From assembly GCF_900155525.1 (NCBI RefSeq), contig NZ_LT706951.1, positions 256,129 through 320,128 of the forward strand: a stretch of DNA of 64,000 nucleotides, given 5' to 3'. Below are positions 1 to 64,000 of this stretch, piece by piece (within the stretch, counting starts at the first letter, position 1; the number at the start of each line of letters is the position of its first letter). The translations under genes and the position numbers were made by a program. Under the pieces are notes generated by a model. That model was not told where the DNA came from, made no database searches, and saw only the letters and a program-made list of their open reading frames with translations. The DNA is from Mailhella massiliensis (GTDB lineage Bacteria; Desulfobacterota; Desulfovibrionia; Desulfovibrionales; Desulfovibrionaceae).

Positions 1-777
1 CGCGCCGTGGCGGAGGGCCGGGAGAGCGACCTTCTGAACGTGGAGGAATTTGAAGCCGTTCCCGGGCAGGGCGTGCGCGGAAAGGTGGACGGCACGCTCT
101 ATCATCTCGGCAGCTACCGCATGATGACGGGGCTGGGGCTGAATGCTCCCGAGCTTGAGGCGCGCGTTTCGTCTCTGGAAGAACAGGGCAGGACCGTGGT
201 GCTTCTTGCCGGTGCAAAGGGTGTGCTTGCGCTTTTCGCCGTGGCCGACACCATGCGGGAGAGCAGCAGGCAGGCGGTGCGGGAACTGAAGGAACTTGGC
301 GTGCATACCGTCATGCTTACCGGCGATAACGAGAAGGTGGCGCGCGTCATCGCCTCGCAGGCCGGGGTGGAGGAATATTTCGCCGGTCTTCTGCCGGAAG
401 ACAAGCTGCACGCCGTGGAAAAACTTGCGTCCCGCGGGGGCAAGGTGGGCATGGCGGGCGACGGCATCAACGATGCTCCGGCTCTGGCCCGTGCGGACAT
501 AGGCTTCGCCATGGCGGGCGGAGGTACCGATACCGCCATGGAAACCGCCGATGTGGCCCTTATGGACGACGATTTGCGCAAAATTCCCAGGTTCATCCGT
601 CTCTCGCGGGCAACCTATGCCATTCTTGTGCAGAATATCGCTCTGGCCCTGGGCGTGAAGGCGCTGTTCTTCGTCCTTACCTTCAGCGGCTGCGCCACCA
701 TGTGGATGGCCGTGTTCGCCGACGTGGGCACCGCTCTTGTCGTGGTGGCCAACGGTCTGCGGGCGGCAAGGAAATAG
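1..777 (+). CDS. Heavy-metal translocating P-type ATPase, C-terminal part (5' end outside window)
   Basis: The open frame runs in from the left edge, so this is the last 258 residues of a P1B-type metal efflux ATPase. Visible are the end of the nucleotide-binding domain and the hinge motif MLTGDN, then GDGINDAPAL of the P domain, and two C-terminal hydrophobic segments ending in ANGLRAARK. In the family these belong to the ATP-driven pump that exports Zn, Cd, Pb or Cu across the inner membrane. The metal-selecting CPC-type motif and the N-terminal metal-binding domain lie outside the window, so the metal cannot be called. The GTG at base 7 is internal, not a start. Confidence 0.93.
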   Translation, partial: RAVAEGRESDLLNVEEFEAVPGQGVRGKVDGTLYHLGSYRMMTGLGLNAPELEARVSSLEEQGRTVVLLAGAKGVLALFAVADTMRESSRQAVRELKELGVHTVMLTGDNEKVARVIASQAGVEEYFAGLLPEDKLHAVEKLASRGGKVGMAGDGINDAPALARADIGFAMAGGGTDTAMETADVALMDDDLRKIPRFIRLSRATYAILVQNIALALGVKALFFVLTFSGCATMWMAVFADVGTALVVVANGLRAARK

Positions 778-964
778 CTTTTTGACAGAAAAAGAACCGC
801 AGCCCCCGGTATGCGCCGGAAGGGAGGCCCGCTTCCGCCTTTCTCCGTACAGAAAGCGGAGAAAGCCGGAAAGCAGGGGGCTGCGAAGAGAAGGGGCGTT
901 TTCCTCGTCCGGCGGAAACCGTCCGCTCACAGCGCGGACATACACTTCATTCAGGAGAAAGAAC

Positions 965-1747
965 ATGACGTTTCAGCAGATACGCGGTGCAACCGCCATT
1001 ATCGATTTCAAGGGCAGCCGTTTTCTCATTGATCCGTTCTTCGCCCGGAAGGGAACGCTTCCTGCCGTCCCCTCTCCGTGCAACAATACTCCCAATCCGC
1101 TGGTGGAGCTTCCTCTGCCCGTCAAGGATATTGTTGCCGTGGACGCCGTCATCGTCACGCACATGCACCATTTCGATCACTTTGACGAGGCGGCGCGCGA
1201 TGCGCTCGATAAGGAGCTGCCCGTCTTCACGCAGGATGAGTCCGAGGCCGGGGATATGCGGGCCGCAGGCTTTAAGCATGTCACGGCGCTTACGCCCGAA
1301 GGCGTGGAGTTCTGCGGGGTGAAGCTGTACCGGACTTCGGCGCTGCACGGCGCCGGAGAGGCAGCGGAACGCAACTACGCGGCTATTGGTCTGCCCTCGA
1401 AGGCCTGCGGCGTGGTGTTCTGCGCGGAAGGGGAAAAAACATTCTACCTTGCGGGGGATACGGTGTGGTTTCAGGGGGTGGTTGACGCGCTGGCCACATT
1501 CCGGCCGGAAATCGTGGCGCTGAATGCGGCCTGGGCACAGTTTTACGACGGTACGCCCATACTCATGGGACCGGAGGAACTGGCCGCGGTGGCGGCTTCT
1601 GCTCCTTATGCGAAGCTCATCGCCACGCATATGGACGCCGTGAACCATGCAAGACTCGACAGAGCACATCTGCGCGACTTCATACGGGAACATGGGTTTG
1701 AGGAACGCTTTCTCATTCCCGAGGACGGGGAAAGCGTACAGCTTTGA
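965..1747 (+). CDS. UlaG-like metallo-beta-lactamase-fold hydrolase
   Basis: A 260-residue metallo-beta-lactamase-fold protein of the UlaG-like group (COG2220). The metal-binding signature is THMHHFDHFD near residue 60, followed by LAGDTVWF and a late THMDAVNH histidine. The frame is open further upstream, but the ATG at 965 follows a good AGGAG site and starts with the typical MTFQQIRGATAII strand. In the family this fold binds one or two metal ions and hydrolyses phosphoester or lactone bonds; the substrate here is unknown. It is cytoplasmic, with no signal peptide. It stands alone, 187 bases after the P-type ATPase, and is followed by a strong terminator. Confidence 0.85.
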   Translation: MTFQQIRGATAIIDFKGSRFLIDPFFARKGTLPAVPSPCNNTPNPLVELPLPVKDIVAVDAVIVTHMHHFDHFDEAARDALDKELPVFTQDESEAGDMRAAGFKHVTALTPEGVEFCGVKLYRTSALHGAGEAAERNYAAIGLPSKACGVVFCAEGEKTFYLAGDTVWFQGVVDALATFRPEIVALNAAWAQFYDGTPILMGPEELAAVAASAPYAKLIATHMDAVNHARLDRAHLRDFIREHGFEERFLIPEDGESVQL

Positions 1748-1876
1748 GTCGCCCGGGAAGACGCTCTCAGGCCGGAAGGCTGGCGGCCTTCCGTGCTGCA
1801 GGGCGTTTTCCGGTCAGAAAAAAGGAAGAACCATCTCCGGTAATACGAAGGTGAAAAAAGAGTATTTTGCCGGCTG

Positions 1877-1906
1877 AGGCCCCGGAATATATTCCGGGGC
1901 CTTTTT
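1877..1906 (+). terminator. Rho-independent terminator after the UlaG-like gene
   Basis: A perfect 24-base palindrome at 1878-1901 (arms GGCCCCGGAATA and TATTCCGGGGCC) is followed directly by five T. It lies 130 bases after the stop codon of the hydrolase. Confidence 0.88.
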
Positions 1907-2298
1907 GCGCAGGCGTTTTTCCGCGTTTCTTTGCAGATATGGTTTGTTCCGGGGAGTGCGGCGCAGAACAAGTGTTATGGTCATGTTCTGACAGTGTACA
2001 GGTATTCGGCAGATAAAAAAGGAAAAAGAACTTTTTTTGTTTCATTCTTTTTACAATTGCAGGAATCTATGGACGTAAGCGAAAAAAAAGTGTAACTTGA
2101 TTTTAAAGGATTGCGTATCATGCGTATCCGGCTGATAAGATGGAAAAAGGTTTTTTTTGCGGTCACAGTGCCTTTTATGGTCGCAGGTCCATAGGGCCGG
2201 GCTTGCCGCATATAGGTGTTTAAGCGGGAGTTTTCCGCTTTGTTCTGGAAAACGGCTGACGCCGTAAATGGTTTTTTCCAAGGTTTTGTGAGGTCGTC
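1907..2298. other. Intergenic region before galU
   Basis: This 392-base stretch is clearly more AT-rich than its surroundings between about 1980 and 2180, with several A and T tracts, as expected for a promoter region. I see no convincing paired -35 and -10 boxes and no ORF with a ribosome binding site. Nothing else was recognised. Confidence 0.4.
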
Positions 2299-3165
2299 AT
2301 GAAAGTAAGCAAAGTCGTTCTTCCTGTCGCAGGATGGGGTACCCGTTCTCTTCCCGCCAGCAAGAATATCCCTAAGGAAATGCTTCCCATCTACAACAAG
2401 CCGGTGATTCAGTATGTTGTTGAGGAAGCGGTGCGTGCCGGCGTGCAGGAAGTCATTTTCGTGACCAACCGCCATAAATGCGTGGTGGAAGATCATTTTG
2501 ACCGTAATATCGAACTTGAGGAACTGCTGGCCGAAGCCGGAAAGATCGAACAGCTCAAGGCCGTGCAGGACGCCGCCAGCATGGTGGAAGTCATGGCCGT
2601 GCGTCAGAAGCAGCAGCTCGGTCTGGGCCATGCCGTCGGTTGCGCCAAATCCATGGTGCAGGAAGAATACTTTGCCGTCATGGTGGGCGACGACTTCATG
2701 GTGGGCGACAATGCCGGTCTGGTGCAGCTCGTGCAGGCTGCGGAAAAATACAATATGCCCACCATCGGCGTGATGGAAGTTCCTGCCGACAAGATCGACA
2801 AGTACGGCATGGTTGCCGGTGAAGAACTGGAAGACGGCGTGTACCGCATCACCGACATGGTGGAAAAGCCCGCCGTAGGCTCCATGAATTCCCGTCTCGC
2901 CATCGTCGGCCGCTATGTGCTGCCCCGGGAAATTTTCGACTATATCGCCAAGGTGAAGCCCGGTAAGGGCGGTGAAATCCAGCTTACCGACGCTCTGGCC
3001 GACTATATGAAGGAAAAGGGTATGCTGGCCGTGAAGATGAAGGGCCGCCGCTTCGACGCGGGCGACTGGGTCGATTACCTGACTGCCGGTATCTACTTCG
3101 GCCTCAAGGATGAGAAGCTCAGCGGAGCGCTTCGTTCTTCTCTGAAGGAACTGCTGGACGACTAA
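2299..3165 (+). CDS. galU: UTP--glucose-1-phosphate uridylyltransferase
   Basis: GalU makes UDP-glucose from UTP and glucose-1-phosphate in the cytoplasm, feeding LPS core, capsule and sugar-nucleotide synthesis. The 288-residue length is normal for bacterial GalU. The N-terminal nucleotidyltransferase signature GWGTRSLPASKNIPKEMLPI is at residues 12-31, with later GDDFMVGDN and VEKP motifs and the GGEIQLTDAL segment typical of the family. Start ATG follows a GAGG element. It stands alone, with the AT-rich region upstream and hairpins downstream. It could in principle act on other glucose-1-phosphate nucleotides, but sequence identity to GalU motifs is strong. Confidence 0.95.
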   Translation: MKVSKVVLPVAGWGTRSLPASKNIPKEMLPIYNKPVIQYVVEEAVRAGVQEVIFVTNRHKCVVEDHFDRNIELEELLAEAGKIEQLKAVQDAASMVEVMAVRQKQQLGLGHAVGCAKSMVQEEYFAVMVGDDFMVGDNAGLVQLVQAAEKYNMPTIGVMEVPADKIDKYGMVAGEELEDGVYRITDMVEKPAVGSMNSRLAIVGRYVLPREIFDYIAKVKPGKGGEIQLTDALADYMKEKGMLAVKMKGRRFDAGDWVDYLTAGIYFGLKDEKLSGALRSSLKELLDD

Positions 3166-3214
3166 ATGATTCGGCCTGCAAAAGGGCCGCGCATACAGTG
3201 TTCGCTTGAAAAAG

Positions 3215-3256
3215 ACGCGCACGGCGACTATAAGGTGGCCGTGCGCGTTCTGCATT
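3215..3256 (+). terminator. Hairpin downstream of galU
   Basis: Perfect 11-bp stem: ACGCGCACGGC at 3215-3225 pairs with GCCGTGCGCGT at 3238-3248 across a 12-base loop. The T tract after it is weak, so termination may be partial. Confidence 0.5.
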
Positions 3257-3331
3257 TGTAAGGCAGGTTGCCATGCCGGATAACCTGCGGGCGCGTATCG
3301 TACCTGTGCAGAAAAGGCATTGTTCCGGGGA

Positions 3332-3396
3332 ATGCTTCCGCCGGAAGCATACCGACGCCGTGCCGGTGCGGGGCGTCGGTGTTTTTTGGTTTTTTC
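3332..3396 (+). terminator. Double hairpin with T tract before the RocB-like gene
   Basis: A first hairpin (ATGCTTCC/GGAAGCAT, 3332-3350) is followed at once by ACCGACGCC (3351-3359) pairing with GGCGTCGGT (3372-3380) and then a run rich in T at 3382-3395. This second hairpin is a strong intrinsic terminator and separates galU from the next gene. Confidence 0.75.
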
Positions 3397-3526
3397 TGTT
3401 GTCGGGAACGCTTATCCGGGGAAGGCCGGTTCAGCGTCTTTCCCCAAAGCGGGAGCTGCATGCCTGCCGCAGGCTCCGATGCGCCGGACAGGCAGGCTGT
3501 CGTACCGTTGTCGGAAGGGAGAAGCC

Positions 3527-5225
3527 ATGCTGGAGTACACGAGAGAAGGACTGCTGGAACTGACGAAGAAGCTGGTGAGCATACGCAGCATATCGCATAC
3601 GGCGGGGGAAAACGAGGCGGCCGCCTTTATTTATGAGAGCCTTGCGGTCGAGCCCTATTTTCAGAAACATCCCGATTTTCTCCGCTACCTTCCCGTGGAG
3701 GAGGGCGGTCTTGAGCGGCGTGCGGTGATGGCTCTGGTACGGGCCGGGAGTCATACCCGGCGCACGGTGCTGCTCAACGGACATTTCGACGTGGTGGATA
3801 CCGATGTCTGCGGCGATCTGGCCGAAGCGGCCTTCGACGCCGCGGAATACACCCGTCTTGTGGCGGAACGGGATATTCCCGAAGATGCCCGGGCCGATCT
3901 GGCTTCCGGCAACTGGCTCTTCGGCCGCGGCGTCATGGACATGAAGGCGGGCATAGCTCTTCATATGGCATACCTTGCCCACATGGCCCGCCGTACCGGG
4001 GAACTCGGTGTGAACCTGCTTTTTCTGGCCGTTCCCGACGAGGAGGGCAGTTCCGCCGGTATGCGCGGTTCTCTGCCCGGACTCTGCGCACTTATGCAGG
4101 AACAGCATCTGGAACTGGAGGCTGCGCTTTCCGGGGAACCGGCATTCTGGACATCAAAGAGCACGGAAGGGAGCCGCCCCTGCCGCACGCTGTTCACCGG
4201 CACCACGGGCAAGCTCATGCCGCTGTTTTTCTGTGTGGGGCGCGAGGCCCATGCAGGCTATTCGTTCGACGGCGTGAACGCCGCCGCTCTTGCCGCACGC
4301 GTGGTCTCTCTCATGGACTGTCGTGCCGACCTTATGGACGGATACGGCGACGATACGCTTACGCCCCCCGTATGCCTCAAGCTGAAGGATCTGCGCGACA
4401 GCTATTCGGTAACGCTGCCGGAACGGGCTGCGGCCTATTTCAACGTGCTTTCGGTAAGCCGCAGTCCGCTGGATATCCTGCATATCTGCCGCGAGGTGGC
4501 CCGACAGGCGCTTGAGGAAACGCTCGAGGGTATCCGTGAGTCGGGGCGGGCCTTTCAGCAGCGCTCCGGCCGAAAGGATTCCCCCGTTCCCGCATGGGAA
4601 AGCCGCGTGCTCACCATGAGCGAACTCATGCAGGAGGTTGCAGGAGCAGGGCGGGGAAAACGTGCAGGCGTACATCCGCGATTTCGTCCGTTCTCTGCCT
4701 GCCGACAGGGATGAACCGGAAAAGGGGCTGGCCGTGGCCGATTATCTGGTTTCTCTGGCCAACCTCAAGGGGCCCGCCATAGTGGTGGGCTTTCTGCCGC
4801 CGTACTATCCCCAGCGGCTCAACATGCGGGCTACGGCCGGAGAAAGAAGACTGCGTTCCATCATGGAGGGGGTATGCGCCGACCTTGAGAAGAGCGTCGG
4901 CAGCATGAGACTGGTGGAATGTTTCAGCGGCATCATGGACCTGAGCTATATGGGCTTTCAGGGAAAAGAAGAGGAACTGAGAAGCCTTGCGGACAACATG
5001 CCCGGCTGGGGAAGCGTGTACGATCTGCCCATGAAGGAGCTTTTGTCGCTGAATGTTCCCATTGCTTCCGTGGGACCTGCGGGAAAGGATGCCCACAAGG
5101 ATACGGAACGCCTCGAGCTGCATTATTCTCTGGAAGTTGCGCCCCGCGTGCTGGAGCGCGTGATCCGTGAACTAGGAGAAGACGGAGAACAGGTCGCCGG
5201 AACGGAAGAACGCAAAAACGTTTGA
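3527..5225 (+). pseudogene. RocB-like M20-family peptidase, frameshifted near 4630-4648
   Basis: Two consecutive frames together make one RocB-like (arginine utilisation type) M20 metallopeptidase of about 560 residues, close to the usual size. The first part (ATG 3527, GGGAG site) carries the M20 motifs LLNGHFDVVDTD, GRGVMDMKAG and VPDEEGSS; the C-terminal part continues in the +1 frame to 5225 with KELLSLNVPIASVGP. The switch falls in two imperfect 10-base units, TGCAGGAGGT (4629-4638) and TGCAGGAGCA (4639-4648). Deleting one unit restores a single frame reading SELMQEQGGENVQ. As given, translation stops at about 4714 after a short wrong-frame tail and loses the last third. The TTG at 4638 has no properly spaced ribosome binding site. 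A sequencing error is the main alternative. Confidence 0.85.
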
Positions 5226-5424
5226 GCGTTGTTGCTGATGATACCGGACACGGCAGCGGGAAAGGCCTGGGCGTCCTCCGGCTTTTATGGAGACAAGCCG
5301 CCGTGTGCAATACGCTGTGCCCGAGAGGGCCGGGAGCGACATTCTCTTGAAGTCGGCGTAAGCATGGCTTATACTCAGCCCGACTTTCTTCCTTTTTCCT
5401 GCCCGACGGGCCTGGAGTTTTTTC

Positions 5425-6258
5425 ATGTTTGAACTTGAATTCAACGGCAGACCGTACATCAAGGCCGACAATACGCTGCCTCTTTTCTTCATAGCGGGGC
5501 CGTGCGCCATAGAAAGCCGGGCCCATGCGCTGGAAGTATCCGCCGCGCTCAAGGAGATATTCGCCGCTGCGGGCATTCCCTTCATTTACAAATCCAGTTT
5601 CGACAAGGCAAACCGCAGCTCCGGCGCGGGTTTCCGCGGCGTAGGCATGGAGGAAGGGCTTTCCATTCTTGCGGAGGTGCGGGAGAGCAGGGATGTTCCG
5701 GTGCTGACGGACATCCATACGGCCGAACAGGCCGCCCCGGTGGCGGAAGTGGCGGACTACCTGCAGACGCCCGCCTTCCTCTGTCGGCAGACCGACCTCA
5801 TCCTTGCGGCGGCTTCCACCATGAAGCCGGTGAACATCAAGAAGGGCCAGTTCCTCGCTCCGTGGGAAATGGAAAACGTGCTGAAAAAGGCCCGCTCCAC
5901 GGGAAACGAGCGCATTACGCTCTGCGAACGCGGCACCAGCTTCGGCTACGGCAATCTGGTGGTGGACATGCGCGGCCTTGAAATCATGAAGAAGTTCGCA
6001 CCGGTGGTGTTCGACGCCACACATTCCGTGCAGCTCCCCGGAGCGCAGGGTTCGTGCAGCGGCGGGCAGAGGGAATTTGTTCCCACGCTGGCGCGCGCGG
6101 CCGCAGCCGTGGGCGTGGCGGGCATTTTCATGGAAGTGCATCCCGACCCTGACAAGGCTCCCTGCGACGGGCCGAACATGCTGGCCGTCAGGGATCTTCC
6201 CGCTTTTCTTTCCCTCATCAAGGCCTTTGACGGTCTTGCCAAGAAGGGGGCGTTATGA
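5425..6258 (+). CDS. kdsA: 3-deoxy-8-phosphooctulonate synthase (KDO-8-P synthase)
   Basis: KdsA condenses phosphoenolpyruvate with arabinose 5-phosphate to KDO 8-phosphate, the committed step to the LPS core sugar KDO. The 277 residues show IAGPCAIES at 23-31, [34 protein letters not shown] and a C-terminal [16 protein letters not shown] segment. Cys27 in the GPCAIES motif is the residue that marks the metal-dependent class, as in Aquifex; E. coli KdsA has Asn there. The start follows a GGAG element. It is the first gene of kdsA-kdsB-kdsD: its stop overlaps the kdsB start by four bases. Confidence 0.97.
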
Positions 6259-6986
6259 GCGTCATCGCCGTTATTCCTTCCCGTTACGCTTCCACGCGGC
6301 TGCCGGGCAAGCCTCTGGTGGATATCTGCGGCAAGCCCATGGTGCAGCATGTGTATGAAAGGGTGCGCCGTGTCGCGCTGTTCGACGAAGTGCTGGTGGC
6401 CACGGATGATGAGCGCATCATGAAGGCTGTGGAAGGCTTCGGCGGCCGCGCCGTGATGACCAGCCCGGACTGCGCCTCCGGTTCCGACAGACTCATTGAG
6501 GTGGCGAAAGCCCATCCTGCCGATATTTATGTGAATATTCAGGGCGATGAACCTCTCGTGGAGCCTTCTTCCATCGAAAAGCTGGCTCGTGCCATGCTGG
6601 AGGATTCCTCCCTGCAGATGGCAACGCTCTGTTACCCCGTAAGCGTAGAACAGGCGCAGAACCCCAATCTTGTGAAGGTGGTGCGGGCGCACAACGGCAA
6701 CGCGCTGTATTTCAGCCGCAGCCCCATTCCCTTCCCCCGTTCCGGGGGAATAGCGCCTTCCTATTTCGGGCATCTGGGCATGTACGCCTATCGCCGTGAA
6801 TTTCTTATGGATTTCGGAAAGCTCCCCTATTCTCCGCTGGAAAATACGGAGAAGCTGGAACAGCTTCGCGTGCTCGAGGCGGGTATCGCCATCCGTGTGC
6901 TTGAGGTGGAGGCCATGGGGCCCGGCGTGGACACGCCCGAGGACCTGGAGCAGGTGCGCCGCATTCTCAGCGAAAACGCCGGGTGA
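6255..6986 (+). CDS. kdsB: 3-deoxy-manno-octulosonate cytidylyltransferase (CMP-KDO synthetase)
   Basis: KdsB activates KDO with CTP to CMP-KDO, the donor used by the KDO transferase at the inner membrane. The 243 residues begin with the nucleotidyltransferase loop [16 protein letters not shown] and contain [22 protein letters not shown] and the C-terminal [12 protein letters not shown], all typical. ATG at 6255 overlaps the kdsA stop (ATGA), which supports translational coupling. The preceding and following genes catalyse the adjoining KDO steps. Confidence 0.97.
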
Positions 6987-6991
6987 GCATC

Positions 6992-7927
6992 ATGAAATAT
7001 CTTGACGAAGCAAGGCAGGTTCTGCGCGATGAGGCGCAGGCCCTTTGTATTCTGGCCGACGGTCTTGGCGAAAGTTTTGAGAACACGGTGGAGTGCCTGC
7101 TCGGCATCAAAGGCCGTATTGCCGTTACGGGCATGGGCAAGAGCGGGCATGTGGCGCGCAAGATAGCGGCTACGCTGGCTTCCACGGGTTCTCCGGCGTA
7201 TTTCATTCATCCTGCCGAAGCCAGCCACGGCGATCTCGGCATGATGACGCCGGACGATGCCGTGATCGCCATTTCCAATTCCGGCAATACGGCGGAACTG
7301 ACCGATATCGTGCTCTACGCTTCGCAGAACAATATGCCGCTTATCGCCATTACCAAGAATGCGGACAGTTTTCTCGGCAAGCATTGCGATCATCTGCTGC
7401 TTCAGCCGCCTCTGCACGAAGCCTGTCCGCTGGACTGTGCCCCCACCACGAGCACCACGGTGCAGATGGCGCTGGGCGACGCGCTCGCCATGTGCCTGCT
7501 TACCGCGCGCGGCTTCGGCAGGGAGGACTTCCACAAGTTCCACCCCGGAGGCTCTCTGGGGCAGAAGCTGTCTCTGGTGCGCGATCTCATGCACACGGGC
7601 GACGCCATGCCGCTTTTGCAGCTTGAGGCTTCCATGATGAGCGTGCTTGCGGAAATGACGCGCAAGGGGTTCGGCTGCGTAGGCGTGATGGAAGGGGAGA
7701 CGCTGGTCGGCATCATTACCGACGGCGATTTGCGCCGTCATATGGGACCGAACATTCTCGAATGTTCCGCCGGCGACCTCATGACCAGAAACCCCGTGTG
7801 CATCGATGCGGACGCCCTGAGCGCCAAGGCACAGGGTATTATGGAAGAGAAGAAGATCACCTGCGTCTTTGTTGTGGATGAACGGAAGAGGCCCCTCGGC
7901 ATTCTGAGCATGCACGATATTCTGTAG
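6992..7927 (+). CDS. kdsD: Arabinose-5-phosphate isomerase (SIS plus CBS domains)
   Basis: KdsD interconverts ribulose 5-phosphate and arabinose 5-phosphate, the substrate of KdsA. An N-terminal SIS domain (about residues 30-185) contains GMGKSGHVARKIAATLASTG and ISNSGNTAEL; two C-terminal CBS domains follow (from about 200), with IITDGDLRR and LGILSMHDIL at their ends. Length is about 311 residues, normal. I chose ATG 6992 because GGGTGA lies six bases upstream; GTG 6983, three codons earlier, is possible. It lies directly after kdsB, closing the operon before a strong terminator. Confidence 0.95.
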   Translation: MKYLDEARQVLRDEAQALCILADGLGESFENTVECLLGIKGRIAVTGMGKSGHVARKIAATLASTGSPAYFIHPAEASHGDLGMMTPDDAVIAISNSGNTAELTDIVLYASQNNMPLIAITKNADSFLGKHCDHLLLQPPLHEACPLDCAPTTSTTVQMALGDALAMCLLTARGFGREDFHKFHPGGSLGQKLSLVRDLMHTGDAMPLLQLEASMMSVLAEMTRKGFGCVGVMEGETLVGIITDGDLRRHMGPNILECSAGDLMTRNPVCIDADALSAKAQGIMEEKKITCVFVVDERKRPLGILSMHDIL

Positions 7928-7948
7928 TGTGTTGCAGAAGAAAAAAGG

Positions 7949-7986
7949 AAGCGCTCCATGGCGATGATGTCGTGGAGCGCTTTTTT
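7949..7986 (+). terminator. Terminator between kdsD and metA, probably bidirectional
   Basis: GCGCTCCA (7951-7958) pairs with TGGAGCGC (7973-7980) and is followed by six T at 7981-7986. A-rich sequence on the other side (7941-7947) provides a U tract on the minus strand, so it can also end the convergent metA transcript. Confidence 0.85.
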
Positions 7987-8101
7987 GTCGGAAGATACGG
8001 GAACGGGCAGGCCTTTCCGCAGACTGCATTCGGAAAAGAGGGGAACGGACTGCGTGGAATATGGGCGCTGTGCGTCCCGGGCTCGCAGGGGGCGAAAAGG
8101 G

Positions 8102-9040
8102 CTATGCGTTTCTGCGGGTCTGCTTCTCCAGTTCCGCAAGATCATAGGGCGTGGACTGATAGACGAAGTAGTTGAGCCAGTTGGCGTAGAGCAGATGGGC
8201 ATGGGCGCGCCAGGTCATGCGCGGGGCAAGGCTGGGGTCGTCGTTGGGATAGTAGTTTTCCGGTATTTCGGGATTGATGCCGGCGGCAAGGTCACGGGTG
8301 TATTCCCTGTGCAGGGTGTCGGCGTCATATTCGGAGTGCCCGGTAATGAAGATCTGCCTGCCGCTGTCGGTGGATATGGCGTACAGCCCGGCTACGGGAG
8401 AGGAGGCGAGTATCTTGAGTGCCGGCTCCTTTTCCACATCGGCCCGGTCCACGGTGGTATTGCGGGAGTGGGGAACCATGAACACGTCGTCGAAGCCCCG
8501 GAAGAGAATGGAACCCGCATGGTCCACCTGATGGGGATAAATGCCGGAAATCTTTTTGGGCAGAAGCTTTTTCTGAATGCCGTAGTGGTAGTACAGTCCG
8601 GCCTGAGCGCCCCAGCAGATATGGAAGGTGCTGTGAACGTGGGTTTTGCTCCATTCCATGATTTCGCAAAGCTCCTGCCAGTATTCCACTTCCTCGAAGG
8701 GCATGAGTTCCACGGGAGCGCCGGTGATGATCATGCCGTCGTAGTAGTTCGCGCTTACATCCTCAAAGGTTTTGTAGAAGGAAAGCAGGTGACTGCGCGG
8801 AGTGTTCTTGGACTCATGGCTGGTGGTATGGATGAGTTCAAGTTCCACTTGAAGGGGAGTGTTGCCCAGCAGGCGGGAGAGCTGTGTTTCCGTGGCTATT
8901 TTGGTAGGCATGAGGTTGAGCAGGAGTATCTTCAGCGGGCGGATGTCCTGCGTGAGGGCGCGTGTTTCGGTAATGACGAAGATATTTTCCTGATTCAGCG
9001 TTTTTACCGCAGGAAGTTCATTGGGAATCATGATGGGCAT
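8102..9040 (-). CDS. metA: Homoserine O-acyltransferase, predicted acetyl-CoA-dependent
   Basis: MetA acylates homoserine at the first committed step of methionine synthesis. The 312 residues carry the catalytic Cys142 in [10 protein letters not shown] and His235/Glu237 in TGHSEYDAD. Position 111 is Glu ([10 protein letters not shown]). In characterised MetA proteins Gly at this position goes with succinyl-CoA (E. coli) and Glu with acetyl-CoA (Bacillus, Thermotoga), so O-acetylhomoserine is the predicted product. That agrees with the adjacent metY. The ATG follows GGGAG. It lies 79 bases after metY on the same strand; a hairpin sits between them. Confidence 0.96.
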
Positions 9041-9080
9041 GGCATTCTCCCTGGATGATGTTCGGAAGCTGGCGCGTACG

Positions 9081-9112
9081 GAAAGGGGCCTTCCGCGAAG
9101 GCGGAAGGCCCC
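9081..9112 (-). terminator. Hairpin between metY and metA
   Basis: On the minus strand a perfect 12-bp stem (GGGGCCTTCCGC, mirrored at 9085-9096 and 9101-9112) follows the metY stop by about 8 bases and is followed by a short TTTCC. Termination is probably partial, letting some transcription reach metA. Confidence 0.55.
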
Positions 9113-9119
9113 TCAGAAA

Positions 9120-10403
9120 TCAGCGGTTGGAGGCGAGGGCCTGATCGATGTCGGCGATGAGGTCTTCGGCGTTTTCAATACCGCAGGAGAAGCGCACGAG
9201 TTCCGGCGGAATGCCGCACTTTTTCAGTTCTTCGTCGTTCATCTGACGATGCGTGGCGTTGGCCGGGTGCAGGCAGCAGGTACGGGCATCGGCCACATGG
9301 GTTTCAATGGCGGCAAGACGCAGGTGCTTCATGAAGTTTTCCGCAGCCTTGCGGCCGCCCTTCACGCCGAAGCTCACCACGCCGCAGGAGCCGTTGGGCA
9401 GGTACTTCCTGGCAAGATCGTAGTACTTGTCGCCGGGAAGTTCAGGGTAGCGCACCCAGTCCACCAGGTCATGTTCGCTGAGGAACTTCGCCACGGCGAG
9501 GCCGTTGGCGCAGTGGCGGGCCATACGCACATGCAGGCTTTCCAGACCGATGTTCAGCAGAAAAGCGTTCTGCGGGGACTGGATGGAGCCGAAGTCGCGC
9601 ATGAGCTGGGCCGTGGCCTTGGTGATGTACGCGCCGGCATTGCCGAACTTGGTGGCATAGGTGATGCCGTGATAGCTTTCATCGGGCGTGCAGAGACCGG
9701 GGAACTTGTCGGCGTGGGCCATCCAGTCGAACTTGCCGGAATCCACGATGCAGCCGCCCACGGCAGCGCCGTGACCGTCCATGTACTTGGTGGTGGAATG
9801 CACCACGATGTCGGCGCCCCATTCGATGGGGCGGCAGTTCACGGGCGTGGCGAAGGTGTTGTCGATGATGAGCGGCACGCCGTGATCATGCGCGGCCTTG
9901 GCGAAGCGCTCGATGTCGAGCACGACAAGCGCGGGGTTGGCGATGGTTTCACCGAACACGGCCTTGGTGTTGGGGCGGAAGGCGGCTTCCAGTTCCTCGT
10001 CGGAGCAGTCGGGCGTGACGAAGGTGAAGTCGATGCCCATGCGCTTCATGGTGACGGCGAAGAGGTTGTAGGTGCCGCCGTAAATGGTGGAGGAGGCCAC
10101 CACATGGTCGCCCGCGCTCGCCAGGTTGAACACGCTGAAGAACGAGGCGGCCTGCCCGGAGGAAGTGAGCATGGCGGCGGTGCCGCCTTCAAGCTCGGCT
10201 ATCTTGGCGGCCACATAGTCGTTGGTGGGGTTCTGCAGACGGGTGTAGAAGTAGCCGCTGGCCTCAAGGTCGAACAGCTTTCCCATATCCTCGCTGGTGT
10301 TGTACTTGAACGTGGTGCTCTGGATGATGGGAATCTGCCGGGGTTCGCCGTTGCCGGGGGTGTATCCGCCCTGTACGCAGGTGGTGTCGATATGCTTGCT
10401 CAT
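9120..10403 (-). CDS. metY: O-acetylhomoserine sulfhydrylase (aminocarboxypropyltransferase)
   Basis: A PLP enzyme of the Cys/Met metabolism family, 427 residues, the length typical of MetY. It joins O-acetylhomoserine and sulfide to make homocysteine, which suits an organism with plentiful internal sulfide. Visible motifs are LTSSGQAA, SSTIYGGTYNLF, LIIDNTFATPVNCRP and the PLP lysine K206 in HSTTKYMDGHG. The family-specific insertion length and the C-terminal VRFSCGIENAEDLIADI also fit. The ATG follows AGGA with good spacing. Upstream lies a long leader with promoter, inverted repeat, small ORF and terminator, described separately. Confidence 0.95.
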   Translation of the reverse strand: MSKHIDTTCVQGGYTPGNGEPRQIPIIQSTTFKYNTSEDMGKLFDLEASGYFYTRLQNPTNDYVAAKIAELEGGTAAMLTSSGQAASFFSVFNLASAGDHVVASSTIYGGTYNLFAVTMKRMGIDFTFVTPDCSDEELEAAFRPNTKAVFGETIANPALVVLDIERFAKAAHDHGVPLIIDNTFATPVNCRPIEWGADIVVHSTTKYMDGHGAAVGGCIVDSGKFDWMAHADKFPGLCTPDESYHGITYATKFGNAGAYITKATAQLMRDFGSIQSPQNAFLLNIGLESLHVRMARHCANGLAVAKFLSEHDLVDWVRYPELPGDKYYDLARKYLPNGSCGVVSFGVKGGRKAAENFMKHLRLAAIETHVADARTCCLHPANATHRQMNDEELKKCGIPPELVRFSCGIENAEDLIADIDQALASNR

Positions 10404-10514
10404 GCGATATCCTTTGTTGCGGCGTTTTGCCGTTCATAAACGTCTGTTGTGCCTGCCGGAGAGGCTGGAAGCTGATGGCAGCGTGTTTCGCCGGCAAGGT
10501 ATGGTGAACAAAAA

Positions 10515-10543
10515 TGAAAAAGCCCGCGCTTGTCGCACGGGCT
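10515..10543 (-). terminator. Intrinsic terminator inside the metY leader
   Basis: On the minus strand AGCCCGTGC (10543-10535) pairs with GCGCGGGCT (10529-10521), including one G-U pair, over a five-base loop, and is followed by TTTTTC. It lies 16 bases after the stop codon of the small ORF and about 110 bases before the metY start, so it would cut the metY transcript unless bypassed. Confidence 0.75.
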
Positions 10544-10558
10544 CCCTGCCGACTGATG

Positions 10559-10639
10559 TCAGGCATGAAAGGAGAGCGGTGCGACTGTTGTTTCGCCCCT
10601 GCACATGCGTTCGTCGAGAAGTTCGAGGAAGTATTCCAT
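10559..10639 (-). CDS. Putative 26-residue leader peptide upstream of metY
   Basis: This short minus-strand frame begins MEYFLELLDERM and ends PLSFHA. It lies between the predicted metY promoter and the internal terminator. An AAGGCAGG element stands about nine bases before its ATG. I do not recognise the peptide, and it holds no run of Met or Cys codons of the kind expected in a classical attenuator. It may be a small protein in its own right, a leader whose translation affects the terminator, or chance. The spacing from promoter to ORF to terminator is what makes it worth listing. Confidence 0.4.
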   Translation of the reverse strand: MEYFLELLDERMCRGETTVAPLSFHA

Positions 10640-10653
10640 ATCATGCCTGCCTT

Positions 10654-10669
10654 GATATAACTCTATATC
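10654..10669 (-). promoter_or_regulatory. Inverted repeat at the predicted metY transcription start
   Basis: GATATA (10654-10659) and TATATC (10664-10669) form a symmetric site with a four-base gap, directly downstream of the predicted -10 box. More GATAT/ATATC half-sites flank it at 10638-10642 and 10707-10711. The position suits a repressor operator. SahR-type ArsR regulators control methionine genes in this group, but I cannot confirm which protein binds here. Confidence 0.55.
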
Positions 10670-10677
10670 TGGAAATC

Positions 10678-10706
10678 CTTATATTGTGCTCTTTCAAAAA
10701 TGTCAA
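10678..10706 (-). promoter_or_regulatory. Sigma70-type promoter of metY
   Basis: On the minus strand TTGACA (10706-10701) and TATAAG (10683-10678) are separated by 17 bases, a near-consensus match. Transcription would start near 10671-10669, giving a leader of about 265 bases before the metY ATG. Confidence 0.75.
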
Positions 10707-10711
10707 GATAT

Positions 10712-11256
10712 GAGAAAGGGTTTCAAAAAATTCTTTTTTTGCAGGGAGAAGAAGAGCACGGGCAGGAGGGGGAAAAGGCGCCCGCCGTCCTTGGAGCGTG
10801 CGGGTTTTCCCCGTACGGACACGGAGTCTTCCCAGAGAGTCGCCTTGTCGCCGGGAGCTTTTGGGGCGCCTTCCCGCATGTCCGTACGGGGAACATTTTC
10901 ATGGAAACGCGGGGAGAATGGTTTCGGAGCGGGAATACCGAAAAAGCCGGAGGGGTATCCTCTTTGCCGGAGGGCTCAAGGGCGAACGTGCTTTTTTTAA
11001 GGAACGGCATGGCTGCAAACGATGCTCCGGCACGGCCTCGGAAGGGAAAACGGAAGAAGCGGCCGGGCATCGGCAGCAGACGCGAAGAAGGCCCCGACAT
11101 GGAAAATGCCGGGGCCCTGGAGGAGTGGCCGCAGAAGCGGCTCGGAAAAAACAGCTCCCGTTCCGGTCCGCCGTGGACGGAGGGCGCGGGGAACGCCCTG
11201 TTCTTACGGGCGGGGCAGCACAAGCATGGCGCTGCAGGAGTGAGAGCGCGGTATGC
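10712..11256. other. Non-coding region with a long inverted repeat
   Basis: No gene is supported in this 545-base stretch: the open frames lack ribosome binding sites and recognisable protein. It holds a perfect 15-base inverted repeat, TTCCCCGTACGGACA at 10807-10821 and its complement at 10879-10893, each centred on the palindrome CCGTACGG. It also holds a hairpin at 11090-11116 (GGCCCCG/CGGGGCC). On the minus strand that hairpin is followed by TTCTTC, so it may serve as a weak terminator for the cupin gene. Confidence 0.5.
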
Positions 11257-11664
11257 TTACGGAAGGGCGTCGTATTCGCTGTCCGACACTTCTTCCTGCC
11301 ATTCGTTGCGCGTCTCTTCGCCCGGCACTTCCACGGCCACATGGGCGAACCAGCTGTCCTTTGCGGCGCCGTGCCAGTGCTTCACGCCTGCGGGAATGAT
11401 GACCACATCGCCCGGATGCAGTTCCCGTGCGGGGCTTCCCCATGCCTGATACCAGCCCCTGCCGGCGGTGCACAGCAGAATCTGTCCGCCGTTCCTCGCG
11501 GCGTGATGGGTGTGCCAGTGGTTGCGGCAGCCGGGTTCGAAAGTCACGTTGCCGATGACCACGCCTTCCGTGGAAAGCATGCTGAGCCAGCTGTTGCCCG
11601 TAAAATATGCGGCATAGGCGGTGTTGGCTTCGCCTCTGGGGAAGAGATCGGTGATGGTATTCAT
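11257..11664 (-). CDS. Cupin-domain protein
   Basis: A 135-residue single-domain cupin. The metal-binding histidines are visible in the first motif (WHTHHAARNGGQILLC) and the second (HPGDVVIIPAGVKHWHGA). The frame extends 30 residues upstream, but the ATG at 11664 follows GGAGC and begins the conserved MNTITDLFP stretch. It resembles the small cupins annotated as (R)-mandelonitrile-lyase-like or as partners of carboxymuconolactone decarboxylases; the substrate is unknown. It is the last of four minus-strand genes (hydrolase, hydrolase, MFS, cupin) divergent from a LysR regulator. Confidence 0.83.
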   Translation of the reverse strand: MNTITDLFPRGEANTAYAAYFTGNSWLSMLSTEGVVIGNVTFEPGCRNHWHTHHAARNGGQILLCTAGRGWYQAWGSPARELHPGDVVIIPAGVKHWHGAAKDSWFAHVAVEVPGEETRNEWQEEVSDSEYDALP

Positions 11665-11882
11665 AATTGCTCCTTTGCGGTGCGGAAGATTGAAGGGCAC
11701 GGAGAGCCTCCGTTTCCGGCCCGGATGGGCGGAGTCTCCGCTGTTTCCGGGCATGAAGAAAGCCTAGCGCGGATTATCCGGGGGGCATAGGGCCTGTTCT
11801 CTCGATTTCTTGCACGATTCTCTCGGCTTTTTTCGTTTTCGGGTATCCTTTCACAGAAAAAGGCCGGATGTTCCGCACGCTT

Positions 11883-13082
11883 TTAAGGAAGGCGCTTACC
11901 CGTGATCCGGGCGTGGAGCGCGAAGCTCATCATGGCCAGAAGCGCGGCGGTACAGAGCAGTCCCGAAGCAAGAAGGAAGATGCCCGACATGCCCGAGGCG
12001 TCGTAGATGCTGCCGCCCGTCGCCGCCGCGCCGCCTATGGAAAACTGTATGGCCGCCACGGAAAGTCCGCCTGCGATTTCCGCCCTGTCGGCCAGGGTAA
12101 GGGCTATCCATGCCGTCCAGCCTACGCAGATGAGACCGAAACCGAAGCCCCAGACAAGGACGAGAGCGATGTTCACGGCCGTATGCGCCGGTGCGCAGAG
12201 CAGTACCAGAGCCGTTGCCGCAAGGCAGGCATGAACGCCGAGCATGGTAAGCCGTAAACTTCTGTTCAGCAGAAAGCCTGCGCAGAACGTGCCCAGAGTA
12301 TTGGCAATTCCGTAGGCCAGAAGCGTGGCGGAAAGCCCGGCAGGCTCCAGTGCGAGGCTGTGCTCCAGATAGGGGCGGAGGTAGGTGAACAGAGAGTGAT
12401 AGCCGCCGTAACTGAAGATGGTGGCCGCCATTCCTGCGAGAGCCCACCTGACCTTGAGCAGGCTGAACATGCCGGCAAAGTCGTTTCCCGGGCGGGGAGG
12501 AATGGAAGGCAGCGCCATATACTGCCAGATGAGAGACACGAGCCCCGGAGCGGAGGAGAACAAAAACACGTTGCGCCAGCCGAAATGCGCTTCCAGGAGA
12601 CTTGCCAGAGGCAGGGAAAGAATGGTGGCCACGGCCACGCCGGAATAAAGAACGCTCAGCGCGCGGGGAATGTCTTTTTGCGGCACGAGCTGAATGGTGA
12701 CGGCCGAGGCCATGGACCAGAAGCCTCCTACGCATACGCCGAGCAGCCCCCGTCCCAGCATGAGCATGGCATAGCTTTGCGCCGAGGCGACGATGATGTT
12801 GGAGATGATGAGCAGTGCGGAAAGAAGGAGCAGGATGCGCCGCCTGTCGGTATGCCGGGTGAGGGGGGCGAGCAGAAGGCTGGTGACCATGGCCAGCGCT
12901 CCCACGGCGGTGACGCTCCGGCCTGCCATGCCTTCGGAGATTCCGAGTCCCTGAGAAAGGGGAGTAAGCAGGCTGACGGGGGTGAATTCGGCGGAAATGA
13001 GGCAGGTGACGCCCATGAACAGGGAAAATACGGCGAACCAGCGGGCCTTGGCGACCGGTGCGTCACAGGGGGGAGTCTGCAT
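11883..13082 (-). CDS. MFS exporter (DHA1-type drug/sugar efflux)
   Basis: A 399-residue major facilitator with about 12 hydrophobic segments. Family features include a start region ending in FTPVSLLTPLSQGLGISEG, an APLTRHTDRRR loop matching the conserved A motif between helices 2 and 3, and the MLGRGLLGVCVGGFWSM helix 4. This pattern is that of the YdhP/AraJ/SotB-like exporters, which use the proton gradient to extrude drugs, sugars or amino-acid derivatives. The ribosome binding site before the start is weak (AGAGA). It lies between the cupin and a secreted hydrolase in the LysR-linked cluster. Substrate unknown. Confidence 0.88.
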   Translation of the reverse strand: MQTPPCDAPVAKARWFAVFSLFMGVTCLISAEFTPVSLLTPLSQGLGISEGMAGRSVTAVGALAMVTSLLLAPLTRHTDRRRILLLLSALLIISNIIVASAQSYAMLMLGRGLLGVCVGGFWSMASAVTIQLVPQKDIPRALSVLYSGVAVATILSLPLASLLEAHFGWRNVFLFSSAPGLVSLIWQYMALPSIPPRPGNDFAGMFSLLKVRWALAGMAATIFSYGGYHSLFTYLRPYLEHSLALEPAGLSATLLAYGIANTLGTFCAGFLLNRSLRLTMLGVHACLAATALVLLCAPAHTAVNIALVLVWGFGFGLICVGWTAWIALTLADRAEIAGGLSVAAIQFSIGGAAATGGSIYDASGMSGIFLLASGLLCTAALLAMMSFALHARITGKRLP

Positions 13083-13204
13083 GGCGGATCTCTGTGAAAA
13101 AAGGTGGGGCGGCGCCGTCCCTGCATGGAGCGTGCGCCGCCGGGCGCATCCGGGAAAGAGCGTCCGATGCGGGAGCGGCCCGCCTTCCCGGCGGATCTGT
13201 GCAG

Positions 13205-14251
13205 TTAGTTCAAGCTCTTCTTGAAGAATTCTGCGAGTCTGTCGAAGGGAATGAGGCTGACGCGATCGTACAGATCCACATGCCCTGCGCCGGGTACGAT
13301 AAGCAGTTCCTTGGGTTCTGCGGCACGGCGGTAGGCATCTTCACTGAATTCGATGGAATGGGCGTTTTCCCCGGTAATGAAGAGCAGCGGCCGGGGAGAA
13401 ATGGTTTCTATGTCGTTGAACGGGTAGAAGTTCATGAACTTCACGTTGCTGGTGAGCGTGGGGTGCGTGGTGGTGAGGGGGGAAGCGCCTTCGGGCGTGA
13501 ATTCTCCCCGGCTGGTGCGGTAGAAGGAGTAGAACTCGCGTTCCACGGGCGTGGACTGCTCCGTCAGTTCATGCACGGTTCCGCCGGTATAGAGCGGTTC
13601 CTTTCCGGCAAATTCCGCATAGCGCTGTTCGGCTGCCTGCTGAAGAACGGCCCTGCGGTCTTCCAGAGACATGGAGTGCCGCAGACCGTTGCGGTTGGCT
13701 GCGCCCATATCGTACATGCTTACCGTGGCGACGGCCTTGAGCCTGGGATCGATTTTTGCTGCGCTGATGGCGAAGCTCCCGCTGCCGCAGATGCCCACCG
13801 CGCCGATGCTTTCGCGTCTGACGAAGTCGCGCGTGCCGAGAAAGTCCACCGCCGCGCTGAAGGCTTCGGCGTACATGTCGGGAGAAACGGCGTTGCGGGG
13901 CCGGCCTTCGCTTTCTCCCCAGAAGGGCAGATCGATGGACAGCGTGACGAATCCCTTTTCGGCCAGCCTGGCGGCATAAAGGTCGGCGCTCTGTTCCTTG
14001 ACCGCTCCCATGGGATGCCCCACGATCACGGCGGCGAGCCTGGAGCCTTTTTCCATGCCTTTCGGCGTATAGAGATGTCCTGCGACCTTCATGGTGTACA
14101 GGGTGGGGAAGGATACCTTTTCCCTGTTCACCTTGTCGCTCTGGTAGAAGTTCGCGGCATCGGCGGGAACGGCGATGTCCTGAGCCTGTGAGGGAACGGC
14201 CGGGGCAAGAAGAAGGCCGAGCATGGAGGCGGCGATAAGCGTCTTTTTCAT
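13205..14251 (-). CDS. Secreted dienelactone-hydrolase-like alpha/beta hydrolase
   Basis: A 348-residue alpha/beta hydrolase with a Sec signal peptide (MKKTLIAASMLGLLLAPAVPSQA, likely cleaved after SQA), so a periplasmic enzyme. The nucleophile elbow reads GICGSGSFA. A Cys at the usual nucleophile position is seen in dienelactone hydrolases and in YcjY-like proteins. Later IDLPFWGESEGRP, FITGENAHS and PGAGHVDLYD supply plausible acid and His residues. The ATG at 14251 follows AAGGAG; the frame upstream of it is not translated. It is in the divergent LysR cluster next to a second secreted hydrolase. The substrate is unknown. Confidence 0.85.
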   Translation of the reverse strand: MKKTLIAASMLGLLLAPAVPSQAQDIAVPADAANFYQSDKVNREKVSFPTLYTMKVAGHLYTPKGMEKGSRLAAVIVGHPMGAVKEQSADLYAARLAEKGFVTLSIDLPFWGESEGRPRNAVSPDMYAEAFSAAVDFLGTRDFVRRESIGAVGICGSGSFAISAAKIDPRLKAVATVSMYDMGAANRNGLRHSMSLEDRRAVLQQAAEQRYAEFAGKEPLYTGGTVHELTEQSTPVEREFYSFYRTSRGEFTPEGASPLTTTHPTLTSNVKFMNFYPFNDIETISPRPLLFITGENAHSIEFSEDAYRRAAEPKELLIVPGAGHVDLYDRVSLIPFDRLAEFFKKSLN

Positions 14252-14383
14252 GGTGTCTCCTTGTCGTCTGAAGGTTGATGTCATCCGCCGGGGCGGTTTT
14301 TGGGTGCAGAGGAGCAAGGTGCATTCCGCGCGGCGGGAAAAGGCCGGCGGAATACACCCTGATGCAGGATGAGGGAGGATTGT

Positions 14384-15418
14384 TCAGCGTTCTTCGGGGG
14401 CGGAAGACTTCAGATGAGTTCTGAAGAATCGGCCGAGTTCCTGAAAGTGGAACCGGGCTTCCGGCATGTCTTCATTCATGTGATACTGGGCGTGGGAGAG
14501 CCCTTCGAACACGATGAGGTCGGCGGGGACTCCCGCCTCGCGCAGTTTCAGGTGCATGCGTACGGTATTGCTGAGAAAAAGATCTCTCGTGCCGGAAGTG
14601 AGCATGGTGGGAGGAAAGCCCCGTACATCGCCCCGCGCGGGGGAAAGGAAGGGGTCGGTCATGTCGTGCCCCGCGCTGTAGATTTCCGCAGCTCCGGCAA
14701 GCCACCCGTCGTAGCCGACAAGGATGTTGTCCACTTCTTCGTTGGTGAAGTAGCTGTCGCCGGTTTTGCCGAGCTCCGTCCAGGGGGTTCCCGCTCCCAG
14801 TGCGGCGGGAAGGGGGAGATTTTCCGCCCTAGCTCTCAAAGCGAGGATGAGCGTCATGGCTCCGCCTGTGGATGTGCCGAAAACGCCGATGCGTTCTGCG
14901 GGCGTACGGGAGAGAAGATGGCGGTATACGGCCATGGCATCGTCCATGGCGGCAGGATACGGGAAATCGGGAGCCATACGGTAGTCCACGGAAATGATTT
15001 TGAATTTTCCGATGCCTGCCATGAGTACGGCTTCCTGAGTGCCGGCTTCTCCCTGCCCCAGAACATAACCGCCGCCGTGCAGGTGCAGAAGAATGCGCCC
15101 GTCGTCGGCAACGTCCTTCGGTTCTATGATGAAAACCGGTACTCCCGCCATGACGTCGGAGCGGGAGGTGACACCCAGCTTTTCCCGCAGCGCGGGCAGG
15201 GCGGCGCACTGCTTTTCAGCCATGGCCGAGGCCCAGGCCTTCCATTCTTCCGCATTCTGCGGTCGTCTGCGCCAGTTGTCGGGAATACCGGCCGATATCA
15301 TGGCTCCAAGTTCGGGACTGACCGTATCCGGCACGGGGAAGGCGGATTCTCCGGCGCTTACGGGCAGCGAGGGCAGCGTGAGCAAGGCGGAAAGCAGAAC
15401 GGAGGCAAAGGTTTTCAT
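14384..15418 (-). CDS. Secreted HSL-family esterase (alpha/beta hydrolase fold 3)
   Basis: A 344-residue esterase with an N-terminal signal peptide (ending LPSLPVSAG). The HSL-family oxyanion motif HGGGYVLG appears near residue 130, followed by SVDYRMAPDFPYPAA, the nucleophile elbow GTSTGGA and a C-terminal SHAQYHM histidine. In the family these enzymes hydrolyse short-chain esters or lactones. The ATG at 15418 has AGGAG at the right distance. As the first gene transcribed away from the LysR regulator, it is the best candidate for direct control; the next gene begins 132 bases after its stop. Confidence 0.88.
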   Translation of the reverse strand: MKTFASVLLSALLTLPSLPVSAGESAFPVPDTVSPELGAMISAGIPDNWRRRPQNAEEWKAWASAMAEKQCAALPALREKLGVTSRSDVMAGVPVFIIEPKDVADDGRILLHLHGGGYVLGQGEAGTQEAVLMAGIGKFKIISVDYRMAPDFPYPAAMDDAMAVYRHLLSRTPAERIGVFGTSTGGAMTLILALRARAENLPLPAALGAGTPWTELGKTGDSYFTNEEVDNILVGYDGWLAGAAEIYSAGHDMTDPFLSPARGDVRGFPPTMLTSGTRDLFLSNTVRMHLKLREAGVPADLIVFEGLSHAQYHMNEDMPEARFHFQELGRFFRTHLKSSAPEER

Positions 15419-15435
15419 GGTGACTCCTGTCAGGG

Positions 15436-15480
15436 ACGGAAAATTTGTTGACTTAGTTATAGGGGGGAGGAATATCAATA
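15436..15480 (-). promoter_or_regulatory. Candidate promoter of the hydrolase cluster
   Basis: Two overlapping minus-strand candidates are visible: TTGCTA with TATAAC at a 17-base spacing, and slightly upstream TTGATA with TATTCC, also at 17. Either would transcribe the hydrolase-hydrolase-MFS-cupin genes. Which one is used cannot be told. Confidence 0.4.
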
Positions 15481-15506
15481 GCAAATACTTATATCAAATA
15501 GAAAAC

Positions 15507-15523
15507 CATGCCTTATAGGCATG
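15507..15523. promoter_or_regulatory. LysR-type T-N11-A operator
   Basis: CATGCCTTATAGGCATG is a perfect 6+6 inverted repeat with a five-base centre and contains the TGCC...GGCA form of the T-N11-A box bound by LysR-type regulators. It lies between the LysR gene and the divergent esterase gene, where family members usually bind. Confidence 0.65.
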
Positions 15524-15610
15524 ACAGGGGCGGTTGATGCCGGAAAAACAGACCGTATCGGAAATATGCCGCCATGCTCGTCCGGCGGAAGGCGGACAAA
15601 GGGGGAAGCC

Positions 15611-16504
15611 GTGGAACTTCGGGTACTGCGTTATTTTCTGGCTGTAGCCGGGGAACAGAACATATCAAGAGCGGCGGAATTTCTGCACGTCACACAGCCT
15701 ACGCTTTCCCGCCAGATCATGGATCTGGAGGAGGAACTCGGCAAAAAACTGTTTCTGCGCGGAGGGCGGCGGATGGTGCTGACGGAAGAGGGCATGTTCC
15801 TGCGCAAGAGGGCGCAGGAAATCGTGGCCCTTGCCGACAGAACGGTGGAGGAGTTCCGTTCGGCGGATGAGGAGGTAAGCGGCGACGTATATATAGGCGG
15901 CGGGGAAAGCCGCGCCATGCGCATCATTGCGGGAGCGGCACGCCGCCTTTCTTCTTCGCATCCGCATATATCCTATCACCTTTTCAGCGGCAATGCGGCC
16001 GAGGTGACGGAAAAGCTGGACGAAGGGCTGGTGGATTTCGGCGTATTCGTGGGGCCGACCGATCTTGCCAGGTACGAGTATGTGCATCTGCCGGTGATGG
16101 ACGTATGGGGGGTGCTCATGCGCCGTGATCATCCCCTTTCGGAGAAAAGGGCGCTGCGTCCCGAGGATGTGGCGGAACTTCCCCTGTTCTGTTCGCGGCA
16201 GGCGCTGGTGGTCAATGAAATTTCCGGCTGGCTGGGGGAAAGCTGCGATCGGCTTCGGGTGGTGGGGACCTATAATCTGCTGTACAACGCCTCGGTCATG
16301 GTGGAGGCGGGCATGGGCTGCGCCCTGTGCCTTGACGGCATTGTGCGCTGCGAGGAGGAAGGCCCCTTGTGCTTCCGCCCGCTGGAACCCAGGCTGGAAG
16401 TGGGGCTTGCCGTGGCATGGAAGAAGTACCGGGGCTTCTCCCGCGCGGCGGAAAAGTTTCTGGATGCGCTTTTGAAGGAGAGCGAGGCGGAGGGAAAAGC
16501 CTGA
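15611..16504 (+). CDS. LysR-type transcriptional regulator
   Basis: A 297-residue LysR-type regulator: N-terminal winged helix-turn-helix (VELRVLRYFLAVAGEQNISR, then LHVTQPTLSRQI) and a C-terminal effector-binding domain with DFGVFVG and MGCALCLDGIV. I chose GTG 15611, preceded by GGGGGAAG, because it aligns with the usual LysR N terminus (MELRxLRYF); the frame upstream is longer but unlike the family. It faces away from the hydrolase cluster and probably controls it and itself through the T-N11-A palindrome between them. The inducer is unknown. Confidence 0.93.
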   Translation: MELRVLRYFLAVAGEQNISRAAEFLHVTQPTLSRQIMDLEEELGKKLFLRGGRRMVLTEEGMFLRKRAQEIVALADRTVEEFRSADEEVSGDVYIGGGESRAMRIIAGAARRLSSSHPHISYHLFSGNAAEVTEKLDEGLVDFGVFVGPTDLARYEYVHLPVMDVWGVLMRRDHPLSEKRALRPEDVAELPLFCSRQALVVNEISGWLGESCDRLRVVGTYNLLYNASVMVEAGMGCALCLDGIVRCEEEGPLCFRPLEPRLEVGLAVAWKKYRGFSRAAEKFLDALLKESEAEGKA

Positions 16505-16636
16505 GCGGCGTTCTCTGGAGGCTTTTCCTGAAAGGAGCGCTTTCAAAGAAAGAGGAAGAATATCCCCGGGCTGGCTTTGCTCTTCGGGAAGGGAAGATGT
16601 TCTGTGCCGTGCGCGGGGAGGCGGAAAGGCCTTGAT

Positions 16637-16669
16637 GAAAAAGGGGCCGCCTTCCGGGAAGGCGGCCCC
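16637..16669 (-). terminator. Terminator after the DUF362 gene
   Basis: On the minus strand a perfect GC-rich hairpin (GGGGCCGCCTTCC and its complement, 16643-16669) is followed by TTTTTC. It ends the lar-DUF362 transcript, about 10 bases past the DUF362 stop. Confidence 0.85.
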
Positions 16670-16677
16670 GCGTCGGC

Positions 16678-17784
16678 TTAGAGCCTGATCAGTTCATATT
16701 CCCCGCTGCCGAGGCCGATGGCTTCGGCATGGCGGATCTGGCCGCGCCAGTCCGTGGTGGGATGAATGCTGGTGAAGTGGTCGTGCGCGCCGTGGTCGCA
16801 CTGGCTGAGCACGCTGGTGGAAATGGCCGGAGCGGCGTTTACGGCGTCGATGCAGGCCTTGTCCAGAGCCACGGGGTCGAAGCTTGCGAACATGCCGATA
16901 TCCGGCACCACGGCGGCGTCGTTTTCACCATGACAGTCGCAGCAGGGAGAAACCTGGTTGACGATGCTGATGTGGAAGTGAGGACGCCCGTCCACCACGG
17001 CCTTGGTGTATTCGGCCATGCGGCTGTTGACGTCGTTGCTGTTGGCGTCGATGGCGTTGGCGATGGCGTTGAAGTTGCACACGCCGATGCAGCGGCCGCA
17101 GCCCACGCATTTATCGTGGTCTATGTGAGCCTTATGGTCCGTAACGGTAATGGCCTGCTGCGCGCAGAAGCGGGTGCAGGTGTGGCAGCCGCGGCATTTT
17201 TCCGGGTCCACCGTGGGTTTGCCGTTGCAGTGCATGGCCATTTTGCCGGCGCGGCTTCCGCAGCCCATGCCGATGTTCTTGATGGTGCCGCCGAAGCCGG
17301 TCAGCTCATGCCCCTTGAAGTGGGTGAGGGAAATGAAGATGTCGGCGTCCATGATGGCGCGGCCGATGAACGCGCTTTTCAGGATGATGCCGCCGTTCAC
17401 GGGAACTTCGACGTCGTCGGTGCCCTTCAGGCCGTCGGCGATGATGATCTGGCAGCCGGTGCTGAGCGGTGAGAAACCGTTTTCATTGGCGGCGGTCAGG
17501 TGTTCGAGGGCGTCCTTGCGGCGCCCCACATACAGGGTGTTGCAGTCGGTGAGGAAGGGCTTGCCGCCGAGAGCCTTCACGCGGTCGGCCACGGCACGGG
17601 CGAAGTTGGGGCGCAGGAAGGAAAGGTTCCCGGGTTCCCCGAAGTGCATTTTGATGGCCACGAACTTGTTCTCGAAGTCGATGCTGTCCATGCCGGCGGC
17701 GAGCATGAGTTTATCCAGCTTTTGCAGCAGGCTGGTGCCCACCTTGCAGCGCATGTCGGTAAAGTACACTTTCGATGCAGCCAT
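16678..17784 (-). CDS. DUF362-domain 4Fe-4S protein
   Basis: A 368-residue DUF362 protein. The N-terminal DUF362 part includes KMHFGEPGN, TDCNTLYVGRRKD and FKGHELTGFGGTIKN; two ferredoxin-type cluster motifs follow (CRGCHTCTRFC and CVGCGRCIGVC), then a Cys/His stretch CCDCHGEND. It should bind two 4Fe-4S clusters and act in cytoplasmic electron transfer; no reaction is established for the family. It follows larE by 41 bases on the same strand with its own AGGAGG site, so it is likely the last gene of larB-larC-larE-DUF362. Confidence 0.88.
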   Translation of the reverse strand: MAASKVYFTDMRCKVGTSLLQKLDKLMLAAGMDSIDFENKFVAIKMHFGEPGNLSFLRPNFARAVADRVKALGGKPFLTDCNTLYVGRRKDALEHLTAANENGFSPLSTGCQIIIADGLKGTDDVEVPVNGGIILKSAFIGRAIMDADIFISLTHFKGHELTGFGGTIKNIGMGCGSRAGKMAMHCNGKPTVDPEKCRGCHTCTRFCAQQAITVTDHKAHIDHDKCVGCGRCIGVCNFNAIANAIDANSNDVNSRMAEYTKAVVDGRPHFHISIVNQVSPCCDCHGENDAAVVPDIGMFASFDPVALDKACIDAVNAAPAISTSVLSQCDHGAHDHFTSIHPTTDWRGQIRHAEAIGLGSGEYELIRL

Positions 17785-17825
17785 GTGTTTCCTCCTGGTA
17801 CGGGTATGGAGCGGTAAAGACGGGT

Positions 17826-18641
17826 TCAGGTTCTGTCGAAAAAGCCGGAAAGCGAGGCCTGCGCCGACAGAACGGGGCGCGGGTATCCGGGCATGGCGGC
17901 CCGGACTTCCCGGAGAAGTTCATCGCGGAAGGCTTCCCCCATGCTTTCCATGTCGGATGCGAGAAGGTGAAGCTCTGGCCTGTCCGGCGCAGGGAGGCGC
18001 AGGCGCAGGTCGACCTCTTCTCTTTTTTCCCGGGCAAGAACGGCGCGGGCCGCCGCTTCTCCCGCGGCCACGGCCGAGAGTATTTCCCTGGTGGGAGTCG
18101 TGCCGTAGGGGAGGCGCGTAAGCAGGCAGGGGCGTGCCTTCTGCATGGGGTGTTCCATGCCGGTACTTCCGGCAAGAAAGTGTATCTCTTTTTTGCCGAG
18201 TCCGGCAAGCGCGAGGGGCGAGATGACGCCGAGCTCCCGCACGGCCCTGATGCCCGGGCGATAGGCCGAGGCGTCGGAGGCGTTGGTGCCGTCGCAGAGC
18301 GGCAGGGAACTTTCCGCAAGAAGGCGGGAGAACAGTTCCTTCTTGCAGGCATAGCAGCGGTCGCGCGCTCCGGCCGCCACCGGGGGAAGACGCAGCGGGT
18401 CCACGGGCACTTCACGGAAGGGAAGGGCATGTTTTTCTGCCCATTCCCGGGCGAAGGCCGTTTCCTCCGGCGGAACATGGGGACCCGTGACGTGCAGAAG
18501 CAGCGGCTTCATGCCGAAAAGTCCTGCGGCATGGGCAAGGAAGCGGCTGTCCAGTCCGCCGGAATAGGCAAGGGCGAACAGGCCGTCCGGCGCAGTCTCC
18601 AGAAGGGCGCGCCGCAGTCCGGCAAGAGGGGCGAGGTCCAT
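17826..18641 (-). CDS. larE: ATP-dependent sulfur transferase for nickel-pincer cofactor
   Basis: LarE provides the sulfur atoms of the nickel-pincer nucleotide cofactor used by lactate racemase and related enzymes. The 271 residues begin with a PP-loop, SGGLDS at 27-32, which binds ATP, and carry RDRCYACKKELF, LCDGTNASD and RPCLLTRLPYG. The last aligns with the Cys that Lactobacillus LarE gives up as its sulfur source. It lies 9 bases after larC. No larA, the usual user of the cofactor, is in the window. No iron-sulfur cysteine triplet of the catalytic LarE type is obvious. Confidence 0.88.
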   Translation of the reverse strand: MDLAPLAGLRRALLETAPDGLFALAYSGGLDSRFLAHAAGLFGMKPLLLHVTGPHVPPEETAFAREWAEKHALPFREVPVDPLRLPPVAAGARDRCYACKKELFSRLLAESSLPLCDGTNASDASAYRPGIRAVRELGVISPLALAGLGKKEIHFLAGSTGMEHPMQKARPCLLTRLPYGTTPTREILSAVAAGEAAARAVLAREKREEVDLRLRLPAPDRPELHLLASDMESMGEAFRDELLREVRAAMPGYPRPVLSAQASLSGFFDRT

Positions 18642-18650
18642 ATTCTCTCC

Positions 18651-19457
18651 TCAGAAAGCGGCGTTCGGGTCGCTTTCGGTGCGGCCGCAGGCGAACAGAG
18701 CGCCGTTCGGCGCATCGTCGAAGACACGGGTTCCGTAGACAAGGGCCTTTTTTTCCACCCGCATGGCGGGCCAGGGGCCGAATTCCGCACCGAGGGCCTT
18801 CAAAAGGGCCATGGCCGTGGGGGTGACGGTTTCCCCCTGTCCGGGGAAGGGACGCACGGGAACATTGTCCATGAGTTCCAGCACCGCAGGCGCAGGCACG
18901 GGAATGACGCCGTGGGCGCAGCGCACGAAGCCGTCGGCCATGGGCAGAGGGCTGACCACGAAGCGGGAAGGAGCAAGAAGGCAGAACAGCTCGCAGCTCA
19001 TGCAGATATCGAGAATGCTGTCCAGCGCGCCCACTTCATGGAAGTGCACTTCCGCGGGCGTCTTGCCGTGAACGGCGCCTTCCGCTTCGGCAAGGATGGT
19101 GAAGGCCCGGGATGCCAGAGCCTTGCCCTCCTCGCTCATGCCGCCTGCGGCGATGATGGCCAGAACGTCGGCAAGCGTGCGGTGTTCGTGCTGATGGGGC
19201 AGATCGACCTGTGCGTGCATACCGCCGATATGGTGCACTTCCCTGCGTATGAGGTGCACGGAGCCTTCCAGTTCGGGCATGACGGCGGCGAGCTTCCGGT
19301 TCAGCTCGCTTTCGTCCATGCCCGTCATGCATAAAAGCCCGGCGAGAAAGATGTCGCCGGAAAGGCCGGAATGGGCGCGTATGGTCAGCACCGGCCCGGA
19401 GGAGGGGGCTTCGTGATGGTGATGCCCGTGAGAATGTTCGTGATGTTCGTTATTCAT
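18651..19457 (-). CDS. larC: LarC nickel-insertion protein, N-terminal (LarC1-like) part only
   Basis: A 268-residue LarC-family protein that inserts nickel into the pincer cofactor. It opens with a His-rich tail (HHEHSHGHHHHE), likely metal-binding, then SGLSGDIFLAGLL, VHFHEVGALDSILDI, PVPAPAVLELM and GETVTPTAMALLKAL. The usual LarC is about 400 residues, with a C-terminal LarC2 domain often made by a ribosomal frameshift. Here the frame stops after the LarC1-like part and larE begins 9 bases later, so there is no room for LarC2. Its start overlaps larB by four bases. Confidence 0.85.
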   Translation of the reverse strand: MNNEHHEHSHGHHHHEAPSSGPVLTIRAHSGLSGDIFLAGLLCMTGMDESELNRKLAAVMPELEGSVHLIRREVHHIGGMHAQVDLPHQHEHRTLADVLAIIAAGGMSEEGKALASRAFTILAEAEGAVHGKTPAEVHFHEVGALDSILDICMSCELFCLLAPSRFVVSPLPMADGFVRCAHGVIPVPAPAVLELMDNVPVRPFPGQGETVTPTAMALLKALGAEFGPWPAMRVEKKALVYGTRVFDDAPNGALFACGRTESDPNAAF

Positions 19458-20107
19458 AGGTTGTTTACCACGCGTGCCGCGGCGCAGGCGGCGCCGTAGC
19501 CGTTGTCGATGTTCATGACGGCGATGCCCGGAGCGCAGCTCGCCAGCATACTGGAGAGGGCGGCGTTGCCGCCCCGGGCGACGCCGTAGCCTACGGAAGT
19601 GGGAACGCCGAATACGGGAAGGGGAGTCAGTCCGCCGAGCACGCTGGCGAGCGCAGCATCCAGCCCGGCCACCACGATGACGGCCTGAAAACGGTTGATT
19701 TCATCAAGTCTTTCGGCCAGACGCCACAGCCCGGCCACGCCGCAGTCTTCAAACACCGCATGTTCTATGCCCAGGTATTCCAGCGTACGAGCGGCCTCCC
19801 AGGTGACGGAACCGTCCGCCGTTCCGGCGGAGACCACGGCCACGCGTCCCCTGCCTTTCGGGGGCAGCGCTTCGCCGAAGGCCGTACGGGAAAGGGGATG
19901 ATAGTCGTAACGCGCCCGCACGTCGTCGGGCATACTGTTGAAAACGCTTTCGGCAAGCCTCGTGAACAGTATGGGGCGGCCGGAACCTCTGCCGAACTGC
20001 TCCAGAAGAGCGCGTACGGCGGCAAAGGGTTTGCCTTCGCAGAAGACCGCTTCCGGCAGGCCTATACGTGCGGCGCGGGCGTGATCAAAAAGAATACCGT
20101 GATCCAT
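19454..20107 (-). CDS. larB: Nickel-pincer cofactor carboxylase-hydrolase
   Basis: LarB carboxylates and hydrolyses nicotinic acid adenine dinucleotide at the start of nickel-pincer synthesis. The 217 residues show the PurE-like fold: VAVVSAGTADGSVTWEAARTL, VFEDCGVAGLWRL, VVVAGLDAALASVLGGL and GVPTSVGYG, with a C-terminal NIDNGYGAACAAARV. The ATG at 20107 has GAGGAAG upstream; the longer frame reaches past a poor start. It is the first gene of larB-larC-larE-DUF362. Confidence 0.93.
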   Translation of the reverse strand: MDHGILFDHARAARIGLPEAVFCEGKPFAAVRALLEQFGRGSGRPILFTRLAESVFNSMPDDVRARYDYHPLSRTAFGEALPPKGRGRVAVVSAGTADGSVTWEAARTLEYLGIEHAVFEDCGVAGLWRLAERLDEINRFQAVIVVAGLDAALASVLGGLTPLPVFGVPTSVGYGVARGGNAALSSMLASCAPGIAVMNIDNGYGAACAAARVVNNL

Positions 20108-20484
20108 AAATGCTTCCTCTCGGAGAAGGACATAGCGTTCCTGAACGCTTTTCGCAAGCTGCGGCCATGTCCGCCGCGAGTATGCGCAATATAGAGGAAA
20201 AAGGGAACGCAAACCAGACACGATTCTTTCTTTTTCTTGCCCGATTCTGCCGCGTGGCGGAGAAATGCGTCGCCGGAAGAGGGCGGGCTTTACCGTTTCA
20301 GGGCGTTCTGCCGGGGTACGGAAGGGGCGCGGGGCGGGACTGCAACGGGAAAGAGGGCGGGGTGCCGGAGTTGTTTTTCCGCACGCTCCTCAGGCGGGCG
20401 TGCCGGGATCCGCCATGCCCGGGGACGGGGCAGCCGTGCGGGCGGGACGCACCGCTTTTTGCGGGGAAAATGTTTTGCCGCCGC
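20108..20484. other. Intergenic region between divergent lar and ORP-like operons
   Basis: About 377 bases between the larB start and the promoter of the ORP-like operon. A TATATT box lies on the minus strand near 20187-20192 but has no good -35 partner. Open frames here lack ribosome binding sites. No further structure was recognised. Confidence 0.4.
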
Positions 20485-20512
20485 TTGACAAGCCATGGTT
20501 GTGTATTATGCT
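20485..20512 (+). promoter_or_regulatory. Sigma70-type promoter of the ORP-like operon
   Basis: TTGACA (20485-20490) and TATGCT (20507-20512) are 16 bases apart, giving transcription from about 20519, inside the palindrome that follows. I looked for the sigma54 -24/-12 form known for orp operons in Desulfovibrio vulgaris and did not see it here. Confidence 0.7.
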
Positions 20513-20533
20513 CATTTGTGCAAAACAAATGAG
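20511..20533 (+). promoter_or_regulatory. Nine-base palindromic operator over the start site
   Basis: CTCATTTGT (20511-20519) and ACAAATGAG (20525-20533) are perfect complements around the five bases GCAAA. The site begins inside the -10 box and covers the likely start of transcription, the classic place for a repressor. The DUF134 part of the first gene has a helix-turn-helix and could be the regulator, but this is inference. Confidence 0.6.
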
Positions 20534-20567
20534 ACGTGAAGCGCGACATGCGCGCCAGGGAGAACGA

Positions 20568-21248
20568 ATGCCCCGCCCGAGACATTGCCGTTATGTAAGC
20601 AGCGCGCCCAGCGTGACCTATTTCAAGCCCCGGGGCATACCCATGAGGGAGCTGGAAGAGGCGACGTTGAGCGTGGAGGAGCTGGAGGCGCTGCGCCTTG
20701 CCGATATGGAAGGGCTCACCGCCATCGAGGCTGCCGGGCGTATGCGCGTATCGCGCTTCATTTTCGGGCGTACGCTTTCCTCTGCAAGGCGCACCGTGGC
20801 CACGGCACTGTGCCGGGGGCTTGCGCTGCGCATAGAGGGGGGCGACTATGCCCTTTCCCAGCACGGATCGCACAGTTGCTGCAAGGAGATGAACATGAGC
20901 AAGATAGCCGTTTCCAGTGAAGGCCCCACCCTTGACGATGAAGTCGACCCCCGTTTCGGGCGTGCCGGCGGCTTTGTGGTGGTGGAACTGCCGGAGATGA
21001 AGGTGGACTATATCGACAACGGCGAATCACAGATGATGGCCATGGGCGCGGGTATTGAAACCGCGGAACGCATGGCCCGTGCCGGAGTGGAAGTGGTGAT
21101 CAGCGGTTATGTGGGGCCCAAGGCCTTCGACGCGCTCACCGCCGCCGGCATCAAAATATGCCAGGATGTGGAGGGCGTTACCGTGCGCGAAGCGGTGGAG
21201 CGTTTCGTACGGGGCGAACTTCCCTTTGCCGAAGCCTCCAACAAGTAG
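20568..21248 (+). CDS. DUF134 DNA-binding domain fused to NifX-like cofactor domain
   Basis: A 226-residue fusion. Residues 1-105 match DUF134, with a sigma-region-4-like helix-turn-helix (LSVEELEALRLADMEGLTAI, then RVSRFIFGRTL). Residues from about 110 form a NifB/NifX-like domain (PRFGRAGGFVVVEL, YIDNGESQMMAMGAGIETAE) as in MTH1175-type and orange proteins. ATG 20568 follows AGGGAG. A second in-frame ATG at 20895 has its own strong AAGGAG eight bases upstream, so the NifX part may also be made alone. It heads an operon with two ferredoxin-ATPases and another NifX-like protein. Confidence 0.87.
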   Translation: MPRPRHCRYVSSAPSVTYFKPRGIPMRELEEATLSVEELEALRLADMEGLTAIEAAGRMRVSRFIFGRTLSSARRTVATALCRGLALRIEGGDYALSQHGSHSCCKEMNMSKIAVSSEGPTLDDEVDPRFGRAGGFVVVELPEMKVDYIDNGESQMMAMGAGIETAERMARAGVEVVISGYVGPKAFDALTAAGIKICQDVEGVTVREAVERFVRGELPFAEASNK

Positions 21249-21257
21249 GGGAAGTGC

Positions 21258-22157
21258 ATGAAGATCGCCATTGCCAGCGGCAAGGGCGGCGCGGGCAAGA
21301 CCAGCGTCACGGCGTCGCTTGCGCGGGTGTGGGACGCGCCCCTTGTTGCCGTGGATACGGATGCCGAGGCCCCCAACCTGCACCTGTTTCTGCACCCTGC
21401 GGTGGAGGAAGGCCGCACCTGTATGCTCACCGTGCCGCAGATGGACCCGGAAAAATGTGTGCACTGCGAGAAATGCCGCAATATCTGCACCTACAAGGCC
21501 ATAGCCTCGTTTGCGGGCCGGATCAGCCTTTTTCCCGACATGTGCCACGGCTGCGGCGGCTGCCTTGCCGTATGCCCGAGCGGAGCGCTGACTCCGGGCG
21601 GCCGTGAACTCGGCGTGCTGGAACGGGGTTCCGCGCTGGAAGGAAGCGTACGCTTTCTCATGGGCCGCACTCGCATAGGCGAATCCATGACGCCGCCGCT
21701 TCTGCGCAGGGAACATGCGTTTCTTGCCGAAATGCTGGCGGATGTTCCCGCCGACGCGCTGCTCGACGCGCCTCCCGGCGTGAGCTGTCCCACCATCACC
21801 GTCACGCGGGATGTGGATGCGATTCTGCTGGTGGCCGATCCCACGCCCTTCGGTTTTTACGACTTCACGCTGGCGCATCAGGCTTTTCTGCCCCTGGGCA
21901 AACCCATGTTCGTGGTGATCAACCGTGCCGGGGCCGAAGGCAACGAGGATGGCGATGAAGCCGTTCGGGCCTACTGTCGGGAACACGACCTGCCGCTGCT
22001 TGCGGAACTGCCCTTTGAGCGGGAGGCCGCGGAGCAGTATGCCGGGGGTATGCTTCTTGCCGACCTTTCTCCTGTGTGGAAGGAGCGTTTCACCAGCCTG
22101 CGCGATGCGCTGCGCGAGGCTTTTGCCCGAGTGAAGAAGGAGGGCGTCCATGCGTGA
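21258..22157 (+). CDS. MinD/Mrp-type ATPase with ferredoxin insert (ORP-like operon, first copy)
   Basis: A 299-residue P-loop ATPase with the deviant Walker A GKGGAGKT near residue 8, interrupted by two 4Fe-4S motifs (CVHCEKCRNIC, CHGCGGCLAVC) between the Walker A and the switch region DAPPGVSCP. This layout is that of the two paired Fe-S ATPases of the orange-protein complex of Desulfovibrio vulgaris (DVU2103/DVU2104), which has been linked to cell division. ATP binding and two clusters are expected; the reaction is not known. Its stop overlaps the start of the second ATPase by eight bases. Confidence 0.9.
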   Translation: MKIAIASGKGGAGKTSVTASLARVWDAPLVAVDTDAEAPNLHLFLHPAVEEGRTCMLTVPQMDPEKCVHCEKCRNICTYKAIASFAGRISLFPDMCHGCGGCLAVCPSGALTPGGRELGVLERGSALEGSVRFLMGRTRIGESMTPPLLRREHAFLAEMLADVPADALLDAPPGVSCPTITVTRDVDAILLVADPTPFGFYDFTLAHQAFLPLGKPMFVVINRAGAEGNEDGDEAVRAYCREHDLPLLAELPFEREAAEQYAGGMLLADLSPVWKERFTSLRDALREAFARVKKEGVHA

Positions 22158-23022
22158 GATAGTGGTCATCAGCGGCAAGGGCGGCACGGGAAAAACCACC
22201 GTGAGCGCATCCTTCGCCCATCTGGCGGAGAACAAGGTCATCTGCGACCTTGATGTGGACGCGCCCGACCTGCATATTCTGCTTTCCCCCTCCGTCCGGC
22301 AGACGACGCCCTTCATTTCCGGCAATCACGCCGTCATACGCAGCGAAGACTGCGTGAAGTGCGGCGCCTGTGCAAAGCTCTGCGCCTTTGATGCCGTTCG
22401 GGAAAACGAGGGCGGCTTTGTGGTGGACGATCTGCGCTGCGAAGGCTGCGGCGTATGCGTGAAGCTCTGCCCGCAGAAGGCCGTGGACTTTCCCGACCGC
22501 CACTGCGGCGACTGGTATGTGAGCGATACACGCTTCGGGCGCATGGTACATGCGCAGCTTTTTCCGGGGCAGGAGAATTCGGGCAAGCTCGTCGGCCTGC
22601 TCAAGACCGAAGCCCGCAGATACGCCCGGGAACAGAAGCTCGATACCATTCTCTGCGACGGTTCCCCCGGCGTGGGCTGCCCGGTCATCGCCTCTCTTTC
22701 CGGGGCGAGCCTGGCCGTGGGCGTGGTGGAGCCCACGCCCTCGGGACGGCATGACTTTGCCCGCGTGGCCGATCTGTGCCGTCATTTCCGCGTGCCGCTC
22801 GCCGTCATCATCAACAAGGCGGATCTCAACGCCGCCGAGGCCGACGCCATCGCCGCCATGTGCGCCGAAAACGGCCATACGCTTCTGGGCAGACTGCCTT
22901 TTTCTCCCGTGGTCACGCAGGCCATGGTACGGCGGCAGGCCCTTACGGAATTTCCCAACCCTGTGGGAGACAGACTGAAGGACATGTGGTCGGCCCTTCA
23001 GGATATCAAAACCGGCCGCTAG
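22150..23022 (+). CDS. MinD/Mrp-type ATPase with ferredoxin insert (second copy)
   Basis: A 290-residue paralogue of the gene before it. Walker A is GKGGTGKT, the ferredoxin motifs are CVKCGACAKLC and CEGCGVCVKLC, and the switch region is CDGSPGVGCPVIASL. The ATG lies inside the end of the previous gene, which suggests coupled translation and a hetero-oligomer of the two ATPases. Paired copies of this type are the rule in ORP-like operons. The role in cluster or cofactor assembly versus cell division is not settled. Confidence 0.9.
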   Translation: MREIVVISGKGGTGKTTVSASFAHLAENKVICDLDVDAPDLHILLSPSVRQTTPFISGNHAVIRSEDCVKCGACAKLCAFDAVRENEGGFVVDDLRCEGCGVCVKLCPQKAVDFPDRHCGDWYVSDTRFGRMVHAQLFPGQENSGKLVGLLKTEARRYAREQKLDTILCDGSPGVGCPVIASLSGASLAVGVVEPTPSGRHDFARVADLCRHFRVPLAVIINKADLNAAEADAIAAMCAENGHTLLGRLPFSPVVTQAMVRRQALTEFPNPVGDRLKDMWSALQDIKTGR

Positions 23023-23053
23023 GCCGCATCTACGACCAGAAACGGAGTTTCTC

Positions 23054-23446
23054 ATGAGCACTCTTCTTGCTGTTCCCTCCGCCATGCCCGGCGGACTCGA
23101 CGCCCAGATGGGAATGCATTTCGGTCATTGCGATATCTATACTCTTGTGGACATTGAAGACGGCGCGATCAAGAACGTCACGACGCTGGAAAACGTGCCC
23201 CATCATCACGGCGGCTGCATGGCCCCCGTGCAGCACCTCGCTTCTCACGGCGTGAAGGCCCTGCTTGCCGGCGGCATGGGTATGCGTCCCCTCATGGGCT
23301 TCCAGCAGGTGGGCGTGGAAGTGTTCTATGCGGGCATGTTCCCCACCGTGGGCGCGGCCGTGCAGGCTTTTCTGGAAGGCAGGCTCCAGCCTTTCTCCAT
23401 GGAATTCACCTGCGGCGGCGGCCATCAGCACGGCCAGCAGAACTGA
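23054..23446 (+). CDS. NifX/NifB-like dinitrogenase cofactor-family protein (ORP-like)
   Basis: A 130-residue single NifX-like domain. MGMHFGHCDIYTLVDIEDG, VPHHHGGCMAPVQHLAS and GGMGMRPLMGFQQVGVEVFYA are the family signature, and the C terminus ends in CGGGHQHGQQN, a possible extra metal site. In Desulfovibrio the orange protein of this fold binds a mixed Mo-Cu sulfide cluster. The gene sits 31 bases after the second ATPase and ten before the next gene. Which of the two NifX-like products here is the true ORP is not decidable from sequence alone. Confidence 0.9.
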   Translation: MSTLLAVPSAMPGGLDAQMGMHFGHCDIYTLVDIEDGAIKNVTTLENVPHHHGGCMAPVQHLASHGVKALLAGGMGMRPLMGFQQVGVEVFYAGMFPTVGAAVQAFLEGRLQPFSMEFTCGGGHQHGQQN

Positions 23447-23455
23447 GGCCGTATC

Positions 23456-23818
23456 ATGGATGTTCTCGTCATAACGCCGCGCCGGGCCTTCTGGGAGGCG
23501 CTTCGTCCCGCCTTCGCCGCACATGAGGCTTCCCTCCGCTTTGCCTCCACGAAGGAGGAAGCGGGAGACATGCTGAAGGAGCGCCGGGCCGACCTTGCCG
23601 TGCTGGACCTCGATGTTGATACCGCAGAGCTGCGCAAGGCGGTGGTAGGTATCCTTTCCATCGACGCCATGGTCAACATGGCTTCCGTATGCGGCATGGG
23701 AGAAGAGAAGTTCCACAGCGCCATGGAAGGTCTCGGCCTCATCATGGACCTGCCCCGTACGCCCGACGCCGGGGATGTGGACCGCCTTCTCAGGGCGCTT
23801 CGCGTCATTCTGGGCTGA
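23456..23818 (+). CDS. Response-regulator-receiver-like small protein in the ORP-like operon
   Basis: A 120-residue protein with a receiver-like pattern: an N-terminal MDVLVITPRRAFWEAL strand-helix, then RRADLAVLDLDVD in the usual strand-3 position. The conserved threonine/serine and lysine of true receivers are not evident, and no output domain follows. It is the last gene of the operon, starting ten bases after the NifX-like gene, with a strong hairpin downstream. D. vulgaris has a conserved hypothetical in the same neighbourhood (DVU2105), but I cannot say that they are homologous. Confidence 0.75.
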   Translation: MDVLVITPRRAFWEALRPAFAAHEASLRFASTKEEAGDMLKERRADLAVLDLDVDTAELRKAVVGILSIDAMVNMASVCGMGEEKFHSAMEGLGLIMDLPRTPDAGDVDRLLRALRVILG

Positions 23819-23841
23819 GCGCGTTATTGCAGAATGCATTT

Positions 23842-23878
23842 CGGCCGGATGCTCATTGTGAGCATCCGGCCGCTTTCG
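23842..23878 (+). terminator. Hairpin ending the ORP-like operon
   Basis: A perfect 14-bp stem with a three-base loop (CGGCCGGATGCTCA at 23842-23855, complement at 23859-23872) starts 24 bases after the stop and is followed by CTTTCGT. The stem is very strong though the T run is short. Confidence 0.7.
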
Positions 23879-24138
23879 TATTTCGGAGCTGGCGGGGAAG
23901 CCGCCATGCTCGGAGGCAGAGCATACCCTGCATGGCGAAAAGGCTTCCAGCCCGTGAAAAGCGTATTCTGAAATGGATGCCCCGGATGTTTTGCGACGGC
24001 GGCGCTGTGGAGACATGACCAGGGGAAGGGCTGGAGAACACGGAAACGTGTGCCTTCTTCGGCGTGCGTTCTTTCACGGAAGGGAGGCGCTTCCGCAGAA
24101 TACCCGGCAGGGAAAAGAGGAGAATTGCTGCGGAGAGA
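23879..24138. other. Intergenic region, no gene seen
   Basis: Together with its flanking terminators this makes a 367-base gap between the ORP-like operon and tRNA-Leu. Open frames on both strands lack ribosome binding sites and resemble no protein I know. Confidence 0.4.
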
Positions 24139-24175
24139 ATAAAAAAGAAGGGTCATGACTTTCATCATGACCCTT
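24139..24175 (-). terminator. Terminator of tRNA-Leu
   Basis: On the minus strand AAGGGTCATGA pairs with TCATGACCCTT around a short loop and is followed by CTTTTTTA. It starts about 11 bases after the tRNA CCA end. Confidence 0.87.
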
Positions 24176-24185
24176 GATTGCTTAC

Positions 24186-24272
24186 TGGTGCCGAAGAAGA
24201 GACTCGAACTCTTACTCCCGAACGGGAACTAGACCCTGAACCTAGCGTGTCTACCAATTTCACCACTTCGGC
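24186..24272 (-). tRNA. tRNA-Leu, anticodon CAG
   Basis: The minus strand folds as an 87-base class II tRNA. The acceptor stem GCCGAAG pairs with the 3' end CTTCGGC and CCA is encoded. The D-arm has TTGGTAGACACG. The anticodon loop TTCAGGG, closed by a CTAGG/TCTAG stem, gives CAG. The long variable arm CCCGTTCGGG is as expected for Leu, and the T arm contains GAGTTCGAGTCTC. It reads CUG codons, the commonest Leu codon in this GC-rich window. Confidence 0.96.
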
Positions 24273-24338
24273 GCAGGAATGTTCTTAGTAAATTTGCCCG
24301 CCCTTGGCAAGCATTTTTTTTCATTTTTCATAATTTTT

Positions 24339-25292
24339 TTATGCGAGGGGGTTCCAGCAGCGTACGAGATGCCCTTCGCCCATGGTCCGAAGGGGGGGAG
24401 CCGTCAGGCATTCTTCGGAAGCGCAGGGACAGCGTGGGCGGAAGGCGCAGCCTTCCGGCAGTTCCGAAGGCAGGGGAACCATGCCGGGAATGGATGGCAG
24501 GCGACGGCTGTCGTGGTTGCCCAGAAGCGGCGCGCATGACATGAGACCTTCGGAGTAGGGGTGGAGGGGGCGCTCGAAGAAGGCGGCGACCGGGGCCTGC
24601 TCCACCAGTTCTCCGGCGTACATCACGGCCACATCGTCTGCGGCTTCCGCCACCACGCCGAGATCATGGGTGATGAGCAGCACGCCCATGTCGCGTTCCC
24701 GGGCAAGGCGGCCGAGAAGCCGCAATATCTGCCCCTGTATGGTGATGTCCAGCGCGGTGGTGGGTTCGTCCGCAAGAAGCAGCCGCGGGGAACAGGCAAG
24801 AGCCATGGCGATCATCACCCGCTGGCGCATACCCCCGGAAAACTGATGCGGGTAGTCGGCGAGCCTGCGGTGCGGGTCGGGAATGCCCACCATTTCCATG
24901 AGTCCGGCGGCCTTTTCCAGCGCTTCGCGGCGGGACAGACCCTGATGGATTTCCATGGGCTCCGCAATCTGTCTGCCTATGCGCAGCACGGGATTCAGGG
25001 AAGTCATGGGTTCCTGGAATATCATGGAAATATCGCGTCCGCGCCTGCTGCGCATGGCTCTTTCCTCAAGTTTCAGCAGATCTTCTCCGGCAAAGATCAG
25101 GGAACCTGCGCTGATGCGGCCGGGTTCGGGCACCAGGCGCATGAGGGAAAAAGCCGTCATGCTTTTCCCGGAACCGGATTCGCCCACAAGGCAGAGCGTG
25201 CGGCCTTTGAAAAGACGGAAGCTGAGATCGCGTACTACGGGAACATCGCCGAAGGAAACGGTGAGGTGCTGAACGTCGAGCAGGGGAAGCAT
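24339..25292 (-). CDS. ABC transporter ATP-binding protein, oligopeptide (OppD/DppD) type
   Basis: A 317-residue ABC ATPase: Walker [10 protein letters not shown]-loop [11 protein letters not shown], signature [12 protein letters not shown], Walker [12 protein letters not shown] and H-loop ITHDLG. The C-terminal oligopeptide extension ([22 protein letters not shown]) is typical of OppD/DppD, which drive peptide or nickel import and in the family may bind an Fe-S cluster through these cysteines. It is alone: no OppF, permease or binding protein is near, so its partners must be elsewhere. The ribosome binding site is weak. Confidence 0.88.
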
Positions 25293-25412
25293 GGATGTGA
25301 GGCCTGTACGGGTAGGAGGAAAAGGGCATGACCTGCGAAAACGTGCAGGCCGGAAGGGACGGACCGACTATGACACAGCTTGTCTGCGGGGGCAAGAACG
25401 GCCCCGCATGAT

Positions 25413-25442
25413 TTGACAAGGCCGCCGTTGGGGAGGTAGCTT
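25413..25442 (+). promoter_or_regulatory. Candidate promoter of feoAB
   Basis: TTGACA (25413-25418) and TAGCTT (25437-25442) are 18 bases apart, about 140 bases before feoA. I saw no clear Fur box in the region. Confidence 0.35.
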
Positions 25443-25581
25443 GTTGCAACGCATCAGTGTCGGGACATTCAGTGAATATGCGGGCCTTCCGCAGGGCGCA
25501 CAGGCACGGCGGGCTTTCCCCGCGCGGCCCTGAACTCCCGATGCGAGGAGCTGAACTTCAGCATTTTTTAAGGATGTTTTC

Positions 25582-25815
25582 ATGAGCATACCTCTTCGTT
25601 CTCTTCCCGTGGGGCGCAAGGCGCGCATTGCTTCCGTGCTGGCCGACGGGGAACTGGGTCGCCGCATCCGCGACATGGGACTGGTGACCGGAGCCGAAGT
25701 GGAAGTGATAGGCCGCGCGCCTCTGCGCGACCCGGTCGCTCTCCGTCTGCCCGGCTTTACCCTGAGCCTGCGCAACAACGAGGCTGATTTCATTCTGGTG
25801 GAGACTGACGACTGA
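25582..25815 (+). CDS. feoA: Ferrous iron transport protein A
   Basis: FeoA is a small cytoplasmic SH3-fold protein that works with FeoB in Fe(II) uptake. The 77 residues show the pattern LRSLPVGRKARIASV, GELGRRIRDMGLVTGAEVEV and ending LRNNEADFILVE. A ribosome binding site AAGGA lies before the ATG. Its stop codon overlaps the feoB start by one base (TGATG), so the two are translated together. Confidence 0.95.
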   Translation: MSIPLRSLPVGRKARIASVLADGELGRRIRDMGLVTGAEVEVIGRAPLRDPVALRLPGFTLSLRNNEADFILVETDD

Positions 25816-28034
25816 TGTCCTACTTCCATCATTCCGATGAAGGGCTGCCGCACGGCGGTATGCCCACCTTGGCGCTCGCCGGAAATCCCAATTCAGGAAA
25901 GACTACCTCGTTCAACGCGCTTACCGGAGCGCGCCAGCATGTGGGCAACTATCCCGGCATCACCGTGGAGCAGAAGGAAGGCATAGCCCACTGCGACGGA
26001 GAATCCATACGCATCATCGACCTGCCCGGAGCCTACTCCCTGACAGCCTACACGCAGGAAGAGCGGGTGGCGCGGCGCGTCATCGGCAGGGAAAGGCCTC
26101 TGGCCGTCATGGCGCTGCTCAATGCCGGCGCGCTGGAACGCAACCTTTACCTCGCCGTGCAGCTCATGGAAATGGGCGTTCCCGTATCCATAGGCCTGAA
26201 CATGATGGACGAGGCCCGCGCCATGGGCATGAGCATAGACGTGCCCACCCTTTCCCGGCGTCTCGGCGTGCCCGTGGTGGAAACCGTGGCCCGCACGGGC
26301 GAAGGGCTGCAGGAATACCTGCGCGAGACCATGGCCTTCAGCCGTACCAGAGAAGGCCAGCCCTGGAAGCCGCTGCTCATTTCCTACGGACCCGACCTCG
26401 ACCCCGTACTGAAACATCTCACCGAATCGCTGGACGAGGAGGGCATAGGCTGCGCCCCGTACCCCACGCGCTGGCTGGCATTGAAGCTTCTGGAAAACGA
26501 TGAGGAAATTCTTTCCGAACTGAGCCGCGACAAGCCCGAAGTCATGGCTCATGTGAAGGAGCATCTCGACGAGGTGGAAGCCCACCTCAAGGCCACCCTG
26601 GGTACCAGCGCCGAAGCCATCATTGCCGACTACCGTTACGGCTACATCAGTTCCCTGCTGCGCGGCGTGCTCACGCGGCGTGAGGATATCGCCCAGCGCA
26701 TGGATCTTTCCGACAGAGCCGACCATATTCTGACCCATCAGTTCCTCGGCCCGCTCATCATGCTCGGCATCATGTATCTCATGTACCGCATCACCTTCAC
26801 TCTCGGGGAAGTGCCCATGCAGTGGGTGGAGGCGCTTTTCGGCTGGCTGCGCGATACGGTGGATGCGGGCATGGCCGACGGCGTGCTGAAGTCCATGATC
26901 ACCTCGGGCATCATCGACGGGGTGGGGGGCGTGATGTGCTTCGTGCCCCTTATTCTGCTCATCTTCATGCAGATCGCCATTCTGGAAGATTCCGGCTATA
27001 TGGCGCGCATGGCCTATATGCTGGACCGCATCTTCCGTATCTTCGGCCTGCACGGAGCCTCCGTGGTGCCCTACATACTGGGCGGCGGCATTGCCGGCGG
27101 GTGCGCCGTGCCCGGCATCATGGCCGCGCGCACGCTGCGGAGCCCGCGTGAAAAGCTGGCCACGCTTCTCACCGTGCCCTTCATGGCCTGCGGGGCCAAG
27201 CTTCCGGTGTTCATCGTGTTCGCCGGGGTGTTTTTCCCCGGCAACGAGGCGCTCGTCATGTTCGGCCTTACCCTCACGGGCTGGGTGGTGGCCATGCTTG
27301 CGGCGCGTGTTCTGCGTTCCTCGTTCATCAAGGGACCGGCCACGCCCTTCGTCATGGAACTGCCTCCCTACCGTATGCCCACGCTTCAGGGCATGTTCAT
27401 TCATGCCGGGGAACGCACCTGGGAATACCTGAAGAAGGCGGGCACCGTCATTCTCGCCATATCCATCGTGGTGTGGGCGGCCATGACCTATCCGGGCCTG
27501 CCGGAAGACAGAGTGAAGAATCACGAAGTCACGCTGCAGGAACTTCAGCAGCAGCTTGCGGCTGCGCCCGCAGGTTCGGAGCTGCAGCGTACTCTGGAAG
27601 AAGCCGTGCGCGGGGAAAACGGCCGTTTCAGCGAGGAAATGCTGCGCCATACCGTGGCCGGACGCATAGGGGCCGCCATGGAACCGGTGAGCCGTTATGC
27701 GGGCTTCAGCTGGGAAGCCAATATTTCGCTTCTCGGCGGGCTTGCCGCCAAGGAAGTCATTGTGACCACCCTCGGCACCGCTTATTCCCTGTACGATACG
27801 GAGGAGGATTCCACCTCTCTGGCGCAGTTCATTGCCCGGGACGACAACTGGAACATTCCTTCCGTGGTGTCGTTTCTCCTGTTCGTGCTGCTTTATGCGC
27901 CGTGCTTCGTGAGCCTTGCCACCATACGCATGGAAACGGGTTCCGTGAAATGGGCGCTGTTCAGCTTTGCCTTCAATACCTGTGTGGCCATGCTTGTGGC
28001 TACGACAACCTATCAGATTCTTTCCCGCTGGTAG
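25815..28034 (+). CDS. feoB: Ferrous iron transporter B
   Basis: FeoB is the inner-membrane GTP-dependent Fe(II) importer. The 739 residues begin with the G domain: GNPNSGKT at 23-30, NYPGITVEQKEG, DLPGAYSL and NMMDEAR. A membrane domain follows with repeated hydrophobic segments and the conserved GGGIAGGCAVPGIMAARTL and FMACGAKLPVF gate motifs, each with a Cys that the family uses in the pore. A coiled segment (about 570-620) interrupts the helices before LAAKEVIVTTLGTAYSL. No FeoC follows; a terminator comes next. Confidence 0.97.
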   Translation: MSYFHHSDEGLPHGGMPTLALAGNPNSGKTTSFNALTGARQHVGNYPGITVEQKEGIAHCDGESIRIIDLPGAYSLTAYTQEERVARRVIGRERPLAVMALLNAGALERNLYLAVQLMEMGVPVSIGLNMMDEARAMGMSIDVPTLSRRLGVPVVETVARTGEGLQEYLRETMAFSRTREGQPWKPLLISYGPDLDPVLKHLTESLDEEGIGCAPYPTRWLALKLLENDEEILSELSRDKPEVMAHVKEHLDEVEAHLKATLGTSAEAIIADYRYGYISSLLRGVLTRREDIAQRMDLSDRADHILTHQFLGPLIMLGIMYLMYRITFTLGEVPMQWVEALFGWLRDTVDAGMADGVLKSMITSGIIDGVGGVMCFVPLILLIFMQIAILEDSGYMARMAYMLDRIFRIFGLHGASVVPYILGGGIAGGCAVPGIMAARTLRSPREKLATLLTVPFMACGAKLPVFIVFAGVFFPGNEALVMFGLTLTGWVVAMLAARVLRSSFIKGPATPFVMELPPYRMPTLQGMFIHAGERTWEYLKKAGTVILAISIVVWAAMTYPGLPEDRVKNHEVTLQELQQQLAAAPAGSELQRTLEEAVRGENGRFSEEMLRHTVAGRIGAAMEPVSRYAGFSWEANISLLGGLAAKEVIVTTLGTAYSLYDTEEDSTSLAQFIARDDNWNIPSVVSFLLFVLLYAPCFVSLATIRMETGSVKWALFSFAFNTCVAMLVATTTYQILSRW

Positions 28035-28052
28035 GAAGCGATATCGGTAACG

Positions 28053-28094
28053 GAAAACGCCCTTTTCCCTGCGGGGGAAAGGGCGTTTTCGTCG
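28053..28094 (+). terminator. Terminator of feoAB
   Basis: GAAAACGCCCTTTTCC pairs with GGGAAAGGGCGTTTTC around a short loop, giving a long stem ending in TTTTC, about 20 bases after the feoB stop. Confidence 0.8.
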
Positions 28095-28373
28095 TCATGG
28101 GGAAAAGTCCGGGGAGGCCCCGCGCAGCGTGTTTTTCCGGTATTCCGGACGGCGTTCGCTTCCTGCAGCCGTTGTGTCATAAACGGCGGAGAAAAGAACC
28201 GGGAAGGAGAACTTCGGAAGAGAGGGCGAGGTCTTCCGAAACTCCGGTTGCGGGAGCTTTTTCGCTCTTTCAGAAGGCAGAACAGAAAAAAGGCGAGGCA
28301 TGAACCCCGCTTTTTTTCTGCGAAGGAAGAAAAGCGTTCTCTGCCGCAAGGCGGCAGACGTTTCCGTCCCCGG
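28095..28373. other. Intergenic region between convergent feoB and Mrp genes
   Basis: No gene seen. The only structure noted is TCTGCCGC (28340-28347) with GCGGCAGA (28351-28358). Read on the minus strand it is followed by a T-rich stretch and may end the Mrp transcript. Confidence 0.4.
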
Positions 28374-29204
28374 CTACAGGGCGCTGATGGCGTCGGCGAT
28401 GTCGTCCAGCCAGGGGCTGTCCACCGCTTCGATGGCTCCCTGGTCGCAGGAGCGGGCGATGGAGGGATCGATGGGCAGGCGAGCCGTATGCCTGATGCCG
28501 TACTGGGCGGCGATTTCTTCCAGATGGCTTTCGCCGAAAATGGAATGACGCTTGCCGCAGTCGGGGCATTCAAAGTAGGACATGTTTTCCACAAGGCCGA
28601 TGACGGGAATGTTCAGCCCGTCCAGCTTCGCCATGTTCACGGCCTTTTCCACGATCATGGAAACGAGTTCCTGCGGCGAGGTCACGATGACGATGCCGTC
28701 GATGGGCAGGGACTGGTACACGGTGAGGGGCACGTCGCCGGTTCCGGGAGGCATGTCGACGAACATGTAGTCCACATTGTTCCAGATGACTTCCGACCAG
28801 AACTGCGTGACCACGTTGGCGATGACGGGGCCGCGCCATACCACGGGGTCGGTATCGTGCTCAAGCAGCAGGTTCATGGAGGCAATGTCCACGCCGGTGG
28901 CGGAGCGCACGGGGTTCAGGCCGAGCTGCGTGCCCGACATGCGGCGGGTGACGCCGAAGAGGCGGGGAATGGAAGGACCGGTGATGTCCGCGTCGAGTAC
29001 GGCCGCATGAGAGCCGCGACGCTGCATTTTGGAGGCAAGCAGACCGGTGACGAGGGACTTGCCCACGCCGCCCTTGCCGCTCACCACGCCGATGACCTTC
29101 TTTATGGTGGAGAACTTGTGAGGCTTCACCTTCATGTCGGCAGGTTCGGTGCGTTCCGCGCAGTCTTGGCCGCAGCTGCCGCACTTGTGATCGCAATCGC
29201 TCAT
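28374..29204 (-). CDS. Mrp/NBP35-type Fe-S cluster carrier ATPase
   Basis: A 276-residue P-loop NTPase of the Mrp family (GKGGVGKS at 43-50, PPGTGDVPLTVYQSL, SPQELVSMIVEKAV) that in the family carries 4Fe-4S clusters to target proteins. The C-terminal CPDCGKRH provides the CxxC for the bridging cluster, and a Cys-rich N terminus (CDHKCGSCGQDC) may hold another, as in NBP35. An Mrp protein (DVU2109) belongs to the D. vulgaris ORP complex, and this gene lies 4.5 kb from the ORP-like operon. It has its own promoter and could instead be the housekeeping Mrp. Confidence 0.93.
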   Translation of the reverse strand: MSDCDHKCGSCGQDCAERTEPADMKVKPHKFSTIKKVIGVVSGKGGVGKSLVTGLLASKMQRRGSHAAVLDADITGPSIPRLFGVTRRMSGTQLGLNPVRSATGVDIASMNLLLEHDTDPVVWRGPVIANVVTQFWSEVIWNNVDYMFVDMPPGTGDVPLTVYQSLPIDGIVIVTSPQELVSMIVEKAVNMAKLDGLNIPVIGLVENMSYFECPDCGKRHSIFGESHLEEIAAQYGIRHTARLPIDPSIARSCDQGAIEAVDSPWLDDIADAISAL

Positions 29205-29643
29205 AGTAAGACTTCCTTTGTTGCTCCGGCGGACGGTACGCCGGTAATGTACGTTTTTTATCTATAGTTCTTTCCCCGGCCTCTGACAAGTCGGAGGCCG
29301 CTTCAGCTCCGCAGAGAGAAGGGCTTTTTGCATGATGCGTTCAAAAGGCGGCACAAGAAGGCAGGGGAGAGATGCTCCTGCTCTTCCGGCAAAGGTCGTG
29401 TGCCGTACTCCGGCGAGGCGGAAGCGCTTTTCAGAAAAGGGCGGCTTTTCCGGCGGGAGAAGGCCCGGGCGCTTCCGCCTTGACGGCGCTTTTCCGCCCG
29501 GGCTAAGGTGGCGGCTGAACCGTGTTTCCACGGTATGCGTGTTCCGGCTCGGCAGGGAAGGGGCATTCTTCCGCCCCTGCCATGGAACCGGATGGACGTG
29601 CCTTTTTCCGATACGGGAAGAAGCCAAACATCAGGGATGGATG
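29205..29643. other. Intergenic region between Mrp and small hypothetical gene
   Basis: 439 bases. The left end holds the Mrp promoter. An inverted repeat GCCCGGGCG (29463-29471) with CGCCCGGGC (29495-29503) sits in the middle; its role is unknown. No gene is supported. Confidence 0.4.
29261..29289 (-). promoter_or_regulatory. Sigma70-type promoter of the Mrp gene
   Basis: On the minus strand TTGTCA (29289-29284) and TATAGA (29266-29261) are 17 bases apart, ahead of the Mrp start by about 55 bases. A good match to consensus. Confidence 0.7.
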
Positions 29644-29922
29644 ATGACCAGATTTGAATTTCACGATGCCGCGGGCAACGTGCATCCTTTCGATACCCGC
29701 GAAGAGGCCGAGGGCTTCGCCCGCGCCTGCGGTTATGTGTTTGTAACGAGCCGCAGCGTCATGGAAGGTTCGGATGCCAGAATTTCCTACTATCTTGCGC
29801 CGTCCGACGTGCCGGAAGGCGTGACGGACAAGAGCGTTCTCTTTACCGTGCTGCTTTCCCGTTATCGGGAATGGGAGGAGCCGCGCGTCATGCCCGTCAT
29901 GGATGCGGACTGGGCGAAGTAG
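29644..29922 (+). CDS. Conserved-looking small hypothetical protein
   Basis: A 92-residue protein starting MTRFEFHDAAGNVHPFDTRE and ending PVMDADWAK. It has no signal peptide, membrane segment or cysteine pair. I do not recognise a family. An AGGGA element lies before ATG 29644, and ATG 29641 just upstream would add one Met. The composition is ordinary for a real gene of this genome, and it lies alone before a strong terminator. Function unknown. Confidence 0.65.
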   Translation: MTRFEFHDAAGNVHPFDTREEAEGFARACGYVFVTSRSVMEGSDARISYYLAPSDVPEGVTDKSVLFTVLLSRYREWEEPRVMPVMDADWAK

Positions 29923-30149
29923 GCCTTTCCCGCAGAGAAGGCCGCAGAACCGCGGGAAGCCTGTTCCGCGGGGCTGTGCAAAGGTTGCCTGTGCCGCGGA
30001 GGAGAGAAGGTCAGGAGTCTGGGAAGACCCCGGGGAAAGCGTTTCTTCCGGCGGCGTTTTTTCTGCGTCAGGAAAAAATGCCTTATCCGGGAGCATCCGT
30101 TGAAGGTGGCGATGACGCCCGTATGCACGGCATTTCAGAAGCGGAGGCG

Positions 30150-30192
30150 AAAAAAAGAGCGGCCCGGGGTTCCCCAGGCCGCTCTTTTTTTC
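30150..30192. terminator. Bidirectional terminator between hypothetical gene and thiE
   Basis: AGAGCGGCC (30156-30164) pairs with GGCCGCTCT (30177-30185), with A tract before and T tract after. It can end the plus-strand small gene and the minus-strand thi operon, whose thiE stop is 12 bases away. Confidence 0.88.
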
Positions 30193-30203
30193 TTTATGTC
30201 GGT

Positions 30204-30845
30204 TCAGGCGCGGGCGTGCATGGCTGCGCGCACGGCGCGTACTCTGGCGGCAATGTCCGGCGCGCCCACCAGTTCGGAAACGAGGGCGCAGCATTTCGCG
30301 CCGCGTCCGGCCACTTCGCCGATGTTGTGCTCCTTGATGCCGCCTATGGCCACAAAGGGCAGGCTGATGTTGGCGACCACCCATTCCAGATAGGAGAATC
30401 CCACCGGCGCGCACACGTCTTCCTTGGTCTGTGTGGCGAAAATGGGGCCTACGCCTATGTAGTCGGCTCCGGCCAGCACGGCGGCCCGGGCCTGTTCCGG
30501 GCTGTGGGTGGAAAGCCCGATGATCTTGTCCGGGCCGAGCAGACGGCGCACTTCGGGCACGGGAAGGTCGTCCTGCCCGACATGGACGCCGTCGGCGTCC
30601 ACAAGCATGGCGATGTCGATATGATCGTTGACGATGAAGGTTGCACCCGCTTCCTGCGTGAGGCGGCGCAGCAGGCGGCATTCCTCCAGCATTCGTCCGG
30701 CATGGGCGTGCTTTTCGCGGTACTGCACTATCTTCACGCCTGCCGAAAGCAGGGCGCGGGCCTGTTTTTCCACGCTTCTGCCCAGGGCGAGGCGGGAGTC
30801 GGTGAGGGCATAGAGGTCGGTTTCTCCGGGAAGTATGCGGGGCAT
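30204..30845 (-). CDS. thiE: Thiamine-phosphate synthase
   Basis: ThiE joins hydroxymethylpyrimidine diphosphate and thiazole phosphate to thiamine phosphate. The 213 residues contain KIVQYREKH, VNDHIDIAMLVDADGVHVGQ, STHSPEQARAAV, DYIGVGPIFATQTKED and VAIGGIKEHN, the signature of the TIM-barrel family. The ATG at 30845 follows AAGGA. The frame runs upstream another 33 codons, but these lie in the short thiF-thiE intergenic gap and the end of thiF. It is the last gene of the riboswitch-led thiSGHFE operon. Confidence 0.95.
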   Translation of the reverse strand: MPRILPGETDLYALTDSRLALGRSVEKQARALLSAGVKIVQYREKHAHAGRMLEECRLLRRLTQEAGATFIVNDHIDIAMLVDADGVHVGQDDLPVPEVRRLLGPDKIIGLSTHSPEQARAAVLAGADYIGVGPIFATQTKEDVCAPVGFSYLEWVVANISLPFVAIGGIKEHNIGEVAGRGAKCCALVSELVGAPDIAARVRAVRAAMHARA

Positions 30846-30855
30846 GGGACAATCC

Positions 30856-31464
30856 TTAAAGCAGTTCTTTAATGGTTCCGGTAAGCAGCCATTCCAGCGC
30901 GGCGTCGGCCTGCATGGCGGCACACTGCATGACGCGCGGCGCAAAGGGCGGAAGGCTGGCGACGTCGGAGCGGAAATCGCCCACCACGGTCATGCGGCCC
31001 ATGTTGCGGCGCTTCATGGCGAACCCGCCGATGCCGCCCATGCCGGACGCGCAGATCACGGGCTTTCCCGCAGCCGAAGCCAGGGCGGCGAAGCGGGCCT
31101 TGGTTTCCGCCTTGTCCAGCGCTTCTATCCACAGTTCCGCCTCGGGCAGCAGCGCGGGGATGTTTTCCTCGTTCAGCCACATATTGCGGGCGTCCACCTC
31201 CATGGCCGGATTCAGGGCAAGAAGCTGCCCGGCGAGAGCCTCCACCTTGGGGCGCCCCACATGTACGGGAAAGTAGTGCTGCCGGTTGAGGTTGGACGCT
31301 TCCACCCTGTCGCCGTCCACGATGAGGATATGCCCGACGCCGGAACGCGCAAGCATCATGGCGGCATGGGAACCGAGTCCGCCCGCGCCGGCAATGCCTA
31401 TGCGGGCGGAGCTCAGCCTCTGCCTGTCTTTGGGGGAAAAGGAGGAAAGAACACCTTCAAGCAT
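30856..31464 (-). CDS. thiF: Thiamine biosynthesis adenylyltransferase
   Basis: ThiF adenylates the C-terminal glycine of ThiS, so it can accept sulfur. The 202 residues begin with the E1-like Rossmann motif GAGGLGS at 26-32, then VDGDRVEASNLNRQHYF, which binds ATP. At 202 residues it is shorter than E. coli ThiF (about 250), and the zinc cysteine pairs of that form are not visible; short ThiF forms are common in anaerobes. It lies two bases after thiH and ten before thiE. Confidence 0.93.
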   Translation of the reverse strand: MLEGVLSSFSPKDRQRLSSARIGIAGAGGLGSHAAMMLARSGVGHILIVDGDRVEASNLNRQHYFPVHVGRPKVEALAGQLLALNPAMEVDARNMWLNEENIPALLPEAELWIEALDKAETKARFAALASAAGKPVICASGMGGIGGFAMKRRNMGRMTVVGDFRSDVASLPPFAPRVMQCAAMQADAALEWLLTGTIKELL

Positions 31465-31466
31465 GG

Positions 31467-32618
31467 CTAAAAGTCGCAGCCTTCCCAGTCCTTGGTGACG
31501 GCCTGATATCCCAGCGCGGCGAGATCATGGATCATTTCCGGTACGGAACGATGATCGGAAATGTCGAACTGGCCGGAGTTTTCCGCTTCCACCACGCGGC
31601 CGCCCACGGCTGTGGAAACACCTGCGGAAACACGCGTCACGCCGATGGGCACGATGTGGTTGCGCATGGAGGCGCTTTCCCGGCTGGAAACGGTGATGCT
31701 GCAGCGGGGCAGGAAGCAGCGCAGGGCGGTGATGTACTGCACGAACTGCCGGTCGCTCACGGCATGTTTCACCTCGAAGCTTCCTTCATGGGGGCACATG
31801 CGCGGTACGGAGAGGCCTACATCCACGCCGGGGAAATGCTTCTGAATCCACCAGGCGTGGAGGCCTGTGCAGAAGGCGTCGTGAATGAACTCGTCAAGTC
31901 CCATGAGCGCGCCCAGCCCCACGCCGTGCAGTCCGGCCTTTGCGGCGCGGGCGGGGGTGTTCAGCCGCCACAGAAAATCATGCTTGGGGCCTGCCGGGTG
32001 CAGCCATTCATACAGTTCCCGGTTGTAGGTTTCCTGGAACATGGTCATGCTGTCCACACCGCTGCGGAGCAGCAGGCGGTATTCTTCCAGTGTAAGGGAA
32101 TAGACTTCCACGCTGACGGAGGCGAAGCGCGGCTTGATGCGTGCGGCCACTTCCGCGATGTATTCGGGGGAGGCGATGTGCCTTGCATCCCCCGTAAGAA
32201 GCAGAATGTGGCTTATGCCCGCGTCCGCCAGGGCAAAGGCTTCGGCCGCCGCTTCGTCCACGGTGAGGTGGCGGCGCTTCTGATGATTGTCGGCATTGAA
32301 GCCGCAGTAGCGGCAGTGATTGGTGCAGATGTCGGAAATATACAGCGGAGAGAAGATGTTGACCGCCCGGCCGAAGAAGCGGAGCGTGATTTCCCGGGAA
32401 CGCTGCGCCATCTGCTCCAGAAAGGGTTCGGCCGCCGGAGAAAGCAGGGCCATGAAGTCTTCGGGATGAAGAACGTCCTTTTCCAGCGCGGCGAGAACGT
32501 CGCGTTTTGTGGCGGCCGCGGCGAGAGCCGCACGGCGTTCGCGCGGCCATTCGGCCAGAAATTCGTCGAAATGCGCCTCTCCCGGCGCGAAATGATCTGC
32601 CAGAACGGGATGATTCAT
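31467..32618 (-). CDS. thiH: Radical SAM tyrosine lyase for thiazole synthesis
   Basis: ThiH cleaves tyrosine to dehydroglycine with a radical SAM mechanism, the anaerobic alternative to ThiO. The 383 residues have the cluster motif CTNHCRYCGF (Cys 98, 102, 105), VEVYSLTLEEY and a C-terminal TRVSAGVSTAVGG-like segment typical of ThiH. The frame upstream is long, but ATG 32618 has AAAGG and begins the expected MNHPVLADHF. It is 262 bases after thiG, the widest gap in the operon. Confidence 0.95.
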   Translation of the reverse strand: MNHPVLADHFAPGEAHFDEFLAEWPRERRAALAAAATKRDVLAALEKDVLHPEDFMALLSPAAEPFLEQMAQRSREITLRFFGRAVNIFSPLYISDICTNHCRYCGFNADNHQKRRHLTVDEAAAEAFALADAGISHILLLTGDARHIASPEYIAEVAARIKPRFASVSVEVYSLTLEEYRLLLRSGVDSMTMFQETYNRELYEWLHPAGPKHDFLWRLNTPARAAKAGLHGVGLGALMGLDEFIHDAFCTGLHAWWIQKHFPGVDVGLSVPRMCPHEGSFEVKHAVSDRQFVQYITALRCFLPRCSITVSSRESASMRNHIVPIGVTRVSAGVSTAVGGRVVEAENSGQFDISDHRSVPEMIHDLAALGYQAVTKDWEGCDF

Positions 32619-32880
32619 AGATATGCCTTTATGATGCGGGAGCCGGGCGCAGGCTTTTGCGGCATGGGGTGCCTGCGCCTTCAGGAAAGCTCGGGGCAGA
32701 GGGGATACTGGGGCGCCGCATGTTTTTTTCCCCCGCCCCGGCAGACGCCGGGCACGGCGGTCAGGCGCTGCGGCGCAAACGCCGGGCGGGCCTGCACCTC
32801 GCCGTTTTTTCAGGGCGTTTGTTGACGTGGCGGAGCTTTTCCGGGGCCGCATTCTTCATGCAGGTCCCGGAAAAGGAGGA

Positions 32881-33648
32881 TCAGCGCAGAAAGCCCGTCA
32901 GAGGGGAGGAAGCCACGGCTTCGCCGCTGCTTACGGCTCCCGCTCCGGCAAGGTATGCGGCGCGGCCCGCTTCCACGGCGCGGCGGAAGGCCATGGCCAT
33001 GGTGACGGGATCGTTGGAAGAAGCGATGCCGGTATTGACCAGGCAGGCCGCGGCGCCCATTTCCATGGCCTCGCAGGCCTGCGAGGGACGGCCGATGCCT
33101 GCGTCCACCACGATGGGAAGTTCGATTTCCTCGATGAGAATGCCGATCATTTCCCTGGTACGCAGGCCCCGGTTGGTGCCGATGGGCGCGCCGAGAGGCA
33201 TGACGGCCGCGGCCCCGGCGTCCGCACAGGCGCGGGCCACATAGAGATCGGGGTTGATGTAGGGAAGAACGGTGAATCCTTCCTTCGCCAGAATTTCCGT
33301 GGCCTTTGCGGTTTCGTAGCCGTCGGGCAGGAGATGGCGCGTATCGGAAATGACCTCGATCTTGATCCAGTCGCCGCAGCCTGCCGCGCGGGCCAGCCGG
33401 GCAAGGCGCACGGCTTCTTCCGCGTTGCGCGCGCCCGAGGTGTTGGGCAGAAGGCGCATGGAAGAGGGGATATGCCCCATGACGCCCGTGCCGCCCCTGT
33501 CCACGCGGCGCATGGCCACGGTGATGACCTGCGAGGCGCTGGCTTCGCATACTGCCGGGATGAGGGAATCGTCGCTGTATTTTCCGGTGCCGATGAAAAG
33601 GCGGCTTGTGAGTTCCACGCCGCCGATGACAAGCTTGTCCTGCTGCAT
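32881..33648 (-). CDS. thiG: Thiazole synthase
   Basis: ThiG forms the thiazole ring from deoxyxylulose phosphate, dehydroglycine and ThiS-thiocarboxylate. The 255 residues show [34 protein letters not shown] (with the likely Schiff-base Lys), [42 protein letters not shown] and the C-terminal GFLR. ATG 33648 follows GAGGAGG closely, one base after the thiS stop. It is the second gene of the riboswitch operon. Confidence 0.96.
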
Positions 33649-33649
33649 G

Positions 33650-33850
33650 TTAACCTCCTCCCACAAAGTGCAGGAGCTCCAGGCTGTCGCCCGGGTTGAG
33701 ACGAACGGCAGCGAAGTTGTCTCTGGCAACGATGTCGCGGTTGAGCTCGGCGACCACGACGTCGGGGTTCAGCCCCCGTTCGCGGATGAGGTCGAGCAGG
33801 GTGAGGCCTTCGGTGATCTCTTCTGTTTCGCCGTTGACGGTGATGCGCAT
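33650..33850 (-). CDS. thiS: Sulfur carrier protein ThiS
   Basis: A 66-residue ubiquitin-fold sulfur carrier with the required C-terminal Gly-Gly (HFVGGG). The N terminus [12 protein letters not shown] and the [19 protein letters not shown] segment fit ThiS. ThiF adenylates the last glycine and sulfur is loaded for use by ThiG. GCGAGG precedes the ATG. It is the first gene behind the riboswitch terminator, 22 bases downstream of it. Confidence 0.93.
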
Positions 33851-33872
33851 GGAAACCTCGCTGAAGATAGAC

Positions 33873-33900
33873 AAAAAACGTCCGCCAAAGGGGCGGACGT
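33873..33900 (-). terminator. Riboswitch-controlled terminator before thiS
   Basis: Minus strand: ACGTCCGCC (33900-33892) pairs with GGCGGACGT (33886-33878) and TTTTTT follows. It stands between the TPP aptamer and thiS, the usual place for the expression platform. A second copy of ACGTCCGCC lies at the start of the leader (34016-34008). Confidence 0.88.
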
Positions 33901-33920
33901 GAGGTTTCTGCAAGGAAACC

Positions 33921-34007
33921 AGGCTTCCCTTCGGCAGTACTGACTGCATCAGGTTCCAAGGGTCAGAGGCATGATCCTCTTTCTCAGCCGTAAAGGCTCC
34001 CCTAGCT
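33921..34007 (-). promoter_or_regulatory. TPP riboswitch (THI element)
   Basis: The minus strand carries the conserved TPP aptamer pieces in order: CTAGGGGAGCC, GGCTGAGA, CTCTGACCCTTGGAACCTGA, and the closing GAAGGGAAG. A terminator follows before thiS. When thiamine pyrophosphate binds, transcription of thiSGHFE should stop. A small hairpin (33903-33920) lies between aptamer and terminator. Confidence 0.95.
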
Positions 34008-34019
34008 GGCGGACGTCTT

Positions 34020-34048
34020 TTTTTAATCCCGGTGCTTTTTTTTGGCAA
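34020..34048 (-). promoter_or_regulatory. Promoter of the thi operon
   Basis: On the minus strand TTGCCA (34048-34043) and TAAAAA (34025-34020) are 17 bases apart and overlap the 3' end of the NhaC-like gene. Transcription would begin near 34013, just before the aptamer, so the riboswitch does not rely on read-through. Confidence 0.55.
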
Positions 34049-35402
34049 GAAGAAACTGAAGAAGGGGCCGCGGGCAGGATTGATGCACGTCACGGGAACG
34101 CAGGCACCAGTAGAGGGGGACCATCCACAGGTACAGGGCGAAGGGAATGATTTCCGGCCCCTGCTGCAGCGTGAGGCCGCACATGGAAAAGGCGATGCTC
34201 CACGGCAGCACGGCGGAAAGAAGCACCACGCTGTTTTCCAGATACATGGCCATTTCACGGCGGTTGTGCTGGGCATGGGCACAGAGCTGACGGGTGAGAA
34301 TGATGGAGAGTGTCTGATTGCAGGAAAGCCCCGTGGTCAGCACCCCCACCAGCGCCGTGGCACGGAAGGCTCCCATGCGCAGGGCGAGACGCTCTATCAT
34401 GTATTCAAAGCTGTCCAGAAGGCCCGATTTTTCAAAAAGCGCGGAATAGGAGGAGGAAAGCGCCACGATGGCGGCCACGGTCGCCATGGAGATGATGCCC
34501 CCGCCGCCGAGCATGGCCAGTTCCCCGACGGGAGCCTCATAGCCCAGCACCATGCTGGAAAGAAGGGCGGAGAGGGGCGTCCCCTGCAAAAATACCGCCG
34601 CTCCCGAGGCACAGACGATGCTGGTGGCCATGGCGATTTTCACGTCGATGCGCAGAAGCCCGAAGAGAAGAATGACGAGTGCGGGCAGAAGCACCCAGAA
34701 GTGGAAGCGGAAGTGTTCGCGCAGGGCGTCCGTCGCGCCTTCGGGCATGACGTGTTCCGGTCCCGGCAGGGAAAGAAGCGCGTAGCCCAGGCAGGTCAGA
34801 AAAAAGGGCGCGGCTCCGTTTCTCAGCATTCTCTTGAAGTTGCCGTAGATGTCGGTATGGGTGAGCGCGCAGATGAGCGCGGCGCTGGAGGACATGGGAG
34901 AGCACCGGTCGCCCACATAGATGCCGCTTAAAATGGCCCCGCCCACCAGCGTTTCATTGAAACCCGCCGTATGGGCCATGAGCATGCACACCACGCCGAG
35001 CGTGCTCACGGTGCCGAAGGCCGTGCCGATGAGCGAACTCAGCGTGGCGCATAGGAGAAAGCTCCAGAGCACGAAGAAGGTGGGATTGATGAGGGAAAGC
35101 GCCCAGTCGATGAGCATGGGAATGGTGCCGCTTATGCGCCATACGCCGGTAAGCATCCCGATGAGCGTGAATATGGTGAGAATGTTGGCAATGCGCCGCA
35201 CGCCCTGAAAAAGCAGCGCGGCAATGACGGGGAAGGAGAAACCCACGCTGCGGGCATAGCCGGAAAAGCACACGAGGCCGAAGCCGAGCGCCCAGAGCAG
35301 GGAAATGCCGCTGAAGACGCAGACGGCGAGGCCGCAGACGAAGAGGCCGAGCGTGATGATCTGGCCGCGGGTGACGCGGCCTGCGCTGGAAGGGGAGAGC
35401 AT
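34023..35402 (-). CDS. NhaC-family Na+/H+ antiporter
   Basis: A 459-residue inner-membrane antiporter with about 11 hydrophobic segments. Diagnostic stretches are GTAFGTVSTLGVV, AHTAGFNETLVGGAILSGIY and GDRCSPMSSSAALICALTHTDIYGNF, the last a hallmark of the NhaC family. These proteins exchange Na+ for H+ or, in some members, malate for lactate. It sits between lpxI and the thi operon on the same strand with no shared function. The start has only a weak ribosome binding site. Confidence 0.88.
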   Translation of the reverse strand: MLSPSSAGRVTRGQIITLGLFVCGLAVCVFSGISLLWALGFGLVCFSGYARSVGFSFPVIAALLFQGVRRIANILTIFTLIGMLTGVWRISGTIPMLIDWALSLINPTFFVLWSFLLCATLSSLIGTAFGTVSTLGVVCMLMAHTAGFNETLVGGAILSGIYVGDRCSPMSSSAALICALTHTDIYGNFKRMLRNGAAPFFLTCLGYALLSLPGPEHVMPEGATDALREHFRFHFWVLLPALVILLFGLLRIDVKIAMATSIVCASGAAVFLQGTPLSALLSSMVLGYEAPVGELAMLGGGGIISMATVAAIVALSSSYSALFEKSGLLDSFEYMIERLALRMGAFRATALVGVLTTGLSCNQTLSIILTRQLCAHAQHNRREMAMYLENSVVLLSAVLPWSIAFSMCGLTLQQGPEIIPFALYLWMVPLYWCLRSRDVHQSCPRPLLQFLLAKKKHRD

Positions 35403-35443
35403 GGCCTCATCTCAAAGGAAAGCCCCCTTCCGGGGGCGTTGAT

Positions 35444-36259
35444 TCAGGAAAAGTCGTCGGGCAGGGATACTACGGCAAGGCCGTGTTCGTCGGCGAGGGC
35501 GAGAGCCTCCTCCCTGTCGAAGAACAGCGTTTTTTCCGCCTGTATGGCCAGAACGGCATAGTGGTGTTCCACAAGGTTGCGCACGGTGGCAAGTCCCACG
35601 GAGGGCAGATCGACTCTTTCATCCTGTCCGGGCTTCACCATTTTGATGGCGATGCAGCCGTTGCCTCCGAGTTCGGCGCCGCGTTTTATGGTGGCGTCGG
35701 TCCCTTCAAGGCATTCCACGGCCATGACCATGCCTTCGCGCACGATGAGGCACTGGCCGATGTCGAAGGCCCCCATGGAACGGGCGATGGGCCAGCCGTA
35801 GCGGATGTCCTTCCATTCCTCGTCGGTGGGAGTGCGGCGGCTGAGCGTGCCCCGGGGAGCGCGAAGGCCGGGCGCGAGATCGGCGGAAGCCACGATGCGG
35901 ATGCCGTCTTTTTCAATATCGGCCATGATGGCGCGCAAAAGAGCGTCGTCGCCTTTTTTCCTGAGGGAGAAAAGGATCTTCGCCGCCCGCCAGTCGGGCC
36001 GGAAATCCAGAGCCTTCGGCTTGCTTATGGAACCGGCCATGCAGGCCCTCGTCACATGATGTTCCTGGAAAAAGCTGATCATGCGGCCGAGCTGACCCAG
36101 ATGAAGCAGCTCGAACGCATCGGCATGTTTCGCAGTATCCGGGTCGGTATGCCCCTGAAAGCCGCAGATGACGACGCCGAGACCTGCGGCCCGGGCCTGC
36201 TGTGCCACAAGGCGGGGAAACTGACCCCCGCCCGCAATGATGCCGATATTTTCTGCCAT
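35444..36259 (-). CDS. lpxI: UDP-2,3-diacylglucosamine pyrophosphatase LpxI
   Basis: LpxI hydrolyses UDP-2,3-diacylglucosamine to lipid X and UMP in lipid A synthesis; it replaces LpxH in many non-enteric Gram-negatives. The 271 residues have the LpxI (formerly DUF1009) pattern: IGIIAGGGQFPRLVA at the start, LGQLGRMISFF, VTRACMAGSISKP, DDALLRAIM and a C-terminal GGNGCIAIKMVKPGQD. ATG 36259 follows GGAG. Together with the KDO operon, it shows that the cell makes KDO-bearing LPS. Confidence 0.95.
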   Translation of the reverse strand: MAENIGIIAGGGQFPRLVAQQARAAGLGVVICGFQGHTDPDTAKHADAFELLHLGQLGRMISFFQEHHVTRACMAGSISKPKALDFRPDWRAAKILFSLRKKGDDALLRAIMADIEKDGIRIVASADLAPGLRAPRGTLSRRTPTDEEWKDIRYGWPIARSMGAFDIGQCLIVREGMVMAVECLEGTDATIKRGAELGGNGCIAIKMVKPGQDERVDLPSVGLATVRNLVEHHYAVLAIQAEKTLFFDREEALALADEHGLAVVSLPDDFS

Positions 36260-36545
36260 AGCAACTCCGAAGGAAAAATCGCCGGTAGTATAAGCCCTTC
36301 GCCCTTTCTCTGCAACCGCGCGTTTCCCGGTGAGTTTTTGCGGGAAGCGGCGGAACGGAGGGGCCGTGCCGCCATATCCGCGCTTGCCCTCCGGGCATTA
36401 TCTTTGTATAAATAGGCCTTTCAAGCGCCTTGAAGATTCACTGCGGGCATGAGCGCAAGGTGAAGCTTCGGGAATGGTGCGGCCTTTTTTTGTGAATCGC
36501 CGTATAAGGATGCGCCGCTTACGCCGGCCGGAAAGGTTTTTTGCC

Positions 36546-38486
36546 ATGAATATCGCTCATAAGATCATAAGCGCCCACCTTCTGGAAGGGGAGATGGTTC
36601 CCGGAAAGGAAATCGGGCTTCGTGTGGATCAGACGCTCACCCAGGATGCCACGGGTACCATGGCCTGGCTTCAGTTCGAAGCGCTGGGCCTGCCTTCCGT
36701 GCGGACCGAGCTTTCAGTAAGCTATGTGGACCACAATACCCTGCAGATGGGCTTCCGCAACCCCGACGATCATCGTTTCCTGCGTACCTGCGCCCAGCGT
36801 TTCGGCGCCGTGTACTCCGCGCCGGGAACCGGTATCTGCCACCAGCTGCATCTGGAAAACTTCGCCCGTCCCGGGCGTATCCTTCTCGGCTCCGACAGCC
36901 ACACCCCCAATGCCGGGGGCATGGGCTGCCTTGCCATGGGTGCGGGCGGCCTTTCCGTGGCGCTCGCCATGGCGGGGGAGCCGTATTCCATTCCCATGCC
37001 CAAAGTGGTGAAGGTGCATCTCACAGGTCGCCTTCAGGGCTGGGCGCAGGCCAAGGACGTCATCCTGCACATGCTTTCCCGCCTGAGCGTCAAGGGCGGG
37101 GTGGGGCGCATCTTTGAATACTGCGGCCCCGGCGTGGCCACGCTTTCCGTGCCCGAACGCGCCACCATCACCAATATGGGCGCGGAACTCGGCGCTACCG
37201 GTTCGCTCTTCCCCTCCGACGAACGCACCCGCGAATTTCTGCGTCAGATGGGCCGCGAGCAGGACTGGGAACCGCTGTATGCCGATGAAGGTTCCGGGTA
37301 CGACGAGGAGATGGAGGTGGATCTTTCCTCCATCGTGCCTCTTGCCGCAAGGCCCCACATGCCCGACAGGGTGGTTCCCGTGGCGGAACTCGACGGCCTC
37401 CGCGTCGATCAGGTGGCCATGGGGTCCTGCACCAACTCCTCTTATGCCGACCTGCATCTGGTGGCGGAAACCATGCGCGGCCGCAGAGTCTGTCCCTCCA
37501 CGGATACCTGCATGGCCCCCGGTTCCCGTCAGGTGCTCGCCATGCTTACGGAGGAAGGTTCCCTCACCTCGCTTCTGGAAAGCGGCGTGAGACTTCTGGA
37601 ATGCGCCTGCGGCCCCTGCATCGGCATGGGCAGTTCTCCCGTGTCCGGCGGCGTGTCCGTGCGTACCTTCAACCGCAATTTCGAAGGACGCAGCGGCACG
37701 CGCGATGCGCAGGTCTATCTCGTCAGCCCGGTCACGGCGGCTCAGTGCGCCCTGAACGGACGTTTCACCGATCCGGCGACCTGGGGTGAAGCTCCGGCCC
37801 ATCCCGATTTTCCCGCCCATATTCCGGGCGGCCGTCATCATTTCCTTTTCCCCGCCGAAACGGAAGAGGAGAGAGCGGGGGTGGAAATCCTGCGCGGCCC
37901 GAACATCGTGGCGCTGGAAACCTTCGAGCCTCTGCCCGACACGCTTTCCGGCGAGGTGACGCTCAAGGTGGGCGACGGCATCACCACCGACCACATCATG
38001 CCTGCGGGAGCGGAAATCACCGCCCTGCGTTCCAACGTGCCCGCCATCGCACGCTATGTGTTCAGCCGTACGGACGAAGGCTTCGTAGCCCGTCAGGACA
38101 GGGTGAAGGCTGCGGGCGTCGCCGGCATCATCGTCGCCGGGGAAAACTACGGTCAGGGTTCCAGCCGGGAACACGCCGCTCTGGCTCCCCGTCATCTGGG
38201 CGTGCGGGCCGTGCTTGCCAAGTCGTTTGCACGCATACACAGGGCCAATCTCATCAATTTCGGCATTCTTCCGCTCATCTTTACGGATGGAGCGGATTAT
38301 GAACGTATAGCGACGGGTTCCGCCGTGCGTCTGGATGTTTCTTCCATGACGGCGGGCGGCGAGGCCGTGCTGTCCATCGAGGGTGCGGGCGAAGTGACCG
38401 TGCGCAACGACCTTTCCGAAAAGGAATGGGCCGTGCTGCGGGCAGGCGGACTGCTCAACGCCGTCCGTGCCCGCCGGGCCGGGTAG
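36546..38486 (+). CDS. Aconitate hydratase
   Basis: Aconitase interconverts citrate and isocitrate. The 646 residues match the shorter bacterial type used by Desulfovibrio: RVDQTLTQDATG near the start, GSDSHTPNAGGMG, CTNSSYADLH and CACGPCIGMG for the cluster cysteines, and the swivel domain with GDGITTDHIMPAG and GENYGQGSSREHAALAPRHLG. The open frame extends 24 codons upstream, but ATG 36546 fits the family start (MNIAHKII) and has GGAAAGG before it. A gene symbol between acnA and acnB types is not assigned. Confidence 0.95.
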   Translation: MNIAHKIISAHLLEGEMVPGKEIGLRVDQTLTQDATGTMAWLQFEALGLPSVRTELSVSYVDHNTLQMGFRNPDDHRFLRTCAQRFGAVYSAPGTGICHQLHLENFARPGRILLGSDSHTPNAGGMGCLAMGAGGLSVALAMAGEPYSIPMPKVVKVHLTGRLQGWAQAKDVILHMLSRLSVKGGVGRIFEYCGPGVATLSVPERATITNMGAELGATGSLFPSDERTREFLRQMGREQDWEPLYADEGSGYDEEMEVDLSSIVPLAARPHMPDRVVPVAELDGLRVDQVAMGSCTNSSYADLHLVAETMRGRRVCPSTDTCMAPGSRQVLAMLTEEGSLTSLLESGVRLLECACGPCIGMGSSPVSGGVSVRTFNRNFEGRSGTRDAQVYLVSPVTAAQCALNGRFTDPATWGEAPAHPDFPAHIPGGRHHFLFPAETEEERAGVEILRGPNIVALETFEPLPDTLSGEVTLKVGDGITTDHIMPAGAEITALRSNVPAIARYVFSRTDEGFVARQDRVKAAGVAGIIVAGENYGQGSSREHAALAPRHLGVRAVLAKSFARIHRANLINFGILPLIFTDGADYERIATGSAVRLDVSSMTAGGEAVLSIEGAGEVTVRNDLSEKEWAVLRAGGLLNAVRARRAG

Positions 38487-38543
38487 CGTACCGGTTCCGG
38501 TCGGCTTTGGGAACATCAACAACACAGCAAGCAAGGAGTCGTC

Positions 38544-40445
38544 ATGCTGGACGGCATCAGAGCCAATGCCCAGTCGCTGGGCGTAAAACTGGCTTTCGGC
38601 ATCATTATCGTGGTTTTCGTTTTCTGGGGCGTCGGGTCCTACACCGGCCCCAAGGGGCTTGTGGCCTCCGTTAACGGCAAGAACATCACCGAGGTGGAAT
38701 TCCAGCGGGCCTACGCCATGATGGAAGACAACCTGCGCCGTTCCATTCCCAACCTGACGCAGGAAATGCTGGAAAGCTTCCAGCTGGAGCAGCGCGTGCT
38801 TCAGTCCCTCATTCAGGAAAAGCTCATTGAGGACGAGGCGGAACGCGCCGGGCTGACCATCAGCGCCTATGAGCTGCGCGCCCTGCTGGAACAGCTTCCC
38901 TATTTCCAGAAGGACGGCAGGTTCGACGCCGAAGTCTACAAGGAAGTGCTCAGCAAGAACCACATTACTCCCCGCCAGTTTGAAACCGATCAGGCGAAGT
39001 CCATGCTGCCCGCCAAGCTTCAGCGTCTGGTGACGGCCGGGGCCTATGTCTCCCCCGCCGCGGTGAAGGCCATCTTCGACTATGCCGCCGAACGCCGCCG
39101 CGTGGACTACATCCTGTTCCCGGCTTCGGCCCACATGGACAAAGCCGCTCCCTCGGAAGAGGAAATCGTGAAGACCTATGAAGCGCAGAGCGCGAGCTTC
39201 ACGGTTCCGCCCAGCGTGAATGTGGAATTCATCCGTCTGGACCCCGCGGCCATGGGCGATCCTTCCTCCGTGACCGAGGAAGAACTGCGCGCCGCCTACG
39301 ACGCCCGCATTGCCCAGTACACCGAACAGGAACAGATTCAGGCCCGCCACATTCTCATCCGTGTTCCTGCCAACGCTCCCGAAGCCGAAGTGAAGAAGGC
39401 GGAAGAGCAGATCCGTTCTCTGGAAGCGCGTATCCGCGGCGGCGAAGATTTTGCCGAGCTGGCCAAACAGTTCGGTCAGGACGGAACCGCCCCGCAGGGC
39501 GGCGATCTCGGCTGGTTTGCCGCCGGGCAGATGGTGCCGGAATTTTCCAAGGCCGCCTTTGCTCTGAAGGACGGCGAAGTTTCCGCCCCCGTGCGCACGC
39601 AGTTCGGCTTCCATCTTATTAAGAAGGAAGGCCATAAGGAAGCCGTGACGCACGGCTTCGACGAAGTGAAGGATGCCCTGCGCGCCGACCTCGCCACCGA
39701 GGCCGCCTCTCACGGGCTTGATGAAAAGGCCGACCTCGTGCTCGCGCAGGCTCTTGCCGGAAAGAGCATGGCGGAAGCGGCTGCCGCCGCCGGTTCCAAG
39801 GCCGTGAAGGCCGAGAGCACCGGCATCATTTCCGCCGAAGAGCTGGGCGGAAAGCTCAATATCCGCGATGTGGACGTGCAGAACATCATGGCCGCCGCTG
39901 CGGGTACGGTGCTGGATTCCCCCGTGGCCTCCGGCAATTCCCTGATGGTGCTCAAGGTGCTGGAAAGCAAGCCCCAGAGCGTGAAGCCTCTTGAAGAGGT
40001 GCGTCCGCTCATCGTGGAATTCCTTACCGGTCAGAAGGCTGCGGAAATGGCCATGGACGAAGCCCGCAAGGCCCGCGCCGCCTTCCAGAACGGCAAGCCC
40101 GGCGAAGGCGTCGCCGTCAAGACCAGCGAACCTTTCGGCCGCGACGGCAACATTGCCGATCTCATCGCCGATCCTGCGCTTGCCCGGGCCGCCTTCCAGG
40201 TTCCCGCCGTGAACGACGTCTGGCTCAACGAACCCTACCGTGTGCAGGACGGTGCGGTTCTTGCCCGTGTGTCCGCCATCGAATCGCCCTCCGAAGAGGA
40301 ATGGAAGCAGGCGGAACCCCAGATGCTGGAACGCCTTGCCGCCGACAGAGCCGGAGTGGCCTATCAGATTTATCTGACGCAGCTCGGTTCCCAGGCCACC
40401 ATCAAGATGTACAACTCTCCGCTTCTTTCCCGGAAGAGCGATTAA
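38544..40445 (+). CDS. Membrane-anchored peptidyl-prolyl isomerase, PpiD/SurA-like
   Basis: A 633-residue periplasmic folding factor anchored by one N-terminal membrane helix (about residues 14-32, LAFGIIIVVFVFWGVG). A SurA-N-like chaperone region follows (to about 240), then a parvulin domain starting near 265 (IQARHILIRVP) with GGDLGWFAAGQMVPEFSKAA, and a long C-terminal region. This order is that of PpiD, which aids outer-membrane protein folding. A strong AAGGAG precedes the ATG. It lies 57 bases after aconitase, with no functional link evident. Confidence 0.92.
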   Translation: MLDGIRANAQSLGVKLAFGIIIVVFVFWGVGSYTGPKGLVASVNGKNITEVEFQRAYAMMEDNLRRSIPNLTQEMLESFQLEQRVLQSLIQEKLIEDEAERAGLTISAYELRALLEQLPYFQKDGRFDAEVYKEVLSKNHITPRQFETDQAKSMLPAKLQRLVTAGAYVSPAAVKAIFDYAAERRRVDYILFPASAHMDKAAPSEEEIVKTYEAQSASFTVPPSVNVEFIRLDPAAMGDPSSVTEEELRAAYDARIAQYTEQEQIQARHILIRVPANAPEAEVKKAEEQIRSLEARIRGGEDFAELAKQFGQDGTAPQGGDLGWFAAGQMVPEFSKAAFALKDGEVSAPVRTQFGFHLIKKEGHKEAVTHGFDEVKDALRADLATEAASHGLDEKADLVLAQALAGKSMAEAAAAAGSKAVKAESTGIISAEELGGKLNIRDVDVQNIMAAAAGTVLDSPVASGNSLMVLKVLESKPQSVKPLEEVRPLIVEFLTGQKAAEMAMDEARKARAAFQNGKPGEGVAVKTSEPFGRDGNIADLIADPALARAAFQVPAVNDVWLNEPYRVQDGAVLARVSAIESPSEEEWKQAEPQMLERLAADRAGVAYQIYLTQLGSQATIKMYNSPLLSRKSD

Positions 40446-40496
40446 AGGCCGCGGTTCCTTCCCGTGAAGGAACCAGGCGCAGGCGTAATGCCATGA

Positions 40497-40527
40497 AGCC
40501 GGAGCGCGAAGGCGCTCCGGCTTTTTC
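40497..40527 (+). terminator. Terminator after the PpiD-like gene
   Basis: AGCCGGAGCGC (40497-40507) and GCGCTCCGGCT (40512-40522) form a perfect 11-bp stem followed by TTTT. A smaller hairpin (GGTTCCTTC/GAAGGAACC) precedes it at about 40453-40475. Confidence 0.87.
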
Positions 40528-40614
40528 TTACGGAAGGGCTTTTCACCGGGCTGGGGAAGGGCGGAATATCATGCGTTTTACGCGGAAAGAGAGCCTGCCT
40601 TTGCGCGGCGTCTC

Positions 40615-40644
40615 TTGACATTATTTCTGTTTTGGCAGTAACGT
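40615..40644 (+). promoter_or_regulatory. Candidate promoter of cytochrome c3
   Basis: TTGACA (40615-40620) and TAACGT (40639-40644) are 18 bases apart, about 67 bases before the start. The -35 box is perfect and the -10 box moderate. Confidence 0.5.
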
Positions 40645-40710
40645 AATTCTGCTTATGCCTCTGCGGCGTGAGCTTTGGTTTCGTGTAAAGACCAGGAGGA
40701 GGTCAACCCT

Positions 40711-41193
40711 ATGAAGAAGCTGCTGACGTTCGGCTCCGCCGCTCTGATAGTCGCCGCTTTGGCTCTGCCGGCCGGCGCCGCGCAGTTCGCACATATCCCT
40801 GCCGGGCCCATTAAAATGGAACTGACCGAAAAGCCCGTGTATTTCGATCATAATATCCATACCACGCAGGACTGCACGGCCTGCCATGCGAGCATGCCCG
40901 CCCACTTCCCCCCGCTGGCCGTCGATACGGAGAAGCAGTGCGCCGTATGCCATCACAAGGTGGCCGGAACCACCCCGAAGTTCAAGTGCGGCACCGCAGG
41001 CTGCCACAACCCCGAAGACAAGCAGGCCGAGCGCAGCTACTTCAAGATCGTGCATGACCGCGAAATCTTCGGCAAGGGCCATGTCGCCGATTCCTGCCTC
41101 GGCTGCCATACCGAAGTGGCGAAGACCCGTCCTGAAAAGAAGCAGGCTCTCACCGGCTGCGCCGGTTCCGCCTGCCATCCCAAGCAGAAGTAA
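40711..41193 (+). CDS. Cytochrome c3-type periplasmic protein with five heme motifs
   Basis: A 160-residue secreted cytochrome c: signal peptide MKKLLTFGSAALIVAALALP and cleavage near AGA-AQ. Typical c3 signposts are VYFDHNIH with two axial histidines (47, 50), HH at 81-82, IVHD (115) and the pattern CAVCH, CGTAGCH, CLGCH, CAGSACH (77-156). Beyond these four, an insert near residues 54-76 adds CTACH at 55-59 and a His at 65. Tetraheme c3 shuttles electrons from hydrogenases and formate dehydrogenases to membrane complexes in Desulfovibrio. The frame upstream of ATG 40711 is out of the AGGAGG-led start. The fifth heme is a prediction. Confidence 0.93.
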   Translation: MKKLLTFGSAALIVAALALPAGAAQFAHIPAGPIKMELTEKPVYFDHNIHTTQDCTACHASMPAHFPPLAVDTEKQCAVCHHKVAGTTPKFKCGTAGCHNPEDKQAERSYFKIVHDREIFGKGHVADSCLGCHTEVAKTRPEKKQALTGCAGSACHPKQK

Positions 41194-41268
41194 GCCTTTT
41201 CCCGGTATTGCCCCGCCTTTTGAGGGGCGGGGCAAGCCGTGGGCAGCTTATCTGTCTTCGTGTATTAC

Positions 41269-41291
41269 GCCCCCGGAAGGGGGCTTTTTTT
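41269..41291 (+). terminator. Terminator of cytochrome c3
   Basis: GCCCCC (41269-41274) and GGGGGC (41279-41284) with a GGAA loop, then seven T. An earlier GC hairpin at about 41208-41236 lacks a T run. Confidence 0.87.
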
Positions 41292-41371
41292 GCCCCTTAG
41301 GCAAGGCTTGCCTTTTGTCGGCAGTTGTATATCTTTGAGCCACATTTTTCTGTTACCGCCAAGAGGGGATC

Positions 41372-42136
41372 ATGGAAGAAAAAGCGTTTTCTTCGGAGCA
41401 GCCTGAAGAGGTCATTGAGCTTTTGGATATCGTGGGGCGGTCCGCCGGAGAAGACTCCGGGAACGTGACTCGGGAGGACGCCCCCCGGCCTCAGGCAGCC
41501 GGAGAAGAAGCCGTGTGCGCCGAGCCTGCGGGTGAGGAAGTCCTTGATCTGGAAGAGAGCATGGAAAGCCCCGTGCAGAGCGGGGCTGTTCTGCCGGAAA
41601 CCGACGGAGAGGCGGAAGAGCGGGACGAGCCTTCGCAGCAGGAGCTTTCCCCCGTCGCGCAGCAGGAGGTTCCCGCCGAGGCGCCTGCCGTCCCCGGAGA
41701 AGGGGAGGGTGATCTTCGCGCGGCCTTTGAGGAGCGCCTGCGCACGCTGGAGGAAAATCATCGCAGCGCCGTTCTTGCGCTGGAAGCGCGCCTTGCCGCC
41801 GCGGAAAAGACCTGTGCGGAGCTTGCGGAAAACGTGGAAAGTCTGAGCCAGCAGCTTGCCCAGGCCGGGGCCATGTTTCTGGAAGATGCCTCCGTTCGCC
41901 TCAATATGGAAGAAATGGTCAGTCACATGCTCGATGCGCGCCTGCCTGCGCTCCCGGAACAGGAAGAGGAGAATTCCTCCCGGGAAGAGGCTCTTGCCGC
42001 CCGCGTGGACGAGCTTGAGCGCCGTATGGACGAAGGGCAGGCCCGCAGCGACCAGATGGCCGCCCTTGCCGCAGCGAAGGTCATCCGCGAAGAGATAGCC
42101 GCCATGAAGGCGGCGGGCGTTCCCTCCGGGAACTGA
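41372..42136 (+). CDS. Acidic coiled-coil hypothetical protein
   Basis: A 254-residue acidic protein. The first 110 residues are low-complexity and rich in Glu, Pro and Ala; residues from about 112 to 170 read like a coiled coil (FEERLRTLEENHRSAVLALE, then ARLAAAEKTCAELAENVESL), and another helix-rich stretch follows. There is no signal peptide or membrane helix. I know no family for it. GAGGGG lies before the ATG. The next gene on the same strand starts 115 bases on. A cytoplasmic scaffold or division-type role is possible but not supported. Confidence 0.75.
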   Translation: MEEKAFSSEQPEEVIELLDIVGRSAGEDSGNVTREDAPRPQAAGEEAVCAEPAGEEVLDLEESMESPVQSGAVLPETDGEAEERDEPSQQELSPVAQQEVPAEAPAVPGEGEGDLRAAFEERLRTLEENHRSAVLALEARLAAAEKTCAELAENVESLSQQLAQAGAMFLEDASVRLNMEEMVSHMLDARLPALPEQEEENSSREEALAARVDELERRMDEGQARSDQMAALAAAKVIREEIAAMKAAGVPSGN

Positions 42137-42251
42137 GCATATTTCCGGCCGCATTTGCGACCGTGAGCCTTCCTCCGGGGAAGGCTCGGTATTCCCTTGT
42201 GTCGAGCGCAGGGCGTCCTGCGCCGAAAATCCATCTGGAGTTTTTCGTTTC

Positions 42252-42755
42252 ATGAGTTCTTTTGTTACAGGCCAGATCATCGAGGCTCGCTGCACGCGCT
42301 GCAAGGATGTGACCGGCCATGTCGTCATGGCATGTCTCGACGGTATGCCCGTGAAGGTGGAGTGCCGCGCCTGCGGCAGCGTACATAAATATGTCGCCCC
42401 CGAAGTACATGCCCGTCCGAAGGTGGAAAAGACCGTGCGCGTAAAGGCCGGTCACAACCGCGTGGAAGCCGTGGACGCCACCGTGAAGGCCGAAAAGCGC
42501 GCCGCCGCTCCCCGTCCCACCCGGGAACAGCAGCAGACCGCCCGCCGTATGGAGGAAAACGAACAGCGCTGGAACAGCCTTGTGGCCGGACGCGCCGCGG
42601 TTCCCGCCCCGTACAGCATGAACGGCACCTTTGCCGTGGATTCGCTGGTGGATCATCCCGTGTTCGGTACGGGCGCGGTGCTGGAGCTGCTGCCCCCGGA
42701 CAAGATGGATGTGATGTTCAAGGACGGCGTGAAGCGCCTGCGCTGCGTCTGCTGA
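42252..42755 (+). CDS. Zinc-ribbon protein with C-terminal SH3-like segment
   Basis: A 167-residue protein. The N-terminal part has two Cys pairs, CTRCKD and CRACGS, that form a zinc ribbon. A basic linker follows (about 45-105). The C-terminal stretch (FAVDSLVDHPVFGTGAVLEL, ending VMFKDGVKRLRCVC) resembles the small DNA- or RNA-binding beta-barrel seen at the end of UvrD-like helicases, hence a nucleic-acid role is possible. A GGAG element lies 12 bases before the ATG. I do not know the family name. Function unknown. Confidence 0.75.
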   Translation: MSSFVTGQIIEARCTRCKDVTGHVVMACLDGMPVKVECRACGSVHKYVAPEVHARPKVEKTVRVKAGHNRVEAVDATVKAEKRAAAPRPTREQQQTARRMEENEQRWNSLVAGRAAVPAPYSMNGTFAVDSLVDHPVFGTGAVLELLPPDKMDVMFKDGVKRLRCVC

Positions 42756-43073
42756 GGCGTTTCACGGCATTTTCGGGCTCTTCTTCCGGGAGTGTTCAGC
42801 GTGTCCCGGGCGGAATTTTCTCCGTGCCGCAACGGACCATTGCGCATATTCCGGCCCTGTACGGAGCCTCGGTATGTTCCGCAGCGCCGGGCTTTACGCC
42901 CCGTGCGGAAGCGCCTGAGGCGTTCCCCGGGGAGGGCGGCGCTCCGTTACCGCACCCGGGGCGGCGCTTCGGCGTGAAGAGCGCGAAAATTATGGACGGA
43001 ATATCCATTTTTTGCTTGCATCCGAAGGCCAATCAGGCAACACTCTGAATACAGGACTTCTCATGGAGGCGCC
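42756..43073. other. Intergenic region before the YggT-like gene
   Basis: 318 bases with no supportable gene. The last 90 bases are AT-richer (ATTTTTTGCTTGCATC) and may hold the promoter of the next gene, but I see no clean -10/-35 pair. Confidence 0.35.
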
Positions 43074-43382
43074 ATGTTCGTCTTTGCCAACCTTGTCACC
43101 ACCATCGCCGGGCTTCTGAGTCTGGTGATCAATCTTTACATCTTCGTCGTCATCGTGGCGGCTTTCCTTTCCTGGGTGAAGCCCGACCCGTATAACGCCA
43201 TCGTCCGCACGCTGAGGGGGCTGACGGAACCGGTATTCTACCGCGTCCGCAAGGCGTTTCCCTTCGTGATGGTCAACGGCATCGACCTGTCGCCCATCGT
43301 GGTGCTGGTCGCCCTTCAACTGTTAAACGGCGTGGTCGTGCAGTCCCTTCTTCAGCTGGGCCTGCGTCTGACCGGCGTGTAA
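43074..43382 (+). CDS. YggT-family integral membrane protein
   Basis: A 102-residue YggT-family protein with two hydrophobic helical regions (residues 1-35 and about 72-100) around FLSWVKPDPYNAIVRTLRGL, a motif that identifies this family. It is an inner-membrane protein of uncertain role, linked in other bacteria to osmotic tolerance and septum-proximal membrane organisation. GGAGG-like sequence precedes the start. The DUF465 gene starts 63 bases later, possibly as part of one transcript. Confidence 0.88.
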   Translation: MFVFANLVTTIAGLLSLVINLYIFVVIVAAFLSWVKPDPYNAIVRTLRGLTEPVFYRVRKAFPFVMVNGIDLSPIVVLVALQLLNGVVVQSLLQLGLRLTGV

Positions 43383-43445
43383 AATGTAGAGGAAGCCGGT
43401 CTGCCGGCTTGTTCCCTTCCACCCCAACGCAATGGAGTCTGTGCC

Positions 43446-43667
43446 ATGGAAGAACGTGATCTCAAAATTGTGGAACAGTACGGCGATACTGATCCTGAAC
43501 TGAAGACTCTCTGGGAAGAACACATGCTGTATGAAAAGCAGCTTGCCAAGTACGAGGGCAAGAGCTACCTCACCCCCAGCGAAGAGCAGGAAGTGAAGAT
43601 GCTCAAGAAGCAGAAGCTGGACGGCAAGACCCGCCTGGCCGCCGCTCTCGACAAATATAAGAAGTAA
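43446..43667 (+). CDS. DUF465 (YdcH-like) small coiled-coil protein
   Basis: A 73-residue helical protein with the DUF465 pattern: EERDLKIVEQYGDTDPELKT and LWEEHMLYEKQLAKYEGKSY, then LTPSEEQEVKMLKKQKLDGK. The domain is a short antiparallel coiled coil found in many Gram-negatives, with unknown function. It lies between YggT and lysA and has a ribosome binding site-like GAG stretch before the ATG. A terminator hairpin follows within about 15 bases. Confidence 0.87.
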   Translation: MEERDLKIVEQYGDTDPELKTLWEEHMLYEKQLAKYEGKSYLTPSEEQEVKMLKKQKLDGKTRLAAALDKYKK

Positions 43668-43679
43668 GACGTCCGCCCC

Positions 43680-43708
43680 CTGCCGTACTGCGGCAGCGGC
43701 GTTTTTTT
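43680..43708 (+). terminator. Terminator of the YggT-DUF465 genes
   Basis: CTGCCG and CGGCAG form a short hairpin followed by CGGCGTTTTTTT. A second perfect hairpin (CGGCCCGGG/CCCGGGCCG) follows at about 43711-43733. Confidence 0.7.
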
Positions 43709-43858
43709 GTCGGCCCGGGATTTTCCCGGGCCGGGTATGGCCGTTTCCGCCCATGCGGCACGGCCATTCTTTTGCGTTTCAGGCCAAAGGCCATGGTTTG
43801 CCGTTCCATGCCGCGGGCCGGATTCCCGTCATTCTCCCATCAAGGAACAAAAGAGAAC

Positions 43859-45139
43859 ATGGCAAACGTACGATCCACCTATACCGACAGCGTGAATTTT
43901 TACGGGCAGGAAGACCCCCGCGAACTGGTCTCCCGCTTCGGCTCTCCCCTGTATGTGTATAATGAAAACATCCTGCGCGCCCGCTGCCGCGATCTTACAG
44001 GGCTCTGCAGCCTTCCCGGCTTTCATGTGAACTATTCCGCCAAGGCCAATACCAACCCCGCGCTGCTTCGCATCATCCGTTCCGAAGGCTGCGTGGCGGA
44101 CGCCATGAGCCCCGGCGAACTTCATATCAACAGTCTCGCGGGCTTCACTGCCGACGAGATCACCTACGTCTGCAACAACGTCAGCGCCGAAGAGCTGAAG
44201 AATGCCGCCGATCACGGCTGCGTGGTCAGCGTGGATTCCCTTTCCCAGCTGGAACTTTTCGGCCGCACCTGCCCCGGCGGCCGCGTCATGGTACGCTTCA
44301 ATCCCGGCATCGGTGCGGGCCACAGCGACAAGGTGGTGACCGGCGGCAAGAAGACCAAGTTCGGCGTGGACCCCGACATGCTGCCCGAAGTGCGCGCCAT
44401 CGTGGAAAAGTACCATCTGCAGTTTGTGGGCGTGAACCAGCATATCGGTTCGCTCTTCATGGAGGAGGGGCCGTATCTTGCCGCCATGAACATTCTGCTT
44501 TCCATGGCGGAAAAGCTGCTTGAGCTGGGGTATCCTCTGGACATCATCGATTTCGGCGGCGGCTTCGGTATGCCCTACCATAAGTACGAAGGGCAGAAGC
44601 GCATGGATATGGAGGCCCTCGGGCGCGCCATCCACGGCCGCCTGGCGGAATGGTCCGCCGCCGCGGGCTACAAGGGGCGTTTCTTCATCGAGCCCGGCCG
44701 TTATGTGGTGGCCGAATGCGGCGTGGTGCTCGGCACCGTACATGCGGTGAAGAACAACGGCCCTCACCGCTTCGTGGGGACCGACATCGGCTTTACCGTG
44801 CTCGCCCGCCCCATGCTGTACGATGCCTTCCACGATGTGGAAATCTACCGTGAAAACGGCAGGCCCGGCACGGAAACCATGGAGCAGACCATTGTGGGCA
44901 ATATCTGCGAATCCGGCGACATTCTCGCCAGGGATCGCCGGCTTCCCGAGGTGGAGCAGGGCGATGTCATCGCCATGCTGGATGCGGGAGCCTACGGCTG
45001 GGTGATGGCCTCCACCTACAATCAGCGTACAAGGCCTGCGGAAGTGCTCATCGGAGCGGACGGCAGGGCCAGACTCATCCGCCGCCGCGAAACGCTGGAA
45101 GATTTGACGGCGCTTTTCGTAACGGAACCGGAAGAGTAG
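43859..45139 (+). CDS. lysA: Diaminopimelate decarboxylase
   Basis: LysA decarboxylates meso-diaminopimelate to lysine, a PLP-dependent step. The 426 residues include the PLP lysine motif NYSAKANTNPALL, RFNPGIGAGH, VGVNQHIGSLF, IDFGGGFGMPYH, IEPGRYVVAECG and ICESGDILA (the conserved Cys-Glu-Ser-Gly-Asp). The ATG at 43859 has an AAGGA element; the upstream frame reads from the terminator region. Carboxynorspermidine decarboxylase is related but lacks several of these motifs. It stands alone, with a terminator after it. Confidence 0.95.
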   Translation: MANVRSTYTDSVNFYGQEDPRELVSRFGSPLYVYNENILRARCRDLTGLCSLPGFHVNYSAKANTNPALLRIIRSEGCVADAMSPGELHINSLAGFTADEITYVCNNVSAEELKNAADHGCVVSVDSLSQLELFGRTCPGGRVMVRFNPGIGAGHSDKVVTGGKKTKFGVDPDMLPEVRAIVEKYHLQFVGVNQHIGSLFMEEGPYLAAMNILLSMAEKLLELGYPLDIIDFGGGFGMPYHKYEGQKRMDMEALGRAIHGRLAEWSAAAGYKGRFFIEPGRYVVAECGVVLGTVHAVKNNGPHRFVGTDIGFTVLARPMLYDAFHDVEIYRENGRPGTETMEQTIVGNICESGDILARDRRLPEVEQGDVIAMLDAGAYGWVMASTYNQRTRPAEVLIGADGRARLIRRRETLEDLTALFVTEPEE

Positions 45140-45190
45140 TCCTCACGCCGTTTCTCCAGACTGTCCGCCTTCCGTGATGCGCGGTGCAGG

Positions 45191-45223
45191 AAAAAGAGGG
45201 GCCGCCTTGCGCGGCCCTTTTTC
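45191..45223 (+). terminator. Terminator of lysA, bidirectional
   Basis: GGGCCGC (45199-45205) and GCGGCCC (45211-45217) form a stem over CTTGC, followed by five T; A-rich sequence precedes it. Confidence 0.82.
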
Positions 45224-45438
45224 TCCCCGGCTTCTCCGAGAAGGCGCAAGCGCGCACGGCAGGCGTTTTCCGGCAAGGGGCTCCTGACCTTCCGGCATGT
45301 CTCGCTTTCTTCCGGTACGGAATGGGCGTTTTCAGAGAGGAAGAACGCTTTTTCCGGTACGGCGTCAACAACGACAATCCCGGCAGGAGCCTTGTGCGGG
45401 CCTTTTGCCGGGGCATACCCTCGCCCCAAGTTCTGCCC

Positions 45439-46863
45439 ATGTCAGCATTGCTTTCTCGTTTTCTGTTCTCCCGTCGTCTGGAAACATGGCTTCGCGACGT
45501 GCCTTTCGGCATCATCTGGGGGCTTGTCTGGCCGCAGATGATGATGCTGCTTTGCAGCATCATCGTGAACCTCACGGATATCTGGGCCGCCGGGCGCGTT
45601 TCTTCCGACGTGCAGGCCGCCGTAGGCATATCCTTTCAGATTCAGGTATTTCTCATGGTGTTCGGCTGGGCCCTCGGCGCGGGGGGAATGGCCGCGGTGA
45701 GTCAGTCCATGGGGGCGGGGCGTTTTACGCGCGCGCAGAACTATGTGGGGCTCGTACTGGCAAGCTGCGTGGTCGTGGCCGTGGCGCTTGCCGCTCTGAC
45801 GGGATGCTTCCGCGGAGCGGTGCTCTTCGTGCTTCAGACGCCGCCCGAACTTGTGCCTGCAACGGACTACATGGTGCGCGTCATGCTCGTGGGCCTGCCT
45901 TCCTTCTACGTCATGCAGGTGGGCGGCACGCTTTTTCGCGCGGCAAGGCAGGTCATTGCTCCGCTTCTGGTGGCCGTGGCCACCTGTGTGCTCAACGTGT
46001 TCGGCGATCTGTGCTTCGGCCTGGGCTGGCTGGGCTTCCCGGCCATGGGCATGGCGGGCATAGCCTGGTCCACCTTCAGCGCCAATACGCTCGCCGCCGT
46101 GCTCACCCTGTTTTTCCTGAAGAAGGGCAGGCTGCTCGGCCGTCATGTTCTGCCTCCCCTGCGCTGGCTGCACGGGGGACTTCCCTACCTCGTCAAGGTG
46201 GCGGTGCCGGCCTGCGGCAACAGCCTTCTGTGGCATACGGGCTATCTCGTCATGTATGCCATCACCGCATCGTTGCCGGACGGTGTGGAGGCTCTTGCCG
46301 GGCTTACCGCGGGCAACCGCATAGAATCGCTGCTGTACATGCCCGCCAACGCCTTCATGGTCACGGCTTCCATCCTCGTGGGCAACGCCCTGGGCGCCGG
46401 GGACAAGGCCGGAGCCAGACGCATCGGCCTGGCGCTTTTTTTCCTTTCCGGCGTTTCCATGAGTTCCGTGGCAGCGTGCATGTGGCCCTTCATTCCCGAT
46501 CTCGCCGCGTTTTTTTCCACGGAAAGCGCTGTTCAGACGCAGATCGTGCATTATCTTTTCTTCAACGTGCTGGTGGTGCCCTTTACCGTGTCCGGGCTGG
46601 TGCTGCACGGGGTGATGAACGGGGCCGGGGCCACCATATACCCGCTCATCGTCAACACCGCGAGCATCTGGCTTGTGCGCCTGCCTTTCGGCTGGGGGCT
46701 TTCCCACCTTGTTTTCCACGACGCCTGCGGCGTGTACATGGCCATGTTTCTTTCCATGGCCATTCAGACCTCCGTTATGGTCTGGGTGTTTTTCCGCAAG
46801 GACTGGGCACGTTTCGCCATGGGCGCGCATCCTCCCCATACCAAGCATAAGGAGAAGGCATGA
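45439..46863 (+). CDS. MATE-family efflux transporter
   Basis: A 474-residue multidrug and toxic compound extrusion (MATE) transporter with about 12 hydrophobic helices. Key stretches are GLVWPQMMMLLCSIIVNLTD, a membrane helix with GWALGAGGMAAVSQSMGAGR (matching GxAAVSxxxGA), and a second-half MVTASILVGNALGAGD. MATE proteins export cationic drugs in exchange for Na+ or H+. I chose ATG 45439 at the start of the conserved N terminus, though no good ribosome binding site is visible and an earlier start in the same frame is possible. The stop overlaps the DUF2156 gene by four bases. Confidence 0.88.
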   Translation: MSALLSRFLFSRRLETWLRDVPFGIIWGLVWPQMMMLLCSIIVNLTDIWAAGRVSSDVQAAVGISFQIQVFLMVFGWALGAGGMAAVSQSMGAGRFTRAQNYVGLVLASCVVVAVALAALTGCFRGAVLFVLQTPPELVPATDYMVRVMLVGLPSFYVMQVGGTLFRAARQVIAPLLVAVATCVLNVFGDLCFGLGWLGFPAMGMAGIAWSTFSANTLAAVLTLFFLKKGRLLGRHVLPPLRWLHGGLPYLVKVAVPACGNSLLWHTGYLVMYAITASLPDGVEALAGLTAGNRIESLLYMPANAFMVTASILVGNALGAGDKAGARRIGLALFFLSGVSMSSVAACMWPFIPDLAAFFSTESAVQTQIVHYLFFNVLVVPFTVSGLVLHGVMNGAGATIYPLIVNTASIWLVRLPFGWGLSHLVFHDACGVYMAMFLSMAIQTSVMVWVFFRKDWARFAMGAHPPHTKHKEKA

Positions 46864-47762
46864 ACCTGCCTGCCGGATATGTTCCGCTTACTCTTGACCT
46901 TTACGACGATTACCGCCGCCGCTTCGATCTCACGCCGGAACCGACGGCGGATCTGACCTTCACCAATCTCTGGGGCTGGGCGGAGTATTTCGGGCTGGGG
47001 CTTTCCCTGCGCGAAAATCTCTGCTGGATATGCCAGACGAAGCCGTATGTCCGTTACTGGGCTCCCGTGGGGAACTGGAAGGCTGCGGACTGGGCCGCGC
47101 AGCCGGAAATACGTTCGGGCGTGGAGATCATCCGCGCGCCGGAGAAGCTTTCCGCGGCGCTTTCCGCGGCGCTTCCCGGCCGTGTGGAGGCGACGGAAGA
47201 CCGCGATCAGTGGGAATACCTGTACGACCGCGACGAACTTGCCGAACTTCCCGGGTCGAAGTTCCACAAGAAAAAGACGCACGTCAACGGATATCATCGC
47301 CGCTACGGCGAGGACTACCGGCCTCTCGGCGACGCTTCCAACCCCGACGGCATAGAGCATGTGCTGCAGCTTCAGGAAGAGTGGTGCAAATGGCGGGACT
47401 GCGAGAACAGCCCTTCGCTTCAGGCGGAGAACGCGGCCATTTTCCGCGTGGTGGGCAACTGGAACCGCCTGCCCGGGCTGGTGGGCGGCGCGCTGTATGT
47501 GGAGGACAGAATAGGCGCCTTCGCCGTGGGAGAAAGAGTGGGCGACATGATGGTCGTGCACTTTGAAAAGGTGCAGGCGGAGCTCAAAGGCGTGTATCAG
47601 GCCATCAACCATTCCTTCGTCAACCATTCCGCGCAGGGGGTTTCCCTCATCAACAGAGAGCAGGATATGGGCGAACTCGGCCTGCGTCAGGCCAAGGAAA
47701 CTTATAACCCGGTAGGCTTTCTGAAGAAAAGCCGGCTTGTCATCAAGGCGGATGCGGAGTAA
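46860..47762 (+). CDS. DUF2156 GNAT-fold protein
   Basis: A 300-residue DUF2156 (PF09924) protein. The same fold forms the catalytic domain of MprF-type aminoacyl-phosphatidylglycerol synthases, but there are no membrane helices here and no stated substrate. Signatures include SKFHKKKTHVNGYHRRYGED, GALYVEDRIGAFAVGERVGD and GVSLINREQDMGELGLRQAK. It overlaps the MATE gene by ATGA, so the two are probably translated together, which is suggestive of an envelope or resistance role. This remains a guess. Confidence 0.87.
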   Translation: MNLPAGYVPLTLDLYDDYRRRFDLTPEPTADLTFTNLWGWAEYFGLGLSLRENLCWICQTKPYVRYWAPVGNWKAADWAAQPEIRSGVEIIRAPEKLSAALSAALPGRVEATEDRDQWEYLYDRDELAELPGSKFHKKKTHVNGYHRRYGEDYRPLGDASNPDGIEHVLQLQEEWCKWRDCENSPSLQAENAAIFRVVGNWNRLPGLVGGALYVEDRIGAFAVGERVGDMMVVHFEKVQAELKGVYQAINHSFVNHSAQGVSLINREQDMGELGLRQAKETYNPVGFLKKSRLVIKADAE

Positions 47763-47848
47763 TATGTCTGCGCCAACGGAAGCGGCGGAAGTTTCGGCCT
47801 CTCCGGCTTCCTTTTACATAACCTTCTGATCTTTTTTGGATGAGCTTC

Positions 47849-49231
47849 ATGAAAATCGTTACGAGATTCGCTCCCAGCCCCACCGGCCATCTGCACATCG
47901 GCGGTGGCCGTACCGCCATTTTCTGCTGGCTGCTCGCCCGCCACTTCGGCGGCGAGTTCCGCCTGCGTATCGAAGATACCGACGCCACGCGCTCGAAACA
48001 GGAATACACCGATTCCATTCTCGCCTCCATGAAGTGGCTGGGCCTGGACTGGGACGGCGACCTGACCTATCAGAGCAAGCGCCTCGACATCTACAACGCC
48101 TATATCGACAGGCTTCTGGAAACCGGTCATGCCTACTGGTGCGACTGCACGCCCGAAGAAGTGGAAGCCATGCGTGAAGTGGCCCGCGCCAGAGGGGAAA
48201 AGCCCCGCTACAACGGCAAGTGCCGCGACAGAGGCCTTACCGCAGGTCCCGGCCGCGTGGTGCGCCTGCGCGTGCCCGACGAGGGCCGCATCGTGTTCAA
48301 CGACATGGTGAAGGGCACCATTTCCGTGGATGTTTCCGAACTTGACGACATGGTGCTCCGCCGTACCGACGGTATGCCCACCTACAACCTCGCCGTGGTG
48401 GTGGACGACCATGACATGGGCGTGACCCATGTGCTCCGCGGCGACGACCATGTTTCCAACACGCCCAAGCAGATTCTGCTCTACAACGCCTTCGGCTTCG
48501 AGGTGCCCACCTTCGGCCATGTGCCCATGATCTGCGGTCCCGATCATCAGAAGCTTTCCAAGCGTCACGGCGCCCGCGCCGTCATCGAATACGAGCAGGA
48601 CGGCCTTCTTCCCCAGGCGCTGGTCAACTATCTGGTGCGTCTCGGCTGGTCTCACGGCGACCAGGAAATCTTCTCCCTCAAGGAACTCGTGGAGCTTTTC
48701 GACGGCAACAACCTGAACAGCTCCCCCGCCGCCTTCGACCCGGAAAAGCTGAAGTGGCTGAACGCCCACTACCTGCGCAACACTCCCTTCCCCCAGCTTG
48801 CCGCCATGGTGCGCCCCTTCCTCGAAAAGCTGGGATACGACGTGCCCGCCGAGAAGATAGAGGCGCTTCTTCCCATGTATGTGGAACGCGCTTCCGACCT
48901 TGCCGCGCTTGCCCAGGCTCTGACCATCTACTTCAAGCCCGCCGAAGAGCTGGTGATTGAAGAGAAGGCCATGAAGGCCCTGAATGAAGACGGCAAGCAT
49001 CAGCTTTCCGTGCTGCACGACATGATCGCCGACATGCCCGAATTCAGCGCCGAAGCTCTGGATACGCTGCTGCATGAATATGTGGAGAAGGGCGGACTCA
49101 AGTTCAAGCAGGTGGGGCCGCCTCTGCGTTCCGCGCTTACCGGTCTTGCCGGCGGCCCCTCCGTGCATGATGTCATGGCGGCCCTGGGCCGTGAGGAGAG
49201 CCTGAAGCGCATCGCCCGCGCTGCGAACTAG
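47849..49231 (+). CDS. gltX: Glutamyl-tRNA synthetase
   Basis: GltX charges tRNA-Glu. The 460 residues start MKIVTRFAPSPTGHLHIGGG with the class I HIGH-type motif, then RIEDTDATR and the KMSKS-equivalent LSKRHGA. I favour ATG 47849, preceded by GGATGAG, over ATG 47840 three codons earlier, because it starts exactly at the family N terminus. Whether it is discriminating or also charges tRNA-Gln cannot be read here; no gatCAB genes are nearby. It is followed by a 434-base gap. Confidence 0.95.
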   Translation: MKIVTRFAPSPTGHLHIGGGRTAIFCWLLARHFGGEFRLRIEDTDATRSKQEYTDSILASMKWLGLDWDGDLTYQSKRLDIYNAYIDRLLETGHAYWCDCTPEEVEAMREVARARGEKPRYNGKCRDRGLTAGPGRVVRLRVPDEGRIVFNDMVKGTISVDVSELDDMVLRRTDGMPTYNLAVVVDDHDMGVTHVLRGDDHVSNTPKQILLYNAFGFEVPTFGHVPMICGPDHQKLSKRHGARAVIEYEQDGLLPQALVNYLVRLGWSHGDQEIFSLKELVELFDGNNLNSSPAAFDPEKLKWLNAHYLRNTPFPQLAAMVRPFLEKLGYDVPAEKIEALLPMYVERASDLAALAQALTIYFKPAEELVIEEKAMKALNEDGKHQLSVLHDMIADMPEFSAEALDTLLHEYVEKGGLKFKQVGPPLRSALTGLAGGPSVHDVMAALGREESLKRIARAAN

Positions 49232-49665
49232 ACGAACCCGCGCCCGTGCAGCATAGGAGCCGCGCGGGCGCAGCGGCCGCGTCGCTTTCCCGTGACTTCT
49301 TCGGGAAAAAGGCGCGACGGCTTTTCGCCGTTCGGCGCTTCGCGGCCGGAAGAAAACGCCTTTTTCATGCATCCGGCCCTGTCCGAACTCTGGACGGGAC
49401 CGGATGACTGCTTATTTAATACGGGAAAACACCGCGGCCGTCTCAGAACCGGCTGCGGAAGCCCCTCTCCTGAAGGACAGGCGGGGGAAAAGCCGGACGC
49501 TTTTCCCCTCCCCGCCGGAGCAGGGAAGAGCGCAAGGCCGGATGCGGTTTTCCGTAACGCCTTCTTGCGCTGACCGGATCGGATAACGCCGGAGCGAGGC
49601 AACGCCCCGGAGAGGGCCTTCTCTGCGGGGAAGGCCGCAATAAGCCCGCATAATGGGAGAATTTC
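49232..49665. other. Intergenic region between gltX and cysS
   Basis: 434 bases of GC-rich sequence with several small stems, including GGCCTTC/GAAGGCC near 49614-49635 just before cysS. I see no tRNA, no T-box leader and no ORF with a ribosome binding site. It probably contains the cysS promoter, which I could not place. Confidence 0.4.
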
Positions 49666-51123
49666 ATGCAGCTTTATAATTCCATGACCCGCCGCAAGGA
49701 AAATTTCGAGCCTCTCAATCCCGGCAGGGTGGGCATGTACGCCTGCGGCATCACGGCGTATGACCTCAGCCACATAGGCCATGCCCGTTCCGCCGTCGTG
49801 TTCGACGTATTGAACCGCTATCTGCGGTATCTCGGCTACGATGTGACCTTCGTCCGCAACTTCACCGACGTGGACGACAAAATCATCGCCCGCGCCGCCC
49901 GTGAGGGGAAGAGCAGCACCGAAATAGCCGAAACCTACATCGCCGCCTTCCATGAGGATATGGACAGGCTGAACGTGCGCCGTGCCGATATCGAGCCGCG
50001 CGCCACCGAATACATCGGCGACATGCAGGAACTTATTCAGACCCTCATCGAGGGCGGCCACGCCTACGCCGTGCCTTCGGGCGACGTGTATTTCCGCGTG
50101 CGTTCCTTCAAGGGCTACGGCAAGCTTTCCGGCAGGGACGTGGATGATCTGCGTTCCGGCGCGCGCATCGCCATAGGCGAGGAAAAGGAAGATCCGCTGG
50201 ATTTTGCCCTGTGGAAGGCCGCCAAGCCCGGCGAACCCTTCTGGGAAAGCCCGTGGGGCAAGGGTCGTCCGGGCTGGCATCTGGAATGTTCGGCCATGAG
50301 CAAGAAGAACCTTGATCTGCCTCTCGACATTCACGGCGGCGGGCAGGATCTCATCTTCCCCCATCACGAAAACGAAATAGCGCAGAGCGAAGCTTCCACC
50401 GGCAGGGAACTTGCCCGCTTCTGGGTGCACAACGGCTTTGTGCAGATCAATTCCGAAAAGATGTCCAAGTCGCTCAACAACTTCAAGACCATCCGCGACA
50501 TTCTGGAACATCGCCAGCCGGAAACGCTGCGCTTCTTCCTGCTGGGCAAGCATTACCGCAGTCCCATAGACTTCAGCTTCGAAGGGCTGGACGAGGCGGA
50601 ACGCGCTCTGAAGCGCGTGTACGAATGCCTGCGCGATGCAAGGCAGGCGCAGGGACGCGCCTCATGGAAGAAGGGCGAGGTTCCCGCTTCCGTGCTCGAT
50701 GAGTTCGAACCGCTGGAAAAGGGCTTTTTTGAAGCCATGGACGACGACCTCAACACCGCCGGAGCCCTGGGGCATGTTTTCGGCATGGTGCGTCTCATCA
50801 ACCGTATTCTCGAAGACAAGGCCCTGCGCAACAAGGAAGGCATCCGCGACCTGCTGGAGCGCTTCGACAGACTTTCCCGCGCCTGGGCCGACGTGCTCGG
50901 CGTGTTCGGGGCGGAACCCTCCGCGTTCCTTGAGGCGCTGCGCGATACCCGTGCCGAACGTGCGGGCATCGACATGGAAAGGGTGCGCGCCCTTATGGCG
51001 GAGAGGGCCGAGGCCCGTGCCGCCAGGGACTTCGCGCGTTCCGACGCCACGCGTGATGCGCTTGCGGCCATGGGCATAGAAGTGCGCGATACTCCCGCCG
51101 GAGCGGTGTGGGATATCGCCTGA
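49666..51123 (+). CDS. cysS: Cysteinyl-tRNA synthetase
   Basis: CysS charges tRNA-Cys. The 485 residues begin MQLYNSMTRRKENFEPLNPG and carry the zinc-binding Cys in YACGITAYDLSHIGHAR, which also holds the HIGH motif; the FVRNFTDVDDKII segment and KMSKSLNNF follow. The length is typical. GGGAG lies before the ATG. It is followed after 28 bases by the M48 protease, and the two may share a transcript. Confidence 0.97.
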   Translation: MQLYNSMTRRKENFEPLNPGRVGMYACGITAYDLSHIGHARSAVVFDVLNRYLRYLGYDVTFVRNFTDVDDKIIARAAREGKSSTEIAETYIAAFHEDMDRLNVRRADIEPRATEYIGDMQELIQTLIEGGHAYAVPSGDVYFRVRSFKGYGKLSGRDVDDLRSGARIAIGEEKEDPLDFALWKAAKPGEPFWESPWGKGRPGWHLECSAMSKKNLDLPLDIHGGGQDLIFPHHENEIAQSEASTGRELARFWVHNGFVQINSEKMSKSLNNFKTIRDILEHRQPETLRFFLLGKHYRSPIDFSFEGLDEAERALKRVYECLRDARQAQGRASWKKGEVPASVLDEFEPLEKGFFEAMDDDLNTAGALGHVFGMVRLINRILEDKALRNKEGIRDLLERFDRLSRAWADVLGVFGAEPSAFLEALRDTRAERAGIDMERVRALMAERAEARAARDFARSDATRDALAAMGIEVRDTPAGAVWDIA

Positions 51124-51151
51124 CGGGCCGGAGAGGCCGGGAAAACATGCG

Positions 51152-52567
51152 ATGCGAGTTCGTTCCCTGATTGCCGCCGTGTGCATGGCGGGTATGCTGC
51201 TTTCGCCTTCTCCCGCCGCGGCGGGACTTTTCGGTGATTTCACTCTTCAGGATGAAATGAAGATGGGCCGGGAATTCGAAGTCCTGGTCAAGTCGACCAT
51301 GCCCATCATAGAAGATCCCGTGGTGCGTGATTATGTGCAGGGCGTGGTGGACCGCATCGTCAAGCCGCTGCCTCCTCAGCCCTACAAGTTCCCGGCCAAC
51401 GTGGTGCTGCACAATTCCCTGAATGCCTTTGCCGCGCCCGGCGGCTTCGTATTCGTGTTTTCAGGTCTCATCATGCATCTGAATCATGAATCGGAGCTGG
51501 CGGGCGTGCTCTCCCACGAAGTGGCCCATGTGACGCAGCGGCATATCGCCGGGCGCATGGAAAGAGGGCGCGCCATATCCATGGCTTCCCTTCTCGGCAT
51601 GGTTGCTGGCGTGGCGGCGGGAATCGCCGGGGGCGGCAGCGCGGGCGGCGCCGCCATGGTGGGAAGCATGGCAGCAGGTTCTGCGGCCATGCTGAATTAC
51701 AGCCGTCTGGATGAGGACGACGCCGACCGTTTCGGCCTTAAATATCTGGTGGATGCGGGCTACAACCCGCAGGGACTGGGCGGCGCGTTCGAGGTGCTTC
51801 GTTCCCAGGACTGGGGCGGAGGTTCCGCCATGCCCGCCTATCTTTCCACGCACCCTGATCTGAACGTCAGACTTGCGAAGCTCAGGGCCGACATACAGAG
51901 CATGTCGCCTGAACTGAAGAACCGCAAGGATGACGACAGCCGCTTCCGCCGCGTGCAGGCGCTGCTCTGGGCACGCCATGGCGATGCCGGTCATGCGGAG
52001 CAGATTTTTGCCAGAGGCGGGGACAGGGACCCCGTCAGCCTCATGGGCAGGGCCATGCTTGCGGCCCGTCAGAACCGCATCAAGGATGCCGAAACGCTGT
52101 TTTCCTCGGCGTTGAAACTTGCCCCGAAGGATGCGCTCGTGCTGCGTGAGGCGGGCATTTTCGAATACACCAAGGGCGGGGACATGGGCCGCGCCCGCCG
52201 CTACCTGGAACAGTCGCTCCGTATTGCCCCCGGCGATTATTACGCGGAATTCTTCTATGCCCGTCTTCTGGACGATTCCGGCGACAGGGCCGGGGCGCAG
52301 CGGCGCTACCGCGAGGTGCTGCGCCATGTGCCGGAAGACAGCGAGGTGCATACCTATTACGGCAGGTCTCTCGGAGCCGTGAACAGACTCTGCGAAGGAT
52401 ACCTGCACCTTGCCTACGCGGCGCTGTACGGCAACGAGCAGCGCCGTGCGGACAACTGGCTGGAAAAGGCAAAATCCGCAGCCCGCAGCCCCGAAGAGAA
52501 AAAGGCCGTAAAAACCTATGAGGAAAAGGCTGCGGCGCGTGCCAAAATCATGAAGGAAGCCCGGTAA
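51152..52567 (+). CDS. Periplasmic M48-family metalloprotease with TPR tail (BepA-like)
   Basis: A 471-residue secreted zinc protease: signal peptide (MRVRSLIAAVCMAGMLLSPS, PAAA), a catalytic HEVAH at residues 122-126, a third-ligand Glu in SRLDEDDADRFG, then a Gly/Ala-rich segment between. The C-terminal half (from about 270) has TPR-like repeats (AETLFSSALKLAPKDALVLR, then MGRARRYLEQSLRIAPGDYY). This is the BepA layout, which in E. coli degrades or helps assemble outer-membrane proteins such as LptD. It stands between cysS and hslV. Substrate preference is unknown here. Confidence 0.92.
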   Translation: MRVRSLIAAVCMAGMLLSPSPAAAGLFGDFTLQDEMKMGREFEVLVKSTMPIIEDPVVRDYVQGVVDRIVKPLPPQPYKFPANVVLHNSLNAFAAPGGFVFVFSGLIMHLNHESELAGVLSHEVAHVTQRHIAGRMERGRAISMASLLGMVAGVAAGIAGGGSAGGAAMVGSMAAGSAAMLNYSRLDEDDADRFGLKYLVDAGYNPQGLGGAFEVLRSQDWGGGSAMPAYLSTHPDLNVRLAKLRADIQSMSPELKNRKDDDSRFRRVQALLWARHGDAGHAEQIFARGGDRDPVSLMGRAMLAARQNRIKDAETLFSSALKLAPKDALVLREAGIFEYTKGGDMGRARRYLEQSLRIAPGDYYAEFFYARLLDDSGDRAGAQRRYREVLRHVPEDSEVHTYYGRSLGAVNRLCEGYLHLAYAALYGNEQRRADNWLEKAKSAARSPEEKKAVKTYEEKAAARAKIMKEAR

Positions 52568-52632
52568 CGGGCATCCATGCCGGACTTTCGTGATGTTGTT
52601 GAACTTTCATCCGCTTTCAGGCAGGAGATGAT

Positions 52633-53172
52633 ATGGAACTGAGAGGAACGACCATTCTGGCCGTACGCAATGAACACGGCGTTGCCATCGGCGGCGACGG
52701 GCAGGTGACCATGGGGCAGACCATGGTGATGAAGCATACGGCCCGCAAGGTTCGCCGTCTGTACAGGGGGCAGGTGCTGGCGGGTTTCGCCGGGGCCACG
52801 GCCGACGCCTTCACGCTTTTTGAACGCTTCGAGGCCAAACTTGAGGAATCGGGCGGCAACCTTCTGCGCGCCGCCGTGGAAATGGCCAAGGACTGGAGGC
52901 AGGATAAATTTCTGCGCAAGCTGGAAGCGCTGCTGCTGGTGGCCGATGCCGACCGCACGCTTATTCTTACCGGTACGGGCGATGTCATAGAACCCGACGA
53001 CGGCGTGGCCGCCATTGGTTCCGGCGGAGCCTACGCTCTTTCCGCCGCCCGGGCGCTGCTGCGCCACACGCAGATGACGCCTTCGCAGATCGTGAAGGAA
53101 TCCATGGCCATTGCTGCCGATATCTGCGTGTTCACCAATACGCACCTTACCATGGAAACCATTGAGAAGTAG
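52633..53172 (+). CDS. hslV: ATP-dependent protease subunit HslV
   Basis: HslV is the proteasome-like peptidase of the HslUV complex. The 179 residues read [20 protein letters not shown], then [25 protein letters not shown] and [16 protein letters not shown], all conserved. In E. coli the catalytic Thr is residue 1 after Met; here a five-residue propeptide MELRG precedes Thr6, as in several deltaproteobacteria. No hslU is adjacent: a strong terminator follows within 20 bases. ATG has a GGAGATG site before it. Confidence 0.95.
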
Positions 53173-53188
53173 TCCCGTGAGGGAGGAA

Positions 53189-53222
53189 AAAGGCGGCTTC
53201 TTTCGGGGAGCCGCCTTTTTTC
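53189..53222 (+). terminator. Terminator of hslV
   Basis: AGGCGGCT (53191-53198) and AGCCGCCT (53209-53216) with a ten-base loop, followed by TTTTTT to about 53221. Confidence 0.87.
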
Positions 53223-53504
53223 GTACCCGGTCTTTTCCGCAACGATGCGGGAACGTGTCTCCGGGGCGGGCAGAGGCAGGGCCGGCTGCGTACATGAGGG
53301 ACCGGTCTGACTTCTGTACGGAGGAAGGAAAGCGCCGTGCGGCAGACGTTTCCGTCGCTTCCTGGGGGGCAGGCACGGAAAGATGTTTCGTCTTGAAGGC
53401 GGGGCGCAGGCCGAGCTGTGCCCGGATGTTCCGCGCGTCCGCTCTCTGCCCGGGAGGCGGGCGTCAAGGGCGTCGGGAGAGCAAGGGCCTTTCCCAACGG
53501 TTCG
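53223..53504. other. Intergenic region between hslV and the DUF1848 gene
   Basis: With the hslV terminator, a 332-base gap between convergent genes. No additional gene or strong hairpin was recognised. Confidence 0.35.
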
Positions 53505-54479
53505 TTATAACAGGGCTTCCCGTGTCTCGGGCATGAACAGGCACCGGGCCATGTTTTTCCGCACCAGACGTTCCGAACGGTCGGCATAGCAGTAGGCGCA
53601 AAGATGCGGACAGGTATCGTAGGCTCCTATATCCTTGCTGGGGAAGCAGCCGCAGGCTTTGCGCTGGCCTTTGTCTCTGGGAGCCTTTTCCTGGGGAAGC
53701 AGGGAGAGCGGAGATGGTTTCGGATGCAGCGCCTGCTGCAGCGCTTCGTTGTCGGGGCAGAGCCGGGACAGGAGGAAGGCGTCGACACAGGCGTTTTTGC
53801 GTATGCCGAAGTTGTGAAGGTCCGTGTTTTCGGCGCAGGCGGCAAGGGTGAGCGGATGCGGCCAGGAGCGGTTCATCGACGCCATGCCCTGCGCGAGACG
53901 GCATATTTCCTCTTCCGAAGGGGCGCGGAATCCGGGATGAAGCGCGTGCAGGTTTCTTGCCGTCTTACGGTACATATCCACAAAGCTGAAGACCAGTTTT
54001 TCCGTAAACGGCGAGAGGGTGCGGCCCATGCGGTCCACGCGGTCCAGAATTTCCGCTTCGTGGAGTCCTCCTCCCAGAATGATGGGGTCGAATCGCCAGA
54101 TGACGCGGTGAGGCCCGAGTCTGTCGGCCAGACGTTTAAAGGTGTCGAGGCGGACGCGCATCGGGGGAAGATGCGGCTCCAGACCTTCTTTTTCGTAATC
54201 GTTGAGCGTGAACTGGAAGTAAAAGGCAAAGCCTGCGGAGCGTATGGCGTCGAGGTTTTCCAGAAAAGGGGCCGGATTTTTGCTCCAGAAGACGAAAGCA
54301 CATGTTTTTTCAAAGGAAATGAGACTTTCCTGACCGGGATTGAAGGGATTTTTCCGGCGGCAGAAACCGGCGTTCAGCCGCCCCATGAACCATGCGCCGT
54401 GGAAGGCGGGAATATCCGTGGCGCGGCTTGCGGAAATGACGAGAGGTGTTTCCGCTCCGGGAATGTGCGCTCTGGCCAT
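53505..54479 (-). CDS. DUF1848 protein with C-terminal cysteine cluster
   Basis: A 324-residue DUF1848 protein starting MARAHIPGAETPLVISASRA. The family pattern is present: ISASRATDIPAFHGAWFMGR, FVFWSKNPAPFLENLD, FYFQFTLNDYEKEGLEP, WRFDPIILG and near the end KDIGAYDTCPHLCAYCYA. The CxxxCxxC at the C terminus is like that of radical-SAM enzymes and spore-photoproduct-lyase-type folds, so an Fe-S cluster is likely. The reaction is unknown. The ATG at 54479 follows AGGAG; the longer frame is not supported. Confidence 0.87.
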   Translation of the reverse strand: MARAHIPGAETPLVISASRATDIPAFHGAWFMGRLNAGFCRRKNPFNPGQESLISFEKTCAFVFWSKNPAPFLENLDAIRSAGFAFYFQFTLNDYEKEGLEPHLPPMRVRLDTFKRLADRLGPHRVIWRFDPIILGGGLHEAEILDRVDRMGRTLSPFTEKLVFSFVDMYRKTARNLHALHPGFRAPSEEEICRLAQGMASMNRSWPHPLTLAACAENTDLHNFGIRKNACVDAFLLSRLCPDNEALQQALHPKPSPLSLLPQEKAPRDKGQRKACGCFPSKDIGAYDTCPHLCAYCYADRSERLVRKNMARCLFMPETREALL

Positions 54480-54788
54480 GCGGTCTCCTGTCGTGAGTGG
54501 CATACGATGAGCCGAAATGTTTGGGGCCCCTTTCCCGCCGCAGATACAGGAGCGTGCCGTACACGGCTCACAGGCGCGGCCTTGCCTGCCGAAAGCATAC
54601 GCCGTTTTTTCTCTGGAGTATATGCGTTGCAGGCATACGTCGTTTTTTTTGTCCGATGCGGAAGAATCGGGCAAGAATTTGCGAGAAGCGTATCTTCATG
54701 AATACGGGCAGGCGCGCGTATTCTTCCTTCAGATCGGGTTCCGTGTGCAGGAGTGTGTCGGCGCGGACCCGGCGTAAGGAGAAATGCC
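54480..54788. other. Divergent promoter region with a direct repeat
   Basis: 309 bases between divergent genes. A near-identical direct repeat, GCATACGCCGTTTTTT at 54595-54610 and GCATACGTCGTTTTTT at 54633-54648, lies 38 bases apart in the middle and may be a regulatory site. No promoter could be assigned. Confidence 0.4.
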
Positions 54789-55472
54789 ATGAAAAAAACG
54801 GGGAGACTCGTGCTCGATGGCGTGATGGCGGCGGTCTTTCTTCTGCTCATGGCCGGTCGTGAAACGGGAAACGTCGTGCACGAATGGCTGGGGCTGGGGC
54901 TTGCGTGTCTGGCCGCGCGGCATGTGCGGCTGAACCGGCACTGGTTTTCGGCGGTTCCGGGCGGGCGGTATTCCTTGTCCCGTGCGCTGCGGCTCGTTCT
55001 CAACGCTTCTCTCTGTCTGGCTTTTGCCGGTGCGCTGGTGAGCGCCGTCCCTGTTTCCCGGACGGTGTTTTCCTTTCTCGGGCTGGAGGGCGGCCTTTTT
55101 TCACGAACGCTGCATGTGTTTTCCGCGCACTGGGCCTTTTTTCTTGCGGCGTTTCATGCCGGGCTGTACGGCCGCCGCGTGCCTCTTCCCCCATGGCGGG
55201 GCGGGGGAGCCGCTCTGCGCGCATTGTTCTTTTTTGTCTGTGCGGCTGCGGCGCTGTTCGGCGCCTGTGCCTTCCCCCGTCGGGATATGGCATATGTGCT
55301 GACCATGCAGAGCACTTTTCTGGCCTGGGGCGGGCAGGATGGAACGGCATCTTTGTTGCTGGACTACGGGGCCATGTTCTTCCTTCTGTTCTGGGCGGCC
55401 CGGATATGCGCCCGTCCGGGGAGAGAAAAGGCGAAGGCCCCCGACGGAGCGACACGCTGCATTCCCGGTTGA
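54789..55472 (+). CDS. DUF4405-like integral membrane protein
   Basis: A 227-residue inner-membrane protein with about four to five hydrophobic helices and conserved-looking histidines (VVHEWLGLG, HVRLNRHWF, FSAHWAFFLAAFHAG). This is the layout of the DUF4405/cytochrome-b-like group that places histidines inside the helices and may bind heme. A good AAGGAG precedes ATG 54789. The cyclophilin-like gene is 45 bases downstream, so they are likely co-transcribed. Heme binding is inferred. Confidence 0.78.
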   Translation: MKKTGRLVLDGVMAAVFLLLMAGRETGNVVHEWLGLGLACLAARHVRLNRHWFSAVPGGRYSLSRALRLVLNASLCLAFAGALVSAVPVSRTVFSFLGLEGGLFSRTLHVFSAHWAFFLAAFHAGLYGRRVPLPPWRGGGAALRALFFFVCAAAALFGACAFPRRDMAYVLTMQSTFLAWGGQDGTASLLLDYGAMFFLLFWAARICARPGREKAKAPDGATRCIPG

Positions 55473-55517
55473 CGGGAAAGAAAAAGCGCGGCCGTTCAGC
55501 CGCGCAGGGAGGATGCG

Positions 55518-55952
55518 ATGAAAAAAGGAATACTGATATTGTCCGTGGCCATGCTCATGGGATGCTGCGGTCATGCCGTGGCAGGAGAAGAGACCGGGCA
55601 GAGGGTACGCCTGAGCTTCGGGGAACATGAGGCGGTGGTTTTGCTGGACAATCATCCCGCAGGCCGTCGATTCGTGGAGATGCTTCCTCTGACCGTGACG
55701 TTCGAGGATTTCAACGGCACGGAAAAAATCGCCTATCTGCCGGAAAAGCTGGATACGCGGCAGTCACCGGCAAGCTGCGATCCTGAGGAGGGAAGCTTCA
55801 CCTACTATGCGCCGTGGGGCAACCTTGCGGTGTTCTACCGCGATTTCCGGCACTCCAGCGGGCTTGTGCCCCTGGGGCGCGTGGAATCGGGCATGGAATA
55901 TCTTTCCGCCGTGGAAGACGGCGCTGTCGTCCGCATGGAAAAAATGGAATAG
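55518..55952 (+). CDS. Cyclophilin-like fold exported protein
   Basis: A 144-residue secreted protein. A signal sequence MKKGILILSVAMLMGCCGHA precedes a domain with the cyclophilin-like pattern: RVRLSFGEHEAVVLLDNHPA, FVEMLPLTVTFEDFNGTEKI, APWGNLAVFYRDFRHSSGLV and PLGRVESGMEYL. The LMGC motif could also be a lipobox, making it a lipoprotein. It lacks the catalytic residues of true PPIases in what I can see. It lies 45 bases after the DUF4405-like gene with its own GGAGG site. Confidence 0.83.
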   Translation: MKKGILILSVAMLMGCCGHAVAGEETGQRVRLSFGEHEAVVLLDNHPAGRRFVEMLPLTVTFEDFNGTEKIAYLPEKLDTRQSPASCDPEEGSFTYYAPWGNLAVFYRDFRHSSGLVPLGRVESGMEYLSAVEDGAVVRMEKME

Positions 55953-55954
55953 CT

Positions 55955-56635
55955 TCAGCGCCGCATGAGCGTTCTGAGTTCCTCCACCGAGCCGGCAAGC
56001 CAGGAGGCCCCGGCTTCGGTGAGTTCTTCACGGCTTCCGAAACCGTACAGTACCCCGAGCGTGGGGATGCCGTGCCGCCCCGCGCCGAGCACGTCGAACT
56101 TGCGGTCGCCTATCATGAGGCAGCCCCCGGTATGGCTGAGGCCGAGTCTTTCCATGGCATACTCGATGACGAGATGCTTTTCCACGCGCTTTTCTTCCAC
56201 GTCGCCCCCGGCCATGAGCAGAAAGGCTCCGTTCATGTCGAAGCGCTCCAGAATACGCACGGCGAAGACTTCCGGCTTGGAAGTGGCGAGTATGAGCCTG
56301 CGCCCTTCGTCCCGCCAGGAATGAAGCAGATCCCTCATTCCCGGGTAGGGCACGTTTTCATACATGCCCTGCTGCCCGTAGTATTCCTGAAAGTACTCGA
56401 TGGCCTTGTAGGCCGTGTCGAGGTCGAAACCGTAGTGGCGCATGAAGGAATCATAGAGAGGCGGCCCGATGAAGGGATAGAGCCTGCGCGGATCCTTCTC
56501 ATGAATGCCGAAGCGCTCCAGCGCGTACATGACGCCCCGGGTAATGCCTTCCGAAGGGTCGGTCAGCGTGCCGTCGAGGTCGAGAAAAACATATTCGGCC
56601 TGAGAAGGAGAGGACAGGGACGGAGAAAGCGTCAT
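55955..56635 (-). CDS. HAD-family phosphatase (phosphoglycolate phosphatase-like)
   Basis: A 226-residue HAD hydrolase with DLDGTLTDPSEG at residues 19-30, LILATSKPEVF for the second motif, and GDRKFDVLGAGRHGIPTLGV for the third and fourth. The cap is of the phosphoglycolate phosphatase type. It converges on the cyclophilin-like gene: the two stops are two bases apart. The ATG at 56635 follows AGGTG. Substrate is not decidable; 5'-nucleotidase and pyrophosphatase activities are alternatives. Confidence 0.9.
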   Translation of the reverse strand: MTLSPSLSSPSQAEYVFLDLDGTLTDPSEGITRGVMYALERFGIHEKDPRRLYPFIGPPLYDSFMRHYGFDLDTAYKAIEYFQEYYGQQGMYENVPYPGMRDLLHSWRDEGRRLILATSKPEVFAVRILERFDMNGAFLLMAGGDVEEKRVEKHLVIEYAMERLGLSHTGGCLMIGDRKFDVLGAGRHGIPTLGVLYGFGSREELTEAGASWLAGSVEELRTLMRR

Positions 56636-56759
56636 GGAACACCTGAAGGAGAAAAGTGGGCGCAGGGGCGCAGGGAGAAAGAATCTCCCGGCAGAGACTG
56701 CGCTGCCGGAAGAACATCCGGGAAGAGAGGCGAAAGAACCGCCTGAGGGATGAGGTCGG

Positions 56760-57173
56760 TCAGGAAGCCAGCCAGGCGACAAGGCTCCAGCAGCAGAACC
56801 AGGAAACGATCTGGAGAATCAGGGGATTGATGGAACGGCCCATCATCATGAGCTGTATGTTGACGGCAAAGGTGATGACGCGCGCGATACCCGCGAAGAC
56901 CAGAAAGCCTATGCAGGCCAGGAGGCCGAACTTCAGCCCCATGGCAAAGGCCAGGGCAAGGGTGATGATGCCCATCTGACAGGAGGGCAGAATCTGACTG
57001 GAGTGGGACTGCATGAAGACCACGCGCTGGTGGAAATTGCCGCGCTGTTCCCGGCCGGGGCCGTCCATGAGTTCCGCATCCACGATTTCACGGGTACGGA
57101 TGACGGGCTGACCGCAGCTGGGGCAGGAGGTGCTGTCGTCGGGAATGGCGGCGTGGCAGTTGGGGCAAAGCAT
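56760..57173 (-). CDS. Small zinc-ribbon membrane protein
   Basis: A 137-residue protein: an N-terminal zinc ribbon (CPNCHAAIPDDSTSCPSCGQ) followed by a soluble linker and two hydrophobic helices (about 70-100 and 110-135). Such zinc-ribbon plus two-helix proteins are common and uncharacterised. GAGAGGG precedes the start MLCPNCHAA; the longer frame upstream is poor. It lies 124 bases before the HAD gene on the same strand and after the DapF-like gene. Confidence 0.8.
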   Translation of the reverse strand: MLCPNCHAAIPDDSTSCPSCGQPVIRTREIVDAELMDGPGREQRGNFHQRVVFMQSHSSQILPSCQMGIITLALAFAMGLKFGLLACIGFLVFAGIARVITFAVNIQLMMMGRSINPLILQIVSWFCCWSLVAWLAS

Positions 57174-57263
57174 GGGGAAAACCCTCTCAGGATGGCTTTG
57201 TGAACAGGATGGTTTAACTCTAATCATCCTGTGCCGCTTGGCAAGGGAAAAGAGTTCCCTTCG

Positions 57264-58109
57264 TCAGGGAAGTGCGGGCACGGGAGGAAGCAGACCGGTG
57301 AGATCGGTTTCCCCGTGCGCGGTCATGCGTACCGGGCCGCCCACCCAGACATCCCATCCTTCGTGGCCTTGTTCCATGCGTACGGTAAGGGTACAGCCGC
57401 TGGGCTGACGAATGGCGCAGCGCGTGAGGCCGAACGCGTGGTGCAGGTTCAGGGCGCAGGCCAGCGTACCCGAGCCGCAGGCGCTTTCACGGCAGAGGGT
57501 GGCGGTATCGCGTACCCATACCACGGGGCGGAGATCGGCTCCTGCGGGATCATCGTTCAGGGGCGAAACCCACAGATGCCCCACGGCCTCCTCGTGGGAA
57601 ACGCCGCACGCCTCGCGCTGCCGGCGGCAGAAGAGGGGCAGCTCCTGTTCCGGGGGAAAGGGGCCTTCCTGTACGATGTGGGCTATGCCGGGCACCCGGA
57701 TGAGGCGCAGACCTCCGGGAAAAAACTCCGGCTCGGGCAGGGAGGAAAAGTGCAGGCAGGCTTCGGCAAAGGGCAGGGAGTTTTCCCCGAAGAGCACGCG
57801 CACGGCCACGTCGCCCGGTACGCCGGAAACTTCCACCTTGCCTTCGCATACGTCGCCTTTCCGGGAAAGAAGGTTTTGCACGGCAAGCAGCACGGCGAAG
57901 GAACGTGTGGCATTGAGGCAGAACTCTCCGCCCATCATGTCCAGCCGGGGCTTTTCCGAAAGGCGTACATAGCCCACCTGTTCCGCTCCGATATGCTGCC
58001 CGTCCATGACCGCGCCCGCCGCCGGAACGCGAAGCGGCTGCGGGAAGTCTTCGGCCCGCAGAAGTATGGTGGGGTTTCCGCCCGGAGTCATTTTCCAGAA
58101 TTCGTACAT
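57264..58109 (-). CDS. DapF-fold amino acid epimerase/racemase
   Basis: A 281-residue protein with the two-cysteine diaminopimelate epimerase fold. The catalytic pair is Cys64 (MMGGEFCLNATRSF) and Cys211 (SACGSGTLACAL). Standard DapF has MCGNGxRC and CGTGACA at these sites and opens MKFTKMHGAGNDF; here the opening is MYEFWKMTPGGNPTIL. These changes resemble DapF-like racemases of other amino acids such as the histidine racemase CntK. The ATG at 58109 follows AAGGA. It lies 256 bases after the HesB-like genes on the same strand. True DapF activity is possible but not certain. Confidence 0.8.
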   Translation of the reverse strand: MYEFWKMTPGGNPTILLRAEDFPQPLRVPAAGAVMDGQHIGAEQVGYVRLSEKPRLDMMGGEFCLNATRSFAVLLAVQNLLSRKGDVCEGKVEVSGVPGDVAVRVLFGENSLPFAEACLHFSSLPEPEFFPGGLRLIRVPGIAHIVQEGPFPPEQELPLFCRRQREACGVSHEEAVGHLWVSPLNDDPAGADLRPVVWVRDTATLCRESACGSGTLACALNLHHAFGLTRCAIRQPSGCTLTVRMEQGHEGWDVWVGGPVRMTAHGETDLTGLLPPVPALP

Positions 58110-58227
58110 ACCTGTTCCTTGAAGCGGCCTTTCCGCCGGAACGTCACCGGCATGGAAAGCATCGTCTTTCGCCGTATCCGCATTCCCTGCGGCGCAGGTT
58201 CCGGGTGGGGCGCTTTTGTGCGGAGAA

Positions 58228-58248
58228 CCTCGGCACGGGGTGCCGAGG
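58228..58248 (-). terminator. Hairpin between HesB-like and DapF-like genes
   Basis: CCTCGGCA (58228-58235) pairs with TGCCGAGG (58241-58248) around five bases; on the minus strand TTCTC follows. A weak terminator or processing site. Confidence 0.45.
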
Positions 58249-58365
58249 GAAAAGGGAAAGGCCGCCATGCTTGCGCACGGCGGCCCGTCATGCGGGATCT
58301 TCCCCCGCGGAAGGTGACGCGCAGCCGCTTACGGTTTTACCGGAAGAGCGGCTCCGCCTGCGGCA

Positions 58366-58701
58366 TCAGTGGTGGCAACCGCCGCCGCAGGTGCCGGTGC
58401 CGCAGCTGGAGCAGCCGCAGCCGCCCATGCTGGGCAGGGGGATTTCAGGGGTGACGAGGAAGCCCATGGGGCTGGCATCGACCGTGGCTCCGCCTATGGT
58501 AGCCCACAGTTCCTTGGTCGCGCAGAAGGTATAACCATCCTGCTCGGTGACGAAATCCTGTTCGTTGGGTTCGTCGAGAGCAAGGCCGATACGGGGACCG
58601 CTGCACCCGCCGGGAGCGAGGTACAGACGGATGGCGGATTTTTCCTTGTCGGCGAAAAAGGCGTCGAGTTCGGTGCGGGCGCTTTCGGTGAGAGTAAACA
58701 C
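58366..58701 (-). CDS. HesB/IscA-like protein, cysteine form
   Basis: A 111-residue HesB/IscA-like protein, cytoplasmic. The motif LAPGGCSGPRIGLALDEP has Cys exactly where the neighbouring paralogue has a UGA codon. Later FCATKELWATIGGATVDASP and a Cys-rich tail (GGCGCSSCGTGTCGGGCHH) may hold iron or a cluster. I chose GTG 58701, preceded by GGAG six bases upstream and matching the N terminus of the paralogue; ATG 58728 would add nine residues and has a poorer site. The Sec gene ends 67 bases upstream. Confidence 0.88.
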   Translation of the reverse strand: MFTLTESARTELDAFFADKEKSAIRLYLAPGGCSGPRIGLALDEPNEQDFVTEQDGYTFCATKELWATIGGATVDASPMGFLVTPEIPLPSMGGCGCSSCGTGTCGGGCHH

Positions 58702-58768
58702 AGTGTGCTCCGTTGAGTAAAAGGTCATATGGGGATCACTCCCCAGAAAACCTTGGAAGCTTACGGTA

Positions 58769-59086
58769 TCAGTGGCTTCCGCAGCTGCTTCCGCAGGAAC
58801 CGCAGCTGCTCCCGCCCTGAAGCGGGATTTCCGGGTCGACGATGAAGCCCATATAGCTCACGTCGATTTTTACGCCGCCGATGCGTTCCAGCAGCGAAGA
58901 TTCCAAACAGAAGGTGAAACCGTTGACTTCAAAGGCCTTGTCGTTGTCGGTAGGCTCATCCAGAGCCAGGGCGAGACGGGGGCCGCTTCAACCGCCGGGG
59001 GCCAGATAGACGCGGATGCCGGCTTTGGGCTTGTCGGCGAAAAAGGCCTCAAGTTCCTGCCGGGCAGCATCGGAAAGATGAATCAT
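58769..59086 (-). CDS. HesB/IscA-like selenoprotein (in-frame UGA as Sec33)
   Basis: A 105-residue HesB-like protein whose frame is interrupted by one TGA (58990-58988, minus strand). Reading it as selenocysteine gives LAPGG-U-SGPRLALALDEP, matching the Cys paralogue just downstream. The remaining frame continues without stops to FTFCLESSLLERIGG, DVSYMGFIVDPEIPL and a Cys-rich tail to a second TGA at 58771-58769. GGAG precedes ATG 59086. A SECIS-like hairpin lies in the coding region just after the UGA. HesB-like selenoproteins are a known family. Selenium genes (selA, selB, selC) must lie elsewhere. Confidence 0.88.
58953..58967 (-). promoter_or_regulatory. Candidate bacterial SECIS element
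   Basis: GGCTC (58967-58963) pairs with GAGCC (58957-58953) around TGGAT, the loop beginning 25 bases after the UGA codon. Bacterial SECIS hairpins have their loop about 16-37 bases beyond the UGA with a G near its start, which this has. An outer GTC/GAC pairing may extend it. Confidence 0.55.
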
Positions 59087-59217
59087 GTATATCTCCAAAA
59101 GAAATGGGTTTGGGTAAAAATAGGAACGGTTCTTGTCTTTGTCAATGGAAGGAAGGCGCTTTTCCTCTTTTTTGTGCCTGAGCCTTCCGCTTTGTACAAA
59201 GACCGGCCCGCTTTTGT

Positions 59218-60408
59218 TTACGAAAGGGCGGCGCGAAGGCGCCCGAACCCTTCCTCCAGATCGGCCTTCAGGTCTTCCACGTCTTCCAGACCTATGGCGT
59301 AGCGCACGAGGGTGCAGTTGTCGTCGTTCCACACCGGGGCAATGCGGTTCAGCGCGGTGCGTTCGGGGTGACAGTGTTCCACGAGGCTGTCGTATCCGCC
59401 CCAGCTTGCGCCGATGCTGAACAGCTTGTAGCCGTTGAGCATGGCCGCCACCGCCTTTCTTTCCATTTTGGGCAGCACGATGGAAAAGAGCGAGCCGCCC
59501 CCCGTGAAGTCGCGTGCCCAGAGGGCATGGCCGGGATGGCTTTCCAGCGGAGGATAGAGCACCTGAAGCACTTCGGGCCGCGTTTCCAGCCAGCGGGCCA
59601 GTTCCAGAGCCTGGGCGAACTGCCGTTCCATGCGTACCTTCATGGTACGCAGGCCGCGCAGGGCGAGGTAGCAGTCGTCGGGAGAGGCTATTTCCCCCAT
59701 CTGCACGCAGAAGGCGCGCATACGGAGGTACAGTTCTCTGGTGCGGGCCGTGATGATGCCCATGACGAGGTCGGAGTGTCCGGCGATGAATTTTGTGGCC
59801 GCTTCCACGCAGATGTCCACGCCCGCGAGCAGCGGCTTGAAGTAGAGGGGGCCTGCCCAGGTGTTGTCCATGATGACCACGGCTCCGTGGGCGTGCGCGG
59901 CCTGGACTATGGCCGGAATGTCCTGCATTTCAAAGGTGAGGGAACCCGGCGCTTCCGTATATACGACGCGGGTGTTCGCCTTGATGAGCACGTCTATGCC
60001 TGCGCCGATGGTCGGGTCGTAATAGGTGGTTTCCACCCCGAAGCGGCGCAGTATGCTTTCGCAGAACATGCGCTGCGGACCGTAGACGCTGTCGGGCATG
60101 AGCACATGGTCGCCCGCGCCCACAAAGGCAAGGAGCGACTGCGTGCACGCGGCAAGGCCGGAGCTTGTCACCATGGAGCCTGCGCCCTGTTCCAGGCGGT
60201 TTACGGCGTCGCACAGGGCGAAGGCGTTTTCCGTGCCCAGAGCGCCGTAACAGACGTTGCGGAACTTGGCGTCGCCCGCCTCATTGGCGTCGAATTCCTC
60301 CAGCGTGGGGGAAACGATGGTGGATGCGCGGTGCACCGGCATGTTGACGGGGCCGCCGACGCGCAGAGGCGCGCGCCCGGCGTGCGTGAGTATGGTGGAA
60401 TCCTTCAT
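59218..60408 (-). CDS. metC: Cystathionine beta-lyase-like PLP enzyme
   Basis: A 396-residue Cys/Met-metabolism PLP enzyme. Signatures are VTSSGLAACTQSLLAFVGAGD, DSVYGPQRMFCESIL, IMDNTWAGPLYFKPL and the PLP lysine segment ATKFIAGHSDLVMG, with a C-terminal SIGASWGGYDSLVEH pattern typical of cystathionine beta-lyase (MetC). It cleaves cystathionine to homocysteine, or cysteine to sulfide. The ATG at 60408 follows GAGGAA. It is far from metA/metY. Since O-acetylhomoserine sulfhydrylation is available, it may serve as a cysteine desulfhydrase. Confidence 0.88.
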   Translation of the reverse strand: MKDSTILTHAGRAPLRVGGPVNMPVHRASTIVSPTLEEFDANEAGDAKFRNVCYGALGTENAFALCDAVNRLEQGAGSMVTSSGLAACTQSLLAFVGAGDHVLMPDSVYGPQRMFCESILRRFGVETTYYDPTIGAGIDVLIKANTRVVYTEAPGSLTFEMQDIPAIVQAAHAHGAVVIMDNTWAGPLYFKPLLAGVDICVEAATKFIAGHSDLVMGIITARTRELYLRMRAFCVQMGEIASPDDCYLALRGLRTMKVRMERQFAQALELARWLETRPEVLQVLYPPLESHPGHALWARDFTGGGSLFSIVLPKMERKAVAAMLNGYKLFSIGASWGGYDSLVEHCHPERTALNRIAPVWNDDNCTLVRYAIGLEDVEDLKADLEEGFGRLRAALS

Positions 60409-60574
60409 GATGCATTCCTCGGGGAATATCCCTTCCGGGCGGAGCGTACCGCCCGGAAGCTTTCGGCTTTGCGTGGAAAAGGTTGCCGGAATTCTGCGCC
60501 GGAGCGTTGCGGAGCGCGGTGTCTGCACGACGGAAAGCCGTGCTCCGGCTCCCGGCGGGAGGTGAGGCGTCTGT

Positions 60575-61027
60575 TCAGTTCTTCTGGGCGGGCGGCGTGA
60601 CGAGCAGGGGCATACCGCCGGAGGGAGCGTTCTTCTGCGCCGGAGGCATGACGAGGGGCATACCTTCCCGGGGAGCGGAGACATGATCGCCCGCGCCGCG
60701 CATGGCCTTCATCATGCCTTCCATGTCGGGAGCCTTGGCGGAAGCGCCGTGTCCGGCGGAAAAGTTCTTCCATTCCTCAAGGCAGATGAGGCCGTTGTGA
60801 TCGGCGTCGATGGTATCGAAGGCGTTGCGGTTGAGATTGGGCCTTGCGGCGGAAAGTTCTTCCCACGTCAGCGTGTCGCTTTTGTCGGTATCCATGGCAT
60901 GGAAGCGTTCCACGGGGTCGGAGGAGCGGGCAGGCGAGCCGCCCTGCATACCGGGCATGGCGGAGGCGTGCAGGGGAAGGATAAGGGCGAAGGCCAGGGC
61001 CGCCGCCTGAAATACAGCGATATTCAT
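60575..61027 (-). CDS. Secreted EF-hand protein with repeated tail
   Basis: A 150-residue exported calcium-binding protein. After a signal peptide (about residues 1-23, ending LPLHASA) come two EF-hand loops, DTDKSDTLTWEE (46-57) and DADHNGLICLEE (74-85). The C-terminal part repeats GMPLVMPPAQKN and GMPLLVTPPAQKN, a tandem proline-rich motif. Each loop has the usual acidic residues, so Ca2+ binding is likely. A periplasmic role is inferred; partners unknown. The ATG has AGAGGT upstream. Confidence 0.85.
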   Translation of the reverse strand: MNIAVFQAAALAFALILPLHASAMPGMQGGSPARSSDPVERFHAMDTDKSDTLTWEELSAARPNLNRNAFDTIDADHNGLICLEEWKNFSAGHGASAKAPDMEGMMKAMRGAGDHVSAPREGMPLVMPPAQKNAPSGGMPLLVTPPAQKN

Positions 61028-61157
61028 GGCATATACCTCTTACAGGGTTGAAAGCGCAGCATGACACGAGGCGGGGGCAAGTGCAAGTACGATTCGCGGC
61101 CGCTTCCTGCACCTTGCCATTCCCCGGGTTCTGATACAATATCCGCGGGGAGGCTGT

Positions 61158-61634
61158 ATGATACGCCCTTTTTGCAGTGATGACAGTAACGCCGTCGTCC
61201 GGCTGTGGCTGGAGGCGTCCTGCCAGGCCCATTCCTTCCTTCCCCCCTCGTACTGGGAGGCGGCGGCCGCAGACATGCGCGAGGTGTACCTCCCCATGAG
61301 CGATGAGATCGTCGTGCATGTCGACGATGCAACGGGAGAGGTGGATGCCTTTCTTGCTTTTGTGGATACGTACCTCGCCGCGCTTTTCGTGGCTCCCCGC
61401 GCTCAGGGGGCGGGGCTCGGCAGCCGCCTGCTGCGCATAGCAAGGCGTATGCATCCCGATCTTTCCCTGTGCGTGTACGAGGAAAACGCCCGGGCCGTGG
61501 CCTTTTACCAGAAACATGGACTTTCGGTTCTGGGGCGAAGAGTGGAAGAGAAGACGGGACATGCGGAACTTCTCATGGGATTTTCGCAGAATGTTGCCGA
61601 AAACGTGCCCGGACGTGAACGGGCCGCCCATTAA
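61158..61634 (+). CDS. GNAT-family N-acetyltransferase
   Basis: A 158-residue GNAT enzyme with the fold visible: MIRPFCSDDSNAVVRLWLEA at the start, LAALFVAPRAQGAGLGSRLL (the acetyl-CoA-binding QGxGxGxxL motif) and VYEENARAVAFYQKHGL. It transfers an acetyl group to an amine; the substrate is unknown. GGGGAGG precedes the ATG. It lies 27 bases before the first trigger factor on the same strand and may be co-transcribed with it. Confidence 0.9.
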   Translation: MIRPFCSDDSNAVVRLWLEASCQAHSFLPPSYWEAAAADMREVYLPMSDEIVVHVDDATGEVDAFLAFVDTYLAALFVAPRAQGAGLGSRLLRIARRMHPDLSLCVYEENARAVAFYQKHGLSVLGRRVEEKTGHAELLMGFSQNVAENVPGRERAAH

Positions 61635-61661
61635 CCTTAAAGGAATGGTTCAGGTTTTAAT

Positions 61662-62942
61662 ATGGAATATCATGTGGAGAAAGGGGAAGGCGGAGCTTGC
61701 CGCCTCACCTGCTTTTTTTCTGCCGCGGACGTGACAGCCGAATGGAAGAAGGCCGCCGCACCCTTTGCGTCTTCCTTCCGCATGGCGGGCTTCCGGCCGG
61801 GCAGGGCCCCTCTGGAAGTGCTGGAGCGGCAGTTCGGGCGGCAGATTGCCGAGGAAACCACCGACGCACTGGTCGGACGCGGCGTGAAGAAGGCCCTTTC
61901 TGCGGAAGGGCTGCTTCCCGTCACGGCCTTCACCTATGAAGGGGAGAATGCTCTTCGGGGACGGGATTTCAGGTTCAGCGTTTCCTTCGGCGTACTTCCC
62001 GACGCGGAGACTCCAGATTTTTCTTCCCTGCGGATTGAAGGAAGGATTCCTGCGGCCGATGCGGGACAGGATGCCGCAGCCCTCAGGGACATGCTCGGCC
62101 GCATGGCCGAAAGAGTGCCGGTGAAGGAAGGGCGTCCGCAGGACGGCGATATCGTGCAGGCGGACGTGACGGGCCGTATCGACGGCCGTGTGGTGCCCGG
62201 CATGAATACGGGCCCCTGCCGTATGCGTCTCATGCCGCTGATGCCGGGAGAAAAGGCGCCCGATCTGGACCCCGTGATCCGCAGTCTGAGCATCGGCGAA
62301 ACCGGTACCGGTACGACGGTATGCCCGGACAACTATCCCGATCCCTCCCTGCGCGGCAGGGATATAGAACTGACCGTGACGCTCCGTTCCGTGGAAAGGG
62401 AAATACTTCCTCCGCTGACGGAGGAAACGGCGCGCCGTCTCGGTTTTTCCGGTGTGGAAGCGCTGGAGAACGCCGCCCATGAGCTGGCTCTGGAAAGGAG
62501 CGGAGCACGCCTTCATATGGAGGCGAAGCGCGAACTTATGGAGCGCCTGGAAGCCTGGGAAGGCGTGGAGGCCCCTTCCTGCCTTGTGGAGCATTGTCGT
62601 CGCGAAGCCATGCGCCGTTCCCGTCAGTATCTGCAGAGCAGCTATGAGTCCCCTGACAAGCTCAGGGAAATTCTCGCCCTCATGAAGGAGGAAGCGGAAG
62701 AGACGGCGCGGAAGAAAGCCGTGAGGCGTATGCTTCTGCTCGGCTGGGCGCGGGGAGAAGGCCTGGAAGTGCGGGATGCGGAACTGGAAAGAGTGCTTGC
62801 CGGGCGTGCCGCCGCGCAGAACATGGATGCCGCATCCTATGCCCGCAGTCTTGCCCGCGGGGGCGATATATACGAAATGCGCGCCGCCATGCTGGAAGAG
62901 CGTGCCCTGGAAGCGCTGCTTGCGCGTGTGCTCAGGCCGTAG
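61662..62942 (+). CDS. Trigger factor-like ribosome-associated chaperone, first copy
   Basis: A 426-residue trigger factor: the ribosome-binding N domain with the GFRPGRAP loop near residue 44, a PPIase-like middle domain (VQADVTGRIDGRVVPGMNTG, then CPDNYPDPSLRGRDIELTVT), and a helical C domain with LPPLTEETARRLGF. The family binds the ribosome exit tunnel and folds nascent chains. The middle domain differs from E. coli Tig in its FKBP-like loop, so PPIase activity is uncertain. It is followed after 186 bases by a second full-type trigger factor. Confidence 0.9.
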   Translation: MEYHVEKGEGGACRLTCFFSAADVTAEWKKAAAPFASSFRMAGFRPGRAPLEVLERQFGRQIAEETTDALVGRGVKKALSAEGLLPVTAFTYEGENALRGRDFRFSVSFGVLPDAETPDFSSLRIEGRIPAADAGQDAAALRDMLGRMAERVPVKEGRPQDGDIVQADVTGRIDGRVVPGMNTGPCRMRLMPLMPGEKAPDLDPVIRSLSIGETGTGTTVCPDNYPDPSLRGRDIELTVTLRSVEREILPPLTEETARRLGFSGVEALENAAHELALERSGARLHMEAKRELMERLEAWEGVEAPSCLVEHCRREAMRRSRQYLQSSYESPDKLREILALMKEEAEETARKKAVRRMLLLGWARGEGLEVRDAELERVLAGRAAAQNMDAASYARSLARGGDIYEMRAAMLEERALEALLARVLRP

Positions 62943-63128
62943 CTTTTCCGTTGCCCGGAGGAGTGGAGAAAGCGTTTCCTCCGGGAGGAAGGCTTTTGCC
63001 GGGCCTCATACGGCCTTGGAACGGCTTCTGCCCGCCGCGGTTGCGGAAAAAGCGCGCGAGAAGCGCGCCCGGCAGCGTGCCCTTTTACGTTGCCATCATC
63101 GTTATGTTTTCTGCGTGAGGAGCTTGGT

Positions 63129-64000
63129 ATGGAATACAGCATAGAGAAAAACTCTCCCACCTCGGTGAAGCTCACGGTGACGTGTTCCGCCGATGAGGTG
63201 AAGAAGGCTTTCGACCGTGCGGCGAAGGCCATAGGCAAGGGCATGAATCTTCCCGGGTTCCGGGTGGGCAAGATTCCCGTCAACGTCATCAAGAGCCGCT
63301 TCGCCTCCCGCGTGGCTGCCGATGCCACGGAAATTCTTGCCGACGACACCATGATGGACATTCTTAAAAAGGAAGGCGTCCGCCCCCTGTGCCCTTCGCA
63401 GTATCACGGGCAGCCTGCCGTGGAGGGCAGGGAGTTTTCCTTCTCCTCCGCCTTCGACGTTCTGCCCGAGATGGAGCTGCCCGACCTTGAGTCGCTTTCC
63501 GTGGTGGTGCCCGACCCTGCCCCCGGCGACGATGCGCTGAACGCCATGCTCGATCAGGCCCTGCGCCGTGTGGCGACCTATGAGGAAGTGACGGACCGCA
63601 GGCCGCAGGATCATGACCTGCTCACCGTGGACGTGCGCGGCACGGTGGACGGCAAGGCGCTTCCGGGCATGACGGCGGATAATTTCCGCCTGCAGCTTCT
63701 GCCCGTGCAGCCCGGCGGAAAAGTGCCGGAAATGGACCCCATCGTCCGCGCGCTGAACGTGGGCGAAAGAGGGCAGGGCGTGATGATATGCCCGGACAAT
63801 TATCCCGATCCCACGCTGCGCGGCCGCGAAGTGCAGCTTGACGTGGTGCTGCGCCGCATACAGCGCGAAGTGCTTCCCCCGCTGACCGACGAGACGGCGC
63901 AGAAGCTGGGCTTCAAGACCTTCGACGAGCTGAAGCAGGAAGTGTGGCAGCAGACCTTTGCCGCCCACATGCGCCGGATTCAGCGCGAGGGCAAGCACCG
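63129..64000 (+). CDS. tig: Trigger factor, second copy (cut by window end)
   Basis: The first 290 residues of a second trigger factor, open to the right edge of the window. It has the ribosome-binding loop PGFRVGKIP, MEYSIEKNSPTSVKLTVTCS at its start, and the same PPIase-domain pattern as the gene before it (VDVRGTVDGKALPGMTADNF, ICPDNYPDPTLRGREVQLDV). Its N terminus is closer to the standard Tig pattern than copy one, so this is the better candidate for the main trigger factor. The ATG at 63129 follows GAGGAG. The C-terminal domain lies outside the window. Confidence 0.92.
   Translation, partial: MEYSIEKNSPTSVKLTVTCSADEVKKAFDRAAKAIGKGMNLPGFRVGKIPVNVIKSRFASRVAADATEILADDTMMDILKKEGVRPLCPSQYHGQPAVEGREFSFSSAFDVLPEMELPDLESLSVVVPDPAPGDDALNAMLDQALRRVATYEEVTDRRPQDHDLLTVDVRGTVDGKALPGMTADNFRLQLLPVQPGGKVPEMDPIVRALNVGERGQGVMICPDNYPDPTLRGREVQLDVVLRRIQREVLPPLTDETAQKLGFKTFDELKQEVWQQTFAAHMRRIQREGKH

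Follow-up and report, generated by a model that had tools for sequence, protein, structure and literature searches.

A predicted HesB/IscA-like selenoprotein gene with a tandem cysteine-containing twin

The presence of HesB-like selenoproteins in Desulfovibrio has been on record since 2006, when D. vulgaris and D. desulfuricans were both listed as having them (PMC1794560). The same paper counted 11 HesB-like selenoproteins and two Sec-to-Cys conversions, and it described a Cys-containing HesB-like gene from Desulfitobacterium that retains a SECIS-like remnant. Elsewhere the family is listed with the motif UxGP (PMC13188914). In Methanococcus maripaludis, a HesB-like selenoprotein was identified by mutagenesis together with 75Se labeling; its function is called unclear there, and an unpublished observation is quoted that nitrogen fixation is unimpaired in a disruption mutant (PMC11097638). 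A curated NCBIfam model for the family (NF038090, IscA_HesB_Se) already exists.

Here we describe a locus within a 64,000-nucleotide stretch of DNA (the window) that carries a frame of this type, interrupted by an in-frame TGA, together with a closely spaced Cys-containing paralog (Table 1). We conclude that the interrupted frame is almost certainly a genuine HesB/IscA-like selenoprotein gene and a new member of a known family; this degree of confidence covers the selenoprotein claim alone. The gene family is not new. What seems to be new, judging from the literature that we searched, is that a Cys twin is frequently found in tandem and that the twins do not appear to trace back to a single old duplication.

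The selenoproteins of D. vulgaris and D. desulfuricans appear to be of the same kind and are likewise from deltaproteobacterial sulfate reducers, a likeness drawn from their description rather than from their sequences (PMC1794560). Tandem Sec/Cys twins do not appear in the passages of that paper that deal with these Desulfovibrio proteins. Also, we found nothing on tandem Sec/Cys HesB twins in the literature that we searched, whose scope excluded most subscription papers. The M. maripaludis protein is likewise HesB-like and distantly related to IscA (PMC11097638), but it is archaeal, and in archaea the SECIS element lies in the untranslated region past the gene (PMC12013277). M. maripaludis does resemble our organism in having Sec/Cys isoform pairs, that is, both versions of one protein in one genome, and HrsM represses its Cys isogenes (in the frc and vhc operons) as long as the selenium supply is adequate (PMC11097638). 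Unlike those isogenes, the Cys twin described here lies directly downstream of the Sec gene. Finally, NF038090 matches the Sec gene and its twin alike over their whole length, and nothing excludes their membership; however, it is a model of a single protein, so the tandem arrangement lies outside what it describes.

Table 1. Coordinates of the predicted selenoprotein gene, its Cys twin, and associated features in the window
Feature	Position	Strand	Remarks
Predicted HesB/IscA-like selenoprotein gene	58769..59086	-	ATG start (59086-59084); 105 residues plus stop (TGA, 58771-58769); Sec predicted as residue 33
In-frame TGA, codon 33	58988..58990	-	matches the SGCSG Cys of E. coli IscA in the alignment
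Shine-Dalgarno-like GGAG plus ATG, Sec gene	59084..59096	-	
SECIS-like hairpin GGCUC-UGGAU-GAGCC	58953..58967	-	20 nt past the UGA
Cys-rich C-terminal tail GGSSCGSCGSSCGSH, residues 91-105	58772..58816	-	model confidence low for residues 93-105
Tandem Cys paralog	58366..58701	-	GTG start (58701-58699); TGC (Cys) at 58605-58603; stop 58368-58366
Shine-Dalgarno-like CGGAG plus GTG, Cys paralog	58699..58712	-	
Promoter-like TTGACA-17-TATTTT	59115..59145	-	motif at 59145-59117; TTGACAAA and GTTCCTAT invariant in 14 related loci
Intergenic hairpin TGGGGAGTGATCCCCA (Sec-Cys gap)	58730..58745	-	similar hairpins in related loci

A preliminary description of this DNA had reported a frame that stops at a TGA in the context LAPGG-stop-SGPR and then continues for 72 codons with clear HesB-like sequence, a paralog 67 bases away with Cys at the corresponding site, and a SECIS-like hairpin beginning 20 bases after the UGA. 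Every one of these figures proved exact, and the HesB-like character is borne out by NF038090, which the read-through protein matches at 106.5 bits (cut-off 85; the sequence scored had one extra residue from the final TGA). If the TGA were taken as a stop, then the product would have only 32 residues. The frame past the TGA is protein-coding and is under purifying selection: across Mailhella-type loci (14 loci, 11 of them distinct, 91 pairs), dN/dS of the Sec gene is 0.144 before the TGA and 0.114 after it. The corresponding values for the Cys twin in the 14 loci are 0.121 and 0.120.

To compare the site across the family, we used 98 loci (L024-L121) plus the window, from which 184 family copies were extracted; the 98 loci are mostly top-scoring matches rather than a random sample, and a few stretches are duplicated from two collections. 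The site codon is TGA in 81 copies, Cys in 90, and another residue in 13 (E in five and A, D, S, and Q in two each), and it is never TAA or TAG. An in-frame UGA opposite the Cys of homologs, which is the usual mark of a bacterial selenoprotein, is thus found here. The expectation in the preliminary description that homologs have either Cys or Sec at this site fails for the 13 copies and holds for the others; all 13 adjoin a Sec copy at the same locus.

The hairpin distinguishes the two forms sharply. After dropping copies that were identical over the first 75 bases (which reduced the Sec genes from 81 to 76 and the Cys genes from 90 to 87), a perfect 5-bp stem in a fixed register was present in all 76 distinct Sec genes, versus 2 of the 87 distinct Cys genes. 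Among 200 rounds of synonymous shuffling, the stem arose on average in 3.13 of the 76 Sec genes and never in more than 9 (mean 1.2 and maximum 5 for the Cys genes). Codons 8, 9, and 11 past the TGA are nearly fixed in the Sec genes (GCT in 75/76, CTG in 76/76, and GAG in 75/76) and are mixed in the Cys genes (15/87, 50/87, and 26/87, respectively). The hairpin also lies shortly past the UGA and has a G in its apical loop, as expected of a SECIS (the loop is UGGAY; the G in the loop is named in a legend of PMC1794560). The two Cys genes with a perfect stem are in L024 and L057, where it is possible that the stem is a remnant of a Sec ancestor or that it arose by chance.

Within the stem, all 360 of 360 cells pair (72 distinct rows), as compared to 19-46% of cells if the structure is slid along the alignment. 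The stem varies so little that genuine covariation is sparse: two of the five pairs have changes on both sides, in three cells, which none of 500 shuffles matched. As folding of the single sequence is unremarkable (z = −0.78 for 51 nt from the TGA, with 43 of 200 shuffles folding equally well), the structure is evident by comparison alone. No Rfam match overlapped the hairpin. A model of the hairpin (R1), trained on a set that included the Sec gene, gave 65.8 bits for that gene and 12.7 bits for the Cys twin. When run against the organism's own genome, R1 found no second convincing selenoprotein gene (the next match was at 18 bits, E = 0.2), but the model is specific to the HesB-like family, so this is not a count of the genome's selenoproteins.

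In bacteria, SelB carrying Sec-tRNA(Sec) is recruited to the ribosome by the SECIS, and SelA makes Sec-tRNA from selenophosphate that is supplied by SelD. The organism's own genome (99.4% complete, 28 contigs) encodes all of these. SelA scores 507.9 bits and SelD, whose gene also contains one in-frame TGA, 299 bits; a single SelB (346.8 bits) and a single tRNA-Sec (78.1 bits, anticodon TCA) exceed their cut-offs. We also surveyed 199 genomes of the family, our own included, with the family taken to be Desulfovibrionaceae from the labels of the nearest loci. We used SelA alone as the marker because searches for SelB and for tRNA-Sec each match below-cut-off relatives in 14 of 14 control genomes. 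NF038090 matched 185 of the 199 genomes at E = 0.001 (180 over the cut-off), and SelA was found in 162. The Sec form, defined as a match that contains TGA and scores 80 bits or more, was present in 146 of the 162 genomes with SelA, versus 14 of the 37 without it. At 90% completeness or above, the figures were 129 of 136 versus 2 of 12, which leaves seven such genomes with SelA and no TGA form.

Twelve of the 14 genomes that have the TGA form but lack SelA are less than 90% complete. The other two, G124 and G174, are at least 90% complete but are in about 820 and 220 contigs, respectively, and they may have lost selA in assembly. The TGA form is found in 14 of the 16 genomes of our organism's genus, including two without a SelA match (G184, 88% complete, and G197, 84% complete). 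As for the remaining two, G042 has SelA, but its sole NF038090 match (at L076) lacks an intact hairpin, codes for Cys at the site, and groups with the Cys twins in a quick tree; in G177, neither SelA nor NF038090 gave a match. A separate observation is that the 2.5-Mb genome G001 has nine NF038090 matches, of which three weak ones have one internal TGA.

Could the TGA be something other than a selenocysteine codon? If the TGA stemmed from faulty sequencing or assembly, or from a nonsense mutation of recent date, then the codon would really be TGC or TGT or the gene would be a pseudogene. The assembly is in 28 contigs and the Cys twin does have TGC at the site, but the ten nearest loci, which are on other contigs, all have TGA at this codon (nine are labeled Mailhella sp. 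and one Desulfovibrionaceae in genome_contigs; identity 87-97%), which makes a base error unlikely. Given also that TGA but neither TAA nor TAG recurs across the family, that dN/dS is still low past the site, and that the hairpin is fixed, we consider this explanation to be extremely improbable. Alternatively, the UGA could be read in some other way, such as by a near-cognate tRNA or as Trp or Cys, in which case the hairpin would be a stimulator of read-through and not a SECIS. The evidence at this locus comes from sequence, which leaves some room for this idea. However, the TGA form tracks SelA, a tRNA-Sec with the anticodon TCA is present, and the non-TGA copies mostly have Cys at the site (90 of 103) and never Trp, so decoding of this kind seems very unlikely. 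The preliminary description had asked for a search for selA, selB, selC, and selD, and it had said that its selenoprotein reading would fall if selB and selC were missing from the genome or if a corrected base changed the TGA to TGC or TGT. All four genes are present and the TGA is shared by the nearest loci; its reading is upheld by the machinery, the fixed hairpin, the TGA in homologs, and the tracking with SelA.

What the predicted selenoprotein does is less clear. In a search of the genome, NF038090 matched the Sec gene at 99.3 bits, and the Cys twin reaches 90 bits, which is also over the cut-off. The general model Fe-S_biosyn (PF01521, gathering threshold 26.3 bits) is reached by the Sec protein (29.4 bits), and the twin falls short (22.0 bits). 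In contrast, the Sec protein is below the cut-offs of HesB_rel_seleno (TIGR01911, 41.5 bits versus 66.35), of the IscA equivalog (TIGR02011, 30.2 bits versus 150.6), and of the SufA and ErpA equivalogs, and the twin is likewise under the cut-offs for TIGR01911 and for the IscA, SufA, and ErpA equivalogs. The nearest solved chains by sequence are AQ_1857 and E. coli IscA (YfhF). A structural model built on an alignment of 30 family members (mean pLDDT 85.5, with residues 93-105 below 50) best matches IscA with a [2Fe-2S] cluster, IscA, and SufA. Thus, the predicted protein would share the fold of E. coli IscA and SufA and would have Sec at the position of one of their Cys; it differs from them in having Sec rather than Cys there and in having CGSCGSSC in its tail.

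From the modeled fold, we lean towards a role as an A-type Fe-S carrier-like protein. Gene neighbors, across the 99 loci, gave no support for an Fe-S role. A real selenoprotein could instead use Sec33 and the tail cysteines as a redox pair (a selenosulfide) or as a metal- or selenium-binding pair. Most prokaryotic selenoproteins are thought to be redox-active (PMC9312934), the tail is rich in Cys and is modeled with low confidence, and none of the three equivalog models (IscA, SufA, and ErpA) reaches its cut-off, all of which would suit such a role. On the other hand, IscA is matched in both fold and site, and its structure with [2Fe-2S] is among the matches, so we view the redox or binding role as a credible but less probable alternative to the carrier-like role.

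The Cys twin is separated from the Sec gene by a gap of exactly 67 bases. We chose the GTG start for the twin because GTG or ATG is aligned there in related loci and the DNA before it varies. Among the 99 loci, the arrangement is Sec-Cys in 47, Cys-Sec in 14, Sec-Cys-other in nine, Sec alone in six, and Cys alone in 18; G015 shows that the twin of a lone copy may lie at another place in the genome. The remaining five loci are two S-U, two U-Q, and one C-C-U. The nine loci with a third tandem HesB-like copy (L041, L043-L048, L050, and L052) are all Sec-Cys-third arrays, and the third copy has E, D, or A at the site and keeps the tail Cys.

The twins do not seem to derive from one old duplication, and either repeated duplication or gene conversion would fit the data. 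A careful tree, made from 24 loci (48 rows) chosen across groups among the 71 with both forms, had 14 changes of label, of which at least 10 are forced by well-supported branches. With 93 columns, the alignment is short for this purpose, so the exact number of changes is unreliable. A single Sec clade was rejected (AU test, P = 2.6 × 10−50), although this test was run after the quick tree had been seen and was not blind. In the quick tree of 172 rows, there were 21 changes for Sec, of which at least six are forced. In several genomes, the Sec copy is closest to its own Cys twin and vice versa (85% identity in L120, 82% in L024, and 80% in L030). In the Mailhella-type loci, the Sec/Cys split is older than the sampled relatives. 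We tentatively suggest, as an idea that is less likely than not, that selection favors having Sec and Cys versions next to each other. The pair would have been remade repeatedly in this bacterial family, each time by a duplication of the Sec gene after which one copy lost its SECIS (or the copies would have stayed similar through gene conversion that spares the site), and both forms would be needed, as subunits of a mixed dimer or as a hedge against a lack of selenium.

The Sec gene and its twin are probably on one transcript, given the single conserved promoter-like site and the short gap between the genes. The promoter-like site is the only one in a scan of 58250-59300, and its invariant blocks are kept in all 14 Mailhella-type loci (11 distinct), while DNA further upstream hardly aligns. 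Within the organism's own genome, the motif did not reveal a regulon (the site itself is the sole exact match, and there is one match with two mismatches). A terminator scan of the same region gave one terminator-like site (58286-58259), which is no more than in shuffled sequences. Hairpins with somewhat varied sequences occur at the same place between the two genes in the related loci (11 aligned rows); of the four predicted pairs, one is changed on both sides in two sequences and is broken in 3 of 11, so the conservation of this hairpin is suggestive only.

The most common neighbor, in 63 of the 99 loci (most of which reach about 1.5 kb past the match), is a divergent upstream gene, which we take to be PyrR-like. 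In the window and in the Mailhella-type loci, the upstream gene encodes a PLP enzyme instead, which in the window is of the Cys/Met-metabolism type. The downstream protein (57267-58268, minus strand) has no Pfam match and has relatives in the 14 Mailhella-type loci and in L076. Elsewhere in the window there are a trigger-factor-like gene (61662-62942, plus strand; Pfam Trigger_N and Trigger_C), what looks by eye like a second one next to it (63090 to the end of the window, plus strand, where it runs off), and a TPP riboswitch (33909-34013, minus strand, 65.1 bits).

To summarize the mechanism that we propose for the predicted selenoprotein, the two genes are probably transcribed together, and UGA codon 33 is almost certainly decoded as selenocysteine, as the comparisons support, with the downstream hairpin acting as the SECIS that brings SelB and Sec-tRNA(Sec) to the ribosome. 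The product would be a protein with the IscA fold in which Sec replaces the first ligand of a cluster or of iron and the Cys-rich tail supplies the others, and it would hold iron, [2Fe-2S], or reduced sulfur or selenium species for transfer; we favor this view of the product with modest confidence. The Cys twin might maintain the function when selenium is scarce, or it might be a partner subunit.

The Sec gene is an ordinary member of its family, and the wider Sec/Cys pattern matters more than this single gene. The Cys twin may have had a repeated origin in the family. The hairpin, which is nearly invariant even at synonymous sites across 76 distinct Sec genes, offers a clean natural test set for SECIS recognition. 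Also, as the genome encodes a Cys comparison protein next door, the recurring Sec/Cys twins would make the benefit of selenium to an Fe-S carrier-like protein directly testable.
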